Below, in pieces: positions 1 through 64,000 of a stretch of 64,000 nt of DNA. The DNA is from Agromyces cerinus subsp. cerinus (GTDB lineage: Bacteria > Actinomycetota > Actinomycetes > Actinomycetales > Microbacteriaceae), in NCBI RefSeq assembly GCF_900142065.1, contig NZ_FSRJ01000001.1, positions 620,001-684,000 of the forward strand. The letters run 5' to 3'. Under the pieces are notes generated by a model. The model searched no databases and had not been told where the DNA came from. It saw nothing but the letters and a program-made list of their open reading frames with translations. Within the stretch, counting starts at the first letter, position 1. Every line of letters starts with the position of its first letter. The position numbers and the translations under genes were made by a program.

Positions 1-34
1 CACCGTCAAAGTGGTCATTCGTGACAGCTCGCAT

Positions 35-108
35 CGGCCTCTAGGCAACAGGTAGACCACTTTCGCTCAAACCGAGAGATGCTGCCAGTTCGAATCTGGC
101 GAGGCCGA
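35..108 (+). tRNA. Phage tRNA, anticodon CAA (Leu-type codon TTG), atypical
   Basis: A perfect 7-bp acceptor stem pairs CGGCCTC (35-41) with GAGGCCG (101-107). The T arm is perfect, GCCAG-TTCGAAT-CTGGC (84-100). The anticodon stem is TTTCG/CGAGA with loop CTCAAAC, giving anticodon CAA at 68-70. The D arm is poor (only GG/CC pairs clearly) and CCA is not encoded. A CAA anticodon implies leucine, yet the variable region is only 6 nt, whereas bacterial tRNA-Leu has a long arm. It may be a degenerate or recoded phage tRNA. Confidence 0.6.
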
Positions 109-240
109 CGATGCGAGTATCCGGTACGCAAGGTTGCAACGCTCGCAGAAATTGAATAAGTGCTGGGCCGGCAGACGCATTCCGGCCAACAACTCCATAG
201 GGCATAGACCAATTCATGACAGCCCTTAGGAGGGCACACC

Positions 241-465
241 ATGAGCCTCGCAGCTCGTTTGCAGGAAGCACAAGACACCCGTAAGCCACTGTTCGACTCA
301 TGGGTGCTGACACTTGACGACGAAGACCTGAAAGCGTTGGCCACAGCAGCAGCCAACCCTCGAGTCAACAGTCGCAACCTTGCGGCGCTGATCCGTGCGG
401 AAGGCGTCCGCGTGGGCGTCGAATCGCTCGATGCTTGGAGAAGGTCGAATGGGTACCCTGGCTGA
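241..465 (+). CDS. Small phage protein, possible DNA-binding
   Basis: This 74-residue protein follows a strong ribosome site (AGGAGGG, 7 nt before ATG). It is predicted to be mostly helical, with an ending like a helix-turn-helix: 'NSRNLAALIRAEGVRVGVES' fits a helix-turn-helix followed by a basic tail. Its 3' end overlaps the metallophosphoesterase start by 17 nt, so the two are probably co-translated. Small proteins of this type occur upstream of late genes in actinophages, but I do not recognise a named family. Function as a DNA-binding regulator or terminase accessory factor is inference only. Confidence 0.7.
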   Translation: MSLAARLQEAQDTRKPLFDSWVLTLDDEDLKALATAAANPRVNSRNLAALIRAEGVRVGVESLDAWRRSNGYPG

Positions 466-1567
466 CCGTTTGACGCAACCGACCGCGAAAGAGTCGGAGT
501 ACCGCCCCAAGACTGAGTTCGATGGTCGTTCTGGTTTCATCCAGACTGGCCCGCTCGAGACGGCACCGAAGTCGCACACTGAGATCCTGGAACTGTTCGG
601 GTATGACCCGACTGAGGTTCGGATTGTTGGTGCCCCGCGTGTGTCGAAGTGGCAGACGTACGATGAGCGTTGGTTGTCGTCGTTCCGGTTCAATCTTGAG
701 CCGGTGCACGACTCGCGTGTTGATGACCTGTTCGCACTGATCCGGAAGCACAAGGCTCACAAGCCTGTCGGTGTCGGGTCATCGGTGTTCAACTTTCAGA
801 GCGGCGACCAGCAACTCGGAAAGTCAGACAACGGTGGGTCCGACGCGATTGTCGAACGGTTCCTAGAGTCCGTCGATGGTGCGGTAGCCGAGTACAAGGC
901 GCTTCGTAAGCGTCGCAACATCGGCTCGATCAACCTCATGTTCCCGGGCGACTGCTTGGAAGGCAACGTTAGTCAGGGTGGCCGCAACATGTGGCGCACT
1001 GACTTGACGATCACCGAGCAGATGCGCGTGTTTCGCCGTCTCCTCATGGATGCGGTCAAGGCGTTTGCCCCGCTCACGGACGAACTGTTCCTGCGGGTTG
1101 TGAACGGCAACCATGATGAGGCACAGCGCTTCCAGAACACGCGACCGGATGATGGTCATGCTACTGAGCAGGCGATCGCGGTTTCGGATGCATTGAAGCT
1201 GAACCCTGCCGCCTATGGTCACGTGACTGTCGAGGTTCCCCCGCTTGATCAGGGGCACATGACTGTTGCTGCTGGTGACTCGATCTTCACGATTGCTCAC
1301 GGGCATCAGTGGCGCAAGGGTCAGGGGATGAACTGGTGGGCTGGTCACACGTTCAACGGGGGTAACCCTGGTGCGGCGAACATCCTCGCTCACGGTCACA
1401 CTCACGCTTTCGAGTTGGAGACGACCGGCAACCGTGTTCGTATTTGCGGCGCAACGTATGAGGGTGCTTCGAATTGGTACAAGGAGGGCACGGGCGGCAC
1501 GGCTAAGCGTGGCGGTCTCGTGTATACGACGAATGCGGGCGAGTTCTCGGATTTGAGTCTCGTGTGA
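449..1567 (+). CDS. Phage calcineurin-like metallophosphoesterase
   Basis: This 372-residue protein has metallophosphoesterase motifs in order: 'GDCLEG' mid-protein, 'NGNHDE' and 'AHGHTHAF' near the C terminus. These supply the Asp, Asn and His ligands of a dinuclear metal centre. The start at 449 is chosen over the upstream in-frame ATG at 395 because GGAG lies 8 nt before it and the overlap with the preceding gene is then short (17 nt). Such proteins in actinophages are annotated as MPE or SbcD-like nucleases; the substrate (nucleic acid or phosphoester) cannot be told from sequence. No signal peptide is visible, so it should act in the cytoplasm. Confidence 0.9.
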   Translation: MGTLADRLTQPTAKESEYRPKTEFDGRSGFIQTGPLETAPKSHTEILELFGYDPTEVRIVGAPRVSKWQTYDERWLSSFRFNLEPVHDSRVDDLFALIRKHKAHKPVGVGSSVFNFQSGDQQLGKSDNGGSDAIVERFLESVDGAVAEYKALRKRRNIGSINLMFPGDCLEGNVSQGGRNMWRTDLTITEQMRVFRRLLMDAVKAFAPLTDELFLRVVNGNHDEAQRFQNTRPDDGHATEQAIAVSDALKLNPAAYGHVTVEVPPLDQGHMTVAAGDSIFTIAHGHQWRKGQGMNWWAGHTFNGGNPGAANILAHGHTHAFELETTGNRVRICGATYEGASNWYKEGTGGTAKRGGLVYTTNAGEFSDLSLV

Positions 1568-1636
1568 CCGACACCCGTTGCGGCCTCCTACCTACCCTGT
1601 TTCTGCCGTTCCTCGTCTGTTGGGGGTTGCTGATGT

Positions 1637-1879
1637 GTGTTTGGCGTGGTCGTGGTAACCGGTGAGCCGTCGTCGCGAATTCTGACGCACGCCGATCGGT
1701 GTGATGTTCGTGGTTGTGGTGCTCGTGCGTTTGCGCGTGGCCTGTTTTCGGAGCTTCGTGAGGAGCAGAAGACGGCTGCGGTTGACATGTGCGGGCACCA
1801 CTTTCTCACGGCTCCTGCTTCGTTTCGGGAGCAGGCGTATCACGTCATTGATGAGACCGACCGAATCCTGGAGGACTGA
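1637..1879 (+). CDS. DUF7455-like small Cys/His protein
   Basis: This 80-residue protein has the pattern 'RCDVRGCGARAFARG' followed about 25 residues later by 'MCGHHF', which resembles the DUF7455 family common in actinobacteria and their phages (assignment from memory of the family pattern). The Cys and His residues could bind one zinc. A GTG start at 1637 is used; GTG codons at 1646 and 1652 are alternatives, and a GGGGG tract at 1622 is the only ribosome-site candidate. It ends 2 nt before the next gene, in a dense row of tiny genes. Function is unknown. Confidence 0.75.
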   Translation: MFGVVVVTGEPSSRILTHADRCDVRGCGARAFARGLFSELREEQKTAAVDMCGHHFLTAPASFREQAYHVIDETDRILED

Positions 1880-1881
1880 CC

Positions 1882-2037
1882 GTGGCTGAGGCGTATCGCA
1901 TGCCGAACGATTGCATCGAATGTGAGCACGGCGGCTGGGGACATGTCTGCGGTGGTTGCGGAACCTTCCTTGGTCACGAAATGGGCGAGTGCGGCGACCT
2001 GACGTGCGTTCGCTACGAGGAGGCCGAACGTGTCTGA
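1882..2037 (+). CDS. 51-residue Cys-rich phage protein
   Basis: A GTG start follows GGAGGACTGACC, a strong ribosome site. The 51-residue product has Cys pairs 'CIEC' and 'CGGC' plus two further Cys and several His, a likely zinc-ribbon fold. It overlaps the next gene by 8 nt. Family is not recognised. It belongs to a row of tiny Cys-rich genes from 1637 to 2892, which suggests related small metal-binding proteins acting early in infection. Confidence 0.7.
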   Translation: MAEAYRMPNDCIECEHGGWGHVCGGCGTFLGHEMGECGDLTCVRYEEAERV

Positions 2038-2137
2038 GAGGCAATCCGGGGCATGCATCCTCTATTTCCACGACGAGTGCGAGGGTCACACGCGATTCGA
2101 CAAGGCACCGTGCGACTGCAAGTGCCATGCAGAGTGA
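2030..2137 (+). CDS. 35-residue Cys-rich micro-protein
   Basis: A GTG start is placed 7 nt after GAGGAGG, inside the end of the previous gene (8-nt overlap). The product has only 35 residues and ends 'CDCKCHAE'; with two more Cys upstream it has five Cys. Strong ribosome site and overlap on both sides support translation. The function is unknown; it is too short for an enzyme and probably binds zinc. Confidence 0.55.
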   Translation: MSERQSGACILYFHDECEGHTRFDKAPCDCKCHAE

Positions 2138-2205
2138 TGCGTAATTGGCGTCCATCGGTCACGCGTAGGTACATCGATTTTCTGTTCAACCGTGAGGAGA
2201 CGGTC

Positions 2206-2325
2206 GTGACTGAACCGGAGTCCGAGCAGACTCGCCGTACGACGCAGATGATCCTTGACCGGATGTTCGATGAGGGTGATTGGCAGTTGCCGCCGTCTGA
2301 TGAGTCAAAGGTCGGTCAAGACTGA
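2206..2325 (+). CDS. Small acidic phage protein
   Basis: The frame is open from ATG 2137, which overlaps the preceding stop (TGATG) but has no ribosome site, and would give 62 residues. GTG 2206 has GAGGAGA 6 nt upstream and is preferred, giving 39 residues beginning MTEPESEQ. The stop overlaps the next ATG by one base. The product is acidic and probably helical. No family is recognised. Confidence 0.5.
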   Translation: MTEPESEQTRRTTQMILDRMFDEGDWQLPPSDESKVGQD

Positions 2326-2525
2326 TGAACCACACGACGACTGATCCCGTTTGCGTGTTTCATCGACCGCCGCACGGGTGGTTGGCGCAACGGCGTTTCG
2401 ACCGTGCGCGCGGGAATGCGTGTCGGGTCTGTTTGCCCGCGAGCGACGAACTGACAGACTAAAGACTGGTCGTAAGTCCGGGCCTATAGGGGCGCTAACC
2501 ACGTCTCTCGGATTAGCCCGGTAGC
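2325..2525 (+). CDS. Small Cys-containing phage protein
   Basis: The ATG overlaps the preceding stop (TGATG). The frame encodes 66 residues with 'PVCVFHRPPHGW' and 'NACRVC', three Cys plus His that could form a zinc site. Its last 19 codons run into the tRNA-like element beginning at 2469, which is unusual and means either the real protein is shorter or the two overlap. No ribosome site is evident, so translation would depend on coupling to the upstream gene. Confidence 0.4.
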
Positions 2526-2581
2526 TACAGGATGCTATGCCCCTGAAAGGGGGAGCGGTTCGAATCCGCAACGATCACCAA
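2469..2581 (+). ncRNA. tRNA-like element with extra hairpins
   Basis: The 3' half is tRNA-like: T arm GCGG-TTCGAAT-CCGC (2556-2570), then AACGATC, discriminator A and an encoded CCA (2579-2581). ACGATC (2572-2577) pairs with GGTCGT at 2469-2474, giving an acceptor-like stem, but the span is 113 nt, well over a normal tRNA. Between the ends lie a D-arm-like hairpin (GTCC/GGGC, 2477-2494), a stem GCTAA/TTAGC (2495-2518, loop of 14), GTAGC/GCTAT (2522-2539) and CCCC-TGAAA-GGGG (2541-2553). No clear anticodon can be assigned. It may be a decayed or composite phage tRNA. Confidence 0.35.
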
Positions 2582-2596
2582 ACGTTGGAGACGACG

Positions 2597-2749
2597 ATGA
2601 CTGCTGCGCCCGATCACAAATGTCCCGAGTGCGGCAAGTTCGCTGCACGGTTCTCGCCTGTGTACTCACCCTCCGCGTTCGCCGCTATGGGCGGGCCGGA
2701 TCATTTCGCGTGTGACCGTTGCGTTCAGGCCGACTCATGCAAATCGTGA
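2597..2749 (+). CDS. 50-residue zinc-ribbon protein
   Basis: ATG 2597 has GGAG 7 nt upstream; an upstream in-frame ATG at 2537 would lie inside the tRNA-like element and is rejected. The product begins MTAAPDHK and has 'CPEC' and 'CDRC' pairs separated by about 30 residues, a classical zinc ribbon. Its end overlaps the next gene by 13 nt. Exact role unknown. Confidence 0.72.
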   Translation: MTAAPDHKCPECGKFAARFSPVYSPSAFAAMGGPDHFACDRCVQADSCKS

Positions 2750-2892
2750 CTCCTGAGTCTCATCCGCATGGTGTCCGTTGTGGTGTGTGCCGGCAGGTCA
2801 TTGATTACTGGAACGTGTACATGACCGCGTTGGACTCAATGACCGGTGATGGTGTCGCGGTTGAGACCATTCGCTGCATCGACTGCACCTAG
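2737..2892 (+). CDS. 51-residue zinc-ribbon protein
   Basis: ATG 2737 lies inside the end of the preceding gene. The 51-residue product carries 'CGVC' near residue 15 and 'CIDC' at the C terminus, again a two-pair zinc-ribbon pattern. No strong ribosome site is seen, so translation is probably coupled. It stops 8 nt before the next start. No named family is recognised. Confidence 0.6.
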   Translation: MQIVTPESHPHGVRCGVCRQVIDYWNVYMTALDSMTGDGVAVETIRCIDCT

Positions 2893-2900
2893 GAGGCGGC

Positions 2901-3167
2901 ATGTCACTTGAGACGAAAACCGCCCTTGACGCAGCTATCGACGCACACTTCGCCGACGAAACCGATGGCGCACTCGTGAGCGGATACATCCTGCAACTCT
3001 TCGGATCATCCTTCGATGACCTCGACCAAGGGCAGGTCAGCGTCCTCCGCGAAGTAGCTGAGGGGCAGAACTTCATCACCTCGCTTGGTATCGCTGACTA
3101 CATCTCCCAAACCATCCGGCACACGGTAACGGAAACGGTGTACTTCGGAGACGACGAAGACGACTAA
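2901..3167 (+). CDS. Hypothetical acidic phage protein
   Basis: AGGAGGCGGC stands directly before this ATG, giving a confident start. The 88-residue product is strongly acidic, ends 'FGDDEDD', and is predicted to be helical throughout with no membrane segment or Cys. Its codon use matches the surrounding phage genes. I do not recognise the family. Highly acidic small phage proteins can be DNA mimics, but nothing here specifically shows that. Confidence 0.75.
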   Translation: MSLETKTALDAAIDAHFADETDGALVSGYILQLFGSSFDDLDQGQVSVLREVAEGQNFITSLGIADYISQTIRHTVTETVYFGDDEDD

Positions 3168-3187
3168 CTGAATACGCGGGGGTTCCG

Positions 3188-3682
3188 ATGCTCACAGGTC
3201 AGGTCGCTGTCATCGGGAACCGCGGCTGGTTCGGACGTGCTGTGCAAGTCGTCACCCGGTCGGCATGGAACCACAACGTGGTCGCGATCAACGAGCTTGA
3301 GTGCGTGTCGGCAGAACCAGGCGGCGCAATCATCCGCCCCATCAGCTATTACAACACTGACACTGTTGCATGGTCACAGTTCGACCTCACCCCGGAGCAA
3401 CGCGACCGCATCAGCATGTGGGCGTTCAACCACTTGGGTACTGAGTACGACCACCTCGGGTTCGTGGCCATTGCGGTGACGAAGATTCTTGGCCCGTTCG
3501 CACCCCGCTGGTTGCTGAGGTACATCGGCACACGCGACCGCCTCATTTGCTCATACCTGTGTGATCTCGCGTTGCAGGCGGGCGGCATTCACGTGTTCAA
3601 AGACCACCGCCCTCGAGGCTGTGTGACACCGGGCAGCTTCGGGAAAATGTTCGTCTTGAGAGGGTGGGCAGACAAGCCATGA
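3188..3682 (+). CDS. Permuted papain-like amidase (NlpC/P60-LRAT type)
   Basis: The 164-residue protein begins with a short strand and then 'SAWNHNVVAI', where His would be catalytic. It later has 'RLICSYLCDLALQ', where the Cys starting a helix would be the nucleophile. The His-before-Cys order is that of circularly permuted NlpC/P60 (YiiX/LRAT-like) hydrolases. GGGGG lies 5 nt before ATG. The gene sits with early-region small genes, not with the M23 endolysin, so a separate role is likely: cleaving an amide bond in cell wall, lipid or protein. Its final bases overlap the next gene (ATGA). Confidence 0.65.
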   Translation: MLTGQVAVIGNRGWFGRAVQVVTRSAWNHNVVAINELECVSAEPGGAIIRPISYYNTDTVAWSQFDLTPEQRDRISMWAFNHLGTEYDHLGFVAIAVTKILGPFAPRWLLRYIGTRDRLICSYLCDLALQAGGIHVFKDHRPRGCVTPGSFGKMFVLRGWADKP

Positions 3683-3834
3683 ACGACTTGCTCAACGAAC
3701 TTGAAGAGGCCGTCGAAGAGTTGGTAGCTGCAACCATCCGTCTCGCATGGGCACCAGACGTACACGGTGACACAGGCGACACGTTGACTGTTGAAGCAGC
3801 AGCCGACCGACTTGAACAACGGCTAGGGGAATGA
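3679..3834 (+). CDS. 51-residue helical phage protein
   Basis: The start codon overlaps the stop of the amidase gene (ATGA), so the two are translationally coupled. The product is strongly helical and acidic (MNDLLNELEEAVEELV at the N terminus), ending with 'AAADRLEQRLGE', which could form a coiled coil. No family is recognised. A partner or modulator of the upstream amidase is possible but is inference from overlap only. Confidence 0.62.
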   Translation: MNDLLNELEEAVEELVAATIRLAWAPDVHGDTGDTLTVEAAADRLEQRLGE

Positions 3835-3840
3835 CTACCA

Positions 3841-3981
3841 ATGTTCACGTGTGAATACCCCAACTGCGGTGCCGAATACACGTCAGCCTTCGCAGCAGGG
3901 GAGTGCGAGGAGCAAGACCGTAGAGAAGACCGCAATACGCGGGGGTGGGCGAAGCGGTACGACTTCCACCGTAAGGACTAG
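3841..3981 (+). CDS. 46-residue Cys-containing phage protein
   Basis: A short ORF with 'FTCEYPNCGAEY' (a CxxxxC zinc-knuckle-like start), one further Cys and a basic C terminus 'KRYDFHRKD'. It starts 6 nt after the preceding stop and ends 3 nt before the HNH gene; 'AGGGGAATG' lies just upstream. The tight packing and composition support it. Function is unknown; DNA binding is plausible from the Cys knuckle and basic tail. Confidence 0.6.
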   Translation: MFTCEYPNCGAEYTSAFAAGECEEQDRREDRNTRGWAKRYDFHRKD

Positions 3982-3984
3982 CGC

Positions 3985-4335
3985 ATGCGTGTCTGCTCGC
4001 AGGCTGGATGCCCTACCCTCTACGACACACCCCACTCACGCTGCCCCACCCACCGTGCAATTGCCGACAGGGCTAGGGGCACAGCAACAGACAGAGGCTA
4101 CGCCTCACGTGGGCACAAGAACTTCCGCAACCAAACCTTGACGCGTGACCCCATCTGCACCCTGTGTGGTGTACGTGAGAGCACAGTCGCAGACCACTAC
4201 CCGATCAGCCGGCGCGACCTCATCGAGTTCAGCATGGACCCCAACGACCCCGCCCACGGGCGCGGACTTTGCAAGCCATGCCATGACAGCTCCACCGCCG
4301 AGAACCAGCCAGGAGGCTGGAACACCCCGAACTGA
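3985..4335 (+). CDS. HNH endonuclease
   Basis: The 116-residue protein carries the HNH signature 'VADHYPISRRDLIEF' followed by 'GRGLCKPCHDS', with zinc-binding 'CTLC' before and 'CKPC' at the end. Small HNH proteins of this length beside terminase genes cooperate with the large subunit in cos cleavage in HK97-like phages (established for that family). Here terminase starts about 920 bp downstream, with a second HNH gene in between. An AAGGA site precedes ATG. Role in cos cutting is inference from family and position. Confidence 0.85.
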   Translation: MRVCSQAGCPTLYDTPHSRCPTHRAIADRARGTATDRGYASRGHKNFRNQTLTRDPICTLCGVRESTVADHYPISRRDLIEFSMDPNDPAHGRGLCKPCHDSSTAENQPGGWNTPN

Positions 4336-4368
4336 ACACAAAGGAACCGCGGACTAATTACCCGCGCA

Positions 4369-4402
4369 GGAAGCCCCGACCACTCCCTTGGTCGGGGCTT
4401 CC
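4369..4402 (+). terminator. Strong hairpin after first HNH gene
   Basis: GGAAGCCCCGACCA (4369-4382) pairs perfectly with TGGTCGGGGCTTCC (4389-4402): 14 bp with a 6-nt loop. The following tract is CGCATTTAA, not a U run, as is common for actinobacterial terminators. It closes the left-arm operon before the second HNH gene. Confidence 0.75.
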
Positions 4403-4421
4403 GCATTTAAGGGAGCACGCT

Positions 4422-5117
4422 ATGCGCGTATGCAACATGGATGACTGTGACCGTAAGCACGTGGCCCGAGGGCTGTGTGGCACGCACTACAACCAGACGT
4501 TCTGCCCCGACCGACACCGCAAGGTAGAGGTAGCGTGCGACGGATGCGGTAAGGCAGTAGCCAAGGAAGCATCACGCAGCAACAGGTATGCCAACGTCTT
4601 CTGCACTTACGCATGCAGGGACGCACACACGCACGCCGAAGTCAGGGCCTCTAAGCAGAGGGTGGCGGTCTACCGCGCCCCCTCCCGGCTAGGGCGCATG
4701 CTCGCCGCTGCTACCCCGCATGTGACCTCAACGCACGCTTGGACTGCTGGTACCTGCAAGGAATGCAGTGCCCCCTTCGTGGACAACCAACCCATGACCC
4801 GCTTCTGCGGCAAGGTGTGCGCCAGGGTGTGGCACCGCAGGGACTGGAAGCGGCGCACCAACCGCATCGTTGATCCTGCTGTACGCGCACTGGTGTACGC
4901 GCGTGATGCAGGTATCTGTCAGCTCTGCTTCGAGGTAGTGGACATGGATGCCCACTACCTACACCCACACGCACCCACTGTTGACCACATCATGTGTCAA
5001 TCGTGGACAAGCGAACCAGACCACGGCGTCAACAACCTTCGTCTTGCGCATCGCATCTGCAACGCAGCGAGAGGCGACGAGGGTCATGGTTTCCGCAGGT
5101 GGGCAGCGGCCTCATAG
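4422..5117 (+). CDS. HNH endonuclease, homing-type
   Basis: This 231-residue protein has two N-terminal Cys-rich zinc segments (CNMDDC...C, CDGCGK...CTYAC), a third 'CKEC...CGKVC', and a C-terminal HNH domain with 'GICQLC', 'PTVDHIMCQSW', 'NNLRLAHRICNAARG'. The array of zinc fingers before the nuclease resembles free-standing homing endonucleases. It lies as a single gene between two terminators (4369 and 5200), which fits an inserted mobile unit. GGGAG precedes ATG. It could also take part in packaging, as the HNH gene nearest the terminase. Confidence 0.85.
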   Translation: MRVCNMDDCDRKHVARGLCGTHYNQTFCPDRHRKVEVACDGCGKAVAKEASRSNRYANVFCTYACRDAHTHAEVRASKQRVAVYRAPSRLGRMLAAATPHVTSTHAWTAGTCKECSAPFVDNQPMTRFCGKVCARVWHRRDWKRRTNRIVDPAVRALVYARDAGICQLCFEVVDMDAHYLHPHAPTVDHIMCQSWTSEPDHGVNNLRLAHRICNAARGDEGHGFRRWAAAS

Positions 5118-5199
5118 GGTGGGCAGGGACCCCCTAGGGGTATAGGGCAAAACACCGCCGGTGAGGTGGCTCGATGGTGCGGCGGGTTCAAACATTTCG

Positions 5200-5226
5200 A
5201 AGGACCTCCGCAATGGGGGCCTTTTC
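5200..5226 (+). terminator. Terminator before the terminase operon
   Basis: AAGGACCTCC (5200-5209) pairs with GGGGGCCTT (5215-5223) with one bulged A and one GT pair, followed by TTT. It isolates the HNH gene from the late operon. The stretch 5118-5258 has no gene and also holds ACCCCCTAGGGGT, a near-palindrome that could be part of a cos region. Confidence 0.6.
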
Positions 5227-5258
5227 CTATGTCCGCGCAATGCGGGTGGAGGTTGATT

Positions 5259-5720
5259 ATGCGTGGTGGTGCTCGTAATAGGTCTGGGCCGGCTGCTGAT
5301 CCTCGATCGGGGCGGTCTGATCGTCGTGGGTTTTCGTTTACTGCTTTGCCTGCTGAGGGTTACACGGGCGATGTTCCTGCGTTTCCGATTCCGGATGCTT
5401 TCGGTCGGCTGCTGGATGTTTGGGCTGACTTGTGGTCGACACCGCAGGCTGCCGCGTGGGCGGTCCAGCCGTGGCGGTGGCCGCATGTTGCGGATCTGGC
5501 TCGAATGATGGTGCTTTCGGAGGATCCGAAGGCGCAGGTCGGGATTTGGACGCATATTCGGCAGGCTCGAGCGGATCTTGGGTTGACGCCGGCTGGTTTG
5601 AAGGAAAACGGCTGGGCGATTGCTGTTGATGAGGTTTCAGAGCGCCGCGATGCGGCTGATGATGCACCTGTTGGGGAGGTTCCGCAGCAGCGTCGGTTGA
5701 GGGCGGTTTCCGGTGACTGA
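5259..5720 (+). CDS. terS: Terminase small subunit
   Basis: The 153-residue protein fits the P27-like/actinophage terminase small subunit pattern: 'PAEGYTGDVPAFPIPDAFGRLLDVWADLW...PQAAAW' followed by 'MMVLSEDP' and 'LGLTPAGLKENGWAI' (listed in parts). It recognises the packaging site and loads the large subunit. ATG 5259 has GGAGG 7 nt upstream and is preferred to the ATG at 5166, which would place the terminator inside the gene. The stop lies within the first codons of the large subunit gene (8-nt overlap), the normal arrangement. Confidence 0.85.
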   Translation: MRGGARNRSGPAADPRSGRSDRRGFSFTALPAEGYTGDVPAFPIPDAFGRLLDVWADLWSTPQAAAWAVQPWRWPHVADLARMMVLSEDPKAQVGIWTHIRQARADLGLTPAGLKENGWAIAVDEVSERRDAADDAPVGEVPQQRRLRAVSGD

Positions 5721-7413
5721 ATACGTGGTGGATTTCCCCACGATGGGTGATCTGGCCGACAAGTGGCTTGAGGTTCACGCACGTGTTCCGAATGGCTTCA
5801 TGAAGGGTCGCCCGTTCACTCAGTCAGATTGGCAGTTTTGGTGCACGGCGAACTTCTACCGTGTGCGCGTAGGCGCTGAGTTCGTCCATCCTGACGATGC
5901 GACAGATGAGAACCCGGTGCTGTTGAACCAGGCGTTCGTTTATCGGCGCGCTCAGGTTGTTGCGCCGCAGAAGACCGGTAAGGGTCCGTGGACTGCTGCG
6001 ATTGTGGCGCTCGAGGCCGTTGGGCCTTCTGTGTTCGCTGGGTGGGCTGAGGGTGGCGAGGTTTACCGGTGCAGTGATTTCGGTTGCCCGTGTGGGTGGG
6101 GCGAGAAGTCGCACCGCGTACCTGCGTTCGTCTACCAGGATGGCGAGCCGATGGGCATGCGTCATCCGTCGCCGTTGATCCAGTTGACGGCGAACTCTGA
6201 GGAGCAGGTCAAGAACGTCTATCGCCCGTTGTCGGCGATGATCCGTCAGGGGCCGCTCTCGGAGCTGCTTTTGATCCGTGAGGGCTTTATCCGCATTGTG
6301 GGTGAGTCTGGCGATGATGAGGCTGACCGTATCGACGTCGTGTCGTCTTCGGCACGTTCGCGTCTTGGTAACCCGATTTCGTTTGCGGTTCAGGATGAGT
6401 CGGGCACGTACACGACGACGAACAAGATGGTCGAGGTTGCGGAGACGCAGCGTCGTTCTGCTGCCGGTATGGGTGGGCGTTCGTTGGAGACGACGAATGC
6501 ATGGAACCCGGTCGAGAATTCGACGGCTCAACGCACGTTTGAGGCGAAGTCGGATGACGTGTTCAAGTTCTTCCGTCAGCCTCCTGCTCACCTGTCGTAC
6601 AAGAACAAGCGTGAGCGGCGACAGATTCATGAGCACGTCTACAAGGGGTCGCCGTGGGTAGATCTGAACTCGATCGAGGCAGAAGCGGCTGAGCTGATGC
6701 AGTCCGATGCTGCGCAAGCGGAGCGGTTCTTTGGGAACCGTCTCGTTGCTGGTGATGGGCAGTGGATGGACATGCCGAAGTGGGCGACGAAGGCGGCGAA
6801 GCGGGACCTCCCGTTCGGGGCGAAAGTCTGCCTCGGTTTCGATGGTTCGGATAACGACGACTTCACGGGCATCCGTCTCGAGACGTTGGACTACTACCAG
6901 TTCACCCCCACCTATGGCGCGGCCAATCGGCGGACCCTTTGGGAGCCGAAGGCTTGGGGTGGGCGCATCCCGAAGGATGAAGTGCGCGCCGCGGTCGAGG
7001 AGATTTGCGCGAAGTACAACGTCGTTCGCGCCTACTTGGACCCGCAGTTCTGGGAGACCGAGATTGACGAGTGGGCGTCGAAGTATGGCGACAAGGTGTT
7101 CGTCAAATGGCCGACGAACCGGATCACGTCGATGTGGGCCTCCTTGGAGCGATTCCAGGGAGACGTCTACGACAAGGACGCCCGGTTCCGTCACGACGAC
7201 GACGACCAAGTCAAGATCCATGTCGCGAACGCGGTCATCCGTGCACGCGGCTTGGACCCGGCCACCGAGAAGCGACGCTACTTCCTCGGGAAGCTGACTG
7301 ACCACCAGAAGTTCGACTACGCGATGTCATCTGTGCTGGCCCATGAGGCCGTCTGCGATGCGATTGCTGGTGGTGCGCTCGAGGAAGAACCAGACGAGTA
7401 CGTGTATTTCTAA
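5713..7413 (+). CDS. terL: Terminase large subunit
   Basis: The 566-residue ATPase/nuclease drives DNA into the prohead. A Walker A-like 'VAPQKTGKG' lies near residues 83-91, a Walker B 'SFAVQDESG' near 223-231 with the acidic pair DE, and a C-terminal RNase H-like nuclease begins near 'GFDGSDNDDF' (about 374), whose Asp residues bind metal. Length is normal for the family. The GTG start overlaps the small subunit stop by 8 nt. The gene is intact and heads the packaging-capsid operon. Confidence 0.95.
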   Translation: MTEYVVDFPTMGDLADKWLEVHARVPNGFMKGRPFTQSDWQFWCTANFYRVRVGAEFVHPDDATDENPVLLNQAFVYRRAQVVAPQKTGKGPWTAAIVALEAVGPSVFAGWAEGGEVYRCSDFGCPCGWGEKSHRVPAFVYQDGEPMGMRHPSPLIQLTANSEEQVKNVYRPLSAMIRQGPLSELLLIREGFIRIVGESGDDEADRIDVVSSSARSRLGNPISFAVQDESGTYTTTNKMVEVAETQRRSAAGMGGRSLETTNAWNPVENSTAQRTFEAKSDDVFKFFRQPPAHLSYKNKRERRQIHEHVYKGSPWVDLNSIEAEAAELMQSDAAQAERFFGNRLVAGDGQWMDMPKWATKAAKRDLPFGAKVCLGFDGSDNDDFTGIRLETLDYYQFTPTYGAANRRTLWEPKAWGGRIPKDEVRAAVEEICAKYNVVRAYLDPQFWETEIDEWASKYGDKVFVKWPTNRITSMWASLERFQGDVYDKDARFRHDDDDQVKIHVANAVIRARGLDPATEKRRYFLGKLTDHQKFDYAMSSVLAHEAVCDAIAGGALEEEPDEYVYF

Positions 7414-7433
7414 TTGACCTAATTGGAGGCTCA

Positions 7434-8930
7434 ATGAGTGCGACCGATGCTCTCCAAATGGTGAACCGTTTGTATGCCCGTCTGAATGGACGCCGGCCGG
7501 ACTTTGATGAGCGTGAACGGTATTACGAGGGCGATCAGCCTTTGACGTTTGCGACTGAGGAGTGGAAGAAGGCGAACGCCGCCCGCTATGTGGGGTTCTC
7601 TGACAACTGGTCGCGTCCGGTGGTTGATGCTGAGGCTGAGCGTCTTCGGTATACGGGTGTGAAGTTGGATGAGTCGAAGTATGGGGATGCTGCGAAGAAG
7701 CTTCACGAGCAGTGGCTTCTGAATGAGATGGACATGCAGTCTTCTCAGGGGTTTGTTGCTTCGTTGACGACTTCGCGGTCGTACGTGATTGTGTGGGCTG
7801 ATCCGTTCACTCAGCAGCCGACGATTTCGTGGGAGCACGGCGCTGACGTTGAGATCGAATACGACTGGGCGGATGGTCGTCGTCGTGTGGCTGCGTTGAA
7901 GACGTGGGCTGACTCTGGTGTCGAGTACGCGACCTTGTACACGCCGCAGTGGGTGTGGAAGTTTCAGCGGAACCGTTCGACGTCGCAGATGCAGGAGGCG
8001 TCGCAGCCTGACCAGGCGCGGGTGCGTCATGCGGGGTCGACTGGTGGTTGGGTTGCCCGTGAGGTTATGGGTGAGCAGTGGCCGTTGGCGAATCCGCTTG
8101 GCCTTGTGCCGGTTGTGGAGTTCGCCAACCGTCCGACGTTGAAGGGTGACCCGATCTCTGAGATTCAGGGTGTCATTCCGATGCAGAACGCGATCAACCT
8201 GTTGTGGGCGTACCTGTTCCTTGCTGCTGATTATGCGTCGATGCCGGCGCGGGTTGTGTTGCATCAGGGGCCACCGAAGATGCCTGTTCTTGATGCCGAG
8301 GGTAAGAAGATCGGCGAGAAGGATGTTGACATCAAGGATCTTGCTGAGAAGCGGCTCCTGTACTTGTCGGGTGCTGACACGACGATTGATTCGTGGGAGG
8401 CTGCACGGCTCGACGTGTTCACGGGTGTGATTGAGAAGGCTGTCGGGCATATTGCGGCTCAGACGCGCACCCCTCCGACCTATTTGGTTTCGACGGCTGG
8501 CATGTCGAATGTGAACGGTGAGGGGTTGAAGGCTTCCGAGATCGGTCTTGTGAAGAAGTCCCTCGAGTTCCAGTCGTTCGCTTCGCCGGCTATCCGTGAG
8601 GTGTACCGGCTTGTGGCCCTGGTCCTCGGGGATCAGTCGTTGGCGCAGGCTGCACGGTTGGCGACGATCACGTGGGCGAACCCGGAGATTCGTTCGGAAG
8701 CTCAGTTGGCTGATGCGTTGCTCAAGAAGCGGAACCTTGGTTACCCGCTCGAGTACCTGATGGAGATTGACGGGTTGGACCCGTCTGACATCGAACGTGT
8801 GCTTGCCATGCGGGAAAAGGAACTGGAAGACCCGCAGATTGCAGCGGCGATGAGGGGGCTTGATGATTCCCCAGGCAGCTCAGGAGCAGTATCGGGTTCA
8901 GCAGCGGATAGCGGGGGCGACGGCAGCTAG
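7434..8930 (+). CDS. Portal protein (SPP1 gp6-like)
   Basis: The 498-residue protein fits the SPP1-type portal family: N-terminal 'YYEGDQPL', a central helical body and 'EGLKASEIGLVKKSLEFQSF' near residue 365, then an acidic, Ser/Gly-rich tail. Twelve copies form the DNA channel at one capsid vertex and bind terminase. GGAGG stands 5 nt before ATG. Its last 68 bases overlap the MuF-like gene in a different frame, so the C-terminal tail is dual-coding. Confidence 0.93.
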   Translation: MSATDALQMVNRLYARLNGRRPDFDERERYYEGDQPLTFATEEWKKANAARYVGFSDNWSRPVVDAEAERLRYTGVKLDESKYGDAAKKLHEQWLLNEMDMQSSQGFVASLTTSRSYVIVWADPFTQQPTISWEHGADVEIEYDWADGRRRVAALKTWADSGVEYATLYTPQWVWKFQRNRSTSQMQEASQPDQARVRHAGSTGGWVAREVMGEQWPLANPLGLVPVVEFANRPTLKGDPISEIQGVIPMQNAINLLWAYLFLAADYASMPARVVLHQGPPKMPVLDAEGKKIGEKDVDIKDLAEKRLLYLSGADTTIDSWEAARLDVFTGVIEKAVGHIAAQTRTPPTYLVSTAGMSNVNGEGLKASEIGLVKKSLEFQSFASPAIREVYRLVALVLGDQSLAQAARLATITWANPEIRSEAQLADALLKKRNLGYPLEYLMEIDGLDPSDIERVLAMREKELEDPQIAAAMRGLDDSPGSSGAVSGSAADSGGDGS

Positions 8931-9747
8931 CGTAGGCAAGCTGTGGCGGACACTCGGGGATGATTTCTCGAACGATTGGGTGTTCGCCCGCCCTCGCGTT
9001 CTGGCTGTGGTGCAGCAGGGCCGTGATGCGGCTGTTCGTCGGGCTGTCCCGTATACGCCGGATGTGTTGGCGGAGACGGGGCAGGTTGCGCGGCCCGTGG
9101 GCGAGTTGAACCCGGAAAGGTTCACGGCTGCCGCCCCGGATGGTCGGTCGATGGGTTCGCTGCTCGACGAGTCGGTCATTGCGACGAAGGTGGCGATCCG
9201 AGACGGCGCGACTGTCGATGAGGCGTTGCGCTCTGGCGGTTCTCATCTGATTCGTGACGTGTTGACGGTGCTTGCGGATACGCGCCGGCAGGTCTTCGGG
9301 GCGGACATCACGCAGCGTCCCGCTATCGGCGGGTATGCGCGCATGTTGAATGCGCCGTCGTGCTCGAGGTGTGTGTTGTTGGCGGGGCGTTGGTATCGCT
9401 GGAACCAGGGGTTTCAGCGGCATCCGCGCTGCGATTGCATGCACATTCCGTCTGCCGAGAACCGTGCCGGCGACTTCCGCACCGACCCTAAGGCGTACTT
9501 CGATTCGCTGTCTGCCGGTGAGCAGGATCGGGTGTTCACGAAGAACGGTGCGCAGGCGATCCGAGACGGTGCGGACATGAGTCGGGTTGAGAACGCCCGG
9601 TTGCGTGGTCTCAGCACTGAGACTTCGCATCGGAAGTTCGGCACCCCTTACCGGTTGACGGTGGATGACATTTACAGGGCGGCGGGTACGCGTGATGACG
9701 CGATCCGTTTGCTGCTGATGGAGGGCTACATTCGCCCTTCTCTTTGA
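8863..9747 (+). CDS. MuF-like minor head protein
   Basis: The 294-residue protein has the Mu gpF-like signature 'APSCSRCVLLAGRWYRWN' and 'HPRCDCMHIP' near residues 165-200, with the conserved Cys and His residues. Such proteins sit beside the portal and take part in head morphogenesis or DNA ejection. ATG 8863 is used because GAGGGGG ends 4 nt upstream; a TTG immediately before it is the alternative. It overlaps the portal gene by 68 nt. No toxin domain is fused to the C terminus, unlike some prophage MuF proteins. Confidence 0.85.
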   Translation: MIPQAAQEQYRVQQRIAGATAASVGKLWRTLGDDFSNDWVFARPRVLAVVQQGRDAAVRRAVPYTPDVLAETGQVARPVGELNPERFTAAAPDGRSMGSLLDESVIATKVAIRDGATVDEALRSGGSHLIRDVLTVLADTRRQVFGADITQRPAIGGYARMLNAPSCSRCVLLAGRWYRWNQGFQRHPRCDCMHIPSAENRAGDFRTDPKAYFDSLSAGEQDRVFTKNGAQAIRDGADMSRVENARLRGLSTETSHRKFGTPYRLTVDDIYRAAGTRDDAIRLLLMEGYIRPSL

Positions 9748-9811
9748 CTTCCCGCTCCTCGCGGGAGATTACCGCCGCGCAATGCGGCACCAACCCACTA
9801 GGAGCAATTCC

Positions 9812-10420
9812 ATGTCGGAAGAAATTGTCGACGCTGTCGACACTGAACTCGTTGAGGCCCCCGCTGAGGTTGAGGCACCCATTGAGGGTGCTGAGGCGCT
9901 TGGTGATCCGGGTAAGAAGGCTCTCGACACGATGAAGGCGGAGCGCAAGGCTGCGACCGATCGTGCGAAGGCTGCTGAGGCTGAGAGGGATGCGCTCAAG
10001 GCGCAGCTCGAGGGCCGTGAGGCTGAACACGCGAAGGAGCAGGAGCGTCAGGCGGCGAAGGATGAGGCGTTGGCTGCGGCTAACAAGCGCATCCTGTCCG
10101 CTGAACTTCGTGCTGCCGCTAAGGGGAAGCTTGCTGACCCTACTGACGCGGGTCTCTATATCGATCTCAATGAGTTTGAAGTGTCGGATGACGGTGACGT
10201 CAATTCCGACTCGTTGCGTGAAGCGATCGACGACTTGCTGGCTCGTAAGCCGCACCTCGCCGCTGACACCCGCCTTTTCAGCGGTGCTGCGGATCAGGGT
10301 GCGAAGGGCACGAGCGGGCCGTCGCAGTTGCGCGAAGCGGATCTCGATTCCATGTCTGTCGCTGAGATCAACCAGGCGCGCCGTGATGGGCGTCTCAACA
10401 AAATCCTCGGCATTTCCTGA
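9812..10420 (+). CDS. Capsid scaffolding protein
   Basis: The 202-residue protein is acidic, with a long Ala/Glu/Lys-rich coiled coil (about residues 25-95, 'KAAEAERDALKAQLEGREAE'), typical of phage scaffolds that guide capsid assembly and are then removed. AGGAG precedes the ATG at 9812. Position directly before the capsid gene supports the role. A protease function is not visible, so scaffold removal must involve exit or another enzyme. Confidence 0.88.
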   Translation: MSEEIVDAVDTELVEAPAEVEAPIEGAEALGDPGKKALDTMKAERKAATDRAKAAEAERDALKAQLEGREAEHAKEQERQAAKDEALAAANKRILSAELRAAAKGKLADPTDAGLYIDLNEFEVSDDGDVNSDSLREAIDDLLARKPHLAADTRLFSGAADQGAKGTSGPSQLREADLDSMSVAEINQARRDGRLNKILGIS

Positions 10421-10435
10421 AAGGAGTAGCCACAC

Positions 10436-11251
10436 ATGGCTATTACCAACTACATCCCTACGATCTGGCACGCAAGCCTCCTCGAGAACTTGCACCAGAA
10501 CACGTTCGTCATCCCGACGCTGAACCGCGACTACGAGGGCGACATTGTCAACGGTGGTGAAGCGGTGAAGATCACCGGTTTCACTCAGCCGACGATCGGC
10601 ACCTACGCGGGTTCGATCACCCGTCAGGCGCTCACCGACTCGAGCCAGACGCTCAACATTGACCAGAAGCGTTACTACGCTTACCTCGTCGATGACGTGA
10701 ACAAGGTGCAGGCTGCCGGGTCGTTCGACGCTTTCCAGCGTGACGCGGCTGCTGGTCTGGCTGATGTCGCTGAGGACTTCGTTCTCACCGGCATGATCTC
10801 GGGTGGCACTTCGGCTGGCACCACGGCGGTCACGAACCTTGCGACTGCTGATGCGGCTGTCGTGAAGATCCGTACCGCTCTTGTGAAGGCGAAGGTGCCG
10901 TCGAGTGACCGCTACCTCGCCGTGAACCCGGAAGCTGCTGCGTTCCTCATGGACGCTGGCGGGTCGCTGTTCAAGGCGAACGAGTCCGCGTCGGATGAGA
11001 CCATCCGCAACGGTGTCATTGGTCGTTACCGCGGCTTCACCGTCATTGAGTCGCCGTCTGCGTCGCTCGTGAACACCAACAAGCCGGTCTTCATCGGCTA
11101 CTGGGGTCGTGCGGTTGGCTTCGTGCAGCAGCTCGTCAAGCAGCGCGCAAACGTCGCGCTCGACGCGTTCGGTGACCAGATCGACGGCCTGCACGTCTAC
11201 GGTGCCAAGGTGCTTCGCACCACCGCCGTTCAGACGTACGTCAGCCTCTAA
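10436..11251 (+). CDS. Major capsid protein
   Basis: The 271-residue protein is typical of the P22 coat/HK97-fold capsid family in actinophages: it begins 'MAITNYIPTIWHASLLENLH', contains 'ADVAEDFVLTG' and 'RYLAVNPEAAAFLMDA', and ends with a strand 'VYGAKVLRTTAVQTYVSL'. GAAAGGAG precedes it by a spacing suited to high expression. Placement right after the scaffold gene is diagnostic. No N-terminal scaffold-like domain is fused, consistent with the separate scaffold. Confidence 0.94.
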   Translation: MAITNYIPTIWHASLLENLHQNTFVIPTLNRDYEGDIVNGGEAVKITGFTQPTIGTYAGSITRQALTDSSQTLNIDQKRYYAYLVDDVNKVQAAGSFDAFQRDAAAGLADVAEDFVLTGMISGGTSAGTTAVTNLATADAAVVKIRTALVKAKVPSSDRYLAVNPEAAAFLMDAGGSLFKANESASDETIRNGVIGRYRGFTVIESPSASLVNTNKPVFIGYWGRAVGFVQQLVKQRANVALDAFGDQIDGLHVYGAKVLRTTAVQTYVSL

Positions 11252-11260
11252 GGAGTAACG

Positions 11261-11821
11261 GTGGACGCATTCGCAACGTATCAAGATCTTGAGGCCCGGT
11301 TGAACCGGGTCTTTTCTGTTGAAGAGCAGGATTGGATCACGACGCTGTTGGAGGATGCGTCCACCTATCTTCGTGAGGATGTCATTGGTTTTCAGGTCTT
11401 CCCGCAGTCGACGGTCACGTTTGATGCGTGGCCGTCGAACGGGGAGGTTGTGTTGCCGCAGCAGCCGGCTCAGTCCGTTGGGGCTGTGACAGTTGGGGTG
11501 ACTCCGATCTCGTTTGTCCTGCGTGACGGTTCCGTATTCGTGGATACGCGCGATGAGGTGACTGTCACGTTCACGTACGGCTATGCGGCTGCCCCTGAGG
11601 GGTTGAAGCGGTGGGCGTGCGTGTTGGTGTCGCAGGCGTTGGTGCCGCTCGAGTTGAACCTTGGTTTGACGGTCGGCGGGCTGTCTTCCGTTGCGCTCGA
11701 CGATTTCAAGGCTGCGTTTGCTGATGGCGGCGAGGGCACTGGCATGAGCCTGTCTGACCGGAACATTGCGTTGATTCGTCGGCAGTATTCGTCTGACGTG
11801 CATGTTGGGGGGATGCGGTGA
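11261..11821 (+). CDS. Head-tail connector (gp6-like adaptor)
   Basis: This 186-residue protein starts with 'YQDLEARLNRVFSVEEQDW' and a helical stretch typical of gp6/gp15-like adaptor proteins, then a beta-rich centre and a C-terminal helix. It attaches beneath the portal to form the neck. GTG follows AAGGAG. The stop overlaps the next start (GTGA), starting a run of overlapping connector genes. Confidence 0.82.
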   Translation: MDAFATYQDLEARLNRVFSVEEQDWITTLLEDASTYLREDVIGFQVFPQSTVTFDAWPSNGEVVLPQQPAQSVGAVTVGVTPISFVLRDGSVFVDTRDEVTVTFTYGYAAAPEGLKRWACVLVSQALVPLELNLGLTVGGLSSVALDDFKAAFADGGEGTGMSLSDRNIALIRRQYSSDVHVGGMR

Positions 11822-12213
11822 GCATTCTCTCTGGTGCGCTGGCGTGGGGGCGTTCGTTGGCTGAGGTCCGCATGTCGGATCAGGTGCGTGTCTTTCGTCG
11901 CGTTCTGGGTCCGATTGGCGCGGATGGCAATCCGACCGTGACTGACACGGACGTGTATGTCGGCAAGTGTCGTCTGGTGCTTCGTTCGTCTGTGGTGCGT
12001 GATGTTGATGCGCAGTCGCAGTTGCTGGGTGTTCAGCAGCCTGAGTTGCATTTGCCGGTTGCGGGTTCGTCTGGTGTGAGGAACGCGGATCGTTTTGTGC
12101 TTCTTGAGTCGGAGGGTGATCCGTCTCTTGTGGGGTTGTCGGGTGTTGTGGCGGGCATGTTTCCGCATACGGGTTCGACGGCCAGACGGTTGCCGGTGGA
12201 GGTTGCGTCATGA
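11818..12213 (+). CDS. Head-closure-like connector protein (DUF6093-like)
   Basis: The 131-residue beta-rich protein overlaps both neighbours by 4 nt. Its sequence (RVFRRVLGPIGADGNPTVTD...QLLGVQQPELHLP) fits the DUF6093 family, found in this position in actinophage genomes; the assignment is from memory. Probable job is head completion or stopper at the neck. Confidence 0.72.
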   Translation: MSILSGALAWGRSLAEVRMSDQVRVFRRVLGPIGADGNPTVTDTDVYVGKCRLVLRSSVVRDVDAQSQLLGVQQPELHLPVAGSSGVRNADRFVLLESEGDPSLVGLSGVVAGMFPHTGSTARRLPVEVAS

Positions 12214-12395
12214 CGTATGCAGAGGGCGGTTTCAACCCTGCGAAGGATGGTCGGCGATTCAGGATCGATACGAGAGTCGCTCCGGAGTGGGTGGCGTACT
12301 TCTCTGGTCGGGCTGCAATCGACTGGGCGGAACGCAATCGAGCGACCGCGGAAGAGGCATATCGCCGCTTGCGTGACGGGGGCGACGATGGCTGA
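12210..12395 (+). CDS. Small connector-region phage protein
   Basis: A 61-residue protein, overlapping both neighbours (4 and 8 nt). It is basic and ends in a helix 'ATAEEAYRRLRDGGDDG'. Similar tiny ORFs sit between stopper and HK97-gp10-like genes in actinophages; no domain is known. Tight overlaps support real translation. Confidence 0.7.
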   Translation: MTYAEGGFNPAKDGRRFRIDTRVAPEWVAYFSGRAAIDWAERNRATAEEAYRRLRDGGDDG

Positions 12396-12789
12396 CGGTC
12401 TCAGCTTCGATTTCTCGGAGATCAACACGCTCACTGCCGACCTTCTCGCTGCGCCGGCTAAGACGTTGCCGAAGATCCGGCAGGCGCTCGAGGTGTCCGC
12501 CCGTCATGTGAAGGACGATTGGCGTGACGCGTGGAAGGGTTCCGGGCATGTTCCGGGCGGTGCTGCGTCGATCAGCTACGACATCATGGGCTTCGCGAAC
12601 GCGTACGTGGGTGCGTCTGCAATGTCGGCTGACATTGGGCCGTCGTTGCGTGGGCAGGGTCCGATCGTGGGCATGCTCGAGTACGGCACTCCGAACACTG
12701 GCCCGCGCGGGTTTGGTGCTGAGGCTCTGCATAAGAACGAAGCGGATTTCGTGAAGGGCATTGAGCTGGCGACGGAGGACATCCTGTGA
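12388..12789 (+). CDS. HK97 gp10-like tail-completion protein
   Basis: The 133-residue protein has the gp10-like pattern: an N-terminal helix, 'ALEVSARHVKDDWRDAWKG', 'ISYDI' and near the end 'MLEYGTPNTGPRGF', then a helix 'NEADFVKGIELATEDIL'. The family joins tail to head in siphoviruses. ATG 12388 follows GGGGGCGACG and is chosen over a GTG/ATG far upstream at 12217, which lies in a shadow frame. Confidence 0.85.
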   Translation: MADGLSFDFSEINTLTADLLAAPAKTLPKIRQALEVSARHVKDDWRDAWKGSGHVPGGAASISYDIMGFANAYVGASAMSADIGPSLRGQGPIVGMLEYGTPNTGPRGFGAEALHKNEADFVKGIELATEDIL

Positions 12790-13193
12790 GCGCAGAAGCA
12801 CATCACGACGCCCTCGTTGCTCGTTTGAAGGCGCACCAGTATTTGTCGGATGCGGTGTTCGAGGTTGGGTCTGTCCCGCCGAACACTCCGTTGCTCCGGT
12901 ATGTGGTTGTGGCGTCGTCTCTTGGTGATCGTGAGCAGGTTCGTTTCACGGCTGGGAAGACATCGTTGACGACGAGTCATGTTCTGTATTGCGTCGGTTC
13001 GACCTCAGCTTCGGCTCGGAAGGTCGGGTCTTGGGTTGAGGCTCAGATGCTCGACTACAACCTGACGATCTCTGGGCGTTCTGTGCGCCGGCCCGACCCG
13101 TGGACTTCTCGTCCTATCCAGGTTGATAAGGATGGCCCGATTGTGTGGCCGTTTGCGACGATCTCGTTTGATATCACGTCCGAACCTGCCTAG
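12786..13193 (+). CDS. Tail terminator protein
   Basis: The 135-residue protein overlaps the gp10-like gene by 4 nt and is the last gene before the tail tube, the usual place of the tail terminator. It is an alpha/beta protein ('LLRYVVVASSLGDRE', 'HVLYCVGSTSASARKVG'), as expected for lambda gpU-like minor tail proteins. It would cap the tube and define its length together with the tape measure. Sequence similarity of this class is low, so the call relies mainly on position. Confidence 0.75.
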   Translation: MSAEAHHDALVARLKAHQYLSDAVFEVGSVPPNTPLLRYVVVASSLGDREQVRFTAGKTSLTTSHVLYCVGSTSASARKVGSWVEAQMLDYNLTISGRSVRRPDPWTSRPIQVDKDGPIVWPFATISFDITSEPA

Positions 13194-13213
13194 CCCGTCC
13201 TACACCTCTTGAG

Positions 13214-13236
13214 AACCCCGCCTTGTGCGGGGTTTT
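13214..13236 (+). terminator. Hairpin before the tail tube gene
   Basis: AACCCCGC (13214-13221) pairs with GCGGGGTT (13227-13234) and is followed by TTCGCATTT. With a second hairpin after the tail tube gene, it could set that gene's mRNA level apart from its neighbours. A small GC-rich repeat follows at 13250-13290 before the next start. Confidence 0.65.
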
Positions 13237-13316
13237 CGCATTTAAGCGACCCGCCAACCCGGTGGGTAACCCGGTCCTGCGGGTTCTCCGACAGGACTCA
13301 ATAGAAGGAGAATCCT

Positions 13317-13823
13317 ATGGCGTTGGAAACTACTCCGACCTCGTCCCAGTCCGATGGCAAATGGCGGATCTGGTCCGTCCCGATCGGGAGCAACGCGCTT
13401 AGCGTTGCGATCCTTAACGGTGCGACCGCGAAGTCCCTCACGTACGGCCTCACGGCTGATGGTTTCGACCACCAGACCACGCAGGCGACCGTTGAGGACA
13501 AGCGTCTCACGCTGGTCCAGGACTTGTCCGCGCCTGGTCGCGTCACGGAGACGGTGAACCTCAAGGTCGTGTCATCGACGACTTCCGACTCGGCTGACCA
13601 GGTGCTGTCGGCGCTGGCTGTCAGCGGCGCGCTGATTCAGCTCACGGTTCGTCGCGCGGTGGACAACGCGACGATCGCGACGGTTGCTCAGGTCGTGGAT
13701 GTTCTCACGGGCCGTGTTGGTGTGCGTCGTGCTGATGCGCCGGTTGAGAACGGTGTTGACACGGCTCAGTACCAGTTCTTCCCGTCTTCGCCGACTCAGC
13801 GCCAAGCAGTGCTCGTCGCGTAA
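13317..13823 (+). CDS. Major tail (tube) protein
   Basis: The 168-residue beta-rich protein follows AGAAGGAG, the strongest ribosome site in the tail region, as expected for an abundant tube subunit. It contains 'GATAKSLTYGLTADGF' and 'DKRLTLVQDLSAPGRVTE' and a C-terminal 'NGVDTAQYQFFPSSPTQ', features of actinophage tube proteins. It is bracketed by hairpins at 13214 and 13831, which may isolate its transcript. Position between tail terminator and chaperones supports the call. Confidence 0.85.
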   Translation: MALETTPTSSQSDGKWRIWSVPIGSNALSVAILNGATAKSLTYGLTADGFDHQTTQATVEDKRLTLVQDLSAPGRVTETVNLKVVSSTTSDSADQVLSALAVSGALIQLTVRRAVDNATIATVAQVVDVLTGRVGVRRADAPVENGVDTAQYQFFPSSPTQRQAVLVA

Positions 13824-13830
13824 TTAGACC

Positions 13831-13862
13831 GCCGGGCGGGTTGCCCCATCGACCCGCCCGGC
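13831..13862 (+). terminator. Terminator-like hairpin after the tail tube gene
   Basis: GCCGGGCGGGT (13831-13841) pairs perfectly with ACCCGCCCGGC (13852-13862) around a 10-nt loop; TTCACTTTT follows. Partial termination here would keep tail tube mRNA above downstream tail mRNA. Confidence 0.7.
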
Positions 13863-13886
13863 TTCACTTTTCCTGATGGGGGATGG

Positions 13887-14309
13887 ATGGGGATCATGAG
13901 TTTTCTGGAAGACCTTGCTGCTGCGCATGAGAAGCCGAAGCCGAAGTCTGAGCCGGTGTCGGTGATGTTGAACGGCACGCACTACGAGTTGGTGTTTGAG
14001 CGCGCAGACGGTGACGTGTGGGCTGAATGCGTGTCCCGTCACCCGGCTCGAGAAGAGTCGAAGATTGATCTTCGGTATGGATACAACTTCAACGAGGTCG
14101 TGTTGGAGATTGCACCGAAAACGGGCCGCCTCGTGGACGGCACCGGCATTGGCGCTGACGCGTGGACGGTTCTTATTCCGACGCTGTCGGGTGCCGAGAT
14201 TGGCCGTGTCACTGACGCGATTTGGGCACTCAATGAGTGGAACCCGGCTCAGGAGATTGAACGGGCAAAAAAAGCCTCCAAGGCCGGTTCGAAGAGGAAG
14301 TCCAGCTAG
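13887..14309 (+). CDS. Tail assembly chaperone, short form (gpG-like)
   Basis: The 140-residue protein is the unshifted product. It is alpha/beta and ends in a Lys/Ser-rich helix (AKKASKAGSKRKSS). Chaperones of this type bind the tape measure and are not in the virion. ATG 13887 is used; ATG 13896 three codons later has GGGG just before it and could be the true start. The slippery site lies 36 nt before the stop, so some ribosomes continue into the gpT frame. Confidence 0.85.
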   Translation: MGIMSFLEDLAAAHEKPKPKSEPVSVMLNGTHYELVFERADGDVWAECVSRHPAREESKIDLRYGYNFNEVVLEIAPKTGRLVDGTGIGADAWTVLIPTLSGAEIGRVTDAIWALNEWNPAQEIERAKKASKAGSKRKSS

Positions 14310-14680
14310 CTCGCGAGCTGGGTGTTTCTGTTTCGCGCCTGTTGGGGCGTGAACCGGTCGAACGCCACGAGCATTACGACGCGGACGGGGTTCTGACGGG
14401 TGTGACGGTGGTATCACGTGATGCGGAGTTCACTCGGGAGGACGTGACGCGTCTACTGGCTTCGCGACGCCTCGAACGCGAGATGGGTCCGCACGGCATC
14501 CCAATGTCAGAAGCGTTGGACCCGGCTAACCAGTTCGCTTTCGAAGCACCCGAGAAGCCGCAAATCGACTGGGCGGAGAAGACCGCACAGGACCAGGCGG
14601 AGCGTTACTACAAAACGCGTCCCAAGGGTGAGTCTCGCAACGGTCACAGGTGGGGGCGGGTTACCCGTAGGTCAGGGTAG
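13887..14680 (+). CDS. Tail assembly chaperone, -1 frameshift fusion (gpGT-like)
   Basis: A -1 slip on A7 at 14267-14273 joins the gpG frame to an ORF that is open from the slip site to 14680, giving about 264 residues. The gpT part starts SLQGRFEEEVQLARELGV and has a helical centre ending with 'DWAEKTAQDQAERYY'. No good independent start or ribosome site exists for this frame, only TTG 14342. This G/GT arrangement immediately before the tape measure is conserved across siphoviruses. Its 3' end overlaps the convergent lipoprotein gene by 20 nt. Confidence 0.85.
14267..14273 (+). promoter_or_regulatory. Programmed -1 frameshift site, AAAAAAA
   Basis: The heptamer is in the right phase for tandem slippage: it reads A-AAA-AAA in the gpG frame (codons GCA AAA AAA GCC). 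Both tRNA-Lys can re-pair with AAA after a -1 step. The gpG stop follows at 14307-14309 and the -1 frame is open through 14680. No strong downstream pseudoknot was identified by eye. Confidence 0.85.
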
Positions 14681-15023
14681 CTTCGATCGGCTCTGTGGGT
14701 TGTCCGTCTTTGAACGTGACCATGCAGAGGACTCCGGCGCTGCGGTCTTTGCCGTCTTCGCGGTACCAGAGGTCGCCGGTTGTTGCCCACAGGACGTCGG
14801 CTTCTGGGTCGTCGGGTAGCGGGTTGTCGATGAGTTCTTTCATCGCGTCGGACATGTTCGATGTCTCGAGCTTGCTGGTGTTGACCTCTTCCGCGCCGGT
14901 CGGGAGCTGGGCGACCGCGTCGTCGATGCATCCCTTGTGGGCTGTCGCACCGTCACCTCCGCCTGCGCATCCGGCGAGTAGGAGGGTGGCGGCGATTGCC
15001 GCGCCCGCGAGTGCTTTCTTCAT
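14661..15023 (-). CDS. Prophage-encoded lipoprotein (moron)
   Basis: The 120-residue protein begins MKKALAGAAIAATLLLAGC, a clean lipoprotein signal peptide with lipobox LAGC (Cys 19), so it would be anchored on the outer face of the membrane. The mature part is about 100 residues, acidic, with two Cys and 'DVLWATTGDLWYRED'. It is the only minus-strand gene inside the late operon, lying between tail chaperones and tape measure; its 3' end overlaps gpT by 20 nt. Antisense placement suggests independent expression in lysogens. Known small phage lipoproteins (for example Ltp of phage TP-J34) exclude superinfecting phage; applying that here is inference. Confidence 0.8.
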   Translation of the reverse strand: MKKALAGAAIAATLLLAGCAGGGDGATAHKGCIDDAVAQLPTGAEEVNTSKLETSNMSDAMKELIDNPLPDDPEADVLWATTGDLWYREDGKDRSAGVLCMVTFKDGQPTEPIEATLTYG

Positions 15024-15034
15024 GACCGAACCGT

Positions 15035-15056
15035 ACCGCCTTGGGGCGGGTTTTTT
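15035..15056 (+). terminator. Intrinsic terminator before the tape measure gene
   Basis: CCGCC (15036-15040) pairs with GGCGG (15045-15049) around TTGG, and a run of six T follows (15051-15056). It reads on the plus strand, just after the antisense lipoprotein and 33 nt before the tape measure start, so it would limit late transcription into tape measure unless read through. A second small hairpin, AGGGG-CTG-CCCCT, follows at 15059-15071. Confidence 0.6.
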
Positions 15057-15088
15057 GTAGGGGCTGCCCCTGAACTGGAGGTACGGCG

Positions 15089-17821
15089 ATGGTCGATCGT
15101 GTAACGAAGGTCACTCTTACTGCGCAGGCTGCTCAGTACATCAATGAGATGCAGAAGGCGGCGAAGGCCACTACTGAGACTGCGAATGCTGCTCAGAAGT
15201 TGCAGCAGCAGGAGAAGACGTTCAACGCGATCGGTAAGGCCGCGATGGCGGTCGGAACTGTTGCCGCGGTGGGTGTTGGTTTGGCTGTGTCGAAGTTCGC
15301 TGAGTTCGACAAGGCGATGTCTGGCGTTCAGGCGGCTACGCATGAGTCGACGGAGAGCATGTCGGCTTTGCGTGATGCTGCGCTCGAGGCTGGCGCTTCG
15401 ACGGTGTTCACTGCTTCGGAGTCTGCCCGTGCGATTGAGGAGCTGGCGAAGGCTGGCGTTTCGACCGCGGACATTCTTGGCGGCGGGTTGAAGGGTTCTC
15501 TGGATCTTGCCGCTGCGGGCGAGCTTGAGGTTGGTGCTGCGGCTGAGATTGCCGCGTCGGCTCTCACCCAGTTCAACCTTGCGGGTTCGGATGTGCCGCA
15601 TGTCGCGGATGTTCTCGCTGCCGGTGCGGGTAAGGCGCAGGGTTCCGTGGAGGACATGTCTGCTGCGCTGAACCAGGCGGGTGGCGTCGCAGCGGGTATG
15701 GGCATCTCCCTTGAGGAGACTGTCGGTTCGTTGTCGTTGTTCGCTTCGGCCGGCTATGTGGGGTCGGATGCGGGTACGTCGTTCCGGCAGATGTTGTTGC
15801 GCTTGTCGAACCCGACCGATGAAGCCAAGCAGGTCATGGATGAGCTTGGCATCAGCGTGTATGACGCTTCGGGTCAGTTCGTTGGCATGCAGAGTGTTGC
15901 GGGTCAGCTCCAGAACCAGATGTCGACGATGTCGGCGGAGACTCGTGACGCAGCGTTGGCCACGATCTTCGGTGCGGATGCGATTCGTACTGCGCGCGTG
16001 CTGTACACGTCTGGTGCTGAGGGTGTCGCGTCGTGGACTTCGAAGGTTGATGACTCGGGGTATGCGGCGGAGACTGCTGCGCTGCGGATGGACAACCTTG
16101 CTGGTGATGTGGAGAAGCTTGGTGGTGCGTTCGATACGGCACTGATCAAGTCGGGTGCTGCGGCGAATGATGCGTTGCGTGGTTTGACGCAGGGTGTCAC
16201 TGCGATGGTCGATGGTTTCGCGTCTGCCCCTCAGGGAGTGCAGGGGGCTGCGCTTGCGATCGGGGCTGTGACTGCTGCTGTTGGGCTTGCGGGCGGGGCG
16301 TTCTTGTTGGCGGTTCCGAAGATTGCTGCGTTCAGGGCCGCGTTGGCGACCATGTCGCCGGCTACTCAGCGGGCCGCGACGGTGCTTGGCGCGGTTGGTA
16401 AGGCTGCCGGGTTCCTCGCGACCCTGGGTGTTGCGGTGTCAATTCTGGACAAGCTTGCGGTGTCGGGTGACCGTGCTGCGATCAGTCTCGGCAAAGTGAC
16501 CGAAGCGTTGAACGATGGTGACTTGGATGCGACGTTCGCGACCATGACGGGCAGTGTGAAGGACTTCTCTGAGGCTCTCGAGCTGGTCGAGGGTTCTGGC
16601 TTCGATGCCCAGATGGAACGTATGGGCGAAGCGCTGGGTGGGAATATCGGCATTACGGGTGTTGTGACTGAGGCGCGTGCCGGGTTCACGAAGATGGGTG
16701 AGTCTCTCGCGCAGATGGTGAACGAGGGCAAGGGCACTCAGGCGGCACAGATCTTCGCGGAGATTGCCCGTAAGGCCGATGAGCAGGGCATCTCTTTGGC
16801 GAAGGTTGAAGCGTTGATGCCGGCGTACACGGATGCGATTGCTGTTGCGTCTGGTGCGCAGGAGGAGGCTTCGGTTTCGTCGGCTGCGATGTCCGAGGGC
16901 ATCGAGGGTGTGGAGTCTGCTGCTGATTCTGCGAAGGATTCTGTCGAGTCGTTGGCGGATACGATCCGTGGTTTCGGTGACTCACAGTTGAGCGTCAATG
17001 AAGCGAACCGTGCGGTCGAGGAGTCGTTGGATTCGTTCACCGAATCTGTCGCAGCGAACGGGCAGACGCTTGACGTTACGACCGAGGCCGGACGCGCTAA
17101 CTCCGCCGCACTTGACGGTATTGCGCAGTCGTACATTGAGGCTGCTGCCGCAACGGTGGAGAACACCGGCAAGCAGTCGGATGCCATCCCGGTGATTGAG
17201 GCGGGCCGTCAGGCCGTCGTCGATGCGGGTATCGCGGCGGGCTTGTCGCAGGAAGCTGCGGAGAAGTACGCGGATTCGCTGGGACTCATTCCGGCTGATG
17301 TGCAGACGCAGGTGACGTTGCAGTCTCAGGCTGCGATGGATGCTGCGCTGCGGTTTGCGCAGGTTCTTCGGGATATGCCGAGTTCCAAGACGGTGTACCT
17401 GTACACCGAGGAACAGAGGGTTCTGTCGGGTGCGCCACGAGGGCAGATCGGTGCCGCCTACAAAGATGGCGGGATGATTCCGCACCTGTCGGGCGGTTCG
17501 CCGACGTGGTGGCGTGACGGTGTCGTGCAGGGTCCAGGTGGCCCTCGCGATGACCGTGTGGCTGCGATGTTGTCACCTGGCGAGTTCGTCGTGAACGCCG
17601 CGCAGACGGCACGGTATAGCCGCGAGCTACACGACATGAACGCAGGCACCTACGGGGGCGCAGGGGGCGTCGACATGTCGCCTGTTGTGCGTCAGTTGCA
17701 GCGTGTCGATCAGACGTTGCGTGAGGTTCGCGACCGTACCGGCACACCCGTTCCGGTGGGTGCCGTGCAGGCAGCGACGGGTTCGACGAGCGTGTTCAAC
17801 ACGAGAAATGGGCGGATCTGA
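15089..17821 (+). CDS. Tape measure protein
   Basis: The 910-residue protein is the longest in the prophage and sets tail length. It has N-terminal helices/coiled coil (residues 15-50), a phage tail tape measure domain around 65-300 ('LEAGASTVFTASESARAIEELAKAG', in parts), hydrophobic segments near 390-420 and 430-455 that may insert in the membrane during DNA entry, and a Gly-rich C terminus. GGAGG lies 8 nt before ATG. At about 1.5 angstroms per residue, a tail of roughly 130-140 nm would be expected (general rule). No lytic peptidase domain is obvious. Confidence 0.95.
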   Translation: MVDRVTKVTLTAQAAQYINEMQKAAKATTETANAAQKLQQQEKTFNAIGKAAMAVGTVAAVGVGLAVSKFAEFDKAMSGVQAATHESTESMSALRDAALEAGASTVFTASESARAIEELAKAGVSTADILGGGLKGSLDLAAAGELEVGAAAEIAASALTQFNLAGSDVPHVADVLAAGAGKAQGSVEDMSAALNQAGGVAAGMGISLEETVGSLSLFASAGYVGSDAGTSFRQMLLRLSNPTDEAKQVMDELGISVYDASGQFVGMQSVAGQLQNQMSTMSAETRDAALATIFGADAIRTARVLYTSGAEGVASWTSKVDDSGYAAETAALRMDNLAGDVEKLGGAFDTALIKSGAAANDALRGLTQGVTAMVDGFASAPQGVQGAALAIGAVTAAVGLAGGAFLLAVPKIAAFRAALATMSPATQRAATVLGAVGKAAGFLATLGVAVSILDKLAVSGDRAAISLGKVTEALNDGDLDATFATMTGSVKDFSEALELVEGSGFDAQMERMGEALGGNIGITGVVTEARAGFTKMGESLAQMVNEGKGTQAAQIFAEIARKADEQGISLAKVEALMPAYTDAIAVASGAQEEASVSSAAMSEGIEGVESAADSAKDSVESLADTIRGFGDSQLSVNEANRAVEESLDSFTESVAANGQTLDVTTEAGRANSAALDGIAQSYIEAAAATVENTGKQSDAIPVIEAGRQAVVDAGIAAGLSQEAAEKYADSLGLIPADVQTQVTLQSQAAMDAALRFAQVLRDMPSSKTVYLYTEEQRVLSGAPRGQIGAAYKDGGMIPHLSGGSPTWWRDGVVQGPGGPRDDRVAAMLSPGEFVVNAAQTARYSRELHDMNAGTYGGAGGVDMSPVVRQLQRVDQTLREVRDRTGTPVPVGAVQAATGSTSVFNTRNGRI

Positions 17822-17823
17822 CC

Positions 17824-18672
17824 ATGTGGTTTGGTACTCGAGCGTTCATGCAGGAGATCGTTGACCCGCAGTTCAACCCTGACTACTCCCGAGACGGTTG
17901 GTCGCAAGACAGCCGGTACCTGTCGGGTCGGGTCGGTTTGGCGTCGTCAGCGAACGGACACCAGGAGTACTTCTTCGACTGGGGTGTGTTGTCGCGCGAG
18001 CAGGTGCGTCAGATCACTGACTACGCGGATGGTGTGTACGGGAAGGTCGGTGGCCGTCCGGGGGAGTCGTTGCTGTACTGGGTTGACCCAGTGGCGGCGG
18101 ATCAGAATGTGTTGCCGCAATCGTGGGCTACGCCTTCGCTTGGCGGGTATGACGCTGTCCCGTTTGCTGGTGATGACCGTCCTGTGTTGTCGGCCAACAC
18201 GAATCTGACGCAGGGGTACCCGGTTGAGAAGGCGACGTACACGTTGGCTGCGGACACGGTTCTGCGGTCTGTGTTTGTGCCTATCCCTCCGGGGCATTCC
18301 GCATGGGTCGGTGTTCACGGTGATGCTGGCGCACAGGACCGGGTCAAGGTCACCCCGTTCACCGGGTCAACGGCAGGGACGGTGGTGCATCCGACGATCC
18401 TGTCGGTGTCGACGACTACGCGTGTGAACACTGAGATCACCGGCACGGGTCTCGAGCTGTCGCTGGACAAGACGACCCCTGGCACGTGCCCGTTGGTGGG
18501 GATGATCGTTCAGATTCTCCCTACCGGTTCGACGCCGACGACTGGAGGGTTCATTTCTGGTCAGGGTCATGCGGGCTGCCGGTTCGACGGGTATCCGTCT
18601 CGTGTCCCGTATATCGCTGCCGGGGATGACTCAATGATTCAGGTGTCGGCGAAACTCGTGGAGGTCGGTTGA
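17824..18672 (+). CDS. Distal tail protein
   Basis: The 282-residue beta-rich protein follows the tape measure by 2 nt, the standard place for Dit. It has 'YFFDWGVLSREQVRQITDYADG' (shown in parts: YFFDWGVLSREQ) and 'LLYWVDPVAADQNVLPQSWA', followed by a carbohydrate-binding-like sandwich and an aromatic end. Dit forms the hexameric hub linking tube and tail tip. The stop overlaps the next start by one base. Confidence 0.8.
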   Translation: MWFGTRAFMQEIVDPQFNPDYSRDGWSQDSRYLSGRVGLASSANGHQEYFFDWGVLSREQVRQITDYADGVYGKVGGRPGESLLYWVDPVAADQNVLPQSWATPSLGGYDAVPFAGDDRPVLSANTNLTQGYPVEKATYTLAADTVLRSVFVPIPPGHSAWVGVHGDAGAQDRVKVTPFTGSTAGTVVHPTILSVSTTTRVNTEITGTGLELSLDKTTPGTCPLVGMIVQILPTGSTPTTGGFISGQGHAGCRFDGYPSRVPYIAAGDDSMIQVSAKLVEVG

Positions 18673-20060
18673 TGGGTGTCCACGTGAAGATCGACGGTGT
18701 TGCGGAGTGGGATGTCGCCGGCTTGCAGTTGACGGAGGATGCGACCCCTGTTGACCCGTCGAGTTCGTTCGGCGGTGCGGGGGATTTTTCGTTCTCGATT
18801 CCGGCGAACGTGGATGCGAAGCTCATCGTCGGTCTGCCGGTTGAGGTTGTCGACACTGTGTTGGGGGTCACGCGTGGCGTGATTGCCGCTGTCGGCATGG
18901 TTGGTGATGACGTTCGCGCACAGTGCACGACTCGTCTGGTGCCGCTGGTTGCTGACCGGAACGCTGCTTTGCATGTGGGGACGGTCGAGTCGTATCTGAC
19001 TTACGTTTTCGGCTTGTGTGATGTGACGACGGGTGTTGTGTTCGACCCGTCGATCGCGGACATTGAAGTGACCGCTGTCGGGTGGTCGGGGAATGTTTGG
19101 TTGCAGGTGAAGCAGTTCTGCATTGCGTACCAGGTTGAGGTTGCCGTTGTGGGGACTGACATTGTGGTGCGTCCTCTGCGGGGGCAGCGTGCGTCGAGGG
19201 TTGACGAGTCGGCGTTCGAGTGGGGCATGGATGGCACCGGTCGTTCGCAGACGGTTGAGTCCTGGTATTACGAGACCACACCGGTTACGGATGCCGTACT
19301 CGTGGGGCGGACGGCGAACGTCATCTCAAGTTTGGGTGCGGGCGAGGTGTACGAGTTTCAGGTCGACTTGGATTGTTCGTTGTCGTCGGTTGAGCAGCCT
19401 GTCGCAATGGATTCGGTTGCGTATTCGGAGGCGTCGGCTTCGGTGTATTCGGTGCGTGACCGGTTGGATAACCCGGTTGATGCGTCGTATTGGGTGAAGC
19501 AGGGCGGCAGCGTTTCAGTGTCGATTGCGGATGACACGCGGTCGATCACGGTGAAGGTCACTGGTTGTTTGGATGCGACGCTGGCCCCGTACCGGCTGGT
19601 CGGGACTCGGGTAGTGCACGGTCAGGATGTCGAGTATTCGACGTTGCGTGTGCTCGGGTCTGGGTTGGCGTTCAAACGGAAGCTGTATTCGATGCCGGCG
19701 TGTGTGGATGGTTCCGCGACGGTCGAGGTCGGGTGTGAGGTTGACAACGACTTCATCACCTCGTGGGCGCACGCTCATTCGTTGTTGCTGTGGGCTGCTG
19801 TGAGGTACGGGTCGCCGCAGATTCGGGTGTCAGGGCAGGCCGTGTTGGGTGCTGGTGCTGGTGCTCGTATCCTCGACGACTTCACCGAGTATCGGGTGCG
19901 GACAGTGAGCCGTGGCCCGTCCGGGGAGGCGTCGTATGAAGCGGAGTGGGACACCACCCTCGGCGATTTGGATGCGGTGTGGGGTGAGCAGAACATCGGC
20001 GAGTTCAACGACGCTCATTCGACGATCGGTCCATACAACGTTCGACCTTTGACTACTTAG
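18672..20060 (+). CDS. Minor tail protein, baseplate hub-like
   Basis: The 462-residue protein lies directly after Dit and resembles ReqiPepy6 gp37/gp27-like hub proteins: N-terminal 'VKIDGVAEWDVAGLQLTEDA', then a mostly beta architecture with 'SYLTYVFGLCDVTTGVVFDP'. It likely forms the tail tip and contacts the fibres. ATG 18672 has GGAGG 8 nt upstream; a TTG just before is the alternative. No peptidase motif is seen. Confidence 0.75.
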   Translation: MGVHVKIDGVAEWDVAGLQLTEDATPVDPSSSFGGAGDFSFSIPANVDAKLIVGLPVEVVDTVLGVTRGVIAAVGMVGDDVRAQCTTRLVPLVADRNAALHVGTVESYLTYVFGLCDVTTGVVFDPSIADIEVTAVGWSGNVWLQVKQFCIAYQVEVAVVGTDIVVRPLRGQRASRVDESAFEWGMDGTGRSQTVESWYYETTPVTDAVLVGRTANVISSLGAGEVYEFQVDLDCSLSSVEQPVAMDSVAYSEASASVYSVRDRLDNPVDASYWVKQGGSVSVSIADDTRSITVKVTGCLDATLAPYRLVGTRVVHGQDVEYSTLRVLGSGLAFKRKLYSMPACVDGSATVEVGCEVDNDFITSWAHAHSLLLWAAVRYGSPQIRVSGQAVLGAGAGARILDDFTEYRVRTVSRGPSGEASYEAEWDTTLGDLDAVWGEQNIGEFNDAHSTIGPYNVRPLTT

Positions 20061-20068
20061 GGGGCAGT

Positions 20069-21433
20069 GTGAAGATTCCGCCGATCAACCTGCCGCTTGA
20101 TGCGGTCGCACACGCCCGGTGGTTGGAGCAGAGGGCTGTGGCGGCGGAGACCGAACTCCGTGACCTCAGGTCGTGGAAAGAGACTGTGACCCGTCAGCTC
20201 AGCATGACTGCTGGCGATTCAACGGGTACGAACGTGCGGGTCGAAACGAACCGCACCGACATCCTCGAACTCAAAGGCCGCGCGGGCGTTCCCGCAGGCG
20301 GTCGTGGCGGTTGGGTTCTGCGCCGCGCAACCGACACGGGTGAACTGCGGTGGGCCGTGGATGTCACGGGTGCGCAACCGCAGTGTGACATCTACCTTGG
20401 GGTGCTGCCGTCGTGGCTTGACGAGGGTGACCCGCGGTACTCGTGGTATCCGCAGATCCTCGGCAGCAGCGCAGCGGACTATGACGCAGCGCAGGCGATG
20501 ATGCCCATCCTGTCTGTCACCGATACGGTTGCGGATCTCGGCGGTGGCACGGGCTACCGTACTGGCTCGACCAGCCCTGTCCCGCTGGACGCGGATAATG
20601 CTGCCCCCGCGCGGTACTCGGTGCACGTCTCGCCTGTGTTTGATGGGCAAGCGTTCGACATCATGTTCCCTGCCGATCTGGCGCGCACTACCAACTCGCC
20701 GTGGTCACACATCGACATCGGTGTTTACAACGACGGCGGTGAGACAGGCGAGTACAAGGCCGAACTGCATTTGCGGCATCTATCGGGCACGTATGCCGGA
20801 ACACGAGTCGCGCCAGGCGAATGGTATGACGACCCGGCTACCGGTTCGAACGATTGGGACGCCCGCAAAATGTTCCTCGAGGCCGACGAGTTGTTGTCGT
20901 GGCGGGTCGAGAACGTTGGCGGGAACCCGAACGGGATGGCTGGTTCCCAGATTGTCCCGTCAATCACAAACGCTGGGTCCGGAAGTCTGGTGGCCGCGAC
21001 CGGTGACAAGTGGTGGGAGATGAACGTCAAGGGACGCGAACTTGTGTTCCCCTTCTCGGGGATCGGCCCGCTCGAGGTTTCTAGCGCTGCTCACCGGTTC
21101 CGAAACTCACGCCGCGACATCATCGGGATCTCGCTCGTGACGGCTGAGGTCACGGACGCGCCAGTCGGTGCCAGCATTCAGGTCGACGTGAAGGTGGGCG
21201 GGGTGTCGATTTTCGCTTCCCCGTTGACGATTCTTGCCGGCGAGACGTTCGGGTCTGCGGTTCCTGCTCTGTCGCGGTGGCCCTTGGGCAGTACGGGCAT
21301 GATCGACGGCCCTGCGGATCAGATCGCGTTGGCACCGTGGGCACCCGGAGACGCGGCGACACTCGAAATCGTTCAGGTTGGTTCGCCTGGAACTGAGGGC
21401 GCGAACCTGACTGTTCTGATGTGGGCCGGCTGA
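20069..21433 (+). CDS. Minor tail protein with C-terminal fibre domain
   Basis: The 454-residue protein starts with a helix/coiled-coil stretch (residues 10-50, 'ARWLEQRAVAAETELRDLRS'), then a Gly-rich and beta-rich centre. Its last 110 residues (VGASIQVDVKVGGVSIF...GANLTVLMWAG) are related to the C terminus of the fibre gene at 21634. A GTG start follows GGGGG. The domain layout, a coil anchored at the hub with a receptor-type tip, suggests a host-contact protein. Receptor is unknown. Confidence 0.75.
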   Translation: MKIPPINLPLDAVAHARWLEQRAVAAETELRDLRSWKETVTRQLSMTAGDSTGTNVRVETNRTDILELKGRAGVPAGGRGGWVLRRATDTGELRWAVDVTGAQPQCDIYLGVLPSWLDEGDPRYSWYPQILGSSAADYDAAQAMMPILSVTDTVADLGGGTGYRTGSTSPVPLDADNAAPARYSVHVSPVFDGQAFDIMFPADLARTTNSPWSHIDIGVYNDGGETGEYKAELHLRHLSGTYAGTRVAPGEWYDDPATGSNDWDARKMFLEADELLSWRVENVGGNPNGMAGSQIVPSITNAGSGSLVAATGDKWWEMNVKGRELVFPFSGIGPLEVSSAAHRFRNSRRDIIGISLVTAEVTDAPVGASIQVDVKVGGVSIFASPLTILAGETFGSAVPALSRWPLGSTGMIDGPADQIALAPWAPGDAATLEIVQVGSPGTEGANLTVLMWAG

Positions 21434-21624
21434 TGGAGTGGTTCGGTTGGGGTCTCCCCATTGTGTCCGCGACGGTCACTCCGCCAACCGCTCCCCGTGG
21501 CCCGTACCCCGGACCGTGGCTGTATCTCACGCCGAACGTCTACCCAGGCGGCGTAGCGCTGCCGGTCGAGATGTTCCCCGGGCCTGACACATACCCGTCT
21601 TCGACGACATACCTGACGGACTAG
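21433..21624 (+). CDS. Small Pro-rich tail-region protein
   Basis: The ATG overlaps the preceding stop (TGATG), giving 63 residues, rich in Pro, Gly, Tyr and Trp with repeated 'YPGPWLYLTPNVYPGG' type segments; these resemble short tail-tip linker proteins. A GTG at 21421 is an alternative start. It ends 9 nt before the next gene. Function is unknown. Confidence 0.65.
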   Translation: MEWFGWGLPIVSATVTPPTAPRGPYPGPWLYLTPNVYPGGVALPVEMFPGPDTYPSSTTYLTD

Positions 21625-21633
21625 GAGTCCCGC

Positions 21634-22740
21634 ATGCCTGTTAGCTACACACCAAACTCGGAGTGGGAAGCACCGGTCATCATTGGCGGCACCCCCGCAA
21701 CTCCCGCCCGGATGAACACGATCGAGGAGGGGTTGAAGACCGTTTCCGACGCGTTCGACGCACTCGAGGCTGGCGACACGACCATCGGTGCAGCAACCCC
21801 AGCGGATGGTGACGTACTCACCTACGACACCGTCACCGGCTGGGGTTCGGCCGCACCGACTGGTGGCGGTGGCGGTACTTCTGATCTCGACGACCTGACG
21901 GACGTTGACGTGTCGACTGTGCCGCCGACTGATGGGCAGTCGCTCGTGTTCGACACGGCAGACAACCTGTGGAAGCCGGCGACAGTCTCCGGTGGTGGTG
22001 GTGGCGCGACTACCCTCGACGGCCTCACGGATGTCACGGTCACTTCGGTTGCCGCGAACGACTACCTGCGTTACGACTCAGGCACCTCGCAGTGGGTCAA
22101 CGTTGCCGGTGTGCCGGCGTCGCACATCACGTCGGGCACCGTCGCGACTGCTCGCCTCGGGTCTGGCACGGCATCCTCGAGTACGTACCTTCGGGGCGAC
22201 CAGACGTACGCGGCTTTGCCCGCATCGTCTGACACGGCACAGGGCATCGTGGAGCTGGCGACCACGGCTGAGGCGACGACTGGCACGGACACGGCTCGAG
22301 CTGTAACCGCTGCCGGCGTGAAGGCTGTCATGGACGCGCATGTTGCGTTGTCCGACCCGCACACCCAGTACCTCAAGGAAACGGATGCGGCGAACTACCG
22401 GGACGTGGTGTTCTCGCAGGGTGGCACGCTGGCTACGGGTGCGGGGCAGTTTCGTCTGTACAACCGGTCGGGCGTCACTCGCACCATCCAGACGGTGACT
22501 GCGGCTGTTGGCACGCAGCCGACTGGTGCGGCGATCCTGGTCGATGTGAACATTTCGGGTACGACGATCTTCACGACGCAGTCGAACCGGCCCACGATCG
22601 CTGTGTCGACGAACGAAGACCAGTCGGGCACCCCGGATGTGACGGCGTGGACTTCGGGTTCATATCTGACGATCGACATTGACCAGATTGGTTCCACGGT
22701 CGCGGGGGCGAACCTGGTTGTGACGGTGGTGTACTCGTGA
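21634..22740 (+). CDS. Tail fibre protein
   Basis: The 368-residue protein has repeats typical of siphovirus fibres: 'LDDLTDVDVS', 'LDGLTDVTVT', a 'GTVATARLGSGTASSSTYLR' segment, 'SDPHTQYL' and a beta-rich C-terminal domain. The latter (about residues 275-368) matches the C terminus of the gene at 20069 in spacing and motif (VDVNISGTTIF...GANLVVTVVY). Gly-rich linkers (GGGGG, about residues 75 and 122) separate the repeats. It probably binds the host surface. The stop overlaps the next GTG by 4 nt. Confidence 0.82.
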   Translation: MPVSYTPNSEWEAPVIIGGTPATPARMNTIEEGLKTVSDAFDALEAGDTTIGAATPADGDVLTYDTVTGWGSAAPTGGGGGTSDLDDLTDVDVSTVPPTDGQSLVFDTADNLWKPATVSGGGGGATTLDGLTDVTVTSVAANDYLRYDSGTSQWVNVAGVPASHITSGTVATARLGSGTASSSTYLRGDQTYAALPASSDTAQGIVELATTAEATTGTDTARAVTAAGVKAVMDAHVALSDPHTQYLKETDAANYRDVVFSQGGTLATGAGQFRLYNRSGVTRTIQTVTAAVGTQPTGAAILVDVNISGTTIFTTQSNRPTIAVSTNEDQSGTPDVTAWTSGSYLTIDIDQIGSTVAGANLVVTVVYS

Positions 22741-23432
22741 CGGTGACAGTTGAAGAGGTCATTGCCCCCGCGAACATCGCCGGCTCCGCGTCAGGGAGCA
22801 TTTCGATCACAACGTCGCTTCTGTCAACGGATCTAGTCCTTGTCTTGGTGTCGAAAGTGTCGGCGGGCAGTGCGACCGTTACGTTCGACGGCAGCGCACC
22901 GACATCGTACGGAAACTGGCAGAACAGCACCGGCACGCGACTGTTCGTATACACGAAGACAGGCGTAACCGGGACGGGACACACGGTCGGCTATTCGACC
23001 ACGGGAACGTCCACGGTGAACAGGTTCACGATCCTTGTGATCCGCGGGCTGAGCAACGCTGCTGTCACAAGCTTTGCGCAGTCGGACTGGTCAAGCACGA
23101 CGACCGCAGCGAACACGGATGAGACGGTTGCGGGGCAGAGTGTAGGGAACGGTCAAGTTGCGGTGATCGTGGGGGTGGCAACCGCGGGCACAGTCACGTT
23201 TCCATCGAACCCGCTACCCGCCACCGGATGGTCTACCGACCGTGCGGACGGCTCTGGTAACGGCACATCAAACGTGATCCATCAAGTATTCACCGCACCG
23301 GATACCGCCCAGGCTTCCATCCGGACGACCTCGACGACGACGATCGGTGCCGCCACTTTCATTTTGGGGGACACCTCTTCGCCGCCTGCCCTGATCTCAA
23401 CATTCACCGGCTGGGGCAACCCGATCTTCTGA
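22737..23432 (+). CDS. Tail fibre/minor tail protein
   Basis: The 231-residue Thr/Ser/Gly-rich protein is almost entirely beta ('SGSISITTSLLSTDLVLVLV', 'TVTFDGSAPTSYGNW'), like receptor-binding or fibre-tip proteins of actinophages. GTG overlaps the preceding stop (GTGA), so it is coupled to the fibre gene. It ends 20 nt before a terminator. No catalytic motif is visible. Confidence 0.7.
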   Translation: MTVTVEEVIAPANIAGSASGSISITTSLLSTDLVLVLVSKVSAGSATVTFDGSAPTSYGNWQNSTGTRLFVYTKTGVTGTGHTVGYSTTGTSTVNRFTILVIRGLSNAAVTSFAQSDWSSTTTAANTDETVAGQSVGNGQVAVIVGVATAGTVTFPSNPLPATGWSTDRADGSGNGTSNVIHQVFTAPDTAQASIRTTSTTTIGAATFILGDTSSPPALISTFTGWGNPIF

Positions 23433-23452
23433 CTCGTCCTCACCTCTTCCAT

Positions 23453-23474
23453 GCCACCCCACGGGGTGGCTTTT
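23453..23474 (+). terminator. Intrinsic terminator in the fibre-lysis interval
   Basis: GCCACCCC (23453-23460) pairs with GGGGTGGC (23463-23470) across a two-base loop (or 7 bp with a 4-nt loop), followed by TTTTCTCATT. It separates tail genes from the last fibre gene and the lysis cassette. Confidence 0.78.
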
Positions 23475-23499
23475 CTCATTCCCCGGAAAGGGGCAACCG

Positions 23500-24075
23500 A
23501 TGCCAACACCCCGAGGTCTGCCGCTCTACACGACCGCCGATCCCGCGAAACTCGACATCCTTCTCAACGGCCAGTCCAACGCAATGGACTTCGCTATCGG
23601 AGAATCCGAACAGGACACCCGCGACGGTGAAAGCGCCGCGACAGTCGACGATCTCCCCGAAACGGGGAACTGGAAGGGCCGCGGCGTGTTCGTGGAAGAA
23701 GACGGCACATGGCGTCTCTGCATCGGACTCCCCAACACGTGGATCAACGCCTACCGGGTACCCGTCGAAGGCACCATCTCCTGGCAACCCGGATGGTCCG
23801 CCGAACCCGGCCTGTCACTCGAACGAGACGCCGACCACGTATTCCTAAACTTCAACGCCGAGAAAACCTCCGCCGTCATCGGCGAAGAAACCCTCGGCTA
23901 CCTCCCCGCAGGGTTCCGACCCGCCGACAAAATCTACTGCTCCGGCTCATTCCACGGCACCGGGGACCCCGGCGCGGCGATCATCTCGCTCGAGGCAACC
24001 GGGCAGATGCGGGTGTTCTTCCCCGGAACCACTGACCAAACCAATGTCGCGTTCTGCGTGGCCTTCCCCATCTAA
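23500..24075 (+). CDS. Putative tail-tip/receptor protein
   Basis: The 191-residue protein follows GAAAGGGG. It has a beta-rich composition with 'GTWRLCIGLPNTWINAYRVP' and 'YLPAGFRPADKIYCSGSFHG', the latter like C-terminal modules in phage tail proteins with 'LPxGFRP' motifs that end fibres. It comes after its own upstream terminator and before endolysin. No family can be named with certainty. Confidence 0.65.
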   Translation: MPTPRGLPLYTTADPAKLDILLNGQSNAMDFAIGESEQDTRDGESAATVDDLPETGNWKGRGVFVEEDGTWRLCIGLPNTWINAYRVPVEGTISWQPGWSAEPGLSLERDADHVFLNFNAEKTSAVIGEETLGYLPAGFRPADKIYCSGSFHGTGDPGAAIISLEATGQMRVFFPGTTDQTNVAFCVAFPI

Positions 24076-24090
24076 GTTCGGAGGCACAAC

Positions 24091-24861
24091 ATGTTGCAAG
24101 CCCCGTTCACGCAGGCACACCTCGCGGACAGATTCGGCGAATGGCCCGACTGGCGGAAGGCGGCCGGCCTTGGCCCCCATCGCGGCCTCGACTGGAACGG
24201 CCTACCCGCTGGCACGCCAATCCCAGCAGGTGGCAGCGGTCGAGTCACCTGGCGCACCAACCTCAGCGACCCGGAAGCCACCGAGCTTGGCCACCGCATC
24301 GTCATCGGCTACACGCTCGGCTCCGACACCGTCTACATCGGGTACAGCCACCTGCACCGGAACCCGACACTTGCCCTCGGGGCCAGCGTCAGGGCCGGTG
24401 ACACGGTCGGACTACTCGGCAACTCCGGGACCGCATCAACCGGCGCGCACCTACACCAGACCGCGTCGTGGCAGAACGGAAACCCCGGCACCGTCATCGT
24501 GTTCGACCCCCTCGAAGTCCAGTCCTTCGCCGGCACGGCCCTCGCTGGCGGATCCGGCACCCCTATTCCGCTCCCGACTCTGGAGGACAGCATGACCATC
24601 ATCATCAAGGCCACGGCGGACGGTACTGGCGACCTCGCTTGGATCAAGAAGGGGATGCACTTCGCCGATTCCCTTACCTCGCCGCTCGTTGTGCTCACCG
24701 CCGCCGAAGTCGGCGCACTTGAATACTGGCGGATGAAAGGCATCCCGTACCGCTTCGGCGAGTGGACCCCCTCTGACATCCGGAACCTGATCGCGGCTCG
24801 AGGCATTCACCCCATCGGTGGCGGTGCCGGACGCACGAACTACGACCAGACCGCCTTCTAG
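24091..24861 (+). CDS. Endolysin, M23 (LytM) metallopeptidase
   Basis: The 256-residue protein has the M23 zinc site: H30 and D34 in 'HRGLDWN', 'GYSHLH' (H87, H89) and 'GAHLHQT' (H120, H122). It would cut peptide cross-bridges in the cell wall. From about residue 165 a second domain (IIIKATADGTGDLAWIKKGM...YRFGEWTPSDIRNLIA) likely binds the wall. There is no signal peptide, so release needs the holin encoded just downstream. GGAGG lies 6 nt before ATG. Confidence 0.9.
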   Translation: MLQAPFTQAHLADRFGEWPDWRKAAGLGPHRGLDWNGLPAGTPIPAGGSGRVTWRTNLSDPEATELGHRIVIGYTLGSDTVYIGYSHLHRNPTLALGASVRAGDTVGLLGNSGTASTGAHLHQTASWQNGNPGTVIVFDPLEVQSFAGTALAGGSGTPIPLPTLEDSMTIIIKATADGTGDLAWIKKGMHFADSLTSPLVVLTAAEVGALEYWRMKGIPYRFGEWTPSDIRNLIAARGIHPIGGGAGRTNYDQTAF

Positions 24862-24865
24862 ACAC

Positions 24866-25147
24866 ATGCCTGAGTGGATCAGCAACGCCCTGTGGCTTGG
24901 TGGTGGCGGTTTGGTCGCATGGTTGACGTTGATCCTCACGGGGCGGCGCGACCGGAAGTCCGCAGAGCATCAGATGATCGACCAGTTTCAAGAAGAGCTG
25001 GCCGAGTTCCGCAAGCAGACCAATGCGCGCCTCTTGAAGCTCGAGACAGAGAACACCGCATATCGGCGGTATGTGTTTCAGCTCATCGATCATTCCAACG
25101 CTCACGGCATCACCCCGTTGCCGTGGCCTGACGACATCCCCCGGTAG
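24866..25147 (+). CDS. Membrane protein with coiled coil (holin/lysis accessory)
   Basis: The 93-residue protein has one N-terminal transmembrane segment (residues about 6-21, 'ALWLGGGGLVAWLTLIL') followed by Arg-rich cytoplasmic residues and a coiled coil (30-70, 'FQEELAEFRKQTNARLLKLE'). The layout is that of single-span lysis proteins near holins. The start at 24866 is 4 nt after the endolysin stop. It may be a holin regulator, antiholin or spanin-like factor. Confidence 0.7.
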   Translation: MPEWISNALWLGGGGLVAWLTLILTGRRDRKSAEHQMIDQFQEELAEFRKQTNARLLKLETENTAYRRYVFQLIDHSNAHGITPLPWPDDIPR

Positions 25148-25155
25148 GAGACCAC

Positions 25156-25389
25156 ATGACTGACACCCCCACCGCTAACGACCTTGGTGTGATCATCACG
25201 TCAGCTCGCGCGCGGAAGATCATCTACGGCAGCTACGTCCTCGCACTCGTTGGTGCCGGCGCAACACAGGTCGCATACGCGTCCCTGGAACTGTCGGCCC
25301 CGTCGTGGTTGGTCGCGTCCGTTGCGGTGCTCGCGTACCTCGGCATCCCTGTCGGCGGTATTGCTGCCGCGAACACCCGAAAGTCTTAG
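25156..25389 (+). CDS. Holin-like protein, two transmembrane segments
   Basis: The 77-residue protein has two hydrophobic segments (about 24-43 and 50-71) joined by a short turn, and an N-terminal polar stretch. AGGAG precedes the ATG by 5 nt. A small two-span protein after an endolysin is typically a class II holin. The terminator at 25398 closes the lysis operon. Confidence 0.78.
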   Translation: MTDTPTANDLGVIITSARARKIIYGSYVLALVGAGATQVAYASLELSAPSWLVASVAVLAYLGIPVGGIAAANTRKS

Positions 25390-25397
25390 ACACAGAA

Positions 25398-25435
25398 ACG
25401 CCCCCTCGTGCTCAAGTGCGAGGGGGCGTCTTTTT
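25398..25435 (+). terminator. Terminator of the late operon
   Basis: ACGCCCCCTCG (25398-25408) pairs with CGAGGGGGCGT (25419-25429) and is followed by CTTTTTCT: the strongest intrinsic terminator of the window. It ends lysis transcription before the minus-strand small gene. Confidence 0.9.
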
Positions 25436-25449
25436 CTGTGCAGCGGGGG

Positions 25450-25581
25450 CTACACCCTACGAACATCGACGATAGTTCCGGACGGGTAGGCCCTGTACCC
25501 GCAGGACCGTGCCCGGTCGCCGTCCGAGGCTTCCAGAGTCTCACGGTGGCCATCCGTGTACGAGATAAGGAACGTGCTCAT
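25450..25581 (-). CDS. 43-residue phage protein
   Basis: A minus-strand ORF encoding MSTFLISYTDGHRETLEASD... of 43 residues ends 14 nt past the late terminator. AGGTGG stands 6-7 nt before ATG. The product has a beta-turn-beta start and ends 'GTIVDVRRV', a compact small-fold sequence. It is divergent from the HTH gene at 25733 and shares the AT-rich regulatory interval. Function is unknown, but the location suggests a lysogeny regulator or accessory factor. Confidence 0.6.
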   Translation of the reverse strand: MSTFLISYTDGHRETLEASDGDRARSCGYRAYPSGTIVDVRRV

Positions 25582-25650
25582 CAGTACCACCTGCTCTCTT
25601 TGTTGAACCAAACCTATTGAAGCCCCATGTACCCCGTATCAGGGAAAACC

Positions 25651-25710
25651 CTTAACGTGGTTAAGAAACTCAAGTTAGTAACTAAGTTACACAACCGTGT
25701 TAGACAACAC
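25651..25710. promoter_or_regulatory. Operator-like palindromes in AT-rich divergent interval
   Basis: Three palindromes are spaced within 60 bp: CTTAAC-GTG-GTTAAG (25651-25665), TTAGT-A-ACTAA (25675-25685) and GTGTT-AGAC-AACAC (25697-25710). The interval is AT-rich in a GC-rich phage, between a minus-strand and a plus-strand gene, typical of a control region. The binding protein is unknown; the HTH protein at 25733 is a candidate. Confidence 0.5.
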
Positions 25711-25732
25711 AAGAGAGGTCTATGCTCATCCC

Positions 25733-25918
25733 GTGAGCATCCGCAGTGATCTAGAAGCGATCGCCGAAGAGCAACGCACACTCCCAGACCGGCGTGCCCG
25801 AGCTGTCGCAGCCGCACGGAACCTCAACATGACATGGCGCGAAATCGCCATCATCCTCGACATGACCGAACAAGGTCTCATCAAAGCTGACAAGGCTTGG
25901 CGCGAACGCCACAACTAA
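25733..25918 (+). CDS. Small helix-turn-helix DNA-binding protein
   Basis: The 61-residue protein has 'LNMTWREIAIILDMTEQGLIKADKAW', a helix-turn-helix resembling sigma-70 region 4 or Xre-like recognition helices. A GTG at 25733 is used; upstream GTG 25697, in the third palindrome, would give 73 residues. Neither start has a good ribosome site (GAGAGG is 14 nt upstream). It is followed by its own terminator and is likely a phage regulator near the integrase. Confidence 0.7.
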   Translation: MSIRSDLEAIAEEQRTLPDRRARAVAAARNLNMTWREIAIILDMTEQGLIKADKAWRERHN

Positions 25919-25950
25919 CGCCCTCACTCCTTACGAGTGGGGGCGTCCTT
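25918..25950 (+). terminator. Terminator after the HTH gene
   Basis: ACGCCCTCACTC (25918-25929) pairs with GAGTGGGGGCGT (25935-25946) with one GT pair, then CCTTTTGTCGTTTT. Its first base is the last base of the HTH stop codon. Confidence 0.85.
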
Positions 25951-25958
25951 TTGTCGTT

Positions 25959-26249
25959 TTAGGACGGTTTGGGGCGGTCACCTAAACCTGTCGTCGGCCA
26001 CGGGTTGGGGGCGAATCCTCCTGGCGCATGGTCGCGGATGAACGCTAGGTGCACGTTCTCGAGCGAGACACGCAGGGTTGTCCACCGGCCGACAGGGGTG
26101 CCTCTCAACGACCCCACATACCCAACCTCAGACCCGATGCGGACGATGCGGACCTCACCGTAGTCGCGACCCATGCTGTCGACGAGCGTCCACACACCAG
26201 GGGAGCGCTCCTCGGTCGCCATGAACGGATGCCATTTAGGTTCGCCCAT
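25959..26249 (-). CDS. Hypothetical phage protein
   Basis: The 96-residue protein has a beta-rich pattern ('PGVWTLVDSMGRDYGEVRIV') and one conserved-looking 'GYVGSLRG' loop. ATG 26249 has no ribosome site; TATTAT about 18 nt upstream could be a -10 element, so the mRNA may have a very short leader. ATG 26222 is the alternative. It lies between the HTH and integrase genes on the integrase strand. Family not recognised. Confidence 0.65.
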   Translation of the reverse strand: MGEPKWHPFMATEERSPGVWTLVDSMGRDYGEVRIVRIGSEVGYVGSLRGTPVGRWTTLRVSLENVHLAFIRDHAPGGFAPNPWPTTGLGDRPKPS

Positions 26250-26322
26250 GATTAGGCAAACCGAATAATACGGGTGCTAAGGCGTGGAACGTTCATCGGG
26301 TACAGAGTAAGGCTGACGGGTG

Positions 26323-27498
26323 TCACGCCTCGAGTTCGAGTTGCTTGCCGAGGCCGTCGAGCACTCGCACAATGTCTTCGTCTGCACCGGGTGCGAGGTG
26401 ACCGTACACGCTGACGGTGGTGTTGATGTTCTCGTGTCCGAGTTTGGCTTGGACGACGTTGAGGGGTGCGCCGGCTGCGAGGAGCCAGGATGCGTAGGTG
26501 TGTCGGAGGTCGTGAATGTTGGGCGTCTTGCCGAGCGGTGCGACGCCTTCTTCCTTGCACAGCTTGGGGTCGTTGACCTTCGTGACTGCTGTACGCCAGA
26601 TGCGCCCGTTGAACAGTCCATACCAGAGCCGTCCACCTTCGACGCCGTGGAAAACAAGTTCAGACTCGCCACGTTCGGGGAGGTTGTCTCGGACGTTCTG
26701 GGGGAGCGGGATCGACCGGCGACCCTTCTGCGACTTCGGGACACCGAGTACGGGGATGCCGTCTACGCCCTTCTTCCACGCCTTGTTGATCGATGCCGTG
26801 GGGGTGCGTTTCGTCAGGTCGATGTCTGACCATGTGAGCGCGGTCGCTTCACCCCAGCGTGTGCCGGTGTAGACCATGAAGATGAGCAGCGGTTTGTAGT
26901 GCTTGGGGATCTTGCTGAGGATGCGTTCGAACTCAGCATGGGTGAGGAAAACACCTTCGCGTGATTGCCCCTTGGTGATTCGCACACCGGTCACCGGGTT
27001 GTCGATGATCAGCTTCCGGTCTTTCGCTGCGGCGAAGATATTCGACAGCAACGCCCGGTAGTTCGCAACCGTCTTGGGTGCGATCGTCTGCCCCTTCCGC
27101 GACCCGGATGGTTGCGCTTCCTGCCATGCCACCCATTTGCCGATGTCGTCACGGCTGATGGTGTCGATGGGGTGGTCGCCGAGGATGGGGAGGAACGCGC
27201 CTACCATGCGTTCGTAGCCCTTCCTGGTGCCGGGTTGGATGCCGGTGAGGATTCCTGAGGCGGGGTCGAGGTAGGTCGTGGTCCACTCTGCGAGGGTGGG
27301 CGCGGTGGTTGCGGTTTCTCGTCGCCGTTGGAGGACGTTGCGTGCTATGTCGCCACCCTTGGCTGTGATGAGGGCGCAGTGCTGCCACGCGATCTTGTCG
27401 TTCTTGAACGTGTCGGTGACGACGGACCCGTTGGCCCGGTACTGCACACGCCACACGACTACGCCTGACTTGAGGCGGTGCGGCTTCGGCTCAGGCAT
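26323..27498 (-). CDS. int: Tyrosine recombinase (phage integrase)
   Basis: The 391-residue protein has an N-terminal AP2-like arm-binding domain (residues 1-55), a SAM-like core-binding domain (70-180) and a catalytic domain with the full tetrad: Arg in 'TGTRWGE', 'HDLRHTYAS', 'LGHENINTT' and Tyr in 'VYGHLAP'. It cuts and joins att sites. ATG 27498 is chosen because the longer open frame up to 27750 crosses the att site and tRNA; it overlaps the stop of the 45-residue upstream ORF, so translation is coupled. The gene faces away from tRNA-His. Confidence 0.95.
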   Translation of the reverse strand: MPEPKPHRLKSGVVVWRVQYRANGSVVTDTFKNDKIAWQHCALITAKGGDIARNVLQRRRETATTAPTLAEWTTTYLDPASGILTGIQPGTRKGYERMVGAFLPILGDHPIDTISRDDIGKWVAWQEAQPSGSRKGQTIAPKTVANYRALLSNIFAAAKDRKLIIDNPVTGVRITKGQSREGVFLTHAEFERILSKIPKHYKPLLIFMVYTGTRWGEATALTWSDIDLTKRTPTASINKAWKKGVDGIPVLGVPKSQKGRRSIPLPQNVRDNLPERGESELVFHGVEGGRLWYGLFNGRIWRTAVTKVNDPKLCKEEGVAPLGKTPNIHDLRHTYASWLLAAGAPLNVVQAKLGHENINTTVSVYGHLAPGADEDIVRVLDGLGKQLELEA

Positions 27499-27628
27499 CA
27501 GCGGGGATGTCGTCGAGCACGCCACTCTCGCGGATCGCCTCGGCGATCTCGTGCCCACGGCCAAACTGAGGCGTGCCGTAGAGCTTGCGGTCAATGACAC
27601 CAGCCAGCGTCGAAATGAACGTGTCCAT
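27491..27628 (-). CDS. 45-residue ORF coupled to integrase
   Basis: ATG 27628 follows GGGGGGTT at a 3-nt gap. The 45-residue product (MDTFISTLAGVIDRKLYGTP..., ending DDIPADA) is acidic with a central helix, and its stop overlaps the integrase start by 8 nt. That makes integrase synthesis dependent on translation of this ORF. It could be an excision regulator or a leader peptide; it is too short and not basic enough for a typical Xis. Confidence 0.6.
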   Translation of the reverse strand: MDTFISTLAGVIDRKLYGTPQFGRGHEIAEAIRESGVLDDIPADA

Positions 27629-27647
27629 CGGAACCCCCCGATGACCC

Positions 27648-27667
27648 GATGTAGTGCGGGATGTAGT
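27648..27667. promoter_or_regulatory. Possible integrase arm-type sites
   Basis: GATGTAGT occurs twice, at 27648-27655 and 27660-27667, with a 12-bp period, between the integrase and the tRNA core. Short direct repeats flanking the core are the usual form of arm-type sites for the N-terminal domain of tyrosine integrases. The second copy also forms a bulged inverted repeat with CTACTCCC. Confidence 0.4.
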
Positions 27668-27705
27668 TTTCTACTCCCGAACGGGCCTACAGCCCAGTAT
27701 ATCAT

Positions 27706-27781
27706 TGGGGTGAGTAACGGGGCTTGAACCCGCGACCTCCTGGACCACAACCAGGCGCTCTACCAACTGAGCTATACCCAC
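27706..27781 (-). tRNA. tRNA-His (GTG); attR of the prophage
   Basis: Reading on the minus strand: acceptor GTGGGTA/TACTCAC (one GT pair), D arm, anticodon stem CCTGG/CCAGG with loop TTGTGGT (anticodon GTG), T arm with loop TTCAAGC, and encoded CCA (27706-27708). A G at position -1 (27782) faces C73, the histidine identity feature. The 3' end faces the integrase, so the 3' half is the attachment core that keeps the tRNA intact after integration. It lies 44 bp from orn. Confidence 0.95.
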
Positions 27782-27825
27782 CATGTGCCGACCGCTTGAC
27801 GCGATCTGGCAACTTGACGAGCTTA

Positions 27826-28446
27826 CTACACCTTGGAGGCGAACTCGTTCACCACGGCTGCAGACAGGCTCTGGAGCTCGGCCGTCGAGGGGCCGGGCTC
27901 GGCGACGAAGACCGCACGACGGTAGTAGTGCAGCTCGCGGATCGACTCCTGGATGTCGGCGAGGGCACGGTGCCCGCCGTTCTTCTGGGGGGAGTTGAAG
28001 TAGGCACGGGGGAACCAGCGCTTTGCGAGCTCCTTGATCGAGGAGACGTCGACACTGCGGTAGTGCAGGTGCGCGTCGAGCCGCGGCATGTACTTCGCGA
28101 GGAACGCGCGGTCGGTGCCGATGGAATTGCCGGCGAGCGGTGCTTTCTGCTCATCGGGGACGTGCTGGAGCACGTACTCGAGCACCTGGTACTCGGCGTC
28201 GGCGACGCTCACGCCGTTGGGGATCTCTTCGATCAGTCCGGACTGGGTGTGCATCGTGCGGACGAACTCGCCCATCGACTCGAGCGCGCTCGCGTCGGGC
28301 TTGATGACGATGCTGATGCCGGCATCGACGGGGTTGAGGTCGTAGTCGGTGATGATGACCGCGATCTCGACGAGCTCGTCGACCTCGAGGTCGAGTCCGG
28401 TCATCTCGCAGTCGATCCAGACCAGGCGGTCACTCGAAGAAGGCAT
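27826..28446 (-). CDS. orn: Oligoribonuclease
   Basis: The 206-residue DEDDh exonuclease degrades 2-5 nt RNA and pGpG. Catalytic residues are visible in 'WIDCEMTGLD' (D12, E14), 'SIGTDRAFL', and 'HRALADI' (His and last Asp). Length is normal. tRNA-His lies just downstream, a pair conserved in many actinobacteria. The ATG at 28446 lies beside a region without gene (28447-28548), and the gene appears monocistronic. Confidence 0.95.
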   Translation of the reverse strand: MPSSSDRLVWIDCEMTGLDLEVDELVEIAVIITDYDLNPVDAGISIVIKPDASALESMGEFVRTMHTQSGLIEEIPNGVSVADAEYQVLEYVLQHVPDEQKAPLAGNSIGTDRAFLAKYMPRLDAHLHYRSVDVSSIKELAKRWFPRAYFNSPQKNGGHRALADIQESIRELHYYRRAVFVAEPGPSTAELQSLSAAVVNEFASKV

Positions 28447-28548
28447 GCAGAGAGTCTATCCGGGCGCACCGACGGCGTTGCTCGGGCCGCATCGCAGGAT
28501 CCACGAGGGGCGCTTCGCCTGGGGCGACGGAGCGATCGGCTGCTGGAG

Positions 28549-28621
28549 TGCCCCCGGCAGGAATTGAACCTGCGACCAAGAGATTAGAAGGCTCCTGCTC
28601 TATCCGCTGAGCTACGGGGGC
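28549..28621 (-). tRNA. tRNA-Arg (TCT)
   Basis: A 73-nt cloverleaf: acceptor GCCCCCG/CGGGGGC, D stem GCTC/GAGC, anticodon loop CTTCTAA (anticodon TCT) and T arm GCAGG-TTCAATT-CCTGC. CCA is not encoded. The anticodon stem has a GT closing pair and a C-U mismatch at 31-39. It decodes AGA, a rare codon in this GC-rich genome. Confidence 0.95.
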
Positions 28622-28651
28622 GGCGGTGCCAGCATACCGGGATGAGCCGGG

Positions 28652-29872
28652 TCAGCCCTCGACGGGGACGAGGGGATCGTCTTCCGAGGCGAGGGTCGAG
28701 GCCTCCGACCGCCCCTTGCGGATGGCGAGCGCGATCAGCGGGAACAGGAGCACCGAGAGCATGCCGGCGCCGACGAGTGCGGCGGCAGTGCCGCTCGGCA
28801 GGTCTCCGTTGTCGACGCCGATCGCGGTCACGGCGACGATGATCGGCAGGCCGGTGGCGCCGAACAGCGCGGTCGCCACGAGGTCGCGTCGACTCGAACC
28901 CGTCGGGGCGGCGAGCAGTGACGGCAGGCCGCGTACGACGAGCAGCAGTACGAGGAAAACGGGCAGCAGCACCGTCGTGCGCACGTCGGCGAAGAGCGAT
29001 TCGAGGTCGAACGTGACCCCGGTGCTGATGAAGAAGACGGGTACGAGGAAGCCGTAGCCGACCGCTTCGAGCTTCGTCTCGACCACTTCGATGTCGCGCT
29101 TCGGGGCACCGGAGATCAACAGGCGGTAGAGCACGCCGGCGGTGAATGCTCCGAGCAGCATGTCCAGATCGAGCACGATGCTCAGCGCCACGAGCGCGAG
29201 CAGCACGAAGATGACGAGGCGCACCGCGAACTGGCCGCTCGTGTGCAGGGTCGCCGTGATGACGCGGTGCATCCGCTTGCCGATGCCCTTTGCGGCCAGC
29301 CAGATGGCGATTCCGGCGATGACGGCGAACGAGAGGAGCACGACCGTGGCGAGCAGCGGGCTGCGGCCACTCAGGAAGATGGAGATCGCGAGCAGCGGTC
29401 CGAACTCGCCGATCGCCCCGAGGGCGATCACCGCGATGCCGAACGGCGTGCCGAGGTCGCCGGAGTCCCGCAGCACCGGCATGATCGTGCCGAGTGCTGT
29501 CGAGGTCAGTGCGATGCCGATGAACGCCGCCGCGGGAAGATCGGCGGCCAGGAGCGTCGCGATGCCGATGCCCGCCGCGAGGGAGATGATCCACCCGATC
29601 GCCGCACGGCTCAGCGGCCGACCGCGGATGGCACGGAAGTCGATCTCGTTGCCCGCCAGGAAGAAGAGCATGGCGAGGCCGAAGTCGGCCAGCAACGCCA
29701 TGAAGTCGTCGGGAACGATCCAGCCGAGCACGGCAGGGCCGAGCAGGAGGCCGAGCACGATCTCGAAGACGACGAGGGGGATGGCCACCCACTTTCCGAC
29801 CGCGCGCACGAGCAGCGGCGCCGCGACGGCGATCGCCGGCACGAGCACCATGGTTCCGATCGAGATCTCCAA
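28652..29872 (-). CDS. Cation:proton antiporter (CPA2/KefB type)
   Basis: The 406-residue protein has about 12 membrane segments and the Na_H_Exchanger pattern: 'MALLADFGLAMLFFLAGNEIDF' in helix 3 (shown: ADFGLAMLFFLAGNEIDF) and 'ALTSTALGTIMPVL'. It lacks a C-terminal RCK/TrkA_N domain, so gating by NAD(H) is not expected. It would exchange K+ or Na+ for protons at the cytoplasmic membrane. It is divergent from nadE, with 127 bp between them. Confidence 0.9.
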   Translation of the reverse strand: MEISIGTMVLVPAIAVAAPLLVRAVGKWVAIPLVVFEIVLGLLLGPAVLGWIVPDDFMALLADFGLAMLFFLAGNEIDFRAIRGRPLSRAAIGWIISLAAGIGIATLLAADLPAAAFIGIALTSTALGTIMPVLRDSGDLGTPFGIAVIALGAIGEFGPLLAISIFLSGRSPLLATVVLLSFAVIAGIAIWLAAKGIGKRMHRVITATLHTSGQFAVRLVIFVLLALVALSIVLDLDMLLGAFTAGVLYRLLISGAPKRDIEVVETKLEAVGYGFLVPVFFISTGVTFDLESLFADVRTTVLLPVFLVLLLVVRGLPSLLAAPTGSSRRDLVATALFGATGLPIIVAVTAIGVDNGDLPSGTAAALVGAGMLSVLLFPLIALAIRKGRSEASTLASEDDPLVPVEG

Positions 29873-29999
29873 GGGGTACTCCGTTCAGGGCGGCAGGTGA
29901 TGCCTGTCGAGATGTTAGCGGAGCGAGGGGCGACGCCGAGGCGGCGAGGCGGTGCATCCGGTTCGTCTGCCGGAAACATGACGGCGGTATGGTCGTGGC

Positions 30000-30821
30000 A
30001 TGCGAGTGCTGCAGTCGCGAATCATCGCCGAACTCAACGTCACCCCCCTCATCGACCCCGCCGAGCAGGCGCGCGTCCGCATCGACTTCCTGAAGTCGTA
30101 TCTGCGCGCGACGGGAGCCAAGGGCCTCGTGCTCGGCATCAGCGGCGGGCAGGACTCCACGCTGGCGGGGCGGCTGTGCCGGCTCGCGGTCGAAGAACTC
30201 GACGCGGAGGGCACTCCGTCGCGATTCGTCGCGGTCCGCCTGCCGTACGGTGTGCAGCGCGATGAGGACGACGCGCAGCTCGCGTTGGACTTCATCGAGC
30301 CGCAGGAGACCGTGGTCTTCAACGTCAAGGGCGGCGTCGACGGTCTCACCGAGGACTTCGCGGCGGCGACCGAGGTGCCGCTCAGCGACTTCGGCAAGGG
30401 CAACGTCAAGGCACGCATGCGGATGGTCGCGCAGTACGCTCTCGCAGGGGAGGGCGGGCTGCTCGTGGTCGGCACCGACCACGCCGCAGAGGCCGTCACC
30501 GGCTTCTTCACCAAGTACGGCGACGGGGGAGCCGATGTGCTTCCGCTCACCGGGCTCACGAAGCGGCAGGGACGGGCACTGCTCGAGCACCTCGGTGCTC
30601 CCGAGCGCCTGTACCTCAAGGTGCCGACGGCGGATCTGCTCGACGCGAACCCCGGTCAATCGGACGAGGCGAACCTCGGTCTGAGCTATGCCGACCTCGA
30701 CGCGTACCTCGAGGGCGAGGAGATCGACGAGTCGGTCGCCGAGCGCATCGAGGCCCGCTTCCTGCAGACGCGCCACAAGCGCACGGTTCCGGTGTCGATG
30801 TTCGACGAGTGGTGGCGCTGA
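30000..30821 (+). CDS. nadE: NH3-dependent NAD+ synthetase
   Basis: The 273-residue enzyme amidates deamido-NAD+ to NAD+ with ATP. The PP-loop '[15 protein letters not shown]' (S48-S53) binds pyrophosphate, '[21 protein letters not shown]' (split here: VVGTDHAAE and GFFTKYGDG) and '[11 protein letters not shown]' are conserved active-site parts, and C-terminal 'HKRTVP' is typical. Length is that of the ammonia-dependent class with no glutaminase domain. The start is ATG 30000 without a clear ribosome site. Confidence 0.96.
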
Positions 30822-30896
30822 GCGCCTCGGGCGCGGTGCAACGCCTCAGGCGCAGTGCGCTCGCACGTGCGGCCGAAGGCACGGACGAGACCGAGA

Positions 30897-31550
30897 TCAG
30901 CGCAGCTGGTCGCCGCTCTGCACGGTGGCCGTCGGTGCGGTGTTCGCCGTCTCGGTGGCGTCGTCGGAGATGGTGACACTGCCCTGGTACCGCTGCTGGT
31001 GCTGCTCGGCGACCCAGGCGTCCTGCTGGTCGACGGCGGCCTGCTCGGGCTCCTGGCGCTGTGTGCGCCAGCGGGCGAGGTCGTTCAGGAACTGACGGCG
31101 GGTGCGCCCGGGGTGGCGCTGCCACTCGAGGAGACGATCACGGAACTCCACGACCGCAGGGTCGAGCTGGTACCCGAATGTCGCCGACGCCCGCTTGAGC
31201 TCATGGAGCTGGTGGGCCGCCCAGTTCGCCGCGACATCCGAACCGCGGATCGGCAGCAGGCGCACGATGATGTCCGCCTGGCCCACGGCGCGGTCGGCGA
31301 GCACCTGTTCCTGCGGCGTCAACGAGTTCCACACGGAGGCCTCGGTCGCGGCGTCGACGAGCGCGGCGATCGCGGCGGCCTTCGCCTCGCGATCGCGCTG
31401 CGCGACGAGGCGCTTGATCGCGAGGTTGGCGATCCACACGGCGAGCAGTCCGGCGGCGAGCACCGCGAAGAACAGCACGACGGCCGAGAAGACCGTCGGT
31501 CGCGAAGCGCTCGTACCGAGCCAGGAGATGAGATCGTTCCACCACTGCAT
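30897..31550 (-). CDS. Conserved actinobacterial membrane protein
   Basis: The 217-residue protein has one strong N-terminal membrane segment (residues 20-43) preceded by 'MQWWNDLISWLG', then a cytoplasmic helical domain with 'AATEASVWNSLTPQEQVLADR' (split) and 'DIIVRLLPIRGSDVAANWAA', and a polar, disordered tail after about 165. I recognise no named family. The gene appears to stand alone between nadE and the small gene at 31625. Confidence 0.75.
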   Translation of the reverse strand: MQWWNDLISWLGTSASRPTVFSAVVLFFAVLAAGLLAVWIANLAIKRLVAQRDREAKAAAIAALVDAATEASVWNSLTPQEQVLADRAVGQADIIVRLLPIRGSDVAANWAAHQLHELKRASATFGYQLDPAVVEFRDRLLEWQRHPGRTRRQFLNDLARWRTQRQEPEQAAVDQQDAWVAEQHQQRYQGSVTISDDATETANTAPTATVQSGDQLR

Positions 31551-31624
31551 GGCGGCAGATTACCCCCGGGGTGGGGCGCGATGATCGAGCGTCGACGGCG
31601 CGCCCGAATACGCGTCGCGACAGC

Positions 31625-31882
31625 TCAGCGGAAGACCTCTGCGGCATCGCGCGACGACCAGAACTCGCCGAGCTCGATCGAGCGGATGCCGCCCGCGACG
31701 AGTCGTTTCGCCCCGAAGCGCAGCTCGGCGCCGACACCGCGCTGCTCGATGTGCCCGAGCACCGCGCCCTGCGGGCGGGTGACTCGCCACAGGCCCGGCG
31801 CAGCCGGCGAGATCTGCAGGCCGGGCACGACGTCGGGGAACGGTTCGCGCGTGCGCGACGCATTCGTGGCGATGGCGGACAT
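31625..31882 (-). CDS. Small conserved hypothetical protein
   Basis: An 85-residue protein with predicted beta strands: 'PGLWRVTRPQGAVLGHIEQR' and 'AELRFGAKRLV' and a C-terminal 'IELGEFWSSRDAAEVFR', which together resemble a DNA-modification or PH-like mini domain repeated in actinobacteria. ATG 31882 has GAGAGGAG 4 nt upstream; a longer ORF upstream is rejected. Function is unknown. Confidence 0.72.
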   Translation of the reverse strand: MSAIATNASRTREPFPDVVPGLQISPAAPGLWRVTRPQGAVLGHIEQRGVGAELRFGAKRLVAGGIRSIELGEFWSSRDAAEVFR

Positions 31883-32026
31883 GTCGCTCCTCTCGTGATG
31901 CAGCCGGCCCTGCGGGGTGTCACGAGCGTACGGCGGGCCACCGACATCCGATCGGTGTTCCACGATCCGTCGTCGGGCGGCAGCGCCCGGCCGGGTTCGG
32001 CCGGGCACTGCGCGGGCCCGCGCCGA

Positions 32027-33034
32027 TCAGCCGAGCACGGTGCCGTGTGCGGCGAACGGCTCGATGCGTTCGATCTCCTCGGCGGTGAGCGGTGCAGCGT
32101 CGAGTGCGGCGATGTTCTGCTCGAGCTGCACGACGCTCGAGGCGCCGATGAGCGCGCTCGAGACGAGCGGCTGGCGCAGCACCCACGTGAGGGCGAGCTG
32201 GGCGAGGGTCTGACCGCGGTCCTTCGCGATCGAGTCGAGTGCTCGAGCTCGCTCGAGGTACTCGCTGCTGATGCGGTCGGGCGAGAGGAAACGGCTCGTC
32301 GCCGCCCGTGAGCCCTCCGGAACATCGCCGCCCAGGTAACGATCGGTGAGGAGTCCCTGCGCGAGCGGCGAGTAGACGATGCTCGCGGCGCCGACCTCTT
32401 CGAGGGCCGGGAACAGGCCGTCCTCGATGTGACGGTCGAACATCGAGTACCGCGGCTGGTGGATGAGGAGCGGCACGCCCTCGGCCTCGAGTGCGGCGGC
32501 TGCGGCGCGCGTCTCGTCGGGGTCGTAGTTCGAGATGCCCACGTAGAGCGCCTTGCCCTGGCGCACCGCGGTCGCGAGCGCACCCATCGTCTCCTCGATC
32601 GGCGTCTCGGGGTCGGGCCGGTGGGAGTAGAAGATGTCGACGTACTCGAGGCCGAGACGGCCGAGGCTCTGGTCGAGCGACGACAGCACGTACTTGCGCG
32701 AACCCCACTCGCCGTACGGGCCGGGCCACATGTCGTAACCGACCTTCGACGAGATGATCAGTTCATCGCGGTAGGGCGCGAGGTCGTCGGCGAGGATGCG
32801 GCCGAAGTTCGTCTCGGCGCTGCCGGGAGGCGGTCCGTAGTTGTTCGCGAGGTCGAAGTGCGTGACGCCGAGATCGAAGGCGCGGCGTACGATCGCGCGC
32901 TGGGTGTCGTACGGGCGCTCGTGCCCGAAGTTGTGCCAGAGGCCGAGCGAGAGCGCGGGCAGTTTGAGGCCGCTGCGGCCCACCCGGTTGTACTGCATGC
33001 GGTCGTAGCGTTCGGGGAGGGCGACGTAGCTCAT
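32027..33034 (-). CDS. Aldo/keto reductase (YghZ/Gpr-like)
   Basis: The 335-residue (alpha/beta)8 barrel reduces aldehydes with NADPH. Catalytic residues are visible: Asp and Tyr in 'THFDLANNYGPPPGSAE', Lys in 'ISSKVGYDMWPGPYGEWGS' and His in 'YSHRPDPETP'. The 'GPPPGSAE' and 'WPGPYGEWGSRK' stretches match the L-glyceraldehyde 3-phosphate reductase group of E. coli YghZ (family knowledge). It starts 204 bp from the divergent ssb-like gene. Confidence 0.9.
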   Translation of the reverse strand: MSYVALPERYDRMQYNRVGRSGLKLPALSLGLWHNFGHERPYDTQRAIVRRAFDLGVTHFDLANNYGPPPGSAETNFGRILADDLAPYRDELIISSKVGYDMWPGPYGEWGSRKYVLSSLDQSLGRLGLEYVDIFYSHRPDPETPIEETMGALATAVRQGKALYVGISNYDPDETRAAAAALEAEGVPLLIHQPRYSMFDRHIEDGLFPALEEVGAASIVYSPLAQGLLTDRYLGGDVPEGSRAATSRFLSPDRISSEYLERARALDSIAKDRGQTLAQLALTWVLRQPLVSSALIGASSVVQLEQNIAALDAAPLTAEEIERIEPFAAHGTVLG

Positions 33035-33237
33035 GGAGCAACTCTAGGTCGCCGACTCGTCCTCCACAGTCGTGTGACGGTCGGCTTCCCGCACCGGTTG
33101 CGCACGCGGCGTCCGGATGCCTCGGCCGGCCCTCGATGCTGAACGGAACGCGGCTCCGGGGTGACGATCCGGCACGAGCGCCTCCCGGGGCCGCGTGCCG
33201 TCGACTCGCGGCGGCATCCGACCGAGGAGTGCAGCAC

Positions 33238-33834
33238 ATGACCGACATCATCACCGTGACCGGAGTCGTGGGAACCGATCCCAAACACCACGTCACCAAC
33301 GGCGGACTCGCCATCACCACGTTCCGGCTCGCCTCGACGCGGCGCGTGTTCGATCGTGCGAAGGGCACCTGGGAAGACGGCGAGACCAACTGGTACACCG
33401 TCTCCGCGTTCCGCCAGCTCGCCACGAACGCGAGCCTCTCGATCCGCAAGGGCGAGCGGCTCATCATCCGCGGCCGACTCCGGCTGCGGGCCTGGGAGAC
33501 CGGCGAGCGGTCGGGCACTGCCGTCGAGATCGAGGCCGATTCCATCGGGCACGACCTCGCGTGGTGCGTGACCTCCTACGCGAAGGTCCGATCCACGCGT
33601 CCAGCGGATGCCGCGGCGACGGGGTCGTCGGAGGCAGCGGCGGGCGAGGCGTTCGAGGCGCCGCAGGCGGGGTCCGAGGGAACGATCGACGATGGCACCT
33701 CCGCGTGGCCGGACATGTCGACGGCGCCGGCGATCGGATTCGATGCGGATTCCGACGTCGGCGGGGTCGACGGGGTTGCCGATGATGTCGACGACGTCGC
33801 GCTTCCCGAGCTCGAGTCGACGTTCGCCGGCTGA
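33238..33834 (+). CDS. Single-stranded DNA-binding protein, secondary
   Basis: The 198-residue protein has an N-terminal OB fold (residues 1-105: 'ITVTGVVGTDPKHHVTNGGL', 'NWYTVSAFRQLATNASLSI', 'GRLRLRAWE') and a low-complexity acidic C-terminal half. It lacks the usual SSB end 'DDIPF' and ends 'LESTFAG', so it is unlikely to be the essential replicative SSB, though it may act in recombination or competence. ATG 33238 has GAGGAG 8 nt upstream. Confidence 0.85.
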   Translation: MTDIITVTGVVGTDPKHHVTNGGLAITTFRLASTRRVFDRAKGTWEDGETNWYTVSAFRQLATNASLSIRKGERLIIRGRLRLRAWETGERSGTAVEIEADSIGHDLAWCVTSYAKVRSTRPADAAATGSSEAAAGEAFEAPQAGSEGTIDDGTSAWPDMSTAPAIGFDADSDVGGVDGVADDVDDVALPELESTFAG

Positions 33835-33931
33835 TCGGGAGTGACGGCGGCCCACGGCCCGCCCGAGCCGCCATCGCGGGCGTACCGCCTAGAATCGGCT
33901 CGGGCGGTCGCCACCGCCGGTGAGGGGAACG

Positions 33932-34420
33932 ATGAGACGGCGGTTCGGCACCAGCGCGGCCCTGGCGTTCGCCGGGGTCGCGATGCTCGTGGGCCTGACG
34001 GCGTGCACGTTCGGCGATCCCGAACCGACGGGGCCTTCGACCGCACGGCCGACGCCGACCGCACCGGGCACCGCTGCACCGACGGCGCCGGAGTTCCGTC
34101 CCGAACTCTCCGCGACCGAGAACCAGCCCTACTTCGACTGGGTGAACGGCGGCGTGATCGCCGCGAACGCCGCGGCAGGCGGGCGGGACTTCATCGACGC
34201 ACTCGTGGCCGCAGGGTTCGACCGGGCGCAGATGCAGGTCACCGCCGACACGACGACGATCGGAGAGGCGGCCGATTCGGTGCAGTTCTCCGTGCTCTTC
34301 CAGGGTGAGTGCCTGATCGGGCAGTACGGGCCGAAGTCGGATGGATACCACGGTGCGGTGCGCGCACCACTCGGCACCGGCACCTGTCTCGTCGGGCAGA
34401 CCCGCCCCATAGACTGGTAG
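33932..34420 (+). CDS. Lipoprotein, DUF6993
   Basis: The 162-residue protein has a lipoprotein signal peptide (MRRRFGTSAALAFAGVAMLV, then GLTAC with Cys 25), a Thr/Pro-rich linker and a 100-residue domain with 'PYFDWVNGGVIAANAAAGGR' and two Cys that could pair ('GECLIG' and 'GTCLVG'). The match to DUF6993 is from memory of its pattern. ATG 33932 has GAGGGG upstream. It ends 5 nt before ettA. Confidence 0.8.
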   Translation: MRRRFGTSAALAFAGVAMLVGLTACTFGDPEPTGPSTARPTPTAPGTAAPTAPEFRPELSATENQPYFDWVNGGVIAANAAAGGRDFIDALVAAGFDRAQMQVTADTTTIGEAADSVQFSVLFQGECLIGQYGPKSDGYHGAVRAPLGTGTCLVGQTRPIDW

Positions 34421-34425
34421 GCGAC

Positions 34426-36108
<1,683 letters not shown>

Positions 36109-36109
36109 C

Positions 36110-36586
36110 ATGCGCCTGCACGTGCCCACTCCGCTGCGGTGGAGCGACCTCGACGCCTACGGGCACGTGAACAACGCCCGGATGCTGAGCCTCCTCGAAG
36201 AGGCTCGCATCCAGGCGTTCTGGGTGAGCGACGACACCTCCGAGCACGCCGTCGGCGCGTCGACCGCGGTGCTCGACGCCACACCGGGGGCGACCACGAT
36301 CACCCTGATCGCCCGTCAGGAGGTCGAATACCTCGCTCCCGTCCCGTACCAGCGCCAGCCGCTCGACGTCGAGCTCTGGATCGGGCAGATCGGCGGGGCG
36401 AGCCTCGACGTCTGCTACGAGGTCTACTCACCGGTCGGCGTCGAGCCGCGAGTGCTCTACACGCGTGCGGTGACGACGGTCGTGCTGGTCGATGCGGCGA
36501 CCGAACGGCCGCGCCGCATCGGCGACACCGAACGTGCGGCGTGGGAGCCCTACCTCGCCGACCCGATCGCGTTCCGGCGGCGCTGA
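36110..36586 (+). CDS. Acyl-CoA thioesterase, 4HBT hotdog fold
   Basis: The 158-residue protein has the hotdog signature 'LRWSDLDAYGHVNNARMLSLLEEAR' (key residues D13 region, H, N, E), with the catalytic Asp and Glu of YbgC/FadM-type thioesterases. It starts one base after the ettA stop, so the pair form an operon. This ettA-thioesterase pairing recurs in actinobacteria (my recollection). Substrate is unknown. Confidence 0.88.
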   Translation: MRLHVPTPLRWSDLDAYGHVNNARMLSLLEEARIQAFWVSDDTSEHAVGASTAVLDATPGATTITLIARQEVEYLAPVPYQRQPLDVELWIGQIGGASLDVCYEVYSPVGVEPRVLYTRAVTTVVLVDAATERPRRIGDTERAAWEPYLADPIAFRRR

Positions 36587-36595
36587 GTCGCCGCT

Positions 36596-37129
36596 TCAGT
36601 CTCCGAGCGGCTCGTCGCTGAACGAGCCCTCCCAGACCGCGCGGCTTCCGGCCTCCGCGATCTGCACGAGCGTCCACGTCGAGCCCGCGGTGATCACGAG
36701 TGCACCGACCGTCAGCACTGCGCCCACGGCGAATCGGATGCCGCGGCTCGGCGAAGGCTCGGCTGAAGCGTCGCCGCCCGCCGCCCCGCGCCGCCGCACA
36801 GTGCGTTCGACGAGCGCCCAACCGCTGATCGCCACGGCCAGCACGAGCAATGCGACGAGCCACGGCACGATGTCCTCGCCCTGCGCGGTGTGCACCTGGA
36901 TGAGCGGTGCCGGCGGCACCCGCTGCTCGAGCCACTTGCCGGCCTCGATCGTGACGAGCCCGAGCGGCAGCAGCAGCATCGCGCCGATGAGGGCGGGAAG
37001 CCAGAGCACTCGGCGCGCGGCGGGCCACGCCGCGATCACGACGAGCAGCAGACCGAGCAGCGGTGTCAGCACCACGACGGCATGCACGAGCAGCACGTGC
37101 AGGGGCAGCCCCGCGAACGTGTAGTCCAT
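36596..37129 (-). CDS. DUF2231 membrane protein
   Basis: The 177-residue protein has four membrane segments and the DUF2231 start 'FAGLPLHVLLVHAVVVLTPL', with paired His residues that could bind heme or metal. It follows the Rieske gene with a 3-nt gap, so both form one operon, suggesting a membrane partner in electron transfer. Its 3' end converges with the thioesterase gene, 9 nt apart. Confidence 0.85.
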   Translation of the reverse strand: MDYTFAGLPLHVLLVHAVVVLTPLLGLLLVVIAAWPAARRVLWLPALIGAMLLLPLGLVTIEAGKWLEQRVPPAPLIQVHTAQGEDIVPWLVALLVLAVAISGWALVERTVRRRGAAGGDASAEPSPSRGIRFAVGAVLTVGALVITAGSTWTLVQIAEAGSRAVWEGSFSDEPLGD

Positions 37130-37132
37130 GGG

Positions 37133-37612
37133 TCAGGATGCTGCGACGATGCGGTCGCCCGAGACGGCCACGGCGATCGGGCTCAGGGGTTCGAGCGCCG
37201 GCCCCTGGATGACGTCGCCCGTCGCGGCGTCGAACATCGAGCCGTGGCAGGGGCAGTGGAATTCCGCGCCCGCTGCGGCGACGACGCACTGCTGGTGCGT
37301 GCAGATCGCGCTGAACGCGACGACCTGGCCGGCGGTCGGTTGCGCGAGCAATGCGGGTGCCCCGTCGATCTTGGTGTCGATGCTGCCGCCGACCGGCACG
37401 TCGGCGAGGGCTGCGATGTCGCCTCCGACGGCCGGTGCATCGGGCGCCGCGGTTGCATCGGTGGGCGGATCTTCGACGAGGCTCGGCGGTGCGTCGGTGG
37501 CCGAACCGCTCGGGCTCGGGGCATCCGCTGCACAACCGGCGAGGGCGAGAGCGCCGCCGATGGCGCCGGCGGATCCCAGGGTGAGGATGGTGCGTCGGGT
37601 GGGATCGGTCAT
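37133..37612 (-). CDS. Rieske 2Fe-2S protein, membrane-anchored
   Basis: The 159-residue protein starts with 'TRRTILTLGSAGAIGGALAL' and lipobox AGC, a Tat-type lipoprotein signal, then a Pro/Ala-rich linker and a Rieske domain with both cluster motifs 'CTHQQC' and 'CPCHGS'. The Cys and His ligands are all present. ATG 37612 has AAGGAG 9 nt upstream, preferred to ATG 37642. It probably passes electrons at the outer membrane surface together with the DUF2231 protein, separately from cytochrome bc1. Confidence 0.9.
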   Translation of the reverse strand: MTDPTRRTILTLGSAGAIGGALALAGCAADAPSPSGSATDAPPSLVEDPPTDATAAPDAPAVGGDIAALADVPVGGSIDTKIDGAPALLAQPTAGQVVAFSAICTHQQCVVAAAGAEFHCPCHGSMFDAATGDVIQGPALEPLSPIAVAVSGDRIVAAS

Positions 37613-37708
37613 CGCCAGAACTCCTTCGTCCGCGTCGCTCACGTCACGTGAGCGTCCATGGCCCCATTCTGGGACACCATCCGCGGAGAACGGCGGATTG
37701 CACAGGAT

Positions 37709-38602
37709 CTATTCAGCCGGTTCCGAAGCGCGAGCGGACTCGGGCACGCGCACCATGCCCTCTTGTGCGACGCTCGCCACCAGCACGCCCTCGCGGGTGT
37801 AGATGCGCCCGAGCGAGAGGCCTCGGCCGCCGCTCGCCGACGGCGAGTCCTGCGTGTAGAGGAGCCATTCGTCGACACGGGCGTCGCGGTGCCACCACAT
37901 GGCGTGGTCGAGGCTCGCGACCTTCAATCCGGGGGTCGCCCAGGCGACGCCGTGCGCACGCAGGATGGGTTCGAGGATCGAGTAGTCGCTCGCGTACGCG
38001 AGGGCGGCGCGGTGCATGTTCAGATCGTCGGGCAGCCGGCCGAACGCCTTCATCCACACCGCCTGGCGCGGCACCCGCTCACCCTCGACCGTGAGGTACA
38101 CGGGCGAGGGGATGTGCCGCACGTCGAACGCGCGCTCGTTCGACCAGTAGCGGGCGATGTCGTGATCGAAGGCGCCGAGCACGTCGGCCGTCGACGGCAG
38201 CGTCTCGGGGTCGGGCAGGTCGGTCGGCATCTCCACCTGGTGCGAGACGCCGTCGTCTTCGGTCTGGAACGAGGCGATGAGCGACAGGATCGGCACGCCG
38301 TTCTGGAAGGCGTGCGTGCGCCGGGTCGAGAACGAGCGGCCGTCGTGCAGGCGGTCGACCGAGAAGGTGATGGGGTGCGCCACGTCGCCGGGCCGCAGGA
38401 AGTAGCCGTGCATCGAGTGGATCGTGCGGTCGTCGGCCACGGTCCGCATCGCGGCGATGAGCGACTGGGCGAGCACCTGGCCGCCGAAGACACGCCCGAG
38501 CGGCATCCACTGCGAGGGACCGGTGAAGATGTCCTCAGTGGTGCGAGCACCCGTGTCGGTGAGGTGCAGCGTGCTCAACAGGCCGTCGATCGGACCGTTC
38601 AT
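37709..38602 (-). CDS. tesB: Acyl-CoA thioesterase II
   Basis: The 297-residue protein is a double-hotdog TesB: N-terminal 'RVFGGQVLAQSLIAAMRTV' and 'IHSMHGYFLRPGD', C-terminal 'MWWHRDARVDEWLLY' and 'GGRGLSLGRIYTREGVLVAS'. The catalytic Asp ('SLDHAMWWH'), Thr/Ser and Gln residues of the family are visible. It hydrolyses medium/long acyl-CoA. GGAGG lies 4 nt before ATG. A much longer frame upstream is a shadow of the divergent gene at 38696. Confidence 0.93.
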   Translation of the reverse strand: MNGPIDGLLSTLHLTDTGARTTEDIFTGPSQWMPLGRVFGGQVLAQSLIAAMRTVADDRTIHSMHGYFLRPGDVAHPITFSVDRLHDGRSFSTRRTHAFQNGVPILSLIASFQTEDDGVSHQVEMPTDLPDPETLPSTADVLGAFDHDIARYWSNERAFDVRHIPSPVYLTVEGERVPRQAVWMKAFGRLPDDLNMHRAALAYASDYSILEPILRAHGVAWATPGLKVASLDHAMWWHRDARVDEWLLYTQDSPSASGGRGLSLGRIYTREGVLVASVAQEGMVRVPESARASEPAE

Positions 38603-38695
38603 CGTTCCTCCGTGTCGGTGGTCGGTGACCGCTCGTGACCCTCTGAGCGTGTGACCGCCGGGGCGGCGGCGCTCTCTTGGTAGTTTAGACAGGAG

Positions 38696-39376
38696 ATGGC
38701 TCAACAACTCACGCTCGCCGACAGCTTGTCGCTCGGAGATCTGCACACCTACCTGCAGCGCGCAGGGCGCGTCGAAGACGGTTCCGTGCGCCTCATCGCG
38801 GGCTCCGGCATCCTCGCCGTGTACACCGCGATCCTGTATCCGCGGGGCATTCTCGACGAGAGCCCCACCGTGCTCGGCCTGCGCACCTTCGCCTTGGCCG
38901 ACGACGAGGAGTTCGACTCGGTCGTGCCGATGCGCTCGCTCGTCGAGCGCATCGTGCGAGCGCGGGGCGAGCTCGGCGAAGACGACGACTCCCGCCCGGT
39001 GTCGATGTCGAGGCCTCCCGAGGTCAACACGGTCACCTGGGCGGGCATCTCGCCGCCGCGGGGCGGCTGGCGGCCGCTCGGCACGACGGATTCCGCAACG
39101 CTCGAGACCGCGGCACGTGCGGGCATCGACGAGGTCGCCGAGGCGATTCCGGCCGGCACGGGGGAGCAGCTCGTGCAGCGCGTGCGCTCCGAGGTGTGGG
39201 GGCGCGGCGTCGAAGGCGTCGAGTACCTTCCCACCGGCGCTGCGTTCGCGGCTTACAGCCTCGGCTTCCTCGGCGACGACGAGGTGAAGCTCTTCGAGAC
39301 GGGTCCCTGGACCCGGCTCTCCTCGCGCCGCGGGCACGTGCTCGTGCGCCGCAAGCCCTGGACTCTGAAGGCCTGA
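38696..39376 (+). CDS. Conserved actinobacterial protein of unknown function
   Basis: The 226-residue protein is soluble with mixed alpha/beta content ('LHTYLQRAGRVEDGSVRLIA', 'GVEYLPTGAAFAAYSLGFLG') and no signal peptide. It appears well conserved in Microbacteriaceae by recollection, but no function is known. CAGGAG directly precedes ATG with almost no spacer. It is divergent from tesB (93 bp) and followed by the inverted repeat at 39386. Confidence 0.75.
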   Translation: MAQQLTLADSLSLGDLHTYLQRAGRVEDGSVRLIAGSGILAVYTAILYPRGILDESPTVLGLRTFALADDEEFDSVVPMRSLVERIVRARGELGEDDDSRPVSMSRPPEVNTVTWAGISPPRGGWRPLGTTDSATLETAARAGIDEVAEAIPAGTGEQLVQRVRSEVWGRGVEGVEYLPTGAAFAAYSLGFLGDDEVKLFETGPWTRLSSRRGHVLVRRKPWTLKA

Positions 39377-39385
39377 CTTCTGTCG

Positions 39386-39459
39386 GTTGAGCCTGTCGAA
39401 ACGCTGCCGCGCCGGTTTCGACAGGCTCAACCCACAAGAAGACAGGCTCAACCCACAAG
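39386..39459. repeat. Inverted 'TTCGACAGGCTCAAC' repeat with tandem tail
   Basis: GTTGAGCCTGTCGAAAC (39386-39402) is exactly inverted as GTTTCGACAGGCTCAAC (39415-39431), a 17-bp stem around 12 nt. Then 19 nt starting GACAGGCTCAACCCACAAG are tandemly repeated (39420-39438 and 39441-39459). It lies between convergent genes and may act as a bidirectional terminator as well as a mobile repeat. Confidence 0.9.
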
Positions 39460-39465
39460 GATGGG

Positions 39466-41154
39466 TCAGCCCCGAGCGATCGCGCGTCCGGCCGCACGGC
39501 CGGTGAAGAGGCATCCGCCCAGGAAGGTGCCCTCGAGCGCCCGATAGCCGTGCACGCCGCCGCCGCCGAATCCGGATGCCTCGCCGACCGCGTAGAGCCC
39601 GGGCACCGGCGAGCCGTCGGTGCCGAGCGCGCGCGAGTCGAGGTCGGTCTGGATGCCGCCGAGGCTCTTGCGGGTGAGGATGTGCAGCTTCACCGCGATG
39701 AGCGGGCCGGCCTTCGGATCGAGGATCCGGTGCGGCGTCGCCACGCGGATGAGCTTGTCGCCGCGGTAGTTGCGCGCGCCGCGCACGGCGGTGAGCTGCA
39801 GGTCCTTCGTGAACTCGTTGTCGACCTCGCGATCGCGCGCGACGATCTCGCGCTCGATGTTCTCGGTATCGAGCTCGGTCTCGGGCGAGAGGGCGCGCAT
39901 GCCGTCGAAGAGTTCGTCGAGCGTGTCGGCGACCACGAAGTCGACGCCGTGCTCCTTGAACGCCTCGACCGGGCCGGGCGCGCCCGAGCCGAGGCGCTGT
40001 GCCAGCAGCTTCAGGTCCTTGCCGGTGAGGTCGGGGTTCTGCTCGCTGCCCGAGAGCGCGAACTCCTTCTCGATGATCTTCTGGGTGAGCACGAACCACG
40101 AGTGGTCGTGCCCGTTCGTCATGAGGTGCTCGAGCGTGCCGAGCGTGTCGAAGCCGGGGAAGAGGGGCACCGGCAGTCGCTTGCCGGTCGCGTCGAACCA
40201 GAGCGACGACGGGCCGGGCAGGATGCGGATGCCGTGCATCGGCCAGATCGAGTCCCAGTTGGTGATGCCCTCGGTGTAGTGCCACATGCGGTCGCCGTTG
40301 ACGAGCCGGGCGCCGGATGCCTCGGCGATGCCGAGCATGCGACCGTCGACGTGTGCCGGCACACCCGAGAGCATGTGCTCGGGAGGCGTGCCGAGGCGCT
40401 CGGGCCAGGCGGCGCGCACGAGGTCGTGGTTGCCGCCGATGCCGCCCGAGGCGACGACGACGGCCGGCGCGCGCAGCTCGAACCCGCCGACCTCGTCGCG
40501 GTTCGAGGGCTCACCGCGGCCGGCGGCGTCAGGAGCCAGCACGGCGCCGCGGATGCCGACGACGGCACCGTCTTCGACGATGAGCTCGTCGACGCGGTGA
40601 CGGTGCCGCAGTTCGACGAGACCGGCGGCCTCGCCCGCCTTCACCTTGGCGATGAACGGGGCGAGCACACCGGGGCCGGTGCCCCAGGTGATGTGGAATC
40701 GCGGCACCGAGTTGCCGTGCCCGATGGCGTTGTAGCCGCCGCGCTCTGCCCAGCCGACGATGGGGAAGAAGCGCACGCCCTTCTCGTGGAGCCAGGCGCG
40801 CTTCTCGCCCGCGGCGAACTCGACGTAGGCGTCGGCCCAGCGCCGCCCCCAGTCGTCCTCGTCTTCGCGGTCGAATCCGGCGGTGCCGTCCCAGTCCTGC
40901 TTGGCGAGCTCGAGCGAGTCCTTCACGCCCATGCGGCGCTGCTCGGGGGAGTCGACGAGGAAGAGCCCGCCGAACGACCAGTGCGCCTGCCCGCCGAGGC
41001 TCGCCTCGGGCTCCTGGTCGACGATCACGACGCGTTTGCCGGCGTCGACGAGCTCGGCAGCGGCGACGAGGCCGGAGAGGCCGGCGCCGACGACGATGGC
41101 GTCGGCCGGCTTCTGCGTGCGTTCGGTCGCGGCGGGTGCGGGGGAGGCGGCCAC
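39466..41154 (-). CDS. FAD-binding dehydrogenase (ketosteroid-dehydrogenase-like)
   Basis: The 562-residue flavoprotein has an N-terminal dinucleotide motif 'VGAGLSGLVAAAEL' (about residues 21-34), the FAD-binding-2 pattern, and the C-terminal 'GVHGYRALEGTFLGGCLFTG' flavin-closing loop. Overall it matches the 'FAD-binding dehydrogenase' group related to 3-ketosteroid-delta1-dehydrogenases; true steroid activity cannot be inferred. GTG 41154 has GAAGGAG upstream and is preferred to earlier codons that run into glbO. Confidence 0.85.
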   Translation of the reverse strand: MAASPAPAATERTQKPADAIVVGAGLSGLVAAAELVDAGKRVVIVDQEPEASLGGQAHWSFGGLFLVDSPEQRRMGVKDSLELAKQDWDGTAGFDREDEDDWGRRWADAYVEFAAGEKRAWLHEKGVRFFPIVGWAERGGYNAIGHGNSVPRFHITWGTGPGVLAPFIAKVKAGEAAGLVELRHRHRVDELIVEDGAVVGIRGAVLAPDAAGRGEPSNRDEVGGFELRAPAVVVASGGIGGNHDLVRAAWPERLGTPPEHMLSGVPAHVDGRMLGIAEASGARLVNGDRMWHYTEGITNWDSIWPMHGIRILPGPSSLWFDATGKRLPVPLFPGFDTLGTLEHLMTNGHDHSWFVLTQKIIEKEFALSGSEQNPDLTGKDLKLLAQRLGSGAPGPVEAFKEHGVDFVVADTLDELFDGMRALSPETELDTENIEREIVARDREVDNEFTKDLQLTAVRGARNYRGDKLIRVATPHRILDPKAGPLIAVKLHILTRKSLGGIQTDLDSRALGTDGSPVPGLYAVGEASGFGGGGVHGYRALEGTFLGGCLFTGRAAGRAIARG

Positions 41155-41215
41155 AAGGACTCCTTCGTCTCGGGTGGTGCGTGGGGTTCGGGTGGGGTCG
41201 AGCGGGTGGGTGCTG

Positions 41216-41680
41216 CTAATCGTCGAACGTGTTGACCATCGCGTAGGCGGCCCGCTGGAGATAATCCCACAACGTCTCCTCCGCGAGCGGAGGCAGCTCG
41301 AGCGAGTCGACCGCGGTGCGCATGTGCAGGAGCCAGCGGTCGCGGGCATCGGGGTTCACCTTGAATGGCTGGTGCCGCATGCGCAGCCGCGGGTGGCCGC
41401 GCTGTTCGCTGTAGGTGCCGGGGCCGCCCCAGTACTGCTCGAGGAACATGGTGAGCCGCTCGGCCGCCGGGCCGAGGTCTTCTTCGGGGTACATCGGCTT
41501 CAGCACGGGGTCGTCGGCGACACCGCGGTAGAACTCCGCGACGAGCCGCTCGAACGTCGGGCGCCCGCCGACGGTCTCGTAGAACGACGGACCGAGCGCC
41601 GAGCCGTGCTCGGTGCCGCGCAGCGGCACGTTCGCAGGACGCGGGGGGCCGGATGCCTCGACAGGCAGCTGCTCGCTCAT
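41216..41680 (-). CDS. glbO: Group II truncated hemoglobin
   Basis: The 154-residue protein has the 2/2 globin core (SFYETVGGRPTFERLVAEFY with the B10 Tyr, proximal His in 'LLHMRTAV', Trp in 'DRWLLHM' at G8 and 'QYWGGPGTYSEQRGHPRLRM', split here as QYWGGPGTYSEQ), all hallmarks of GlbO. It binds O2/NO and may assist respiration or NO detoxification. The start overlaps the mscS stop (ATGA), so both are translated together. A 35-residue N-terminal extension precedes the core. Confidence 0.93.
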   Translation of the reverse strand: MSEQLPVEASGPPRPANVPLRGTEHGSALGPSFYETVGGRPTFERLVAEFYRGVADDPVLKPMYPEEDLGPAAERLTMFLEQYWGGPGTYSEQRGHPRLRMRHQPFKVNPDARDRWLLHMRTAVDSLELPPLAEETLWDYLQRAAYAMVNTFDD

Positions 41681-42789
41681 GATGCTCCTCCAGCCGGCGG
41701 TGCCGGCGGCTTCGGTGCGCGAGGTGCGCGGGGCTTCTTGACCGCGGCGCGGGCCGCTGCTGCACCGGTGTCGCCCGCGGCGACCACGCTGTTCGGGGTT
41801 GTCTTCGGCGGCTTCGCGCCCTTCACTCGAGTCGCGCCATCGAACCCGGCCAGCACGACGCTGTTGAGGCTCGGGAGCTTCACGCCCATCTCATCGAGCG
41901 CGCGCTTGAGCCGCATGCGGAGCTCCCGCGCCACGTCGTCCTTCGCCGAGGACCGCACCTTCATGACCACGCGGATGACGAGGGCTTCCGCCGTGATCGA
42001 CTCCAGACCCCAGACCTCGGGCTTCTCGAGCACGCGCGAGCGCCACTTGGCGGAGTGCGCCATCTCGGTGGCGGTGCGGAGCAGCGTCGACTCGACCTCG
42101 TCGACGTCGACGTCGTACGGCACCGCGAGATCGACGATCACGCGCGCCCAGCCCTGCGACATGTTGCCGACGCGGAGGATCTCGCCGTTGCGCACGAACC
42201 AGAGGGTGCCGTTCACATCGCGGATCTTCGTGACGCGGATGCGCACCTCTTCGACGATGCCGGTCGCCGGGCCCAGGTCGACGACATCGCCGACGCCGAG
42301 CTGGTCCTCCACGACCATGAAGAGGCCGTTGAGGCCGTCTTTCACGATGTTCTGGGCGCCGAAGCCGAGACCCGCACCGAGTGCCGCGGTGAGCAGGGCG
42401 AACGAGCCGAGGATCGCGTCGTTGATCGTGTTGACGATGAGCAGCACGACGATGATGAAGAGCGTCACGTTGACGATGTTCGTGAGCACTGTGCCGAGCG
42501 TGCGCGTGCGCTGCACGACTCGTACAGCTGCGAGCGGCGACGCCTGCAAGGCCTGCGTGTCGGTGACGTCCTGCTTCTTCTTGACGCCCGTGACGATCTG
42601 CTTGACGGTGCGTTCGATGACGAAGTGCAGCACCCAGCGGATCAGGAGGGCGAAGGCGATGATGAAGACGATCGAGATGATCTTGCCGAGCACGACGTCC
42701 CAGTTCTCGGCCCAGAACGCCGCGATCTGCGCCCAGAAGTCGGCGGTCACCGGGTTGTCCTCACCAGAGGTCGCTGCAAAACCGAACAT
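41677..42789 (-). CDS. Mechanosensitive ion channel, MscS family
   Basis: The 370-residue protein has three to four membrane segments (about 25-50, 95-125, 130-150), a TM3-like Gly/Ala-rich pore helix 'SFALLTAALGAGLGFGAQNI' and the MscS beta domain 'EDQLGVGDVVDLGPATGIVE'. It relieves osmotic stress. The C-terminal 60 residues are Ala/Pro/Lys-rich and probably disordered. It precedes glbO with a 4-nt overlap. Confidence 0.92.
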   Translation of the reverse strand: MFGFAATSGEDNPVTADFWAQIAAFWAENWDVVLGKIISIVFIIAFALLIRWVLHFVIERTVKQIVTGVKKKQDVTDTQALQASPLAAVRVVQRTRTLGTVLTNIVNVTLFIIVVLLIVNTINDAILGSFALLTAALGAGLGFGAQNIVKDGLNGLFMVVEDQLGVGDVVDLGPATGIVEEVRIRVTKIRDVNGTLWFVRNGEILRVGNMSQGWARVIVDLAVPYDVDVDEVESTLLRTATEMAHSAKWRSRVLEKPEVWGLESITAEALVIRVVMKVRSSAKDDVARELRMRLKRALDEMGVKLPSLNSVVLAGFDGATRVKGAKPPKTTPNSVVAAGDTGAAAARAAVKKPRAPRAPKPPAPPAGGAS

Positions 42790-42800
42790 GGTGTGAAAGT

Positions 42801-45449
42801 CTACTGAGCCGTGCCCGAGAGCTCGCTGGCATCGCGCGCCTGCGCCGCGAGCGCCCGCTCGAGCTCATCGAGATGCTCGGAGACGAGTCGGTGCAGCGGC
42901 GCGGGCGCCGGGTTCGCTGCGAGCCACTCGCGCGTCATGGCGGCCAGCTCGGGTGAGACGAGCGGCGCCGGGTACAGCCGCTTCACGATGAGCGAGGCCA
43001 TCGTGAAGCTCCGGTCTGCCCAGACACCCTGAAGTGCCGCGAAGTACTCGGTCGCGGTCGACGCGAGCAGCTCGGGCTGCGCCGTGCGCTGCCAGCCGTC
43101 GGCGATCGCACGTGCGAGGTCGTTCGACAACGAGGCATCCGTCGCGACGCGGTGCCACGCAGCATCCTTCACCGCCTGATCGGGGCGAGCGGCACGCGCG
43201 GTCTCGGCGAGGAGCCGGCCCTTGGCCGTGTCGTCGCGCGCGAGCGCCTCATCGATCTCGCCGTCGGCTGCCGCACCGAGCGTGGCCCGTGCGACCACGA
43301 GCTCCCAGTGCAGGTCGAGGTCGATCTCGAGCCCCGCGAGCTTGATCGAGCCGTCGAGGAGGCTGCCGAGCACGTCGGCGTGCGCCGCGCTCGAGGCGAG
43401 GCGCGTGAATCCCTTGACGAACTGCAGTTGCGTGTCGGAGCCGGGCTCGGCGAGCTCCGCGAGCGCCCAGACGGCGTCGCCGGCCTCTGCGGCGACCTGC
43501 GGGCGGTGCTCCTCGGCGAGGTAGCGGCCGATCGCGAGCTCGAGGCGGGCGAGCGCGAGGCCGCGAGCCGCCGACTGCGTCTCATGGCCGACGCTGCCGA
43601 TCACGAGGCGCACGAAGTCGATCGTGGGCACCTCGGCGTCGCGCAGGGCGTCCCATGCCGAGCCGAGCACGACGGCGCGCGAGACGGGATCGGAGAGCTC
43701 GGGGAGGTGCTCGATCGCGGTGCGGAAGGAGGCCGGGTCGAGCCGCACCTTCGCGTAGGTGAGGTCGTCGTCGTTGACGAGCAGCAGGTCGGGGCGGGCG
43801 AGGCCGACGAGTTCGGGCACCTCGGTGACGGCGCCGTCGATGTCGAGCTCGATGCGGTGCGTGCGGGCGAGGCCGCCGTCGCCGAGTTCGTAGCAGCCGA
43901 GGGCGAGGCGGTGCGGGCGCAGGGTCGGATGCCCCGCCGCCGCGGTCTGCTCGATGCGTGCGGCGGTGATGATGCCCGCGCCGGGTCCGGTCGGCTCAGT
44001 CGTCTCGATCACGGCACGAAGCGTGTTGACGCCCGCCGTCTCGAGCCAGAGCGCCGACCACCGCGTGAGGTCGCGTCCGCTTGCGGTCTCGAGCTCGTCG
44101 AGGAGGTCGCGGAGCGTCGCGTTGCCGCCGGCGTGCGCGGTGAGGTACGCCCCGACGCCGCGCTGGAAGGCATCGAGGCCGACCCAGGCGACGAGCTGCT
44201 TCAGCACTGAGGCGCCCTTGTCGTAGGTGATCGCGTCGAAGTTGACCTCGACGTCGGCGAGGTTCGCGATCTCGGCGACGATCGGATGCGTCGATGGCAG
44301 CTGATCCTGTTCGGCGGCGTTCGTCTTCTGATCGCTCGCGAACGACGCCCAGACACCGGTGAACTCGGTGACCTCAGCGGTCGCGAGGGTCGAGGCCCAC
44401 GTCGCGAACGACTCGTTGAGCCAGAGGTCGTTCCACCACTTCATCGTGACGGAGTTGCCGAACCACATGTGCGAGAGCTCGTGCAGGACGACCATCGCGC
44501 GTCGCTCGCGCCGCGCGTCGGAGACCCTCGAGCGGAACAGGTAGGACTCGTTGAACGTGACCGCGCCGACGTTCTCCATGGCGCCCCAGTTGTACTCGGG
44601 CACGAAGATCTGGTCGTACTTGCCGTAGGGGTAGGGCACGCCGAAAGCCGTCTCGTAGAAGGCGAGGCCGGCCTGCACGAGCTCGAACATCACCTCGGGC
44701 TCGGCGTACTGCGCGAGCGAGGCGCGGGTCAGCACGCCGAGCGGGATGTCGCGGCCGTCGACGCTGCGTGCGCTGCCGTGCCATGCGGCGTAGGGCCCCG
44801 CGATGATCGCGACGATGTAGCTCGAGATCACCGGGCCGGGCGCGAACGACCAGGTCGAGACGGCACGGCTGCTGGTCGAGCCTTCAACACTGCTGGTCAA
44901 GCCTTCAACACTGCTGGTCGAGCTTGTCGAGACCCGAGCGGCGGGCGCCGGCTCGGGCGTCGTGGCGTTGCTCAGCACGGTCCAGGCCGTGGGCGCGGTG
45001 ATCGTGAAGGTGAACGAGGCTTTCAGATCGGGCTGGTCGAAGACCGCGAAGACCCGGTTCGCCTCGGCCACGGCGAACTCGGTGTAGAGGTAGGTCGCGC
45101 CGTCGACGGGGTCGACGAACCGGTGGAGTCCCTCGCCGGTGTTCGTGTAGGCCGCGGTCGAGACGACGTGCAGCTCGTTCTCGGCGGCGAGGCCGTCGAG
45201 GCGGATGCGCGTGCCGTCACTGACGACGGCCGTGTCGAGCGGGCTGCCGTTCAGGGTGATCTCGTGCACCGCGGTCGTGCACGCCTCGATGAAGGTCGAG
45301 GCGCCCGGCTCGGCGTCGAACGAGACGAGTGTCTCGCTGCGGAACGTGTCGCCCGCCCCCGACAGGTCGAGGCGGATGTCGTAGCGCGGTGAACGCACGA
45401 CCTCCGAGCGCTGTTCGGCTTCGATGCGGGTCAGATCGGCAGCGGGCAT
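42801..45449 (-). CDS. pepN: Aminopeptidase N (M1), first copy
   Basis: The 882-residue zinc peptidase has the exopeptidase motif GAMENVGAV (about residue 290) and HEXXH as 'HELSHMWFGN' (about 322) with the downstream Glu in 'NESFATW'; the C-terminal ERAP1-like helical domain is complete. It removes N-terminal residues from peptides. A Ser/Thr-rich insertion near residues 172-193 is made of three 7-codon repeats (44871-44933) and is absent from the second copy at 49395. GGAGG lies 7 nt before ATG. Confidence 0.95.
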   Translation of the reverse strand: MPAADLTRIEAEQRSEVVRSPRYDIRLDLSGAGDTFRSETLVSFDAEPGASTFIEACTTAVHEITLNGSPLDTAVVSDGTRIRLDGLAAENELHVVSTAAYTNTGEGLHRFVDPVDGATYLYTEFAVAEANRVFAVFDQPDLKASFTFTITAPTAWTVLSNATTPEPAPAARVSTSSTSSVEGLTSSVEGSTSSRAVSTWSFAPGPVISSYIVAIIAGPYAAWHGSARSVDGRDIPLGVLTRASLAQYAEPEVMFELVQAGLAFYETAFGVPYPYGKYDQIFVPEYNWGAMENVGAVTFNESYLFRSRVSDARRERRAMVVLHELSHMWFGNSVTMKWWNDLWLNESFATWASTLATAEVTEFTGVWASFASDQKTNAAEQDQLPSTHPIVAEIANLADVEVNFDAITYDKGASVLKQLVAWVGLDAFQRGVGAYLTAHAGGNATLRDLLDELETASGRDLTRWSALWLETAGVNTLRAVIETTEPTGPGAGIITAARIEQTAAAGHPTLRPHRLALGCYELGDGGLARTHRIELDIDGAVTEVPELVGLARPDLLLVNDDDLTYAKVRLDPASFRTAIEHLPELSDPVSRAVVLGSAWDALRDAEVPTIDFVRLVIGSVGHETQSAARGLALARLELAIGRYLAEEHRPQVAAEAGDAVWALAELAEPGSDTQLQFVKGFTRLASSAAHADVLGSLLDGSIKLAGLEIDLDLHWELVVARATLGAAADGEIDEALARDDTAKGRLLAETARAARPDQAVKDAAWHRVATDASLSNDLARAIADGWQRTAQPELLASTATEYFAALQGVWADRSFTMASLIVKRLYPAPLVSPELAAMTREWLAANPAPAPLHRLVSEHLDELERALAAQARDASELSGTAQ
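44871..44933. repeat. Three 21-bp tandem repeats inside pepN
   Basis: Units begin GCTGGTCGAGCCTTCAACAC at 44871-44891, GCTGGTCAAGCCTTCAACAC at 44892-44912 and GCTGGTCGAGCTTGTCGAGA at 44913-44933 (each listed without its last base). The 21-bp period keeps the reading frame and encodes SVEGLTS/SVEGSTS-type units on the minus strand. The third unit resembles dispersed GTCGAGCTTGTCGAGAC repeats. Confidence 0.9.
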
Positions 45450-45492
45450 GCAGGGGCCTCCGTCGGGTTCGTTGCCCCGTCAGCCTACTGAC

Positions 45493-46179
45493 TCATGATG
45501 AGCCGGGCATGGGCAGCAGCCCGTGCTCGTACGCGTAGATCACGAGCTGCACGCGGTCGCGCGCGTCGAGCTTCTGCAGCACCCGCCCGACGTGGGTCTT
45601 CACCGTCGACTCCGAGAGGAAGAACTGCTCGGCGATCTCGGGGTTGCTCCGACCCTCGGCGATCGCGATGAGGATCTCGTGCTCGCGGGGAGTGAGCGAG
45701 TCGAGTCCCGGTGCCTCGCTCGTCGTCGCGGCACCGGGCAGCTCGCCAGCGAAGAGCTCGATCATGCGGCGGGTGACGCGCGGTGCGAGCGCCGCCTCAC
45801 CGGCGTGCACGGTGCGGATCGCGCCGACCAGATCGGCGGGCCGGGAATCCTTCAGCAGGAACCCGCTCGCACCTGCGCGAATCGCGGCGAAGGCGTACTC
45901 GTCGAGGTCGAACGTCGTCAGCACGAGGATGCGGGTCGCCCGCCCGCCGGCGACGATCGACTCGGTCGCGGCGATGCCGTCGACCTCGGGCATGCGCACG
46001 TCCATCAGCATGACGTCGATGTCGAGAGTCTCGACGAGGGCGATCGCGTCGCGCCCGTCGGCGGCCTCGCCGACGACGACGAGGTCGGGCTCGGCTTCGA
46101 GCACCATGCGGAGCCCGGCGCGCACGAGCGACTGGTCGTCGGCGATCGCGACGCGGATGGGGTGCGGTGCGGTGCTCAT
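45493..46179 (-). CDS. LuxR-family response regulator (NarL type)
   Basis: The 228-residue protein has a receiver domain (1-120) with phosphoacceptor Asp in 'DIDVMLMDVRMPEVDGI' and Lys in 'LLKDSRPADL', then a LuxR HTH (about 160-220, 'LTPREHEILIAIAEGRSNPE' and 'STVKTHVGRVLQKL'). It overlaps the kinase gene (ATGA, 4 nt) and pairs with it. The likely target is the linked ABC transporter operon. Confidence 0.94.
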   Translation of the reverse strand: MSTAPHPIRVAIADDQSLVRAGLRMVLEAEPDLVVVGEAADGRDAIALVETLDIDVMLMDVRMPEVDGIAATESIVAGGRATRILVLTTFDLDEYAFAAIRAGASGFLLKDSRPADLVGAIRTVHAGEAALAPRVTRRMIELFAGELPGAATTSEAPGLDSLTPREHEILIAIAEGRSNPEIAEQFFLSESTVKTHVGRVLQKLDARDRVQLVIYAYEHGLLPMPGSS

Positions 46180-47507
46180 GCGGGGTCCTCGGTGTTCGGC
46201 GCGGGTGGTGCGGTCGGCGCAGACGGCGTGGGCGCTTCGTCTCGAAGCTCGGCGTGCAGTCGCCAGCCTCGTACACTGCTGGGTCCGGCCTCGAGCGTGC
46301 CGCCGTACAGGGCGACCCGTTCTCGCATGCCGACGAGACCCTTGCCGCCGCTGGTGAGTTCGGAGGTCGACGCCACGACGGCGTCGTCGATCACATCGAC
46401 CTTCACCAGGCCGTCGACATGTTCGACGGTGACCTCGACGCGGTGCGCCGTCGCGGCGTACCGCAGCGCGTTGGTCAACCCCTCCTGCACGATGCGATAG
46501 ACGGTCAGCTGCAGGTTCGGGTCGACGATCGGCGGCCCGACGGTCGTCAGCTGCACCGGCAGCCCGGCGGCGCGGAATCGTTCCACGAGCACCGGTAGCC
46601 CCGCCGTGCCCGGTTGCGGAGCGAGCTCCTCGGGGCAGGCCGATGCCTCGTCGGGTTCGGCCAGCACGCCGAGCATGCGCCGCATGTCGACGAGTGCCGC
46701 GCGACCGGTGTCGGCCACGAGCTGCATCGCCTCGGCGGCGCGCTCCGGGTCGCGGCGAGCCGTCGCCGCCGAGCCGTCGGCGAGCGTCACCATGACGGTG
46801 AGGCTGTGCGAGACGATGTCGTGCATCTCGCGGGCGATACGGGAGCGCTCGAGCGCCGTCGCGAGCTGCGCCTGCTGGTCGCGTTCACGGGCGAGGTCGT
46901 GTGCACGGGCGATGAGGGCGTTCAGATAGCGGCGCCGGTTGCCGACGGTCACGCCGATGAGGGTCGCGATCAGCAGCAGCACCGTGAACTGCGAAGCGGA
47001 TGCCGGTGCGTTCGCGCCGAACGGCGCGACCGTGTCGTCGGCGTGGGCCCAGACGGCGATGTACGAGGAGGCCGTCGCGACGACCACCGAGCCCCCGAAC
47101 CCGATCCAGGCCGAGCGCGTCGAACCGTAGACCGCGAGGGCGTAGAGGGCGAGCAACAGGGGGAGCACATCGGTCGAGCCGAAGGGATAGACGACGAGGC
47201 AGACGAGCCAGGCGATGACGACGAGCAGCCAAGGTCGTCGGCGGCGGAACAGCAGGATCGCGGCGGCGGCAACCGCGATGGCGACGAGCTGCGCGACGGC
47301 GATCCACACGGGCGGCGGGTTCGGGACGAACATCAGTGCGATCGTCCCGATGAAGGTCGGCACGAAGTACAGCGCCGTGATCAGGGAGTCCGTGAGCCAC
47401 GGATGCCGCGCCCAGAACTGCCGGATCACGCCCGGTGGCTTCGGCAGACGAAGTTCTCCCCCGACTACCGAAGCCGGGTAGCCGGGGGAGATGGGTGCTT
47501 CCGTCAT
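46176..47507 (-). CDS. Sensor histidine kinase (HisKA_3)
   Basis: The 443-residue kinase has five or six membrane segments (about 30-190), an H-box 'REMHDIVSHSLTVMV' and an HATPase_c domain with 'TNALRYAATAHRVEV' and 'GKGLVGMRERVALYGG'. It lacks a large periplasmic domain, so it likely senses a membrane or transport signal, as kinases linked to ABC exporters do. It lies 10 nt after the permease gene and overlaps the regulator by 4 nt. Confidence 0.94.
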   Translation of the reverse strand: MTEAPISPGYPASVVGGELRLPKPPGVIRQFWARHPWLTDSLITALYFVPTFIGTIALMFVPNPPPVWIAVAQLVAIAVAAAAILLFRRRRPWLLVVIAWLVCLVVYPFGSTDVLPLLLALYALAVYGSTRSAWIGFGGSVVVATASSYIAVWAHADDTVAPFGANAPASASQFTVLLLIATLIGVTVGNRRRYLNALIARAHDLARERDQQAQLATALERSRIAREMHDIVSHSLTVMVTLADGSAATARRDPERAAEAMQLVADTGRAALVDMRRMLGVLAEPDEASACPEELAPQPGTAGLPVLVERFRAAGLPVQLTTVGPPIVDPNLQLTVYRIVQEGLTNALRYAATAHRVEVTVEHVDGLVKVDVIDDAVVASTSELTSGGKGLVGMRERVALYGGTLEAGPSSVRGWRLHAELRDEAPTPSAPTAPPAPNTEDPA

Positions 47508-47517
47508 GGACTGGACT

Positions 47518-48372
47518 CTACGCGTCCCGCCGCTTGAGGAGCACCGCGGCGCCGGCGATGGATGCCCCCACCCATGCCAGCACGATCAGGAGGCTCAGCC
47601 AGGCGCCGAGCGCATCGCCGGCGGGTTCCGCCGTCGTCGAGGTGAAGATGCCGAGACCGGCACTCGAGAGCAGGTAGGGAATGAGGTCGTGCGCCCACTC
47701 GGCGGGGATCATCTGCAGCACCGTCGGCACGAGCAGGATGAGTCCGAGGACCGCGGCGATGCCGCCCGCGCTGCTGCGGATCATGGTGCCGACACCCAGA
47801 GCGAACACCGAGATGAGCGCGAGGTAGAGCGCACCGCCGAGGAGCGGCAGGTAGATCGCGGAGTCGGTGATGCTCGCCGAGACGTCGATGCCCGCGAAGA
47901 CCACCGAGGAGACGAGGAACGCGCCGAGGTTGGCGAGGAGCCCGATGACGAAGGTCGCCACGAACAGCACGACCGCCTTGGCGGCGAGGGCCGGCAGTCG
48001 CTTCGGCACGGCCGTGAGCGTCGAGCGGATCATGCCCGTCGTGTACTCGCCGCTGATGACGAGCACACCGAGCACGCCAGCCACGAGTTGACCGAAGAAG
48101 ACGCCGAACACCGAGGACTGCATGACGAGGGAGACCTGGTCGGCGGCGGGCATGCTCGAGGCATCCGCTCCGCCGTTCATGCCGCTGGCCATGCTCAGCG
48201 ACATGATGAGCGCCATGCCGAGCGAGATCGCGATGACGATGAGGTACGACCACGTGGTCGAGCGGAGGCTGCGCAGCTTGATCCACTCGGAGCGGAGCAC
48301 GCCGCCGAAGGAGAGCGAGGTGGAGCGAGCGCGCTGCGACGGGTGCGCGAGCGGCGGGGTGATCGTGGTCAT
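47518..48372 (-). CDS. ABC transporter permease (ABC-2 type)
   Basis: The 284-residue protein has six membrane segments and the ABC-2 pattern 'FGGVLRSEWIKLRSLRSTTW' and 'ISGEYTTGMIRSTLTAVP' typical of actinobacterial export permeases next to a drug-type ATPase. ATG overlaps the ATPase stop (ATGA). With the ATPase it should form a homodimeric exporter; the substrate may be an antimicrobial peptide or lipid, but no evidence identifies it. Confidence 0.9.
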   Translation of the reverse strand: MTTITPPLAHPSQRARSTSLSFGGVLRSEWIKLRSLRSTTWSYLIVIAISLGMALIMSLSMASGMNGGADASSMPAADQVSLVMQSSVFGVFFGQLVAGVLGVLVISGEYTTGMIRSTLTAVPKRLPALAAKAVVLFVATFVIGLLANLGAFLVSSVVFAGIDVSASITDSAIYLPLLGGALYLALISVFALGVGTMIRSSAGGIAAVLGLILLVPTVLQMIPAEWAHDLIPYLLSSAGLGIFTSTTAEPAGDALGAWLSLLIVLAWVGASIAGAAVLLKRRDA

Positions 48373-49280
48373 CGGACTGCCTCCGTGCGGTATTCGACGG
48401 CGTCGGCGGTCAGGGCCATGTAGGCCTCCTCGAGCGACGCGCTGAGCGGGGTGAGTTCGTGGATCGCGAGTCCGTGCTGCGCGGCGAGGTCGCCGATGCC
48501 GGATGCCGCGACTCCCGTCACCTCGAGCACGCCCGCCTCGGAGCGGATGACCGCGACCTCGGGAGCGGCGAGCAGGTCGGCGAGCTGCGAGGAGTGGGGC
48601 GAACGCACGAGGACGCGAGGGCGCGTGCCACCGGCGATGATGTCGGCGACGGGCGCGTCGGCGATGATCTCGCCTCGGCCGAGCACGATGAGGTGGTCGG
48701 CGGTGAGCGCCATCTCGCTCATGAGGTGCGAGGAGAGGAAGATCGTGCGGCCCTCGGATGCGAGGTGGCGCACGAACTGGCGCACCCACAGCACGCCCTC
48801 GGGGTCGAGACCGTTGACGGGCTCGTCGAGGATCAGCGTCGACGGGTCGCCGAGCATCGCAGCGGCGATGCCGAGGCGCTGGCCCATGCCGAGCGAGAAG
48901 CCGCCGACGCGCTTGCGGGCGACCGACTCGAGGCCGGTCATCTCGATGACCTCGCGCACTCGGCTCGCGCCGATGCCGTGCGTGGCGCCCATCGCAAGCA
49001 GGTGGTTGTAGGCGGTGCGGCCGGTGTGCACGGCCTTCGCGTCGAGGAGGGCGCCGACCTCGTGCAGAGGCGCGCGATGCGCGGCGTACGGCTTGCCGTT
49101 GACGGTGACGCGCCCCTCGCTCGGACGGTCGAGTCCGACGATCATGCGCATCGTGGTCGACTTGCCGGCGCCGTTCGGGCCGAGGAACCCGGTGACCTGC
49201 CCGGGGCGGACGGTGAAGCTGATGTCGTTGACGGCGGTCTTCGCGCCGTAGCGCTTGACGAGCCCTTCTGCCGTGATCAT
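48369..49280 (-). CDS. ABC transporter ATPase
   Basis: The 303-residue ATPase has Walker A 'GPNGAGKSTT' (about 36-45), signature 'FSLGMGQRLGIAAAMLGDPS', Walker B 'LILDEPVNGLDPEG' and H-loop 'SSHLMSEMA'. A C-terminal domain of about 80 residues follows as in DrrA/BcrA-type exporters. It is the first gene of the operon ATPase-permease-kinase-regulator (49280 to 45493), whose promoter should lie in the 50 bp upstream of it. Confidence 0.94.
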   Translation of the reverse strand: MITAEGLVKRYGAKTAVNDISFTVRPGQVTGFLGPNGAGKSTTMRMIVGLDRPSEGRVTVNGKPYAAHRAPLHEVGALLDAKAVHTGRTAYNHLLAMGATHGIGASRVREVIEMTGLESVARKRVGGFSLGMGQRLGIAAAMLGDPSTLILDEPVNGLDPEGVLWVRQFVRHLASEGRTIFLSSHLMSEMALTADHLIVLGRGEIIADAPVADIIAGGTRPRVLVRSPHSSQLADLLAAPEVAVIRSEAGVLEVTGVAASGIGDLAAQHGLAIHELTPLSASLEEAYMALTADAVEYRTEAVR

Positions 49281-49331
49281 GTTTCAAGGCTAGGGATCGG
49301 GCGGCGCCGGGACATCCGCCTGAAGAATGGT

Positions 49332-49378
49332 TCAGGGCGGGCCGACGTGGTACCGAAGTACCACTCGACCCGCCCTGA
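49332..49378 (-). terminator. Long nested-stem terminator after second pepN
   Basis: TCAGGGCGGG (49332-49341) pairs with CCCGCCCTGA (49369-49378), and inside it GTGGTAC (49347-49353) pairs with GTACCAC (49358-49364). On the minus strand the inner loop is TTCG, the extra-stable tetraloop. It ends pepN transcripts before the ABC operon promoter. Confidence 0.8.
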
Positions 49379-49394
49379 GCGGCCGTGCGGGGTG

Positions 49395-51983
49395 CTACTG
49401 CGCGTCGCGCGCCTGCGCGGCGAGTGCGCGCTCGACGCCGGCGACGTTCTCGACGACGAGGCGGCGCAGCGCGGGCGCCGCGTCGGCGTTCGCCGCGAGC
49501 CAGGCGTGGCTGGCCTCGACGAGCGCGCGGTTGGCGAGCGGCGCCGGGTAGAGCAGGTCGACGAGCTTCTCGGCGATCGCGTAGCTGCGGCTCTTCCAGA
49601 TGCCGTCGAGCATGCCGAAGTAGCGCTCGATGAACGGCGTCAGCAGCGACTGGTCGTCGGCCCGCACGAAGCCGGTCGCGGTCGTGCGCACGACGGAGTT
49701 CGTCGCCGTGTCGACGTCGATGACCGACGCCCACGCGCGCTGCTTGCCCTCGGCGGTCGGCGTCGCCGCGCGGGCGTGCGCGGCCGACTCCTGACCCGTG
49801 GCGGTCTTGTCGGACTCGAGTCGGGCGTCGATCTCGGCATCTCCGGCGCGGCCTGCGGCGACGAGCGCGATGAGCAGCTCCCAGCCGAGGTCGGTGTCGA
49901 TGTCGAGGCCGTCGAGCGTGATCGAGCCGTCGAAGAGGCCGGCGAGGGCGTCGACGTGCGAACCGGCTTCGGCGATCGAGGCGAACGCCTTCACGAACTG
50001 GAACTGGGCGTCGCTGCCGGCCGCAGCCTGCTGCGCGAGCTGCCAGAACCCGTCGGCGAGGGCGCGGCGCGCCTCCGAGCGGTGCTCGGGAGCGACGTAC
50101 GCGCTCGCCGCGAGCTGCGCGTTCGCGAGGATGATGCGCAGCGTCGTCGACTCGGTCTCGCTCGCGATGTTGCCGAGCACGAGCTCGAGGTAGTCGCTGG
50201 CGCTCGTCTCGGCGTCGCGCACGGCGTCCCACACCGAGCTCCAGACGAGGGCGCGCGCGAGCGGGTCCTCGATCTTCGAGAGGTTCGCGATCGCGACCTG
50301 CTGCGACGCCTCGTCGAGACGGATCTTCGCGTAGGCGAGGTCGTCGTCGTTGAGAAGCACGAGGTCGGGGCGTGCGAGGCCGACGAGCTCCGCGACATCC
50401 GTGCGCTCGCCGTCGATGTCGAGCTCGACGCGGTGCTCGCGCACGAGCGCGCCGTCGACGAGGTTGTAGAAGCCGATCGCGGCGCGGTGCGGGCGGATCG
50501 TCGGGTAGTCGGGGTGCGCCGACTGCAGCACGGTGAAGGCAGTGATCGTGCCCGCGTCATCCGTCGCGATCTCGGGGCGCAGGGTGTTGACGCCCGCGGT
50601 CTCGAGCCAGAGCTTCGACCAGGCCGACAGGTCGCGGCCGCTGGCGACCTCGAGCTCGCCGAGCAGGTCGGCGAGGGTCGTGTTGCCCCAGGCGTGCTTC
50701 TTGAAGTACGCCGAGACGCCCGTGAAGAACGCGTCGATGCCGACCCAGGCGGCCAGCTGCTTGAGCACCGACCCGCCCTTGGCGTAGGTGATGCCGTCGA
50801 AGTTGACGAGCACGTCTTCGAGGTCGCGGATCTCGGCGACGATCGGGTGCGTCGAGGGCAGCTGGTCTTGACGGTACGCCCAGCTCTTCTCCATCGAGTT
50901 GAAGGTCGTCCAGGCGTGGTGCCACTCGGTGGCCTCGGCGGTGGCGATCGTCGACGCCCACTCGGCGAACGACTCGTTCAGCCACAGGTCGTTCCACCAC
51001 TTCATGGTGACGAGGTCGCCGAACCACATGTGCGCGAGCTCGTGCAGGATCGTGACGACCCGGCGCTCCTTGATGGCGTCGGTGACCTTCGAGCGGAACA
51101 CGTAGACCTCGGTGAAGGTCACCGCGCCCGCGTTCTCCATGGCACCGGCGTTGTACTCGGGCACGAAGAGCTGGTCGTACTTCGCGAACGGGTAGGGCAC
51201 GTCGAACTTCGACTCGAAGTACTCGAAGCCCTGCTTCGTCTTCTCGAAGATGTAGTCGGCGTCGAGGTACTGCGAGAGGCTCTTGCGGCTGAACACGCCG
51301 AGGGGGATGACCCGCCCGTCGGAGCTCGTGAGCTCGTCGCGCACGACGTCGTAGGGGCCTGCGATGAGCGCGGTGATGTAGCTCGACATGCGCGGGGTGG
51401 CCTCGAACGCCCAGGTGGCCGTCGAGACGTCGTCGGCGCGGCGGCCCGAGGGGTGCAGCTCGGGCTCGGGCGTCGGCTGGTTCGAGATGACCTGCCAGTG
51501 CGACGGCGCGGTGACCGTGAACTTGAACTCGGCCTTCAGGTCGGGCTGCTCGAACACGGCGAACATGCGACGCGAGTCGGGCACCTCGAACTGGGTGTAG
51601 AGGTAGACCTCGCCGTCGGCGGGGTCGACGAAGCGGTGCAGGCCCTCACCGGTGTTCATGTAGCGGCCGTCGGCGACGACGACGAGCTCGTTCTCGGCGG
51701 CGAGGTTCGGCAGCTGGATGCGCACGCCGTCGCTCACTTCGGCGGGGTCGAGCGCGACGCCGTTCAGGGTGACCGAGTGCACGGTCGCCGTGATGGCGTC
51801 GATGAACGTCGACGCACCCGCGGTCGCGGTGAACCGCACGGTCGTCTGGGTGCGGAACACCTCCGGACCGGTGGTGACATCGAGCACGACGTCGTAGTCG
51901 CGCACCGAGACGAGCGCAGCACGCTCCTCGGCTTCGATTCGGGTGAGGTTCTCTCCGGGCACGTCTGCTCCTTCGGCAGTCAT
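49395..51983 (-). CDS. pepN: Aminopeptidase N (M1), second copy
   Basis: The 862-residue peptidase has GAMENAGAV (about 281), 'HELAHMWFGDLVTMKWW' (about 313) and 'NESFAEW'. It is a full-length paralogue of the gene at 42801: both start with 'NLTRIEAE'-type sequence and share 'WTVLSNATTPEP'-like or 'WQVISNQPTPEPE' patterns. It lacks the tandem repeat insertion. A UUCG hairpin follows its stop. No clear promoter was found upstream. Confidence 0.95.
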   Translation of the reverse strand: MTAEGADVPGENLTRIEAEERAALVSVRDYDVVLDVTTGPEVFRTQTTVRFTATAGASTFIDAITATVHSVTLNGVALDPAEVSDGVRIQLPNLAAENELVVVADGRYMNTGEGLHRFVDPADGEVYLYTQFEVPDSRRMFAVFEQPDLKAEFKFTVTAPSHWQVISNQPTPEPELHPSGRRADDVSTATWAFEATPRMSSYITALIAGPYDVVRDELTSSDGRVIPLGVFSRKSLSQYLDADYIFEKTKQGFEYFESKFDVPYPFAKYDQLFVPEYNAGAMENAGAVTFTEVYVFRSKVTDAIKERRVVTILHELAHMWFGDLVTMKWWNDLWLNESFAEWASTIATAEATEWHHAWTTFNSMEKSWAYRQDQLPSTHPIVAEIRDLEDVLVNFDGITYAKGGSVLKQLAAWVGIDAFFTGVSAYFKKHAWGNTTLADLLGELEVASGRDLSAWSKLWLETAGVNTLRPEIATDDAGTITAFTVLQSAHPDYPTIRPHRAAIGFYNLVDGALVREHRVELDIDGERTDVAELVGLARPDLVLLNDDDLAYAKIRLDEASQQVAIANLSKIEDPLARALVWSSVWDAVRDAETSASDYLELVLGNIASETESTTLRIILANAQLAASAYVAPEHRSEARRALADGFWQLAQQAAAGSDAQFQFVKAFASIAEAGSHVDALAGLFDGSITLDGLDIDTDLGWELLIALVAAGRAGDAEIDARLESDKTATGQESAAHARAATPTAEGKQRAWASVIDVDTATNSVVRTTATGFVRADDQSLLTPFIERYFGMLDGIWKSRSYAIAEKLVDLLYPAPLANRALVEASHAWLAANADAAPALRRLVVENVAGVERALAAQARDAQ

Positions 51984-52084
51984 CGACGCGGCTCGTGGCC
52001 GCAGGCAATGTGCATCAGCCTAGCTCTCGGGCGGCCCGCGGTCACGGACCTGCGGCGGATGAGCAGGCGAGCGGATGCCGCGGC

Positions 52085-52960
52085 TCAGCGCTGCCCGATC
52101 GTGACCACCGCCCCGATGAACGCGGGCAGTGACACGATCACCGCTACGGCGAGGAGTATTCGGCCGACGAGCACCCCGGGCCGGGAAGCCCGGGCTGCGA
52201 GGATCCACGGCAGCGCGCGCGGGAACATGAACGCCACGAGCGCTCCGACCGCGAGCACGACGCCGACGGGCACGAGCACGACCGCCGCGAGGAGCGGCGA
52301 CACCGGGACGAGCCACCGATCGCGGGTGAGGAGCGGCAGGCTCCGGCTGAGGCGGCCGGCGAGCGCCGCGAGGAACGCACCCTGCAGCACGGCGAGCGCG
52401 GCGAACAGCAGCAGGGTGAGCCAACCGGGCCCGACGATCGCGAAGTCGAAGTTCGAGGTGCGGAGCGGCTCGACGAACGGTGCGACGGTCACGAGTAGCA
52501 GTGCGCCGAACGTCGGCCCGCCGAGGCGACCCGGCGGGAGCCAGGGAGCGACCAGCAGGTACACGGCGGCCGACGCGAAGGCGGCGGGCAGGGCGCCGAA
52601 GATGAGGTACGACACGGTTCCGTCGAGCGTGATGTCACCGACCCGGGCGAACGCCTCGGTGATGCTGCCGGTCGCCTGGGGCGAGGTCTCGGCGAGCAGC
52701 CGCATGATGAGCCGCCCGCCGGCGCCGGTGATCACGAGGCCCGAGACGGTGCCGAGCACCGTGAAGACGGTCGCCCACCAGACGTACACCTTCAGACCGG
52801 CGAGGTGCCGCGGCATCCGCTTCGCTGGTTCAGTTGTCGCCGTACGGGCGGTGACGAGGGCCGATGGGGCCGGCGGCTCGACGAGGCGCTCGCCCGACCA
52901 CATCGCGGTGAGCGCGAGGCCGACGACCAGGAGTGCACCGCACACGATGATCAGGAGCAT
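52085..52960 (-). CDS. Multi-pass membrane protein, unknown
   Basis: The 291-residue protein has about seven membrane segments (residues 1-20, 48-70, 100-130, 150-165, 180-205, 225-250, 265-290). It is rich in Leu/Val/Ala with 'TGAGGRLIMRLLAETSPQA' between segments. ATG 52960 follows GGAAGGGGG; the longer reading frame start at 53065 is rejected. I know no family for it. The gap 52961-53256 contains no convincing gene, only a short plus-strand frame ending 'GYEDVWSDEALLLG' at 53217 that may be a gene remnant. Confidence 0.72.
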   Translation of the reverse strand: MLLIIVCGALLVVGLALTAMWSGERLVEPPAPSALVTARTATTEPAKRMPRHLAGLKVYVWWATVFTVLGTVSGLVITGAGGRLIMRLLAETSPQATGSITEAFARVGDITLDGTVSYLIFGALPAAFASAAVYLLVAPWLPPGRLGGPTFGALLLVTVAPFVEPLRTSNFDFAIVGPGWLTLLLFAALAVLQGAFLAALAGRLSRSLPLLTRDRWLVPVSPLLAAVVLVPVGVVLAVGALVAFMFPRALPWILAARASRPGVLVGRILLAVAVIVSLPAFIGAVVTIGQR

Positions 52961-53256
52961 GCGACCCCCTTCCATGGAAGGCGCTCGCGAGCCTACTGCC
53001 GGTGGAGCGGTGCCCGCCGCCCCCAGAATGCGGCGCCGTGGTGGCGCGGCGCCTTCCCTCCGCATCCGTGAAGGCCCTAGCGTGGCAGCATGCGCACCTC
53101 TGTCGGTTCCGAGGCGGCCCGCGGTCGGCAGCGCCGCCGGAAATCATCACTGGAGGAGTGGAGCGTCTTGCGGGCTACGAGGATGTCTGGTCCGACGAAG
53201 CACTGCTGCTGGGCTGATTGCAGGTGCGTTGGAGCTGGTCAGTTGGAGAGAACCAA

Positions 53257-53727
53257 GTGAAACCGAAATTCGTCTATGTTGCGGTCGGCGTCATGTCCCT
53301 CGCCTTGCTCGACGTGGTGCTGTGGGCAATCAGCTTGTCGCCGGACTTTCGGTTGCAGTCCGCCGAACCCGGCATCGCCGTTCCCATCGTGCTCATCATC
53401 ATCGTTCGGTATGGGTTCGGCGGTCTCGTTGGCCTCGGTACCGGGCTGGTGGCGAGTGCGCTGACGAGCCGCGTCAGCGCGGAACGTTGGGTTCGGCCCG
53501 TCATCTTTTCGGCGCTCAACGCGGTGCAGCAAAGTGTCGTCTTCTTCGTAGTCGAACTGATGACATGGCTCTTCGGGTTGCCGGCCCCCGCTGGCGTCGT
53601 GTTCGTGCTCGGACTGCTCGCTGCGTTCTGCGTTGCATTCGGATCCACGGCTGGAATCAACCTCGGCGGGTCAGATGATGGAATCTCGGAGCAGGGTCAC
53701 GCGAGGATGGGAGCGACCGATCGGTGA
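53257..53727 (+). CDS. Small four-span membrane protein
   Basis: The 156-residue protein has about four hydrophobic segments (4-24, 36-52, 55-75, 95-140). GTG 53257 has TTGGAGAG upstream; an in-frame TTG at 53218 is the track of a longer frame. The C terminus is polar (GGSDDGISEQGHARMGATDR). No family is recognised. It is the first of a row of plus-strand accessory genes that stand between two host minus-strand genes. Confidence 0.68.
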   Translation: MKPKFVYVAVGVMSLALLDVVLWAISLSPDFRLQSAEPGIAVPIVLIIIVRYGFGGLVGLGTGLVASALTSRVSAERWVRPVIFSALNAVQQSVVFFVVELMTWLFGLPAPAGVVFVLGLLAAFCVAFGSTAGINLGGSDDGISEQGHARMGATDR

Positions 53728-53915
53728 GGACATCGCGATGGCGCGGCAGGACACCGGTTCCGAGTCTCACGTATTGCGGCGGACGAGTTCATTGATTCTG
53801 ATGGCGTTTTTGTCTCGATTGAACTCACTATGGACCATACGGTGACCTCTACGAGTTGGACAGCTTCAGGGCAGATTTCGCTCCGCTGGGTTCGTTGCCA
53901 TCCAACGAGTTGTGA
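53728..53915 (+). pseudogene. Remnant of an immunity-like gene, frameshifted
   Basis: Two adjacent frames read like one protein: 'FRVSRIAADEFIDSDGVFVS', 'IELTMDH', then after a shift near 53842-53850 'GDLYELDSFRADFAPLGSLP' and 'SNEL' before the stop at 53913-53915. No start codon or ribosome site fits either frame. The C-terminal 'YELDSFRADFAPL' pattern resembles small immunity-type proteins of actinobacteria by recollection. It is probably a decayed gene. Confidence 0.5.
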
Positions 53916-53951
53916 ACGCATATCAACCCTGATGCCGATGAGAGGGCGATA

Positions 53952-54296
53952 ATGGCCCAGAGACTGAGCGTGCCGCAGATCAGTGAGCTGGCTGGCATGC
54001 CGATGGACGTTCAGCCGGGTCCTGCTGGAGTACTCATGTTGACATCGTGGGCGAATGATGGGGATGTCGTTTCGCTGACTTGGGACGAGACCGCGGGATC
54101 GGTGAGCGTCCGTTGGTCTCACGGCGCAATCGAGCGAATGACCCTCGAACGGGAGACCGCATCGAAGGTTTCGGTGCGGGAGGCGCTCGGCCGAGTCGAA
54201 CTTCGAGTGTGGTCCCGGCCGGAGCGCTTCACAGGCGAGCTATTGGTGAGCGTTGGCGAACATGTCTCGGTGTCCGACGCGCTGCTGCGAGCCTGA
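53952..54296 (+). CDS. Hypothetical accessory protein
   Basis: The 114-residue protein is alpha/beta, Ser/Val-rich, with 'TSWANDGDVVSLTWDETAGS' and 'RVELRVWSRPERFTGELLVS', suggesting a beta-sandwich of the immunity or PH-like kind. GAGAGG lies 7 nt before ATG. It stops 11 nt before the next gene, so they form an operon. No family is recognised. Confidence 0.6.
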   Translation: MAQRLSVPQISELAGMPMDVQPGPAGVLMLTSWANDGDVVSLTWDETAGSVSVRWSHGAIERMTLERETASKVSVREALGRVELRVWSRPERFTGELLVSVGEHVSVSDALLRA

Positions 54297-54307
54297 AGGG
54301 CGCTGGA

Positions 54308-54991
54308 ATGGTGGGACGAGCTCTGGATCGGACGAAGACGCTGAATAGCGCTCCACCGCAGCGGGCTGCAACCCTGCGTTCGAGTCGGCTCTGGCTGTGG
54401 TCGATCCTGATCGCCATCCCCCTCGCTGTCGCCCAGGTCGTGCGAATCGCTGGTGCGTTCGTGGAATCCACCTCCCGCGGTTGGGAAGCGGTCGAAGCCG
54501 TCGCCCTCGGTGCAGTGATCGTCGTGATCATCGTCATCCTGATGGCGGTCATCTTCGGACTACCGAGGGCCATGCGCTTCCGATTCGTGCGAGCTCGTTC
54601 GGCGGGCACGGTGATTCTCTGTCGTCGAGCACTCGATCTCCCAGAGGGTTTGCGCATACATCTCGGGCGAAGCGTCTTGGCAGCAGGTTCGGATGAGTTC
54701 TTCGTCATGGCCGTCGAATCGAACGCGCTGAATCTCTATCGAATTCACGGCGAGCCGAATGCGATCGCCACTTTGGCTGCGGATGATCTCGAGGCAGTCG
54801 ATCTCGGCGAGGCCGCCTTCTATGTTGGGCGTCGCAATGCGATTACCGTGACTCTCGCGGGAGCACCGGGCGGGGCGTTCTCATTCCTCCCGTACCGCCG
54901 CCCCTACCCACTTGGCACGATTGCGATGCCGCCAGGAGAGATCAAGGGCATCTCCGACCTTCTCCGAAATTGGCGGCGCCATGTCGATTGA
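54308..54991 (+). CDS. Two-span membrane protein, unknown
   Basis: The 227-residue protein has two N-terminal membrane segments (about 27-50 and 64-85) followed by a 140-residue cytoplasmic-looking domain ('GTVILCRRALDLPEGLRIHL', 'SLYRIHGEPNAIATLAADDL' type motifs) that may be a PH-like sandwich. ATG 54308 has GAAGGG upstream. It overlaps the next gene by 11 nt. Related proteins often occur near T7SS or toxin loci, but this is inference. Confidence 0.62.
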   Translation: MVGRALDRTKTLNSAPPQRAATLRSSRLWLWSILIAIPLAVAQVVRIAGAFVESTSRGWEAVEAVALGAVIVVIIVILMAVIFGLPRAMRFRFVRARSAGTVILCRRALDLPEGLRIHLGRSVLAAGSDEFFVMAVESNALNLYRIHGEPNAIATLAADDLEAVDLGEAAFYVGRRNAITVTLAGAPGGAFSFLPYRRPYPLGTIAMPPGEIKGISDLLRNWRRHVD

Positions 54992-55127
54992 CGCAAATGA
55001 ACTGTGGTCACCGCTCGTTGAGCACTACGGTGCCATTGCGGCAGGAGTGGCTCGAGACCCAGTGGCCGCGTTCGCATCGAGGTTAGGCCGGGACGTGGTG
55101 TTGATGCGAGAGGACTCCTGCTGGTGA
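54981..55127 (+). CDS. 48-residue small protein, possibly truncated
   Basis: The ORF encodes 48 residues (MSIDANELWSPLVEHYG..., ending 'REDSCW') without membrane segments or a recognisable family. It overlaps the gene before (11 nt) and after (4 nt, GTGA). Its length and the decayed state of the neighbourhood leave open that it is the shortened end of a larger protein. Confidence 0.45.
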   Translation: MSIDANELWSPLVEHYGAIAAGVARDPVAAFASRLGRDVVLMREDSCW

Positions 55128-55579
55128 GCGAACAGCAACGCAAGCAGCGATGGCAGGAAAATCACCCGGAGGTACAGCTCCCTTGGTCAGAAGATGGCTG
55201 GTTCGCTGATTCTCGAAAGGCTGCCGAGTCGAGCGAGCTGGACGCCGTTGTCGAGGAGTCCCGTGGCCGTGGCGTTGATCCGCGCGGCTATCGTGAACGC
55301 CGGCCAGGCGTCACATGGGGTCCGGCCATGCACAATCCGTATCCATCGATCGTCCTCGCGATTGGACTCGTCGGAGTCGGTGTATTCGTCTTGAACAAGC
55401 TCGGCACCGAGAGCATTGGCGCTTGGTGTGTCGCGGGCTTCTTCTGGCTCATGGGCACGACGACCCTTGTGCTCACGGCAATCCGGATTCCGGGCTGGCA
55501 CAAAGCGCGCAGGGGTGTTCGCCGCCATATCCGAGTGAACGGCGGGGAGATGCCGGATGACCTGAAATGGTATCGCTGA
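55124..55579 (+). CDS. Two-span membrane protein, unknown
   Basis: The 151-residue protein has a charged N-terminal half (residues 1-65) and two membrane segments (about 73-95 and 98-118), then a basic tail 'KARRGVRRHIRVNGGEMPDD'. GTG overlaps the preceding stop by 4 nt; GAGAGG lies 10 nt upstream. No family is recognised. Confidence 0.6.
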   Translation: MSEQQRKQRWQENHPEVQLPWSEDGWFADSRKAAESSELDAVVEESRGRGVDPRGYRERRPGVTWGPAMHNPYPSIVLAIGLVGVGVFVLNKLGTESIGAWCVAGFFWLMGTTTLVLTAIRIPGWHKARRGVRRHIRVNGGEMPDDLKWYR

Positions 55580-55646
55580 GGTTCCGGAGTCGAGTCAACG
55601 ATCAGAGTCGAGTGCCCAACGAGGATTGCGAAAAGGAGCACGTACG

Positions 55647-56221
55647 GTGGGGGACCAACCGCGATCCCGCCGAGAACGGAAGAGCACCGTCAACCTCACG
55701 AACGTGAACTCTCGCATGTGGCGCCCTTTGGGGCTCTTCTGCTGATGAGTCTGCTCACCGGTTGTTCGTCGGATACTCCGGAGTTCGAACCGCCGATGGT
55801 GTGGCAGGCGCAGACATCATGCTCGTGGGACGAAGAGACGCAGCGGGGTGAGTGTTTCCCGGACGATGTGGTCGTCGAGCTGTTCGATGACGGTCGAGCG
55901 TCATTGACGGGGTTCCCGGTCGGGCGTTCGGTTCGGGAAGGCTCAGGCGCCTATTGCATCGACGGATTCACCGACGAGCGCTACACGGGTGAGGCAACGT
56001 GGGAGGTGCGGAATCAGTTCTCGTTCTTCGTCGATTTCGACGAGTCGCGGATCCTCGTTTCCGGAGACGCGCAGTTCGGTGAGCAGGACTGAAGCACCAT
56101 CGGGTTCGACGCCTGTGGGGGAGAGCGGCAGTGGGACTTCGGCTACGTATGCGGTGACTCGGGTTACGGGGGCGATCAGAACGTGACAGCGTTCCGAGAC
56201 GAATGCCCGTCCGCCGGCTGA
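55647..56221 (+). pseudogene. Disrupted lipoprotein gene
   Basis: GTG 55647 has AAAAGGAG upstream and encodes MGDQPRSRRERKSTVN... to 'MWRPLGLFC' then stop; the -1 frame continues as 'LLLMSLLTGCSSDTPEFEPP', a lipobox without its charged start. A one-base loss near 55738-55742 would explain this. The lipoprotein frame then meets TGA at 56090-56092 and continues in the same frame as 'STIGFDACGGERQWDFGYVC' to 'ECPSAG' and stop at 56219-56221. A TGG-to-TGA change is likely. The middle part (55718-56092, 124 residues) is the only open piece. Confidence 0.55.
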
Positions 56222-56225
56222 CGCA

Positions 56226-57710
56226 TCACCAGTCGGCGCGCGAGTAGTCCTTCAGGAACACGCCGGTGACGTCTTCGCCGGCCTCGCCGCGCACGATGGG
56301 GTCGTAGACCCGTGCGGCGCCGTCGACGAGGTCGAGCGGGGCGTGGAAGCCTTCTTCAGCGAGGCGCACCTTGGTGGGGTGCGGGCGCTCGTCGGTGATC
56401 CAGCCCGTGTCGACGCTCGTCATGAGGATGCCGTCGGCGAGCATCTCCTTCGCGCTCGTGCGGGTGAGCATGTTCATGGCCGCCTTCGCCATGTTGGTGT
56501 GCGGATGCCCCGGCCCCTTGTAGCCGCGACTGAACACGCCCTCCATGGCCGAGACGTTCACGATGTAGGTCCGACGAGCGGATGACGCGGCGAGCGACGC
56601 GCGCAGGCGGCTCACGAGGATGAACGGCGCCGTCGTGTTGCAGAGCTGCACCTCGAGCATCTCGAGCGGATCGACATCCTGCACGACCGCGCTCCAGCTG
56701 TTCTCGTGGTGCAGGTCGGGCACGAGACCGCCGGCGTCGATCGCGGTGCGGTCGGCGAGCTTCGCGAGCGAGCTCGAACCGGGGGCGAGCGCGAGCGCCG
56801 TGAGGTCGTCGGCCGTCATGGTGCCGGCGAAGAGGCCCGATGAGAGCACCGGGTGGCTCGACACCGAGTCGGCGAGCGCGAGCGGGTGCGCGTCGTTCGT
56901 GTGGCCGAAGCTGACGAGCTCGGGCATCGGGCCGTCGGGCAACGGTGACAGCTCGGCCTCGACGAGCGGCGAGTAGGAGCCGGGGGAGCGGCGCACGGTC
57001 TGCGCGGCGTTGTTGATGAGGATGTCGAGCGGCCCCTGCGCGGCAACGTCGTCGGCGAGCGCGATGACCTGGGCGGGGTCGCGCAGGTCGATGCCGACGA
57101 TCTTCAGGCGGTGCAGCCAGTCGCCGGCATCGGGCATCGCGGCGAACCGCCGGGCGGCGTCGCGCGGGAACCGCGTCGTGATCGTCGTGTGCGCGCCGTC
57201 GCGCAGGAGGCGCAGCGCGATGTACATGCCGATCTTCGCGCGACCGCCGGTGAGGAGGGCCCGCTTGCCGGTGAGGTCGGTGCGGGCGTCGCGCTTGGCG
57301 TGGCTCATGGCCGCGCAGCTCGGGCAGAGCTGGTGGTAAAAGGCGTCGACGAGCGTATAGCGCTGCTTGCAGATGTAGCAGGGGCGGGCGACCTGCAGTT
57401 CGCCGGCGGTGCGGGCGTCGGTGCCGCTCACGAGGTCGGCGCCTCGGGTCTCGTCGTCGATGCGGGTCGGCGCGCCCGTCGCCGTCGCGGCGATCACGGC
57501 GCGGTCGGCGTCTTGGATGACGCGCCGCTTCTGGAGCCGGCGCGCGACCTTGACCGCCTTGAACATCTTGGCCGTGGCGTGGCGCACGGTCTCGAAGTCG
57601 GGGTCGTCCTCGTCGAGTTCGCTGAGTGCGGCGAGCACCCGCAGGGTCGTCTCGAGATCGCGCGCGTCGATGGTGGGCGCGCTGACGGAGGCGGAGGCGT
57701 CGGAGGGCAT
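56226..57710 (-). CDS. Atypical short-chain dehydrogenase with zinc ribbon
   Basis: The 494-residue protein has an N-terminal helical region (1-105), a zinc ribbon 'CYICKQRYTLVDAFYHQLCP' with 'CPSC' (about 110-132) and an SDR domain: 'LTGGRAKIGMYIALRLL', 'ILINNAAQ', Ser in 'IVNVSAMEG'. The usual YxxxK is 'TNMAK' (T405, K409) so the catalytic Tyr is missing. It is much longer than a classical SDR (250). Other members of the family with 'HPHTNMAKAA' exist by recollection. Its stop lies 4 nt from the disrupted lipoprotein gene. Confidence 0.85.
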   Translation of the reverse strand: MPSDASASVSAPTIDARDLETTLRVLAALSELDEDDPDFETVRHATAKMFKAVKVARRLQKRRVIQDADRAVIAATATGAPTRIDDETRGADLVSGTDARTAGELQVARPCYICKQRYTLVDAFYHQLCPSCAAMSHAKRDARTDLTGKRALLTGGRAKIGMYIALRLLRDGAHTTITTRFPRDAARRFAAMPDAGDWLHRLKIVGIDLRDPAQVIALADDVAAQGPLDILINNAAQTVRRSPGSYSPLVEAELSPLPDGPMPELVSFGHTNDAHPLALADSVSSHPVLSSGLFAGTMTADDLTALALAPGSSSLAKLADRTAIDAGGLVPDLHHENSWSAVVQDVDPLEMLEVQLCNTTAPFILVSRLRASLAASSARRTYIVNVSAMEGVFSRGYKGPGHPHTNMAKAAMNMLTRTSAKEMLADGILMTSVDTGWITDERPHPTKVRLAEEGFHAPLDLVDGAARVYDPIVRGEAGEDVTGVFLKDYSRADW

Positions 57711-57811
57711 CCGACGATTCTACGGGCCGGTACCCCGCGATCGCCTGTGTACCGCTGTGCCGTACGCAAGCGAGCAAGCACGCGCGCTCGCCGCCGGAGT
57801 AGCGTGACGCC

Positions 57812-58804
57812 ATGAGCACCAGCACCGATGCATCCGCGTCGACCGCCGACCGGTACCGCTCGTTCGCCGAGGTCGAGGCGCGCGGCATGTCCGCCACCTA
57901 CGAGGCGTGGGCAGCGGGAGTGGCGACGGATGCTTCGACGCTCGCCCTCATCGACGAGTTGCCGCCGCCGAAGCGGCAGCCCAACCTCGTCTTCTCGGCC
58001 GCGCGCCTGCTCGGCGCCCCGAGCGGTGCCTATCCGGCATTCGCCGAGTGGCTCGCCGAACACTGGGGCGCGGTGCGCGAGGTCGCGCTGACCCACGCGA
58101 CGCAGACCAACGAGGCTGCGCGCTGCGCGTTGCACCTGCCAGTACTCGGCAGTATCGAGGGCCCGATCGCACTGATCGAGGTCGGGGCATCCGCGGGGCT
58201 CTGCCTCTACCCCGACCGGTACAGCTACCGCTATGCGGGCCATCCGCAGCTCGACCCCGTCGACGGGCCGAGCGCCGTCGTGCTCGACTGCGAGCTGCGC
58301 GGAGACGTGCCGACGCCGGTGCCCGCCGGCATGCCCGAGGTCGTGTGGCGCGCAGGCATCGACCTGCACCCGCTCGACGTGCGGTCGGCCGCCGATGTCG
58401 ACTGGCTCGACGCGCTGGTGTGGCCCGAGCACGACGACCGCCGGGCCCGGCTGCGTGCCGCCGCCGAGATCGCGGCCCGCACCCCGCCGCTCCTCGTCAG
58501 CGGCGACCTCAACGAGCATCTCGCCGCGCTCGCCGCATCCGCTCCCTCCGATGCCACGCTCGTCGTCTTCCACACGGCCGTGCTCATGTACCTCGATGAG
58601 GCGGGCCGTGATGCGTTCGTCGAGCAGGTGAGCGAGCTGCCCGGTCACTGGCTCTCGGTCGAGGGGCGAAGCGTGGTCCGCGGCATCCGCGTGCGCGACG
58701 ACGTGCCCAACGAGAGCAGCGACCTCGTGCTCGCCGTCGACGGGGTGCAACGCGCCTGGGCGCACCCGCACGGGCGTGCGGTCACGTGGGCGGCGAATCC
58801 ATAG
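57812..58804 (+). CDS. DUF2332 family protein
   Basis: The 330-residue protein fits DUF2332: N-terminal 'YRSFAEVEARGMSATYEAWA', 'QPNLVFSAARLLGAP', 'QTNEAARCALHLPVL', 'LIEVGASAGLCLYPDRY' and C-terminal 'LVVFHTAVLMYLDEAGRDAF'. The family resembles methyltransferases in fold (GASAGL loop) but no activity is established. It is divergent from the SDR and ends 9 nt before rpiB, so it may lead the operon. Confidence 0.85.
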   Translation: MSTSTDASASTADRYRSFAEVEARGMSATYEAWAAGVATDASTLALIDELPPPKRQPNLVFSAARLLGAPSGAYPAFAEWLAEHWGAVREVALTHATQTNEAARCALHLPVLGSIEGPIALIEVGASAGLCLYPDRYSYRYAGHPQLDPVDGPSAVVLDCELRGDVPTPVPAGMPEVVWRAGIDLHPLDVRSAADVDWLDALVWPEHDDRRARLRAAAEIAARTPPLLVSGDLNEHLAALAASAPSDATLVVFHTAVLMYLDEAGRDAFVEQVSELPGHWLSVEGRSVVRGIRVRDDVPNESSDLVLAVDGVQRAWAHPHGRAVTWAANP

Positions 58805-58813
58805 ACTTGGCGC

Positions 58814-59356
58814 ATGCGCATCCACATCGCGACCGACCACGCCGGCCTCGAATTCAGCCGCACGCTCGTCGATCACCTGACCAACGGCGGTCACGAGGTC
58901 GTCGACCACGGACCGGCGGAGTACGACGCCCTCGACGATTACCCGGCGTTCTGCATCAACGCAGCCCTCGGGGTCGCGCGCGATCAGGCATCGGGCGTGC
59001 GCGCACTCGGCGTGGTGTTCGGCGGTTCGGGCAACGGCGAGCAGATCGCGGCCAACAAGGTCCGCGGCATCCGCGCGGCCCTCGTCTGGAGCATGGACAC
59101 CGCGATGCTCGCCCGTGAGCACAACGACGCCAATGTCATCTCGATCGGAGCCCGCCAGCACACCGTGCAGGAGGCGATCCGGTACATCGACGCCTTCATC
59201 GCCGAGCCCTTCTCGGGCGACGAGCGCCACGTGCGCCGCATCGCCCAACTCGCCGAGTACGAGACGACGGGCGACATCGCGGGCAAGGGCGTCGATGCTT
59301 CGACAGGCTCAGCACAGGCTGAGGATGCTTCGACAGGCTCGACCAGCGGACTCTGA
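58814..59356 (+). CDS. rpiB: Ribose-5-phosphate isomerase B
   Basis: The 180-residue enzyme interconverts ribose 5-phosphate and ribulose 5-phosphate. 'ATDHAGLEF' opens the Rossmann fold, 'FGGSGNGEQIAANKVRGIRA' is the phosphate site, and 'ISIGARQHT' is conserved. Normal RpiB ends near residue 158; here the extra tail (about 159-180) is DASTGSAQAE-DASTGSTSGL, encoded by two 30-bp repeat units. It lies in an operon with nei. Confidence 0.93.
   Translation: MRIHIATDHAGLEFSRTLVDHLTNGGHEVVDHGPAEYDALDDYPAFCINAALGVARDQASGVRALGVVFGGSGNGEQIAANKVRGIRAALVWSMDTAMLAREHNDANVISIGARQHTVQEAIRYIDAFIAEPFSGDERHVRRIAQLAEYETTGDIAGKGVDASTGSAQAEDASTGSTSGL
59294..59340. repeat. Tandem 30-bp repeat in rpiB 3' end
   Basis: GATGCTTCGACAGGCTC occurs at 59294-59310 and again at 59324-59340, a 30-bp period that keeps the reading frame. 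The core TTCGACAGGCTC is the same as in the intergenic repeat at 39386. In the protein it gives two 'DASTGS' blocks. Confidence 0.9.
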
Positions 59357-59357
59357 C

Positions 59358-60368
59358 GTGCCCGAGGGTCACTCCGTCCACCGCATCACCCGGCAGTTCG
59401 AGCGCAACTTCGTCGGGCACGTCGTGCGCGCGTCGAGCCCGCAGGGGCGATTCGCCGCGGGCGCGGCCGAGATCGACGGCCGGCGCATGACCGATGCCCG
59501 GGCCGTGGGCAAGCAGATGTTCCTCGGCTTCGAGGGCGACGTCTGGCTGCGCGTGCACCTCGGCATGTACGGGGCGTGGGACTTCGCCGGCGAGATCCTG
59601 ATGGATGCCACGATCGCCTCGGCGAACGGGCGCATGGGTCAGACGAACCAGGCCGGCACCTTCCTCGACCGGCCGAACCCCGATGCCGTCGTCTTCGACT
59701 CGGCCGGCGAGAACTCGCTGCAGTCGATCGGCGCGCCCCGCAAGACCCGACTGCGCATGTCGGAGTCCGAGAAGGAGAAGGACGGCAACGGCCTCGACAC
59801 CTTCCCGCCCGAGCCCATCGGCCAGGTGCGGGTGCGGCTCCTCACCGACACGATCTGCGCCGACCTGCGCGGTCCGACCGCCTGCGAGGTGCTCGACCCG
59901 GCCCAGGTCGAGGCTGTCGTCGGCCGCCTCGGACCCGACCCGCTGCTCGATGACGGGCCCGAGGCCGAAGAGCGTTTCACCCGCAGGATCCTGAAGACGG
60001 CGACCCCGATCGGCCTCCTGCTCATGGACCAGAACGTGGTCGCGGGCATCGGCAACGTGTACCGGGCCGAACTCCTCTTCCGCGCCAAGCAGAACCCGCA
60101 CACACCCGGCAAGCTCGTGCCCGAGGAGCACGTGCGTCACCTGTGGCGCGACTGGGCGAAGCTGCTGCGCATCGGTGTCGAGACGGGTCAGATGATGACC
60201 ATGGACGACCTCGACCCCGAGGCGTACCGCGCCGCGATGGCCAGCCGCGACGACCGGCACTGGGTGTACAAGCGCGAGGGTCTGCCGTGCCGGGTCTGCG
60301 GCACCAACATCGTGCTCGAGGAGATGGGCGCCCGCAAGCTCTACTGGTGCCCCTACTGCCAGGCATGA
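59358..60368 (+). CDS. nei: Formamidopyrimidine-DNA glycosylase family (Nei-like)
   Basis: The 336-residue base-excision enzyme starts GTG-CCC-GAG, so after Met removal Pro2 and Glu3 are the catalytic N terminus ('PEGHSVHR'). H2TH residues ('LLMDQNVVAGIGNVYRAELLF', split: LLMDQNVVAGIGNVYR) and the C-terminal zinc finger 'CRVC' with 'CPYC' are complete. It removes oxidised bases and nicks DNA. GTG 59358 is 1 nt after rpiB; longer frames upstream overlap rpiB and are rejected. The length exceeds Fpg (270), as for actinobacterial Nei2. Confidence 0.93.
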   Translation: MPEGHSVHRITRQFERNFVGHVVRASSPQGRFAAGAAEIDGRRMTDARAVGKQMFLGFEGDVWLRVHLGMYGAWDFAGEILMDATIASANGRMGQTNQAGTFLDRPNPDAVVFDSAGENSLQSIGAPRKTRLRMSESEKEKDGNGLDTFPPEPIGQVRVRLLTDTICADLRGPTACEVLDPAQVEAVVGRLGPDPLLDDGPEAEERFTRRILKTATPIGLLLMDQNVVAGIGNVYRAELLFRAKQNPHTPGKLVPEEHVRHLWRDWAKLLRIGVETGQMMTMDDLDPEAYRAAMASRDDRHWVYKREGLPCRVCGTNIVLEEMGARKLYWCPYCQA

Positions 60369-60413
60369 CCGAGACCCGCCGGGCCTGACCGAGACATCCG
60401 CCGAAGGAGCCGC

Positions 60414-61058
60414 ATGCGCCAGAACCCCAGTTTCACCCTTGCGAGCGACGACGGAGTGAAGCGCCTCGTGCGCGAGCACCCGTGGATGACGATCGTCAGC
60501 ATGACGGATGCCTCGGGCCTCGTCGCCTCGCACTACCCGGTGCTGCTCGACGAGACGGCCGACGGCATCGCACTGCTCACCCATGTCGGTCGCCCCGATG
60601 AGATCGTGCACGAGCTCGGCCGTCACGAGGTGATGATCATCGCCCAGGGGCCGCACGGATACATTTCACCCGGGTGGTACGACGCGAAGCCCGCAGTGCC
60701 GACCTGGAACTTCGTCTCCGCCCACCTGTACGGCACCCCCGAACTACTCTCGGACGCTGAGAACCTGCGGGTGCTCGAAGCGCTCGTCGATCACTTCGAA
60801 GACCTGATGCCCGAGCCCCGGCGCATGCGCGGCACCGCCGAGAACGCCGAGTACGCCGACCGCATCGCCGCGGGCACCGTCGGGCTGCGCATCCCGATCA
60901 CGCGGTATGTCGCGAAGAACAAGATGAGCCAGAATCGCCCGGTCGAGACCGTCGAGCGCATCATCGCCGAACTCGACGGCGACGGCCCGTACGCGAGCGC
61001 CGCGCTCGCCGCGGAGATGCGCCGCACGCACGAGGCGATGCGGGCGGCCAGGGCATGA
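60414..61058 (+). CDS. FMN-binding negative regulator PaiB-like
   Basis: The 214-residue protein matches the PaiB/FMN-binding split-barrel family: 'ASHYPVLLDETADGIALLTH', 'PHGYISPGWYDAKPAVPTWN', 'VSAHLYGTPELL' and 'KNKMSQNRP' near the C terminus. In Bacillus PaiB represses sporulation and protease genes; in actinobacteria the role is unknown. ATG 60414 follows GAAGGAGCCGC. The stop overlaps the amidohydrolase ATG (ATGA). Confidence 0.9.
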   Translation: MRQNPSFTLASDDGVKRLVREHPWMTIVSMTDASGLVASHYPVLLDETADGIALLTHVGRPDEIVHELGRHEVMIIAQGPHGYISPGWYDAKPAVPTWNFVSAHLYGTPELLSDAENLRVLEALVDHFEDLMPEPRRMRGTAENAEYADRIAAGTVGLRIPITRYVAKNKMSQNRPVETVERIIAELDGDGPYASAALAAEMRRTHEAMRAARA

Positions 61059-62602
61059 GTGCGGCGGCGAACAGCTCGCTCGGGCCCGCCGGCGCGACGG
61101 ATGCCGCCGAGCCCTTGATTCTCGCCGGCGCACGGCTGCCCGGCGCCGACGAGGTCGTCGACCTGCACCTCGCCGGAGGCCGCGTCGTCTCGGTGGCGCC
61201 GACCGGTGAGACTCCGGCAGGGGAGGAGTCGCCCGGCGGCATCCGTCGTCTCGATCTCGATGGGCGCTTCGTCGTGCCGGGCCTCCACGACCGGCACGTG
61301 CACTTCTCCCAGTGGGCCATGGTCTCGCGCCGGCTCGATCTGGCCGGTGCGGAGTCGGCGGCGGCCGTCGCGCGTCTCGTCGGGGCATCCGTCGACCGCG
61401 GCGACCATGAGGTGATCGGCTTCGGCTACCGCGACGGCCTCTGGGCCGACGCCCCGACCCGTGCGGTGCTCGACGCGGTCTCGGGCGAGGTGCCCGTGGT
61501 GCTCGTCGCCGCAGATCTGCACGCCTGCTGGCTGAACTCCGCCGCCGTCCGCCGGTACGGCGTGAGTGATGGGCTCGCCGGCACGAGTGGAGTGCTCCGC
61601 GAAGACGACTGCTTCCGGCTCGTGCGCGAGATCGACGACGTCGCCGACACCGTGCTCGACGGATGGGTGGCCGATGCCGCGCACCGGGCAGCCGCCCGAG
61701 GTGTGGTCGGCGTCACCGAGTACGAGATGCGGTGGAACCGCGATGACTGGGCGCGCCGGGTCGCAGGGGGAGTCGACGCGCTGCGCGTGTCGTTCGGCAT
61801 CTACACGCAGCACCTCGACCGCGCGATCGCCGAGGGGCTCCGCACCGGCGACGAGGTGTCCGGCACTTCAGGGCTCGTCACAGTGGCCGGCTACAAGGTC
61901 ATCACCGACGGCTCGCTCAACACGCGCACCGCGTGGTGCTTCGACCCGTATCCCGGCCTCGGCGCCGCCGAACACCCGTACGGGCTCGCGACCGTGGCGT
62001 ACGACGAGCTCGTGCCGCTCATGCGCCGCGCCCATGGGGCCGGCATCACCCCGGCGGTGCACGCCATCGGCGACCAGGCCAACGCCCGGGTGCTCGATGC
62101 GTTCGAAGTGGTCGGATGCACCGGCTCGATCGAGCACGCGCAATTGCTGCGCCGCGACGACGTCGCCCGGTTCGCACGGCTGGGCATCGTCGCGAGCGTG
62201 CAACCCGAGCACGCCATGGACGACCGCGACGTCGCCGAACGCTACTGGGCGGGGCGCACCGACCGGGCGTTCATGCTCGCCGATCTCGCAGCGGCGGGCG
62301 TCGAACTCGCCCTCGGCTCCGATGCGCCTGTCGCGCCGCTCGACCCGTGGGTCGCGATCGCGGCAGCCGTCGGTCGCACCCGCGACGGGCGCGAGCCGTG
62401 GCATCCCGAACAGGCGATCGAAGCACGTGCCGCGCTCGCCGCGTCGACCGGCGGGCAGGGAACGACGGTGCGCACGGGAATGCGCGCTGATCTCGCCGTG
62501 CTCGAGCTCGACCCGTACGCGGCATCCGTCGACGAACTGCGCACCATGCCGGTTGCCGCGACCCTGCTCGGCGGACGCATCACACACTCGGTGCCGGCGT
62601 AG
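61055..62602 (+). CDS. Amidohydrolase family 3 (YtcJ-like)
   Basis: The 515-residue protein has the metal-binding amidohydrolase barrel: 'GLHDRHVHFSQW' (HxH), 'GSLNTRTAW', 'HAIGDQANARVLDAFE' and 'LGSDAPVAPLDPW'. Family members hydrolyse exocyclic amides or esters; the substrate is not predictable. ATG overlaps paiB stop. The end is followed by the AT-rich interval with fic operators. Confidence 0.9.
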   Translation: MSAAANSSLGPAGATDAAEPLILAGARLPGADEVVDLHLAGGRVVSVAPTGETPAGEESPGGIRRLDLDGRFVVPGLHDRHVHFSQWAMVSRRLDLAGAESAAAVARLVGASVDRGDHEVIGFGYRDGLWADAPTRAVLDAVSGEVPVVLVAADLHACWLNSAAVRRYGVSDGLAGTSGVLREDDCFRLVREIDDVADTVLDGWVADAAHRAAARGVVGVTEYEMRWNRDDWARRVAGGVDALRVSFGIYTQHLDRAIAEGLRTGDEVSGTSGLVTVAGYKVITDGSLNTRTAWCFDPYPGLGAAEHPYGLATVAYDELVPLMRRAHGAGITPAVHAIGDQANARVLDAFEVVGCTGSIEHAQLLRRDDVARFARLGIVASVQPEHAMDDRDVAERYWAGRTDRAFMLADLAAAGVELALGSDAPVAPLDPWVAIAAAVGRTRDGREPWHPEQAIEARAALAASTGGQGTTVRTGMRADLAVLELDPYAASVDELRTMPVAATLLGGRITHSVPA

Positions 62603-62656
62603 CGGCGGAGTCTGCACGCGGCGGCCATGCGGGATCACACTCCGCCATGGCCGAGG

Positions 62657-62722
62657 TATGAAATATCGTCCTGATTCATAAAATACTCGCTAACTCTTAT
62701 GAAGTTCAGTCATTTCTCATAA
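62657..62722. promoter_or_regulatory. Paired TATGAA/TTCATA inverted repeats before fic
   Basis: Half-sites are TATGAA at 62657-62662 with TTCATA at 62675-62680, and TATGAA at 62698-62703 with TCATAA at 62717-62722. The result is two inverted repeats of similar spacing (12-13 nt) in an AT-rich stretch that differs from the GC-rich surroundings. AAAAT follows two of the right half-sites. The likely binder is the winged-helix domain of the Fic protein itself. Confidence 0.6.
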
Positions 62723-62762
62723 AATGGCGGAGGTGGACTCTGAATCCGTACGAGGAGAGCTG

Positions 62763-63956
62763 ATGAGCGCAACCGACCCCTGGCCGGCCATCGGCGCCGA
62801 GACCCTCGACTGGCAGAGCCGATACGCCGAGTCGTCACTGCTCGAGCGATACAGCCCGCGGCCGCAGACCTACGAGGCCGCGGTACCGCCGCTCATCTCC
62901 GAGCGTGCGCTGCGGCTGAGCCCTGGAACCGCCGCGCTCGCGCGCGCGGCCGAGAATGAGCTCATTCGCTTCGACGCGTCGCTGAACGACGAGATGACCG
63001 GGTTCGCGCCGCTGCTGCTGCGGTCCGAGGCTGCCGCGTCATCGCAGATCGAACACCTCTCCGCCAGCGCCCGGGCGATCCTGACCGCCGAGATCGGGGA
63101 CACGGGCAAGCGGAACGCTACCGAGATCGTGGGGAACACCCGGGCGATGCAGTCCGCCCTCGCCCTCGCCGACGAGCTCACGTCGGAATCCGTGCGCACG
63201 ATGCACCGAGTCCTCATGGACGGCACGAACCATACGCCAGGGGAGTGGCGCACCGAGCCCGTGTGGATCGGCACGAGCGCACGCAGCCCCGTCGGTGCGA
63301 CGTTCGTCGCCCCAAGGCACGAACGGGTGTCCGGACTCATGGATGATGTGATGGCCTTCGCCAGGCGGGACGACCTCCCGGTTCTCGCACAAGTCGCCGT
63401 CGCGCACGCCCAGTTCGAGACCATCCACCCCTTCACCGACGGCAACGGCCGCACCGGGCGCGCGCTCGTGCAGTCGATGCTCCGTGGCAAGGACATCACC
63501 CGCTCCGTGACCGTCCCGGTCTCCGCCGGGCTCCTCACCGACGTGAACGCGTACCACGACGCGCTCATCGCCTACCGCGCGGGCGACATCGGGCCGATCA
63601 TCGAGCAGATGGCCATCGCCGGTGACGATGCGATCCACAACGCCCGCACCCTCATCGCCCAGCTGCGCGAGACGACAGCCGGGTGGCGCGAGACCGTGAA
63701 GCCGCGCCGCGGCTCCCAACTCGAGAAGGTGCTCGACTACGCGGCCCGGCAGCCCGTATTCACCGCAGCCACGGCCTCCGCGGATCTCGGCATCGGGACG
63801 ACGAACGTCTACCCGCATCTGCGGAGGCTCGCAGAGTTCGGCATCCTCGAGCAGAAGTCCGAGTACAAGATGGGCCAGGTCTGGCGCTCCGACGAGGTGC
63901 TCGTCGCGCTCGACCAGTTCGCGGAGCGTGCCGGCCGCCGACGGAACCGACCCTGA
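62763..63956 (+). CDS. Fic family protein with C-terminal winged helix
   Basis: The 397-residue protein has the Fic motif 'HPFTDGNGRTGR' (about residues 222-233), an N-terminal Fic_N domain, and an inhibitory-type helix 'ASSQIEHLSASA' (S-x3-E) upstream. It should transfer AMP from ATP to a protein target. A C-terminal winged helix (about 325-390, 'FTAATASADLGIGTTNVYPH') suggests DNA binding, so self-regulation through the upstream palindromes is likely. ATG 62763 has GAGGAG upstream; ATG 62724 (13 codons earlier) lies inside the palindromic region. Confidence 0.93.
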   Translation: MSATDPWPAIGAETLDWQSRYAESSLLERYSPRPQTYEAAVPPLISERALRLSPGTAALARAAENELIRFDASLNDEMTGFAPLLLRSEAAASSQIEHLSASARAILTAEIGDTGKRNATEIVGNTRAMQSALALADELTSESVRTMHRVLMDGTNHTPGEWRTEPVWIGTSARSPVGATFVAPRHERVSGLMDDVMAFARRDDLPVLAQVAVAHAQFETIHPFTDGNGRTGRALVQSMLRGKDITRSVTVPVSAGLLTDVNAYHDALIAYRAGDIGPIIEQMAIAGDDAIHNARTLIAQLRETTAGWRETVKPRRGSQLEKVLDYAARQPVFTAATASADLGIGTTNVYPHLRRLAEFGILEQKSEYKMGQVWRSDEVLVALDQFAERAGRRRNRP

Positions 63957-63973
63957 AGCGACCACGGTGACTC

Positions 63974-63989
63974 CGGGGGAAAACCCCCG
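63974..63989 (+). terminator. Short hairpin after fic
   Basis: CGGGGG (63974-63979) pairs with CCCCCG (63984-63989) around AAAA. It follows the fic stop by 17 nt; no U tract follows within the visible 11 nt, so it is only a possible terminator. Confidence 0.4.
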
Positions 63990-64000
63990 CCTCGATTCGG

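What the first reader, a model, noticed from the sequence alone, without database searches (positions are those of the whole stretch)
14661..15088. Antisense lipoprotein inserted between tail chaperones and tape measure
Seen: a 120-residue ORF with a textbook lipoprotein signal (LLLAGC) runs opposite to all 20-odd late genes, in the normally gene-free interval between gpT and tape measure, and overlaps gpT by 20 nt. Known: lysogenic-conversion (moron) genes sit in structural operons with independent transcription, and several phage lipoproteins, such as Ltp of TP-J34 in streptococci, block superinfecting DNA entry, in that case by targeting a tape measure protein. Inference: this may be a superinfection-exclusion lipoprotein encoded beside its own possible target gene, which I have not seen described for Microbacteriaceae phages. 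Antisense overlap could also repress it during the lytic phase.
Basis: partly seen in the sequence, partly recalled or inferred. Interest (0 to 1): 0.78.

Follow-up and report, generated by a model that had tools for sequence, protein, structure and literature searches.

The report
Antisense surface-protein slot beside tape measure
A virus dormant in an actinobacterium carries a small surface lipoprotein gene running backwards beside its tail-ruler gene, and many related bacterial viruses hold a different backward membrane-protein gene, often with the same kind of start signal, in the same place, probably to change the host cell surface and perhaps to shut out rival viruses.

Summary
Window 14661-15023 (-) is a real 120-aa lipoprotein gene between the tail-chaperone frames and the tape measure gene (TMP) of a prophage with an integrase. 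The gap is not normally empty: of 146 non-redundant TMP relatives, 65 have a called antisense gene there; where the chaperone end was located, 63 of 102 were occupied and 27 closed (80 nt or less). The 65 products form 32 sequence families, mostly lipoproteins or small 2-TM proteins. 41 of 60 membrane/lipoprotein calls have TAnnnT 5-7 nt before ATG (controls 37 of 4735), a leaderless-promoter signature; the window has TACGGT-6-ATG. A homologue sits in the same slot of another phage contig, and the top viral fold match (rank 1, E 0.13) is the same-slot lipoprotein of Gordonia phage Finkle. Best reading: an exchangeable moron slot expressed from the prophage, most likely for superinfection exclusion, as for HK97 gp15 in the same slot on the sense strand. 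Expression and exclusion are inferred, not shown. Reverse genes here are already in print for Gordonia cluster DN.

The parts
14664..15023 (-). Lipoprotein coding sequence, 120 aa (stop codon 14661-14663); signal peptide with lipobox LLLAGC, lipidated Cys19 predicted; Cys32 and Cys100 of the mature part conserved in all four relatives aligned
15030..15035 (-). TACGGT, putative -10 box, 6 nt before the ATG: leaderless-promoter signature
   Evidence: sequence; sequence evidence only
15036..15055 (+). Terminator-like hairpin on the late-gene strand (CCGCC-TTGG-GGCGG then a T run)
   Evidence: consensus match only (6 such sites in the 3 kb scanned, 3.2 expected)
15032..15086 (+). CCGTACC...GGTACGG inverted repeat that would enclose the TMP ribosome-binding site (GGAGG 15077-15081)
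   Evidence: z-score -2.8 on the + strand for 15024-15088; function inferred
13887..14309 (+). First tail chaperone frame (gpG-like)
   Evidence: 76% identical in G052; named by position, no PHROG hit better than E 0.16
14342..14680 (+). Second tail chaperone frame (gpT-like); its end overlaps the lipoprotein gene by 20 nt
   Evidence: named by position, no PHROG hit
15089..17821 (+). Tape measure protein, right boundary of the slot
26326..27750 (-). Integrase gene: the element is temperate
   Evidence: phrog_1 integrase, E 3e-68

Best explanation
[quoted passage not shown] In the prophage, where the late operon is silent, host RNA polymerase would read this gene alone; the lipoprotein would be exported, lipidated and held on the outer face of the cytoplasmic membrane. 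There it most likely interferes with DNA entry by superinfecting long-tailed phages, as reported for HK97 gp15 (same slot) and the TP-J34 lipoprotein Ltp. Replacement of the occupant by unrelated small membrane proteins would reflect an arms race over which phages are excluded. Shown here by sequence: gene, slot, promoter signature, protein type, turnover. Inferred: lysogen expression (about 0.75) and exclusion (about 0.45).
For: Slot: an antisense ATG ORF with a lipobox or at least two hydrophobic spans begins 10-90 nt before TMP in 60 of 146 non-redundant TMP relatives (16 lipoproteins, 44 TM, of which L170 is probably chance) versus 0.36% of 14,600 random anchors in the same loci. Promoter: TAnnnT 5-7 nt before ATG in 41 of 60 versus 37 of 4735 other antisense ATG ORFs; after thinning at 60% TMP identity, 11 of 13. 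Search by the signature alone, blind to protein type: 51 of 146, of which 48 encode lipoprotein or TM proteins, versus 70 of 14,600 control anchors of which 21 do. Gap from chaperone end to TMP: median 260 nt with a call (n=64), 35 nt without (n=38). Turnover: 65 occupants in 32 families; 12 of 52 pairs with TMP 70-80% identical share a related occupant. Coding constraint on the antisense frame. Temperate carriers: Bridgette, EnalisNailo and Finkle have integrase and immunity repressor, Footloose an integrase; the window has an integrase. Same fold, same slot, far away: the top viral structure match of the window model (rank 1, probability 0.99, but E 0.13) is a 105-aa Finkle membrane protein, by length gp16, antisense between chaperone and TMP, with lipobox and TATGAT-6-ATG. 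HK97 gp15 lies in the same interval; [quoted passage not shown]
Against: No expression or exclusion data. No match of the window protein to a known defence or exclusion family. A generic sigma-70 two-hexamer scan found no promoter in 13000-16000 (0 found, 0.4 expected), and no -35 motif is conserved upstream of the slot -10 boxes. A codon-usage score gave no support for coding: 160 of 170 loci had no call at score 10 or more and the window gene scored negative. Occupancy is lower in bacterial genome contigs (13 of 33 with located chaperone; 14 of 75 overall) than in viral contigs (41 of 59; 42 of 61), opposite to a simple prophage-benefit expectation, though the genome sample holds more distant TMPs. 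Temperate phage Powerpuff, whose lysogens resist related phages, has a closed slot (PMC8758107 passages). Some occupants are not membrane proteins (L055, L091, probably L036 and Periwinkle gp17). Lipobox and TM calls use simple rules, not SignalP or DeepTMHMM.
Confidence: 0.5

Rival explanations
1. Lysogenic-conversion surface gene for something other than phage exclusion (for example surface binding, signalling, stress, predator or niche interaction), carried as a moron in a tolerated insertion site.
For: Same slot, promoter and turnover evidence; 5 of 16 slot lipoproteins match DUF732 at E up to 0.1 (best 1.5e-8), a family of unknown function; the window model resembles cystatin-like folds, a general binding scaffold (Z up to 7.1, middling).
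Against: Position next to the tape measure gene and the many very small 2-TM products fit exclusion proteins better than metabolic or adhesive functions; inference only.
Confidence: 0.3
2. The protein acts in the phage's own lytic cycle, for example as a holin/antiholin-like or lysis-timing factor, or in blocking further adsorption during infection.
For: Small 2-TM products; weak Pfam Holin-X hits (4 of 36, best E 0.0076); weak Rz-like spanin PHROG hits.
Against: Encoded against the late operon with its own -10 signature; Micrococcales hosts have no outer membrane, so spanin logic is not expected (recalled); four annotated carriers have separate lysis genes.
Confidence: 0.1
3. The antisense transcript itself is the functional unit: it silences or insulates chaperone/TMP transcription in the prophage, and the protein is incidental.
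For: Recurrent antisense orientation; terminator-like and RBS-hiding hairpins at the TMP side in the window.
Against: Antisense frames show third-position excess, lipobox/TM features and conserved cysteines; many related phages do without. Hairpins around the -10 are only weakly enriched (13 of 50, shuffles mean 6.3, maximum 12).
Confidence: 0.1
4. Spurious shadow ORF of a plus-strand gene.
For: A 121-aa plus-strand ORF overlaps (14695-15060); the codon-usage score gave no support.
Against: Homologues in two other contexts with lipobox and cysteines kept, codon-position bias on the antisense frame in other slot genes, and the promoter signature.
Confidence: 0.01

Closest known systems
HK97 gp15 superinfection-exclusion moron (Escherichia phage HK97)
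   Same: Single small gene, membrane protein by prediction, between the tail chaperone pair and the tape measure gene of a temperate siphophage; terminator annotated next to it
   Different: Sense strand in HK97, antisense here; gp15 is a TM protein, the window product a lipoprotein; no similarity of gp15 to any of 65 slot proteins (phmmer)
Ltp lipoprotein of Streptococcus phage TP-J34 (PF07553 recalled; PDB 4eqq)
   Same: Prophage lipoprotein on the outer face of the cytoplasmic membrane of a Gram-positive host; its block is overcome by tape measure changes (passages)
   Different: Ltp sits in the lysogeny module beside the integrase, not in the tail operon; no alignment to the window protein
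Reverse-transcribed genes between chaperones and TMP in Gordonia cluster DN phages (Periwinkle announcement, PMC9476921)
   Same: Same slot, same antisense orientation; authors state all cluster DN phages have at least one (passage)
   Different: No function, promoter or wider distribution proposed for the slot in the passages seen; Periwinkle has three genes there, at least two of which do not look like membrane proteins to me
Finkle gp16 (Gordonia phage, annotated membrane protein)
   Same: Same slot and strand, lipobox, TATGAT-6-ATG, aligned Cys32/Cys100, top viral fold match
   Different: 105 aa, about 25% aligned identity; BLASTP aligns only the signal peptide; identity with the library entry rests on length and annotation

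Membership tests
Phage moron (independently expressed cargo gene) | Extra gene present or absent while flanks are conserved | tested here: met
   Slot occupied in 63, closed (80 nt or less) in 27 of 102 loci with located chaperone; mixed pairs at high TMP identity, e.g. L092 occupied (gap 402) / L048 closed (gap 34) at 88%
Phage moron (independently expressed cargo gene) | Own promoter, as a sequence signature | tested here: met
   TACGGT-6-ATG in the window; 41 of 60 slot genes versus 37 of 4735 controls. No -35 motif and no generic sigma-70 hit; activity not testable here
Phage moron (independently expressed cargo gene) | Own terminator | tested here: inconclusive
   The scan lists minus-strand terminator-like sites only at 14321-14302 and 14285-14273, inside the chaperone genes some 340 nt past the gene end; consensus scan only
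Phage moron (independently expressed cargo gene) | Expressed in the lysogen | not testable with these tools
   Needs RNA data
Ltp-type superinfection-exclusion lipoprotein | Lipobox signal peptide | tested here: met
   LLLAGC, Cys19
Ltp-type superinfection-exclusion lipoprotein | PF07553 domain or sequence similarity to Ltp | tested here: not met
   Pfam scan at E up to 1 lists only DUF7537, below its cut-off; no BLASTP alignment with TP-J34 Ltp
Ltp-type superinfection-exclusion lipoprotein | Gene in the lysogeny module | tested here: not met
   It lies in the tail operon; Ltp lies beside int
Ltp-type superinfection-exclusion lipoprotein | Blocks DNA injection via the tape measure protein | not testable with these tools
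   Needs infection assay
HK97 gp15 exclusion moron | Position between chaperones and TMP | tested here: met
HK97 gp15 exclusion moron | Sequence relation to gp15 | tested here: not met
   phmmer of gp15 against 65 slot proteins, none reported at E up to 10
HK97 gp15 exclusion moron | Excludes superinfecting phage | not testable with these tools
   Needs infection assay
Antisense leaderless slot genes (group defined here) | Antisense between chaperone and TMP, TAnnnT 5-7 nt before ATG, lipobox or TM spans | tested here: met

The most novel reading that the evidence does not exclude
Temperate actinobacterial siphophages share a dedicated exchangeable cassette site in the tail operon, the antisense chaperone-TMP slot, in which leaderless, prophage-expressed surface proteins of many unrelated folds do one job: deciding which phages may inject DNA through the lysogen's membrane. 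The antisense promoter may also keep late tail transcription off in the prophage, so exclusion and late-gene silencing would be one switch.
Probability: 0.27. Interest if true: 0.82.

Novelty: new variant of a known kind. Interest (0 to 1): 0.63.

Why it matters
Prophage exclusion genes are hard to find because they share little sequence. A fixed position plus a recurrent promoter signature gives a way to collect candidates without homology: 65 in 32 families came from one tape measure lineage. If several of them block infection, actinobacterial phage biology gains a predictable place to look for exclusion genes, and the question whether such proteins act at the tape-measure step becomes directly testable. 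It would also give a role to the unnamed reverse 'membrane protein' genes annotated beside TMP.

Tried and rejected
Codon-usage log-odds trained on TMP genes did not separate slot genes from noise and scored the window gene negative; it was dropped, and codon-position comparison of related pairs replaced it. Ltp membership: rejected on Pfam and BLASTP. A weak PHROG hit of 3 of 16 slot lipoproteins to the 'Cor superinfection exclusion protein' family (best E 0.00045) was not used: the window protein has none at E 0.01, and it may only reflect the shared signal peptide. The NCBIfam SslE hit (E 1.6e-5, 22.5 bits) is far below its cut-off of 3000 bits and was not used. Structure: the window model rests on two sequences, mean pLDDT 66.8; Foldseek gave no match at E 0.001 in PDB or the viral library; the second look gave cystatin-like folds at Z up to 7.1, in the range the tool calls common. 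A model of a DUF732-like slot lipoprotein (pLDDT 87) gave no significant PDB match; Ltp (4eqq) was not among the 12 rows, which shows nothing either way. Hairpin enclosing the -10: weak. A palindrome AGGGGCTGCCCCT at 15059 looked like an operator but recurs no more than chance. Sharing of occupants rises with TMP identity (11 of 1259 pairs at 50-60%, 12 of 52 at 70-80%), as descent alone would give, so it is no evidence for pairing with TMP. G045 was searched for a TMP relative: none, without a positive control in that genome. Papers: in ten searches I saw listings, and of nine papers passages only; in those I met no proposal of a function for this slot in actinobacterial phages. Many listed papers were not opened, and the library lacks most subscription papers. 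Cumby 2012 and Bebeacua 2013 were not read; I rely on passages that cite them.

Full report
What is there. The antisense ORF at 14661-15023 encodes 120 residues with a clean lipoprotein signal (MKKALAGAAIAATLLLAGC). It overlaps the gpT-like frame by 20 nt and starts 65 nt before the tape measure start at 15089. The tape measure gene is secure. The surrounding element carries terminase, portal, a probable endolysin and an integrase at 26326-27750, so it is a temperate prophage. An IMG/VR contig holds the identical protein (L009).

Relatives of the protein. tblastn against INPHARED phages gave only matches at E 3 or worse. Six of the other 59 genus genomes had a match at E 0.001; only G045 (E 6e-16) is full-length. 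The rest (E 6e-5 to 8e-4) lie in longer open frames (306-573 codons), most aligning the signal-peptide end, and are not counted as homologues. None besides the window itself was found at E 1e-6 in a sample of 398 family genomes. In viral contigs a homologue about 40% identical lies in L112, and four contigs (L195-L198, L197 being the same contig as L112) share an identical matched stretch; TMP lies beside it on the opposite strand in all four, i.e. the same slot. The G045 copy lies beside a tail-fibre-like ORF and excisionase-like ORFs and also has TAGGCT 7 nt before its ATG.

Relatives of the place. The three other genus genomes with a related gpG-like gene (G052, G054, G008; 3 of 59) do not have the lipoprotein, but each has another antisense ORF of 69-82 aa with two or three hydrophobic spans in the same gap. 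Annotated phages show the same: Footloose gp15, Bridgette gp17, TripleJ gp17, Anekin gp17, Auxilium gp18, EnalisNailo gp17; Pitbull has an unannotated one. Hiddenleaf, Wollypog, Hadrien, AGM1, phiGD22-1, a Staphylococcus phage, Powerpuff and Lego have no antisense gene annotated there.

Survey. An antisense ATG ORF of 48-200 codons beginning 10-90 nt before TMP, with a lipobox or two or more hydrophobic spans, was found in 60 (16 lipoproteins, 44 TM; L170 looks like chance) against 0.36% of 14,600 random anchors in the same loci. The anchors lie mostly in coding DNA, so a second criterion matters: TAnnnT 5-7 nt before the ATG in 41 of 60, against 37 of 4735 other antisense ATG ORFs. Searching by this signature alone, blind to protein type, found 51 of 146, 48 of them lipoprotein or TM, against 70 of 14,600 anchors, 21 of them lipoprotein or TM. 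No -35 motif is conserved and a generic sigma-70 scan finds nothing here. Fisher tests are extreme, but the loci are related; thinning to TMP identity below 60% leaves 26 loci, 13 occupied, 11 of those 13 with the -10 box. Union of both criteria without L170: 65 of 146.

Slot geometry. The chaperone end could be located in 102 loci by iterative tblastn: the gap to TMP is 260 nt in the median with a call (n=64) and 35 nt without (n=38), and a 4-nt overlap of the two genes is the commonest junction. With L170 counted as unoccupied, 63 of 102 are occupied, 27 closed (80 nt or less, three of these reading on to the TMP start), 11 have a gap over 150 nt without a call and 1 has 128 nt. Some of the 11 hold other things: Footloose has an HNH gene between its antisense gene and TMP, L036 a small soluble ORF and L192 a one-span protein.

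Turnover. The 65 occupants form 32 single-linkage families (22 of them single proteins). Related occupants are shared by 2 of 7 pairs at TMP 80-90%, 12 of 52 at 70-80%, 20 of 309 at 60-70%, 11 of 1259 at 50-60% and 1 of 240 at 40-50% identity. So the content changes faster than the neighbouring tape measure gene. Related pairs differ mainly at third positions of the antisense frame (236/154/464 over 18 pairs sharing members), e.g. the lipoprotein pair L084/L059 with 25 silent and 4 replacement codon changes. The genes are therefore protein-coding and under constraint while they last. A codon-usage score, by contrast, gave no support.

Structure. A two-sequence AlphaFold model (mean pLDDT 66.8) shows helices packed on an antiparallel sheet. 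In the viral structure library its top match (probability 0.99, TM 0.50/0.56, but E 0.13) is a 105-residue membrane protein of Gordonia phage Finkle. Among the membrane proteins annotated in Finkle from base 4000 to the end only gp16 has that length. gp16 lies antisense between chaperones and tape measure, has lipobox ALSGC, aligned cysteines and TATGAT 6 nt before its ATG. BLASTP aligns only the signal peptides. This was an unplanned test of the slot idea in a phage of another genus.

Mechanism. A -10 box at a fixed short distance from ATG is the layout of leaderless actinobacterial genes (recalled). It would let host RNA polymerase express the gene in a silent prophage. The product goes to the membrane surface. 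HK97 gp15 is at the same address on the sense strand; [quoted passage not shown] TP-J34 Ltp is a lipoprotein whose block is overcome by tape measure changes. These precedents make exclusion the leading function, at about 0.45; other lysogenic-conversion roles are the main rival.

Against. Occupancy is lower in genome contigs than viral contigs (13 of 33 versus 41 of 59 with located chaperone; 14 of 75 versus 42 of 61 overall). Powerpuff is shown to be temperate and its lysogens resist related phages (PMC8758107 passages) with a closed slot. There is no defence-library hit among the 16 lipoproteins. A few occupants are soluble.

Print status. [quoted passage not shown] In the listings and passages of my ten searches I met no proposal of function, promoter or breadth for the slot. 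The individual lipoprotein is therefore a new member, and the slot as an organised locus of leaderless membrane-protein genes a new variant of the moron kind.

Noticed in passing
L022:3487-3699 (Arthrobacter phage Pitbull): An unannotated 71-aa antisense two-span ORF lies in the chaperone-TMP gap, with CATGAT 6 nt before its ATG; the deposited annotation has no gene there.
   Followed up: yes
L023:3011-3927 (Microbacterium phage Footloose): An HNH endonuclease gene lies between the antisense gene and TMP, so the slot also takes other mobile genes; the antisense gene has TAAAGT 7 nt before its ATG.
   Followed up: partly
slot ORFs of L036, L037, L055, L056: Short soluble antisense proteins with a pattern like '...EL...GW.V...' occupy or abut the slot in a few phages instead of membrane proteins.
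   Followed up: no
slot ORFs of L052, L135, L192: One-span antisense proteins with a similar C-terminal part (FDG...GAEARGY or GAQARGY...) recur in the slot.
   Followed up: no
window 15024-15088: An inverted repeat CCGTACC/GGTACGG would hide the TMP ribosome-binding site, and a terminator-like hairpin precedes it on the late-gene strand; G052 keeps the repeat.
   Followed up: partly
window 3188-3679: ORF matching PHROG 1128 'enoyl-CoA hydratase/carnithine racemase-like' (E 6e-22) upstream of the packaging genes.
   Followed up: no
window 35-109: tRNA-Leu(CAA) upstream of a phage-type exonuclease gene; phage Footloose also carries a tRNA-Leu(CAA), so it may be phage-borne.
   Followed up: no
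window 26326-28621: The integrase ORF as called overlaps a tRNA-His gene (27706-27781), a possible attachment site; a tRNA-Arg follows at 28548-28621.
   Followed up: no
L204:1992-3207 (Gordonia phage Periwinkle): Three antisense genes stacked in the slot; gp17 has TACATT 7 nt before its ATG but does not look like a membrane protein.
   Followed up: partly
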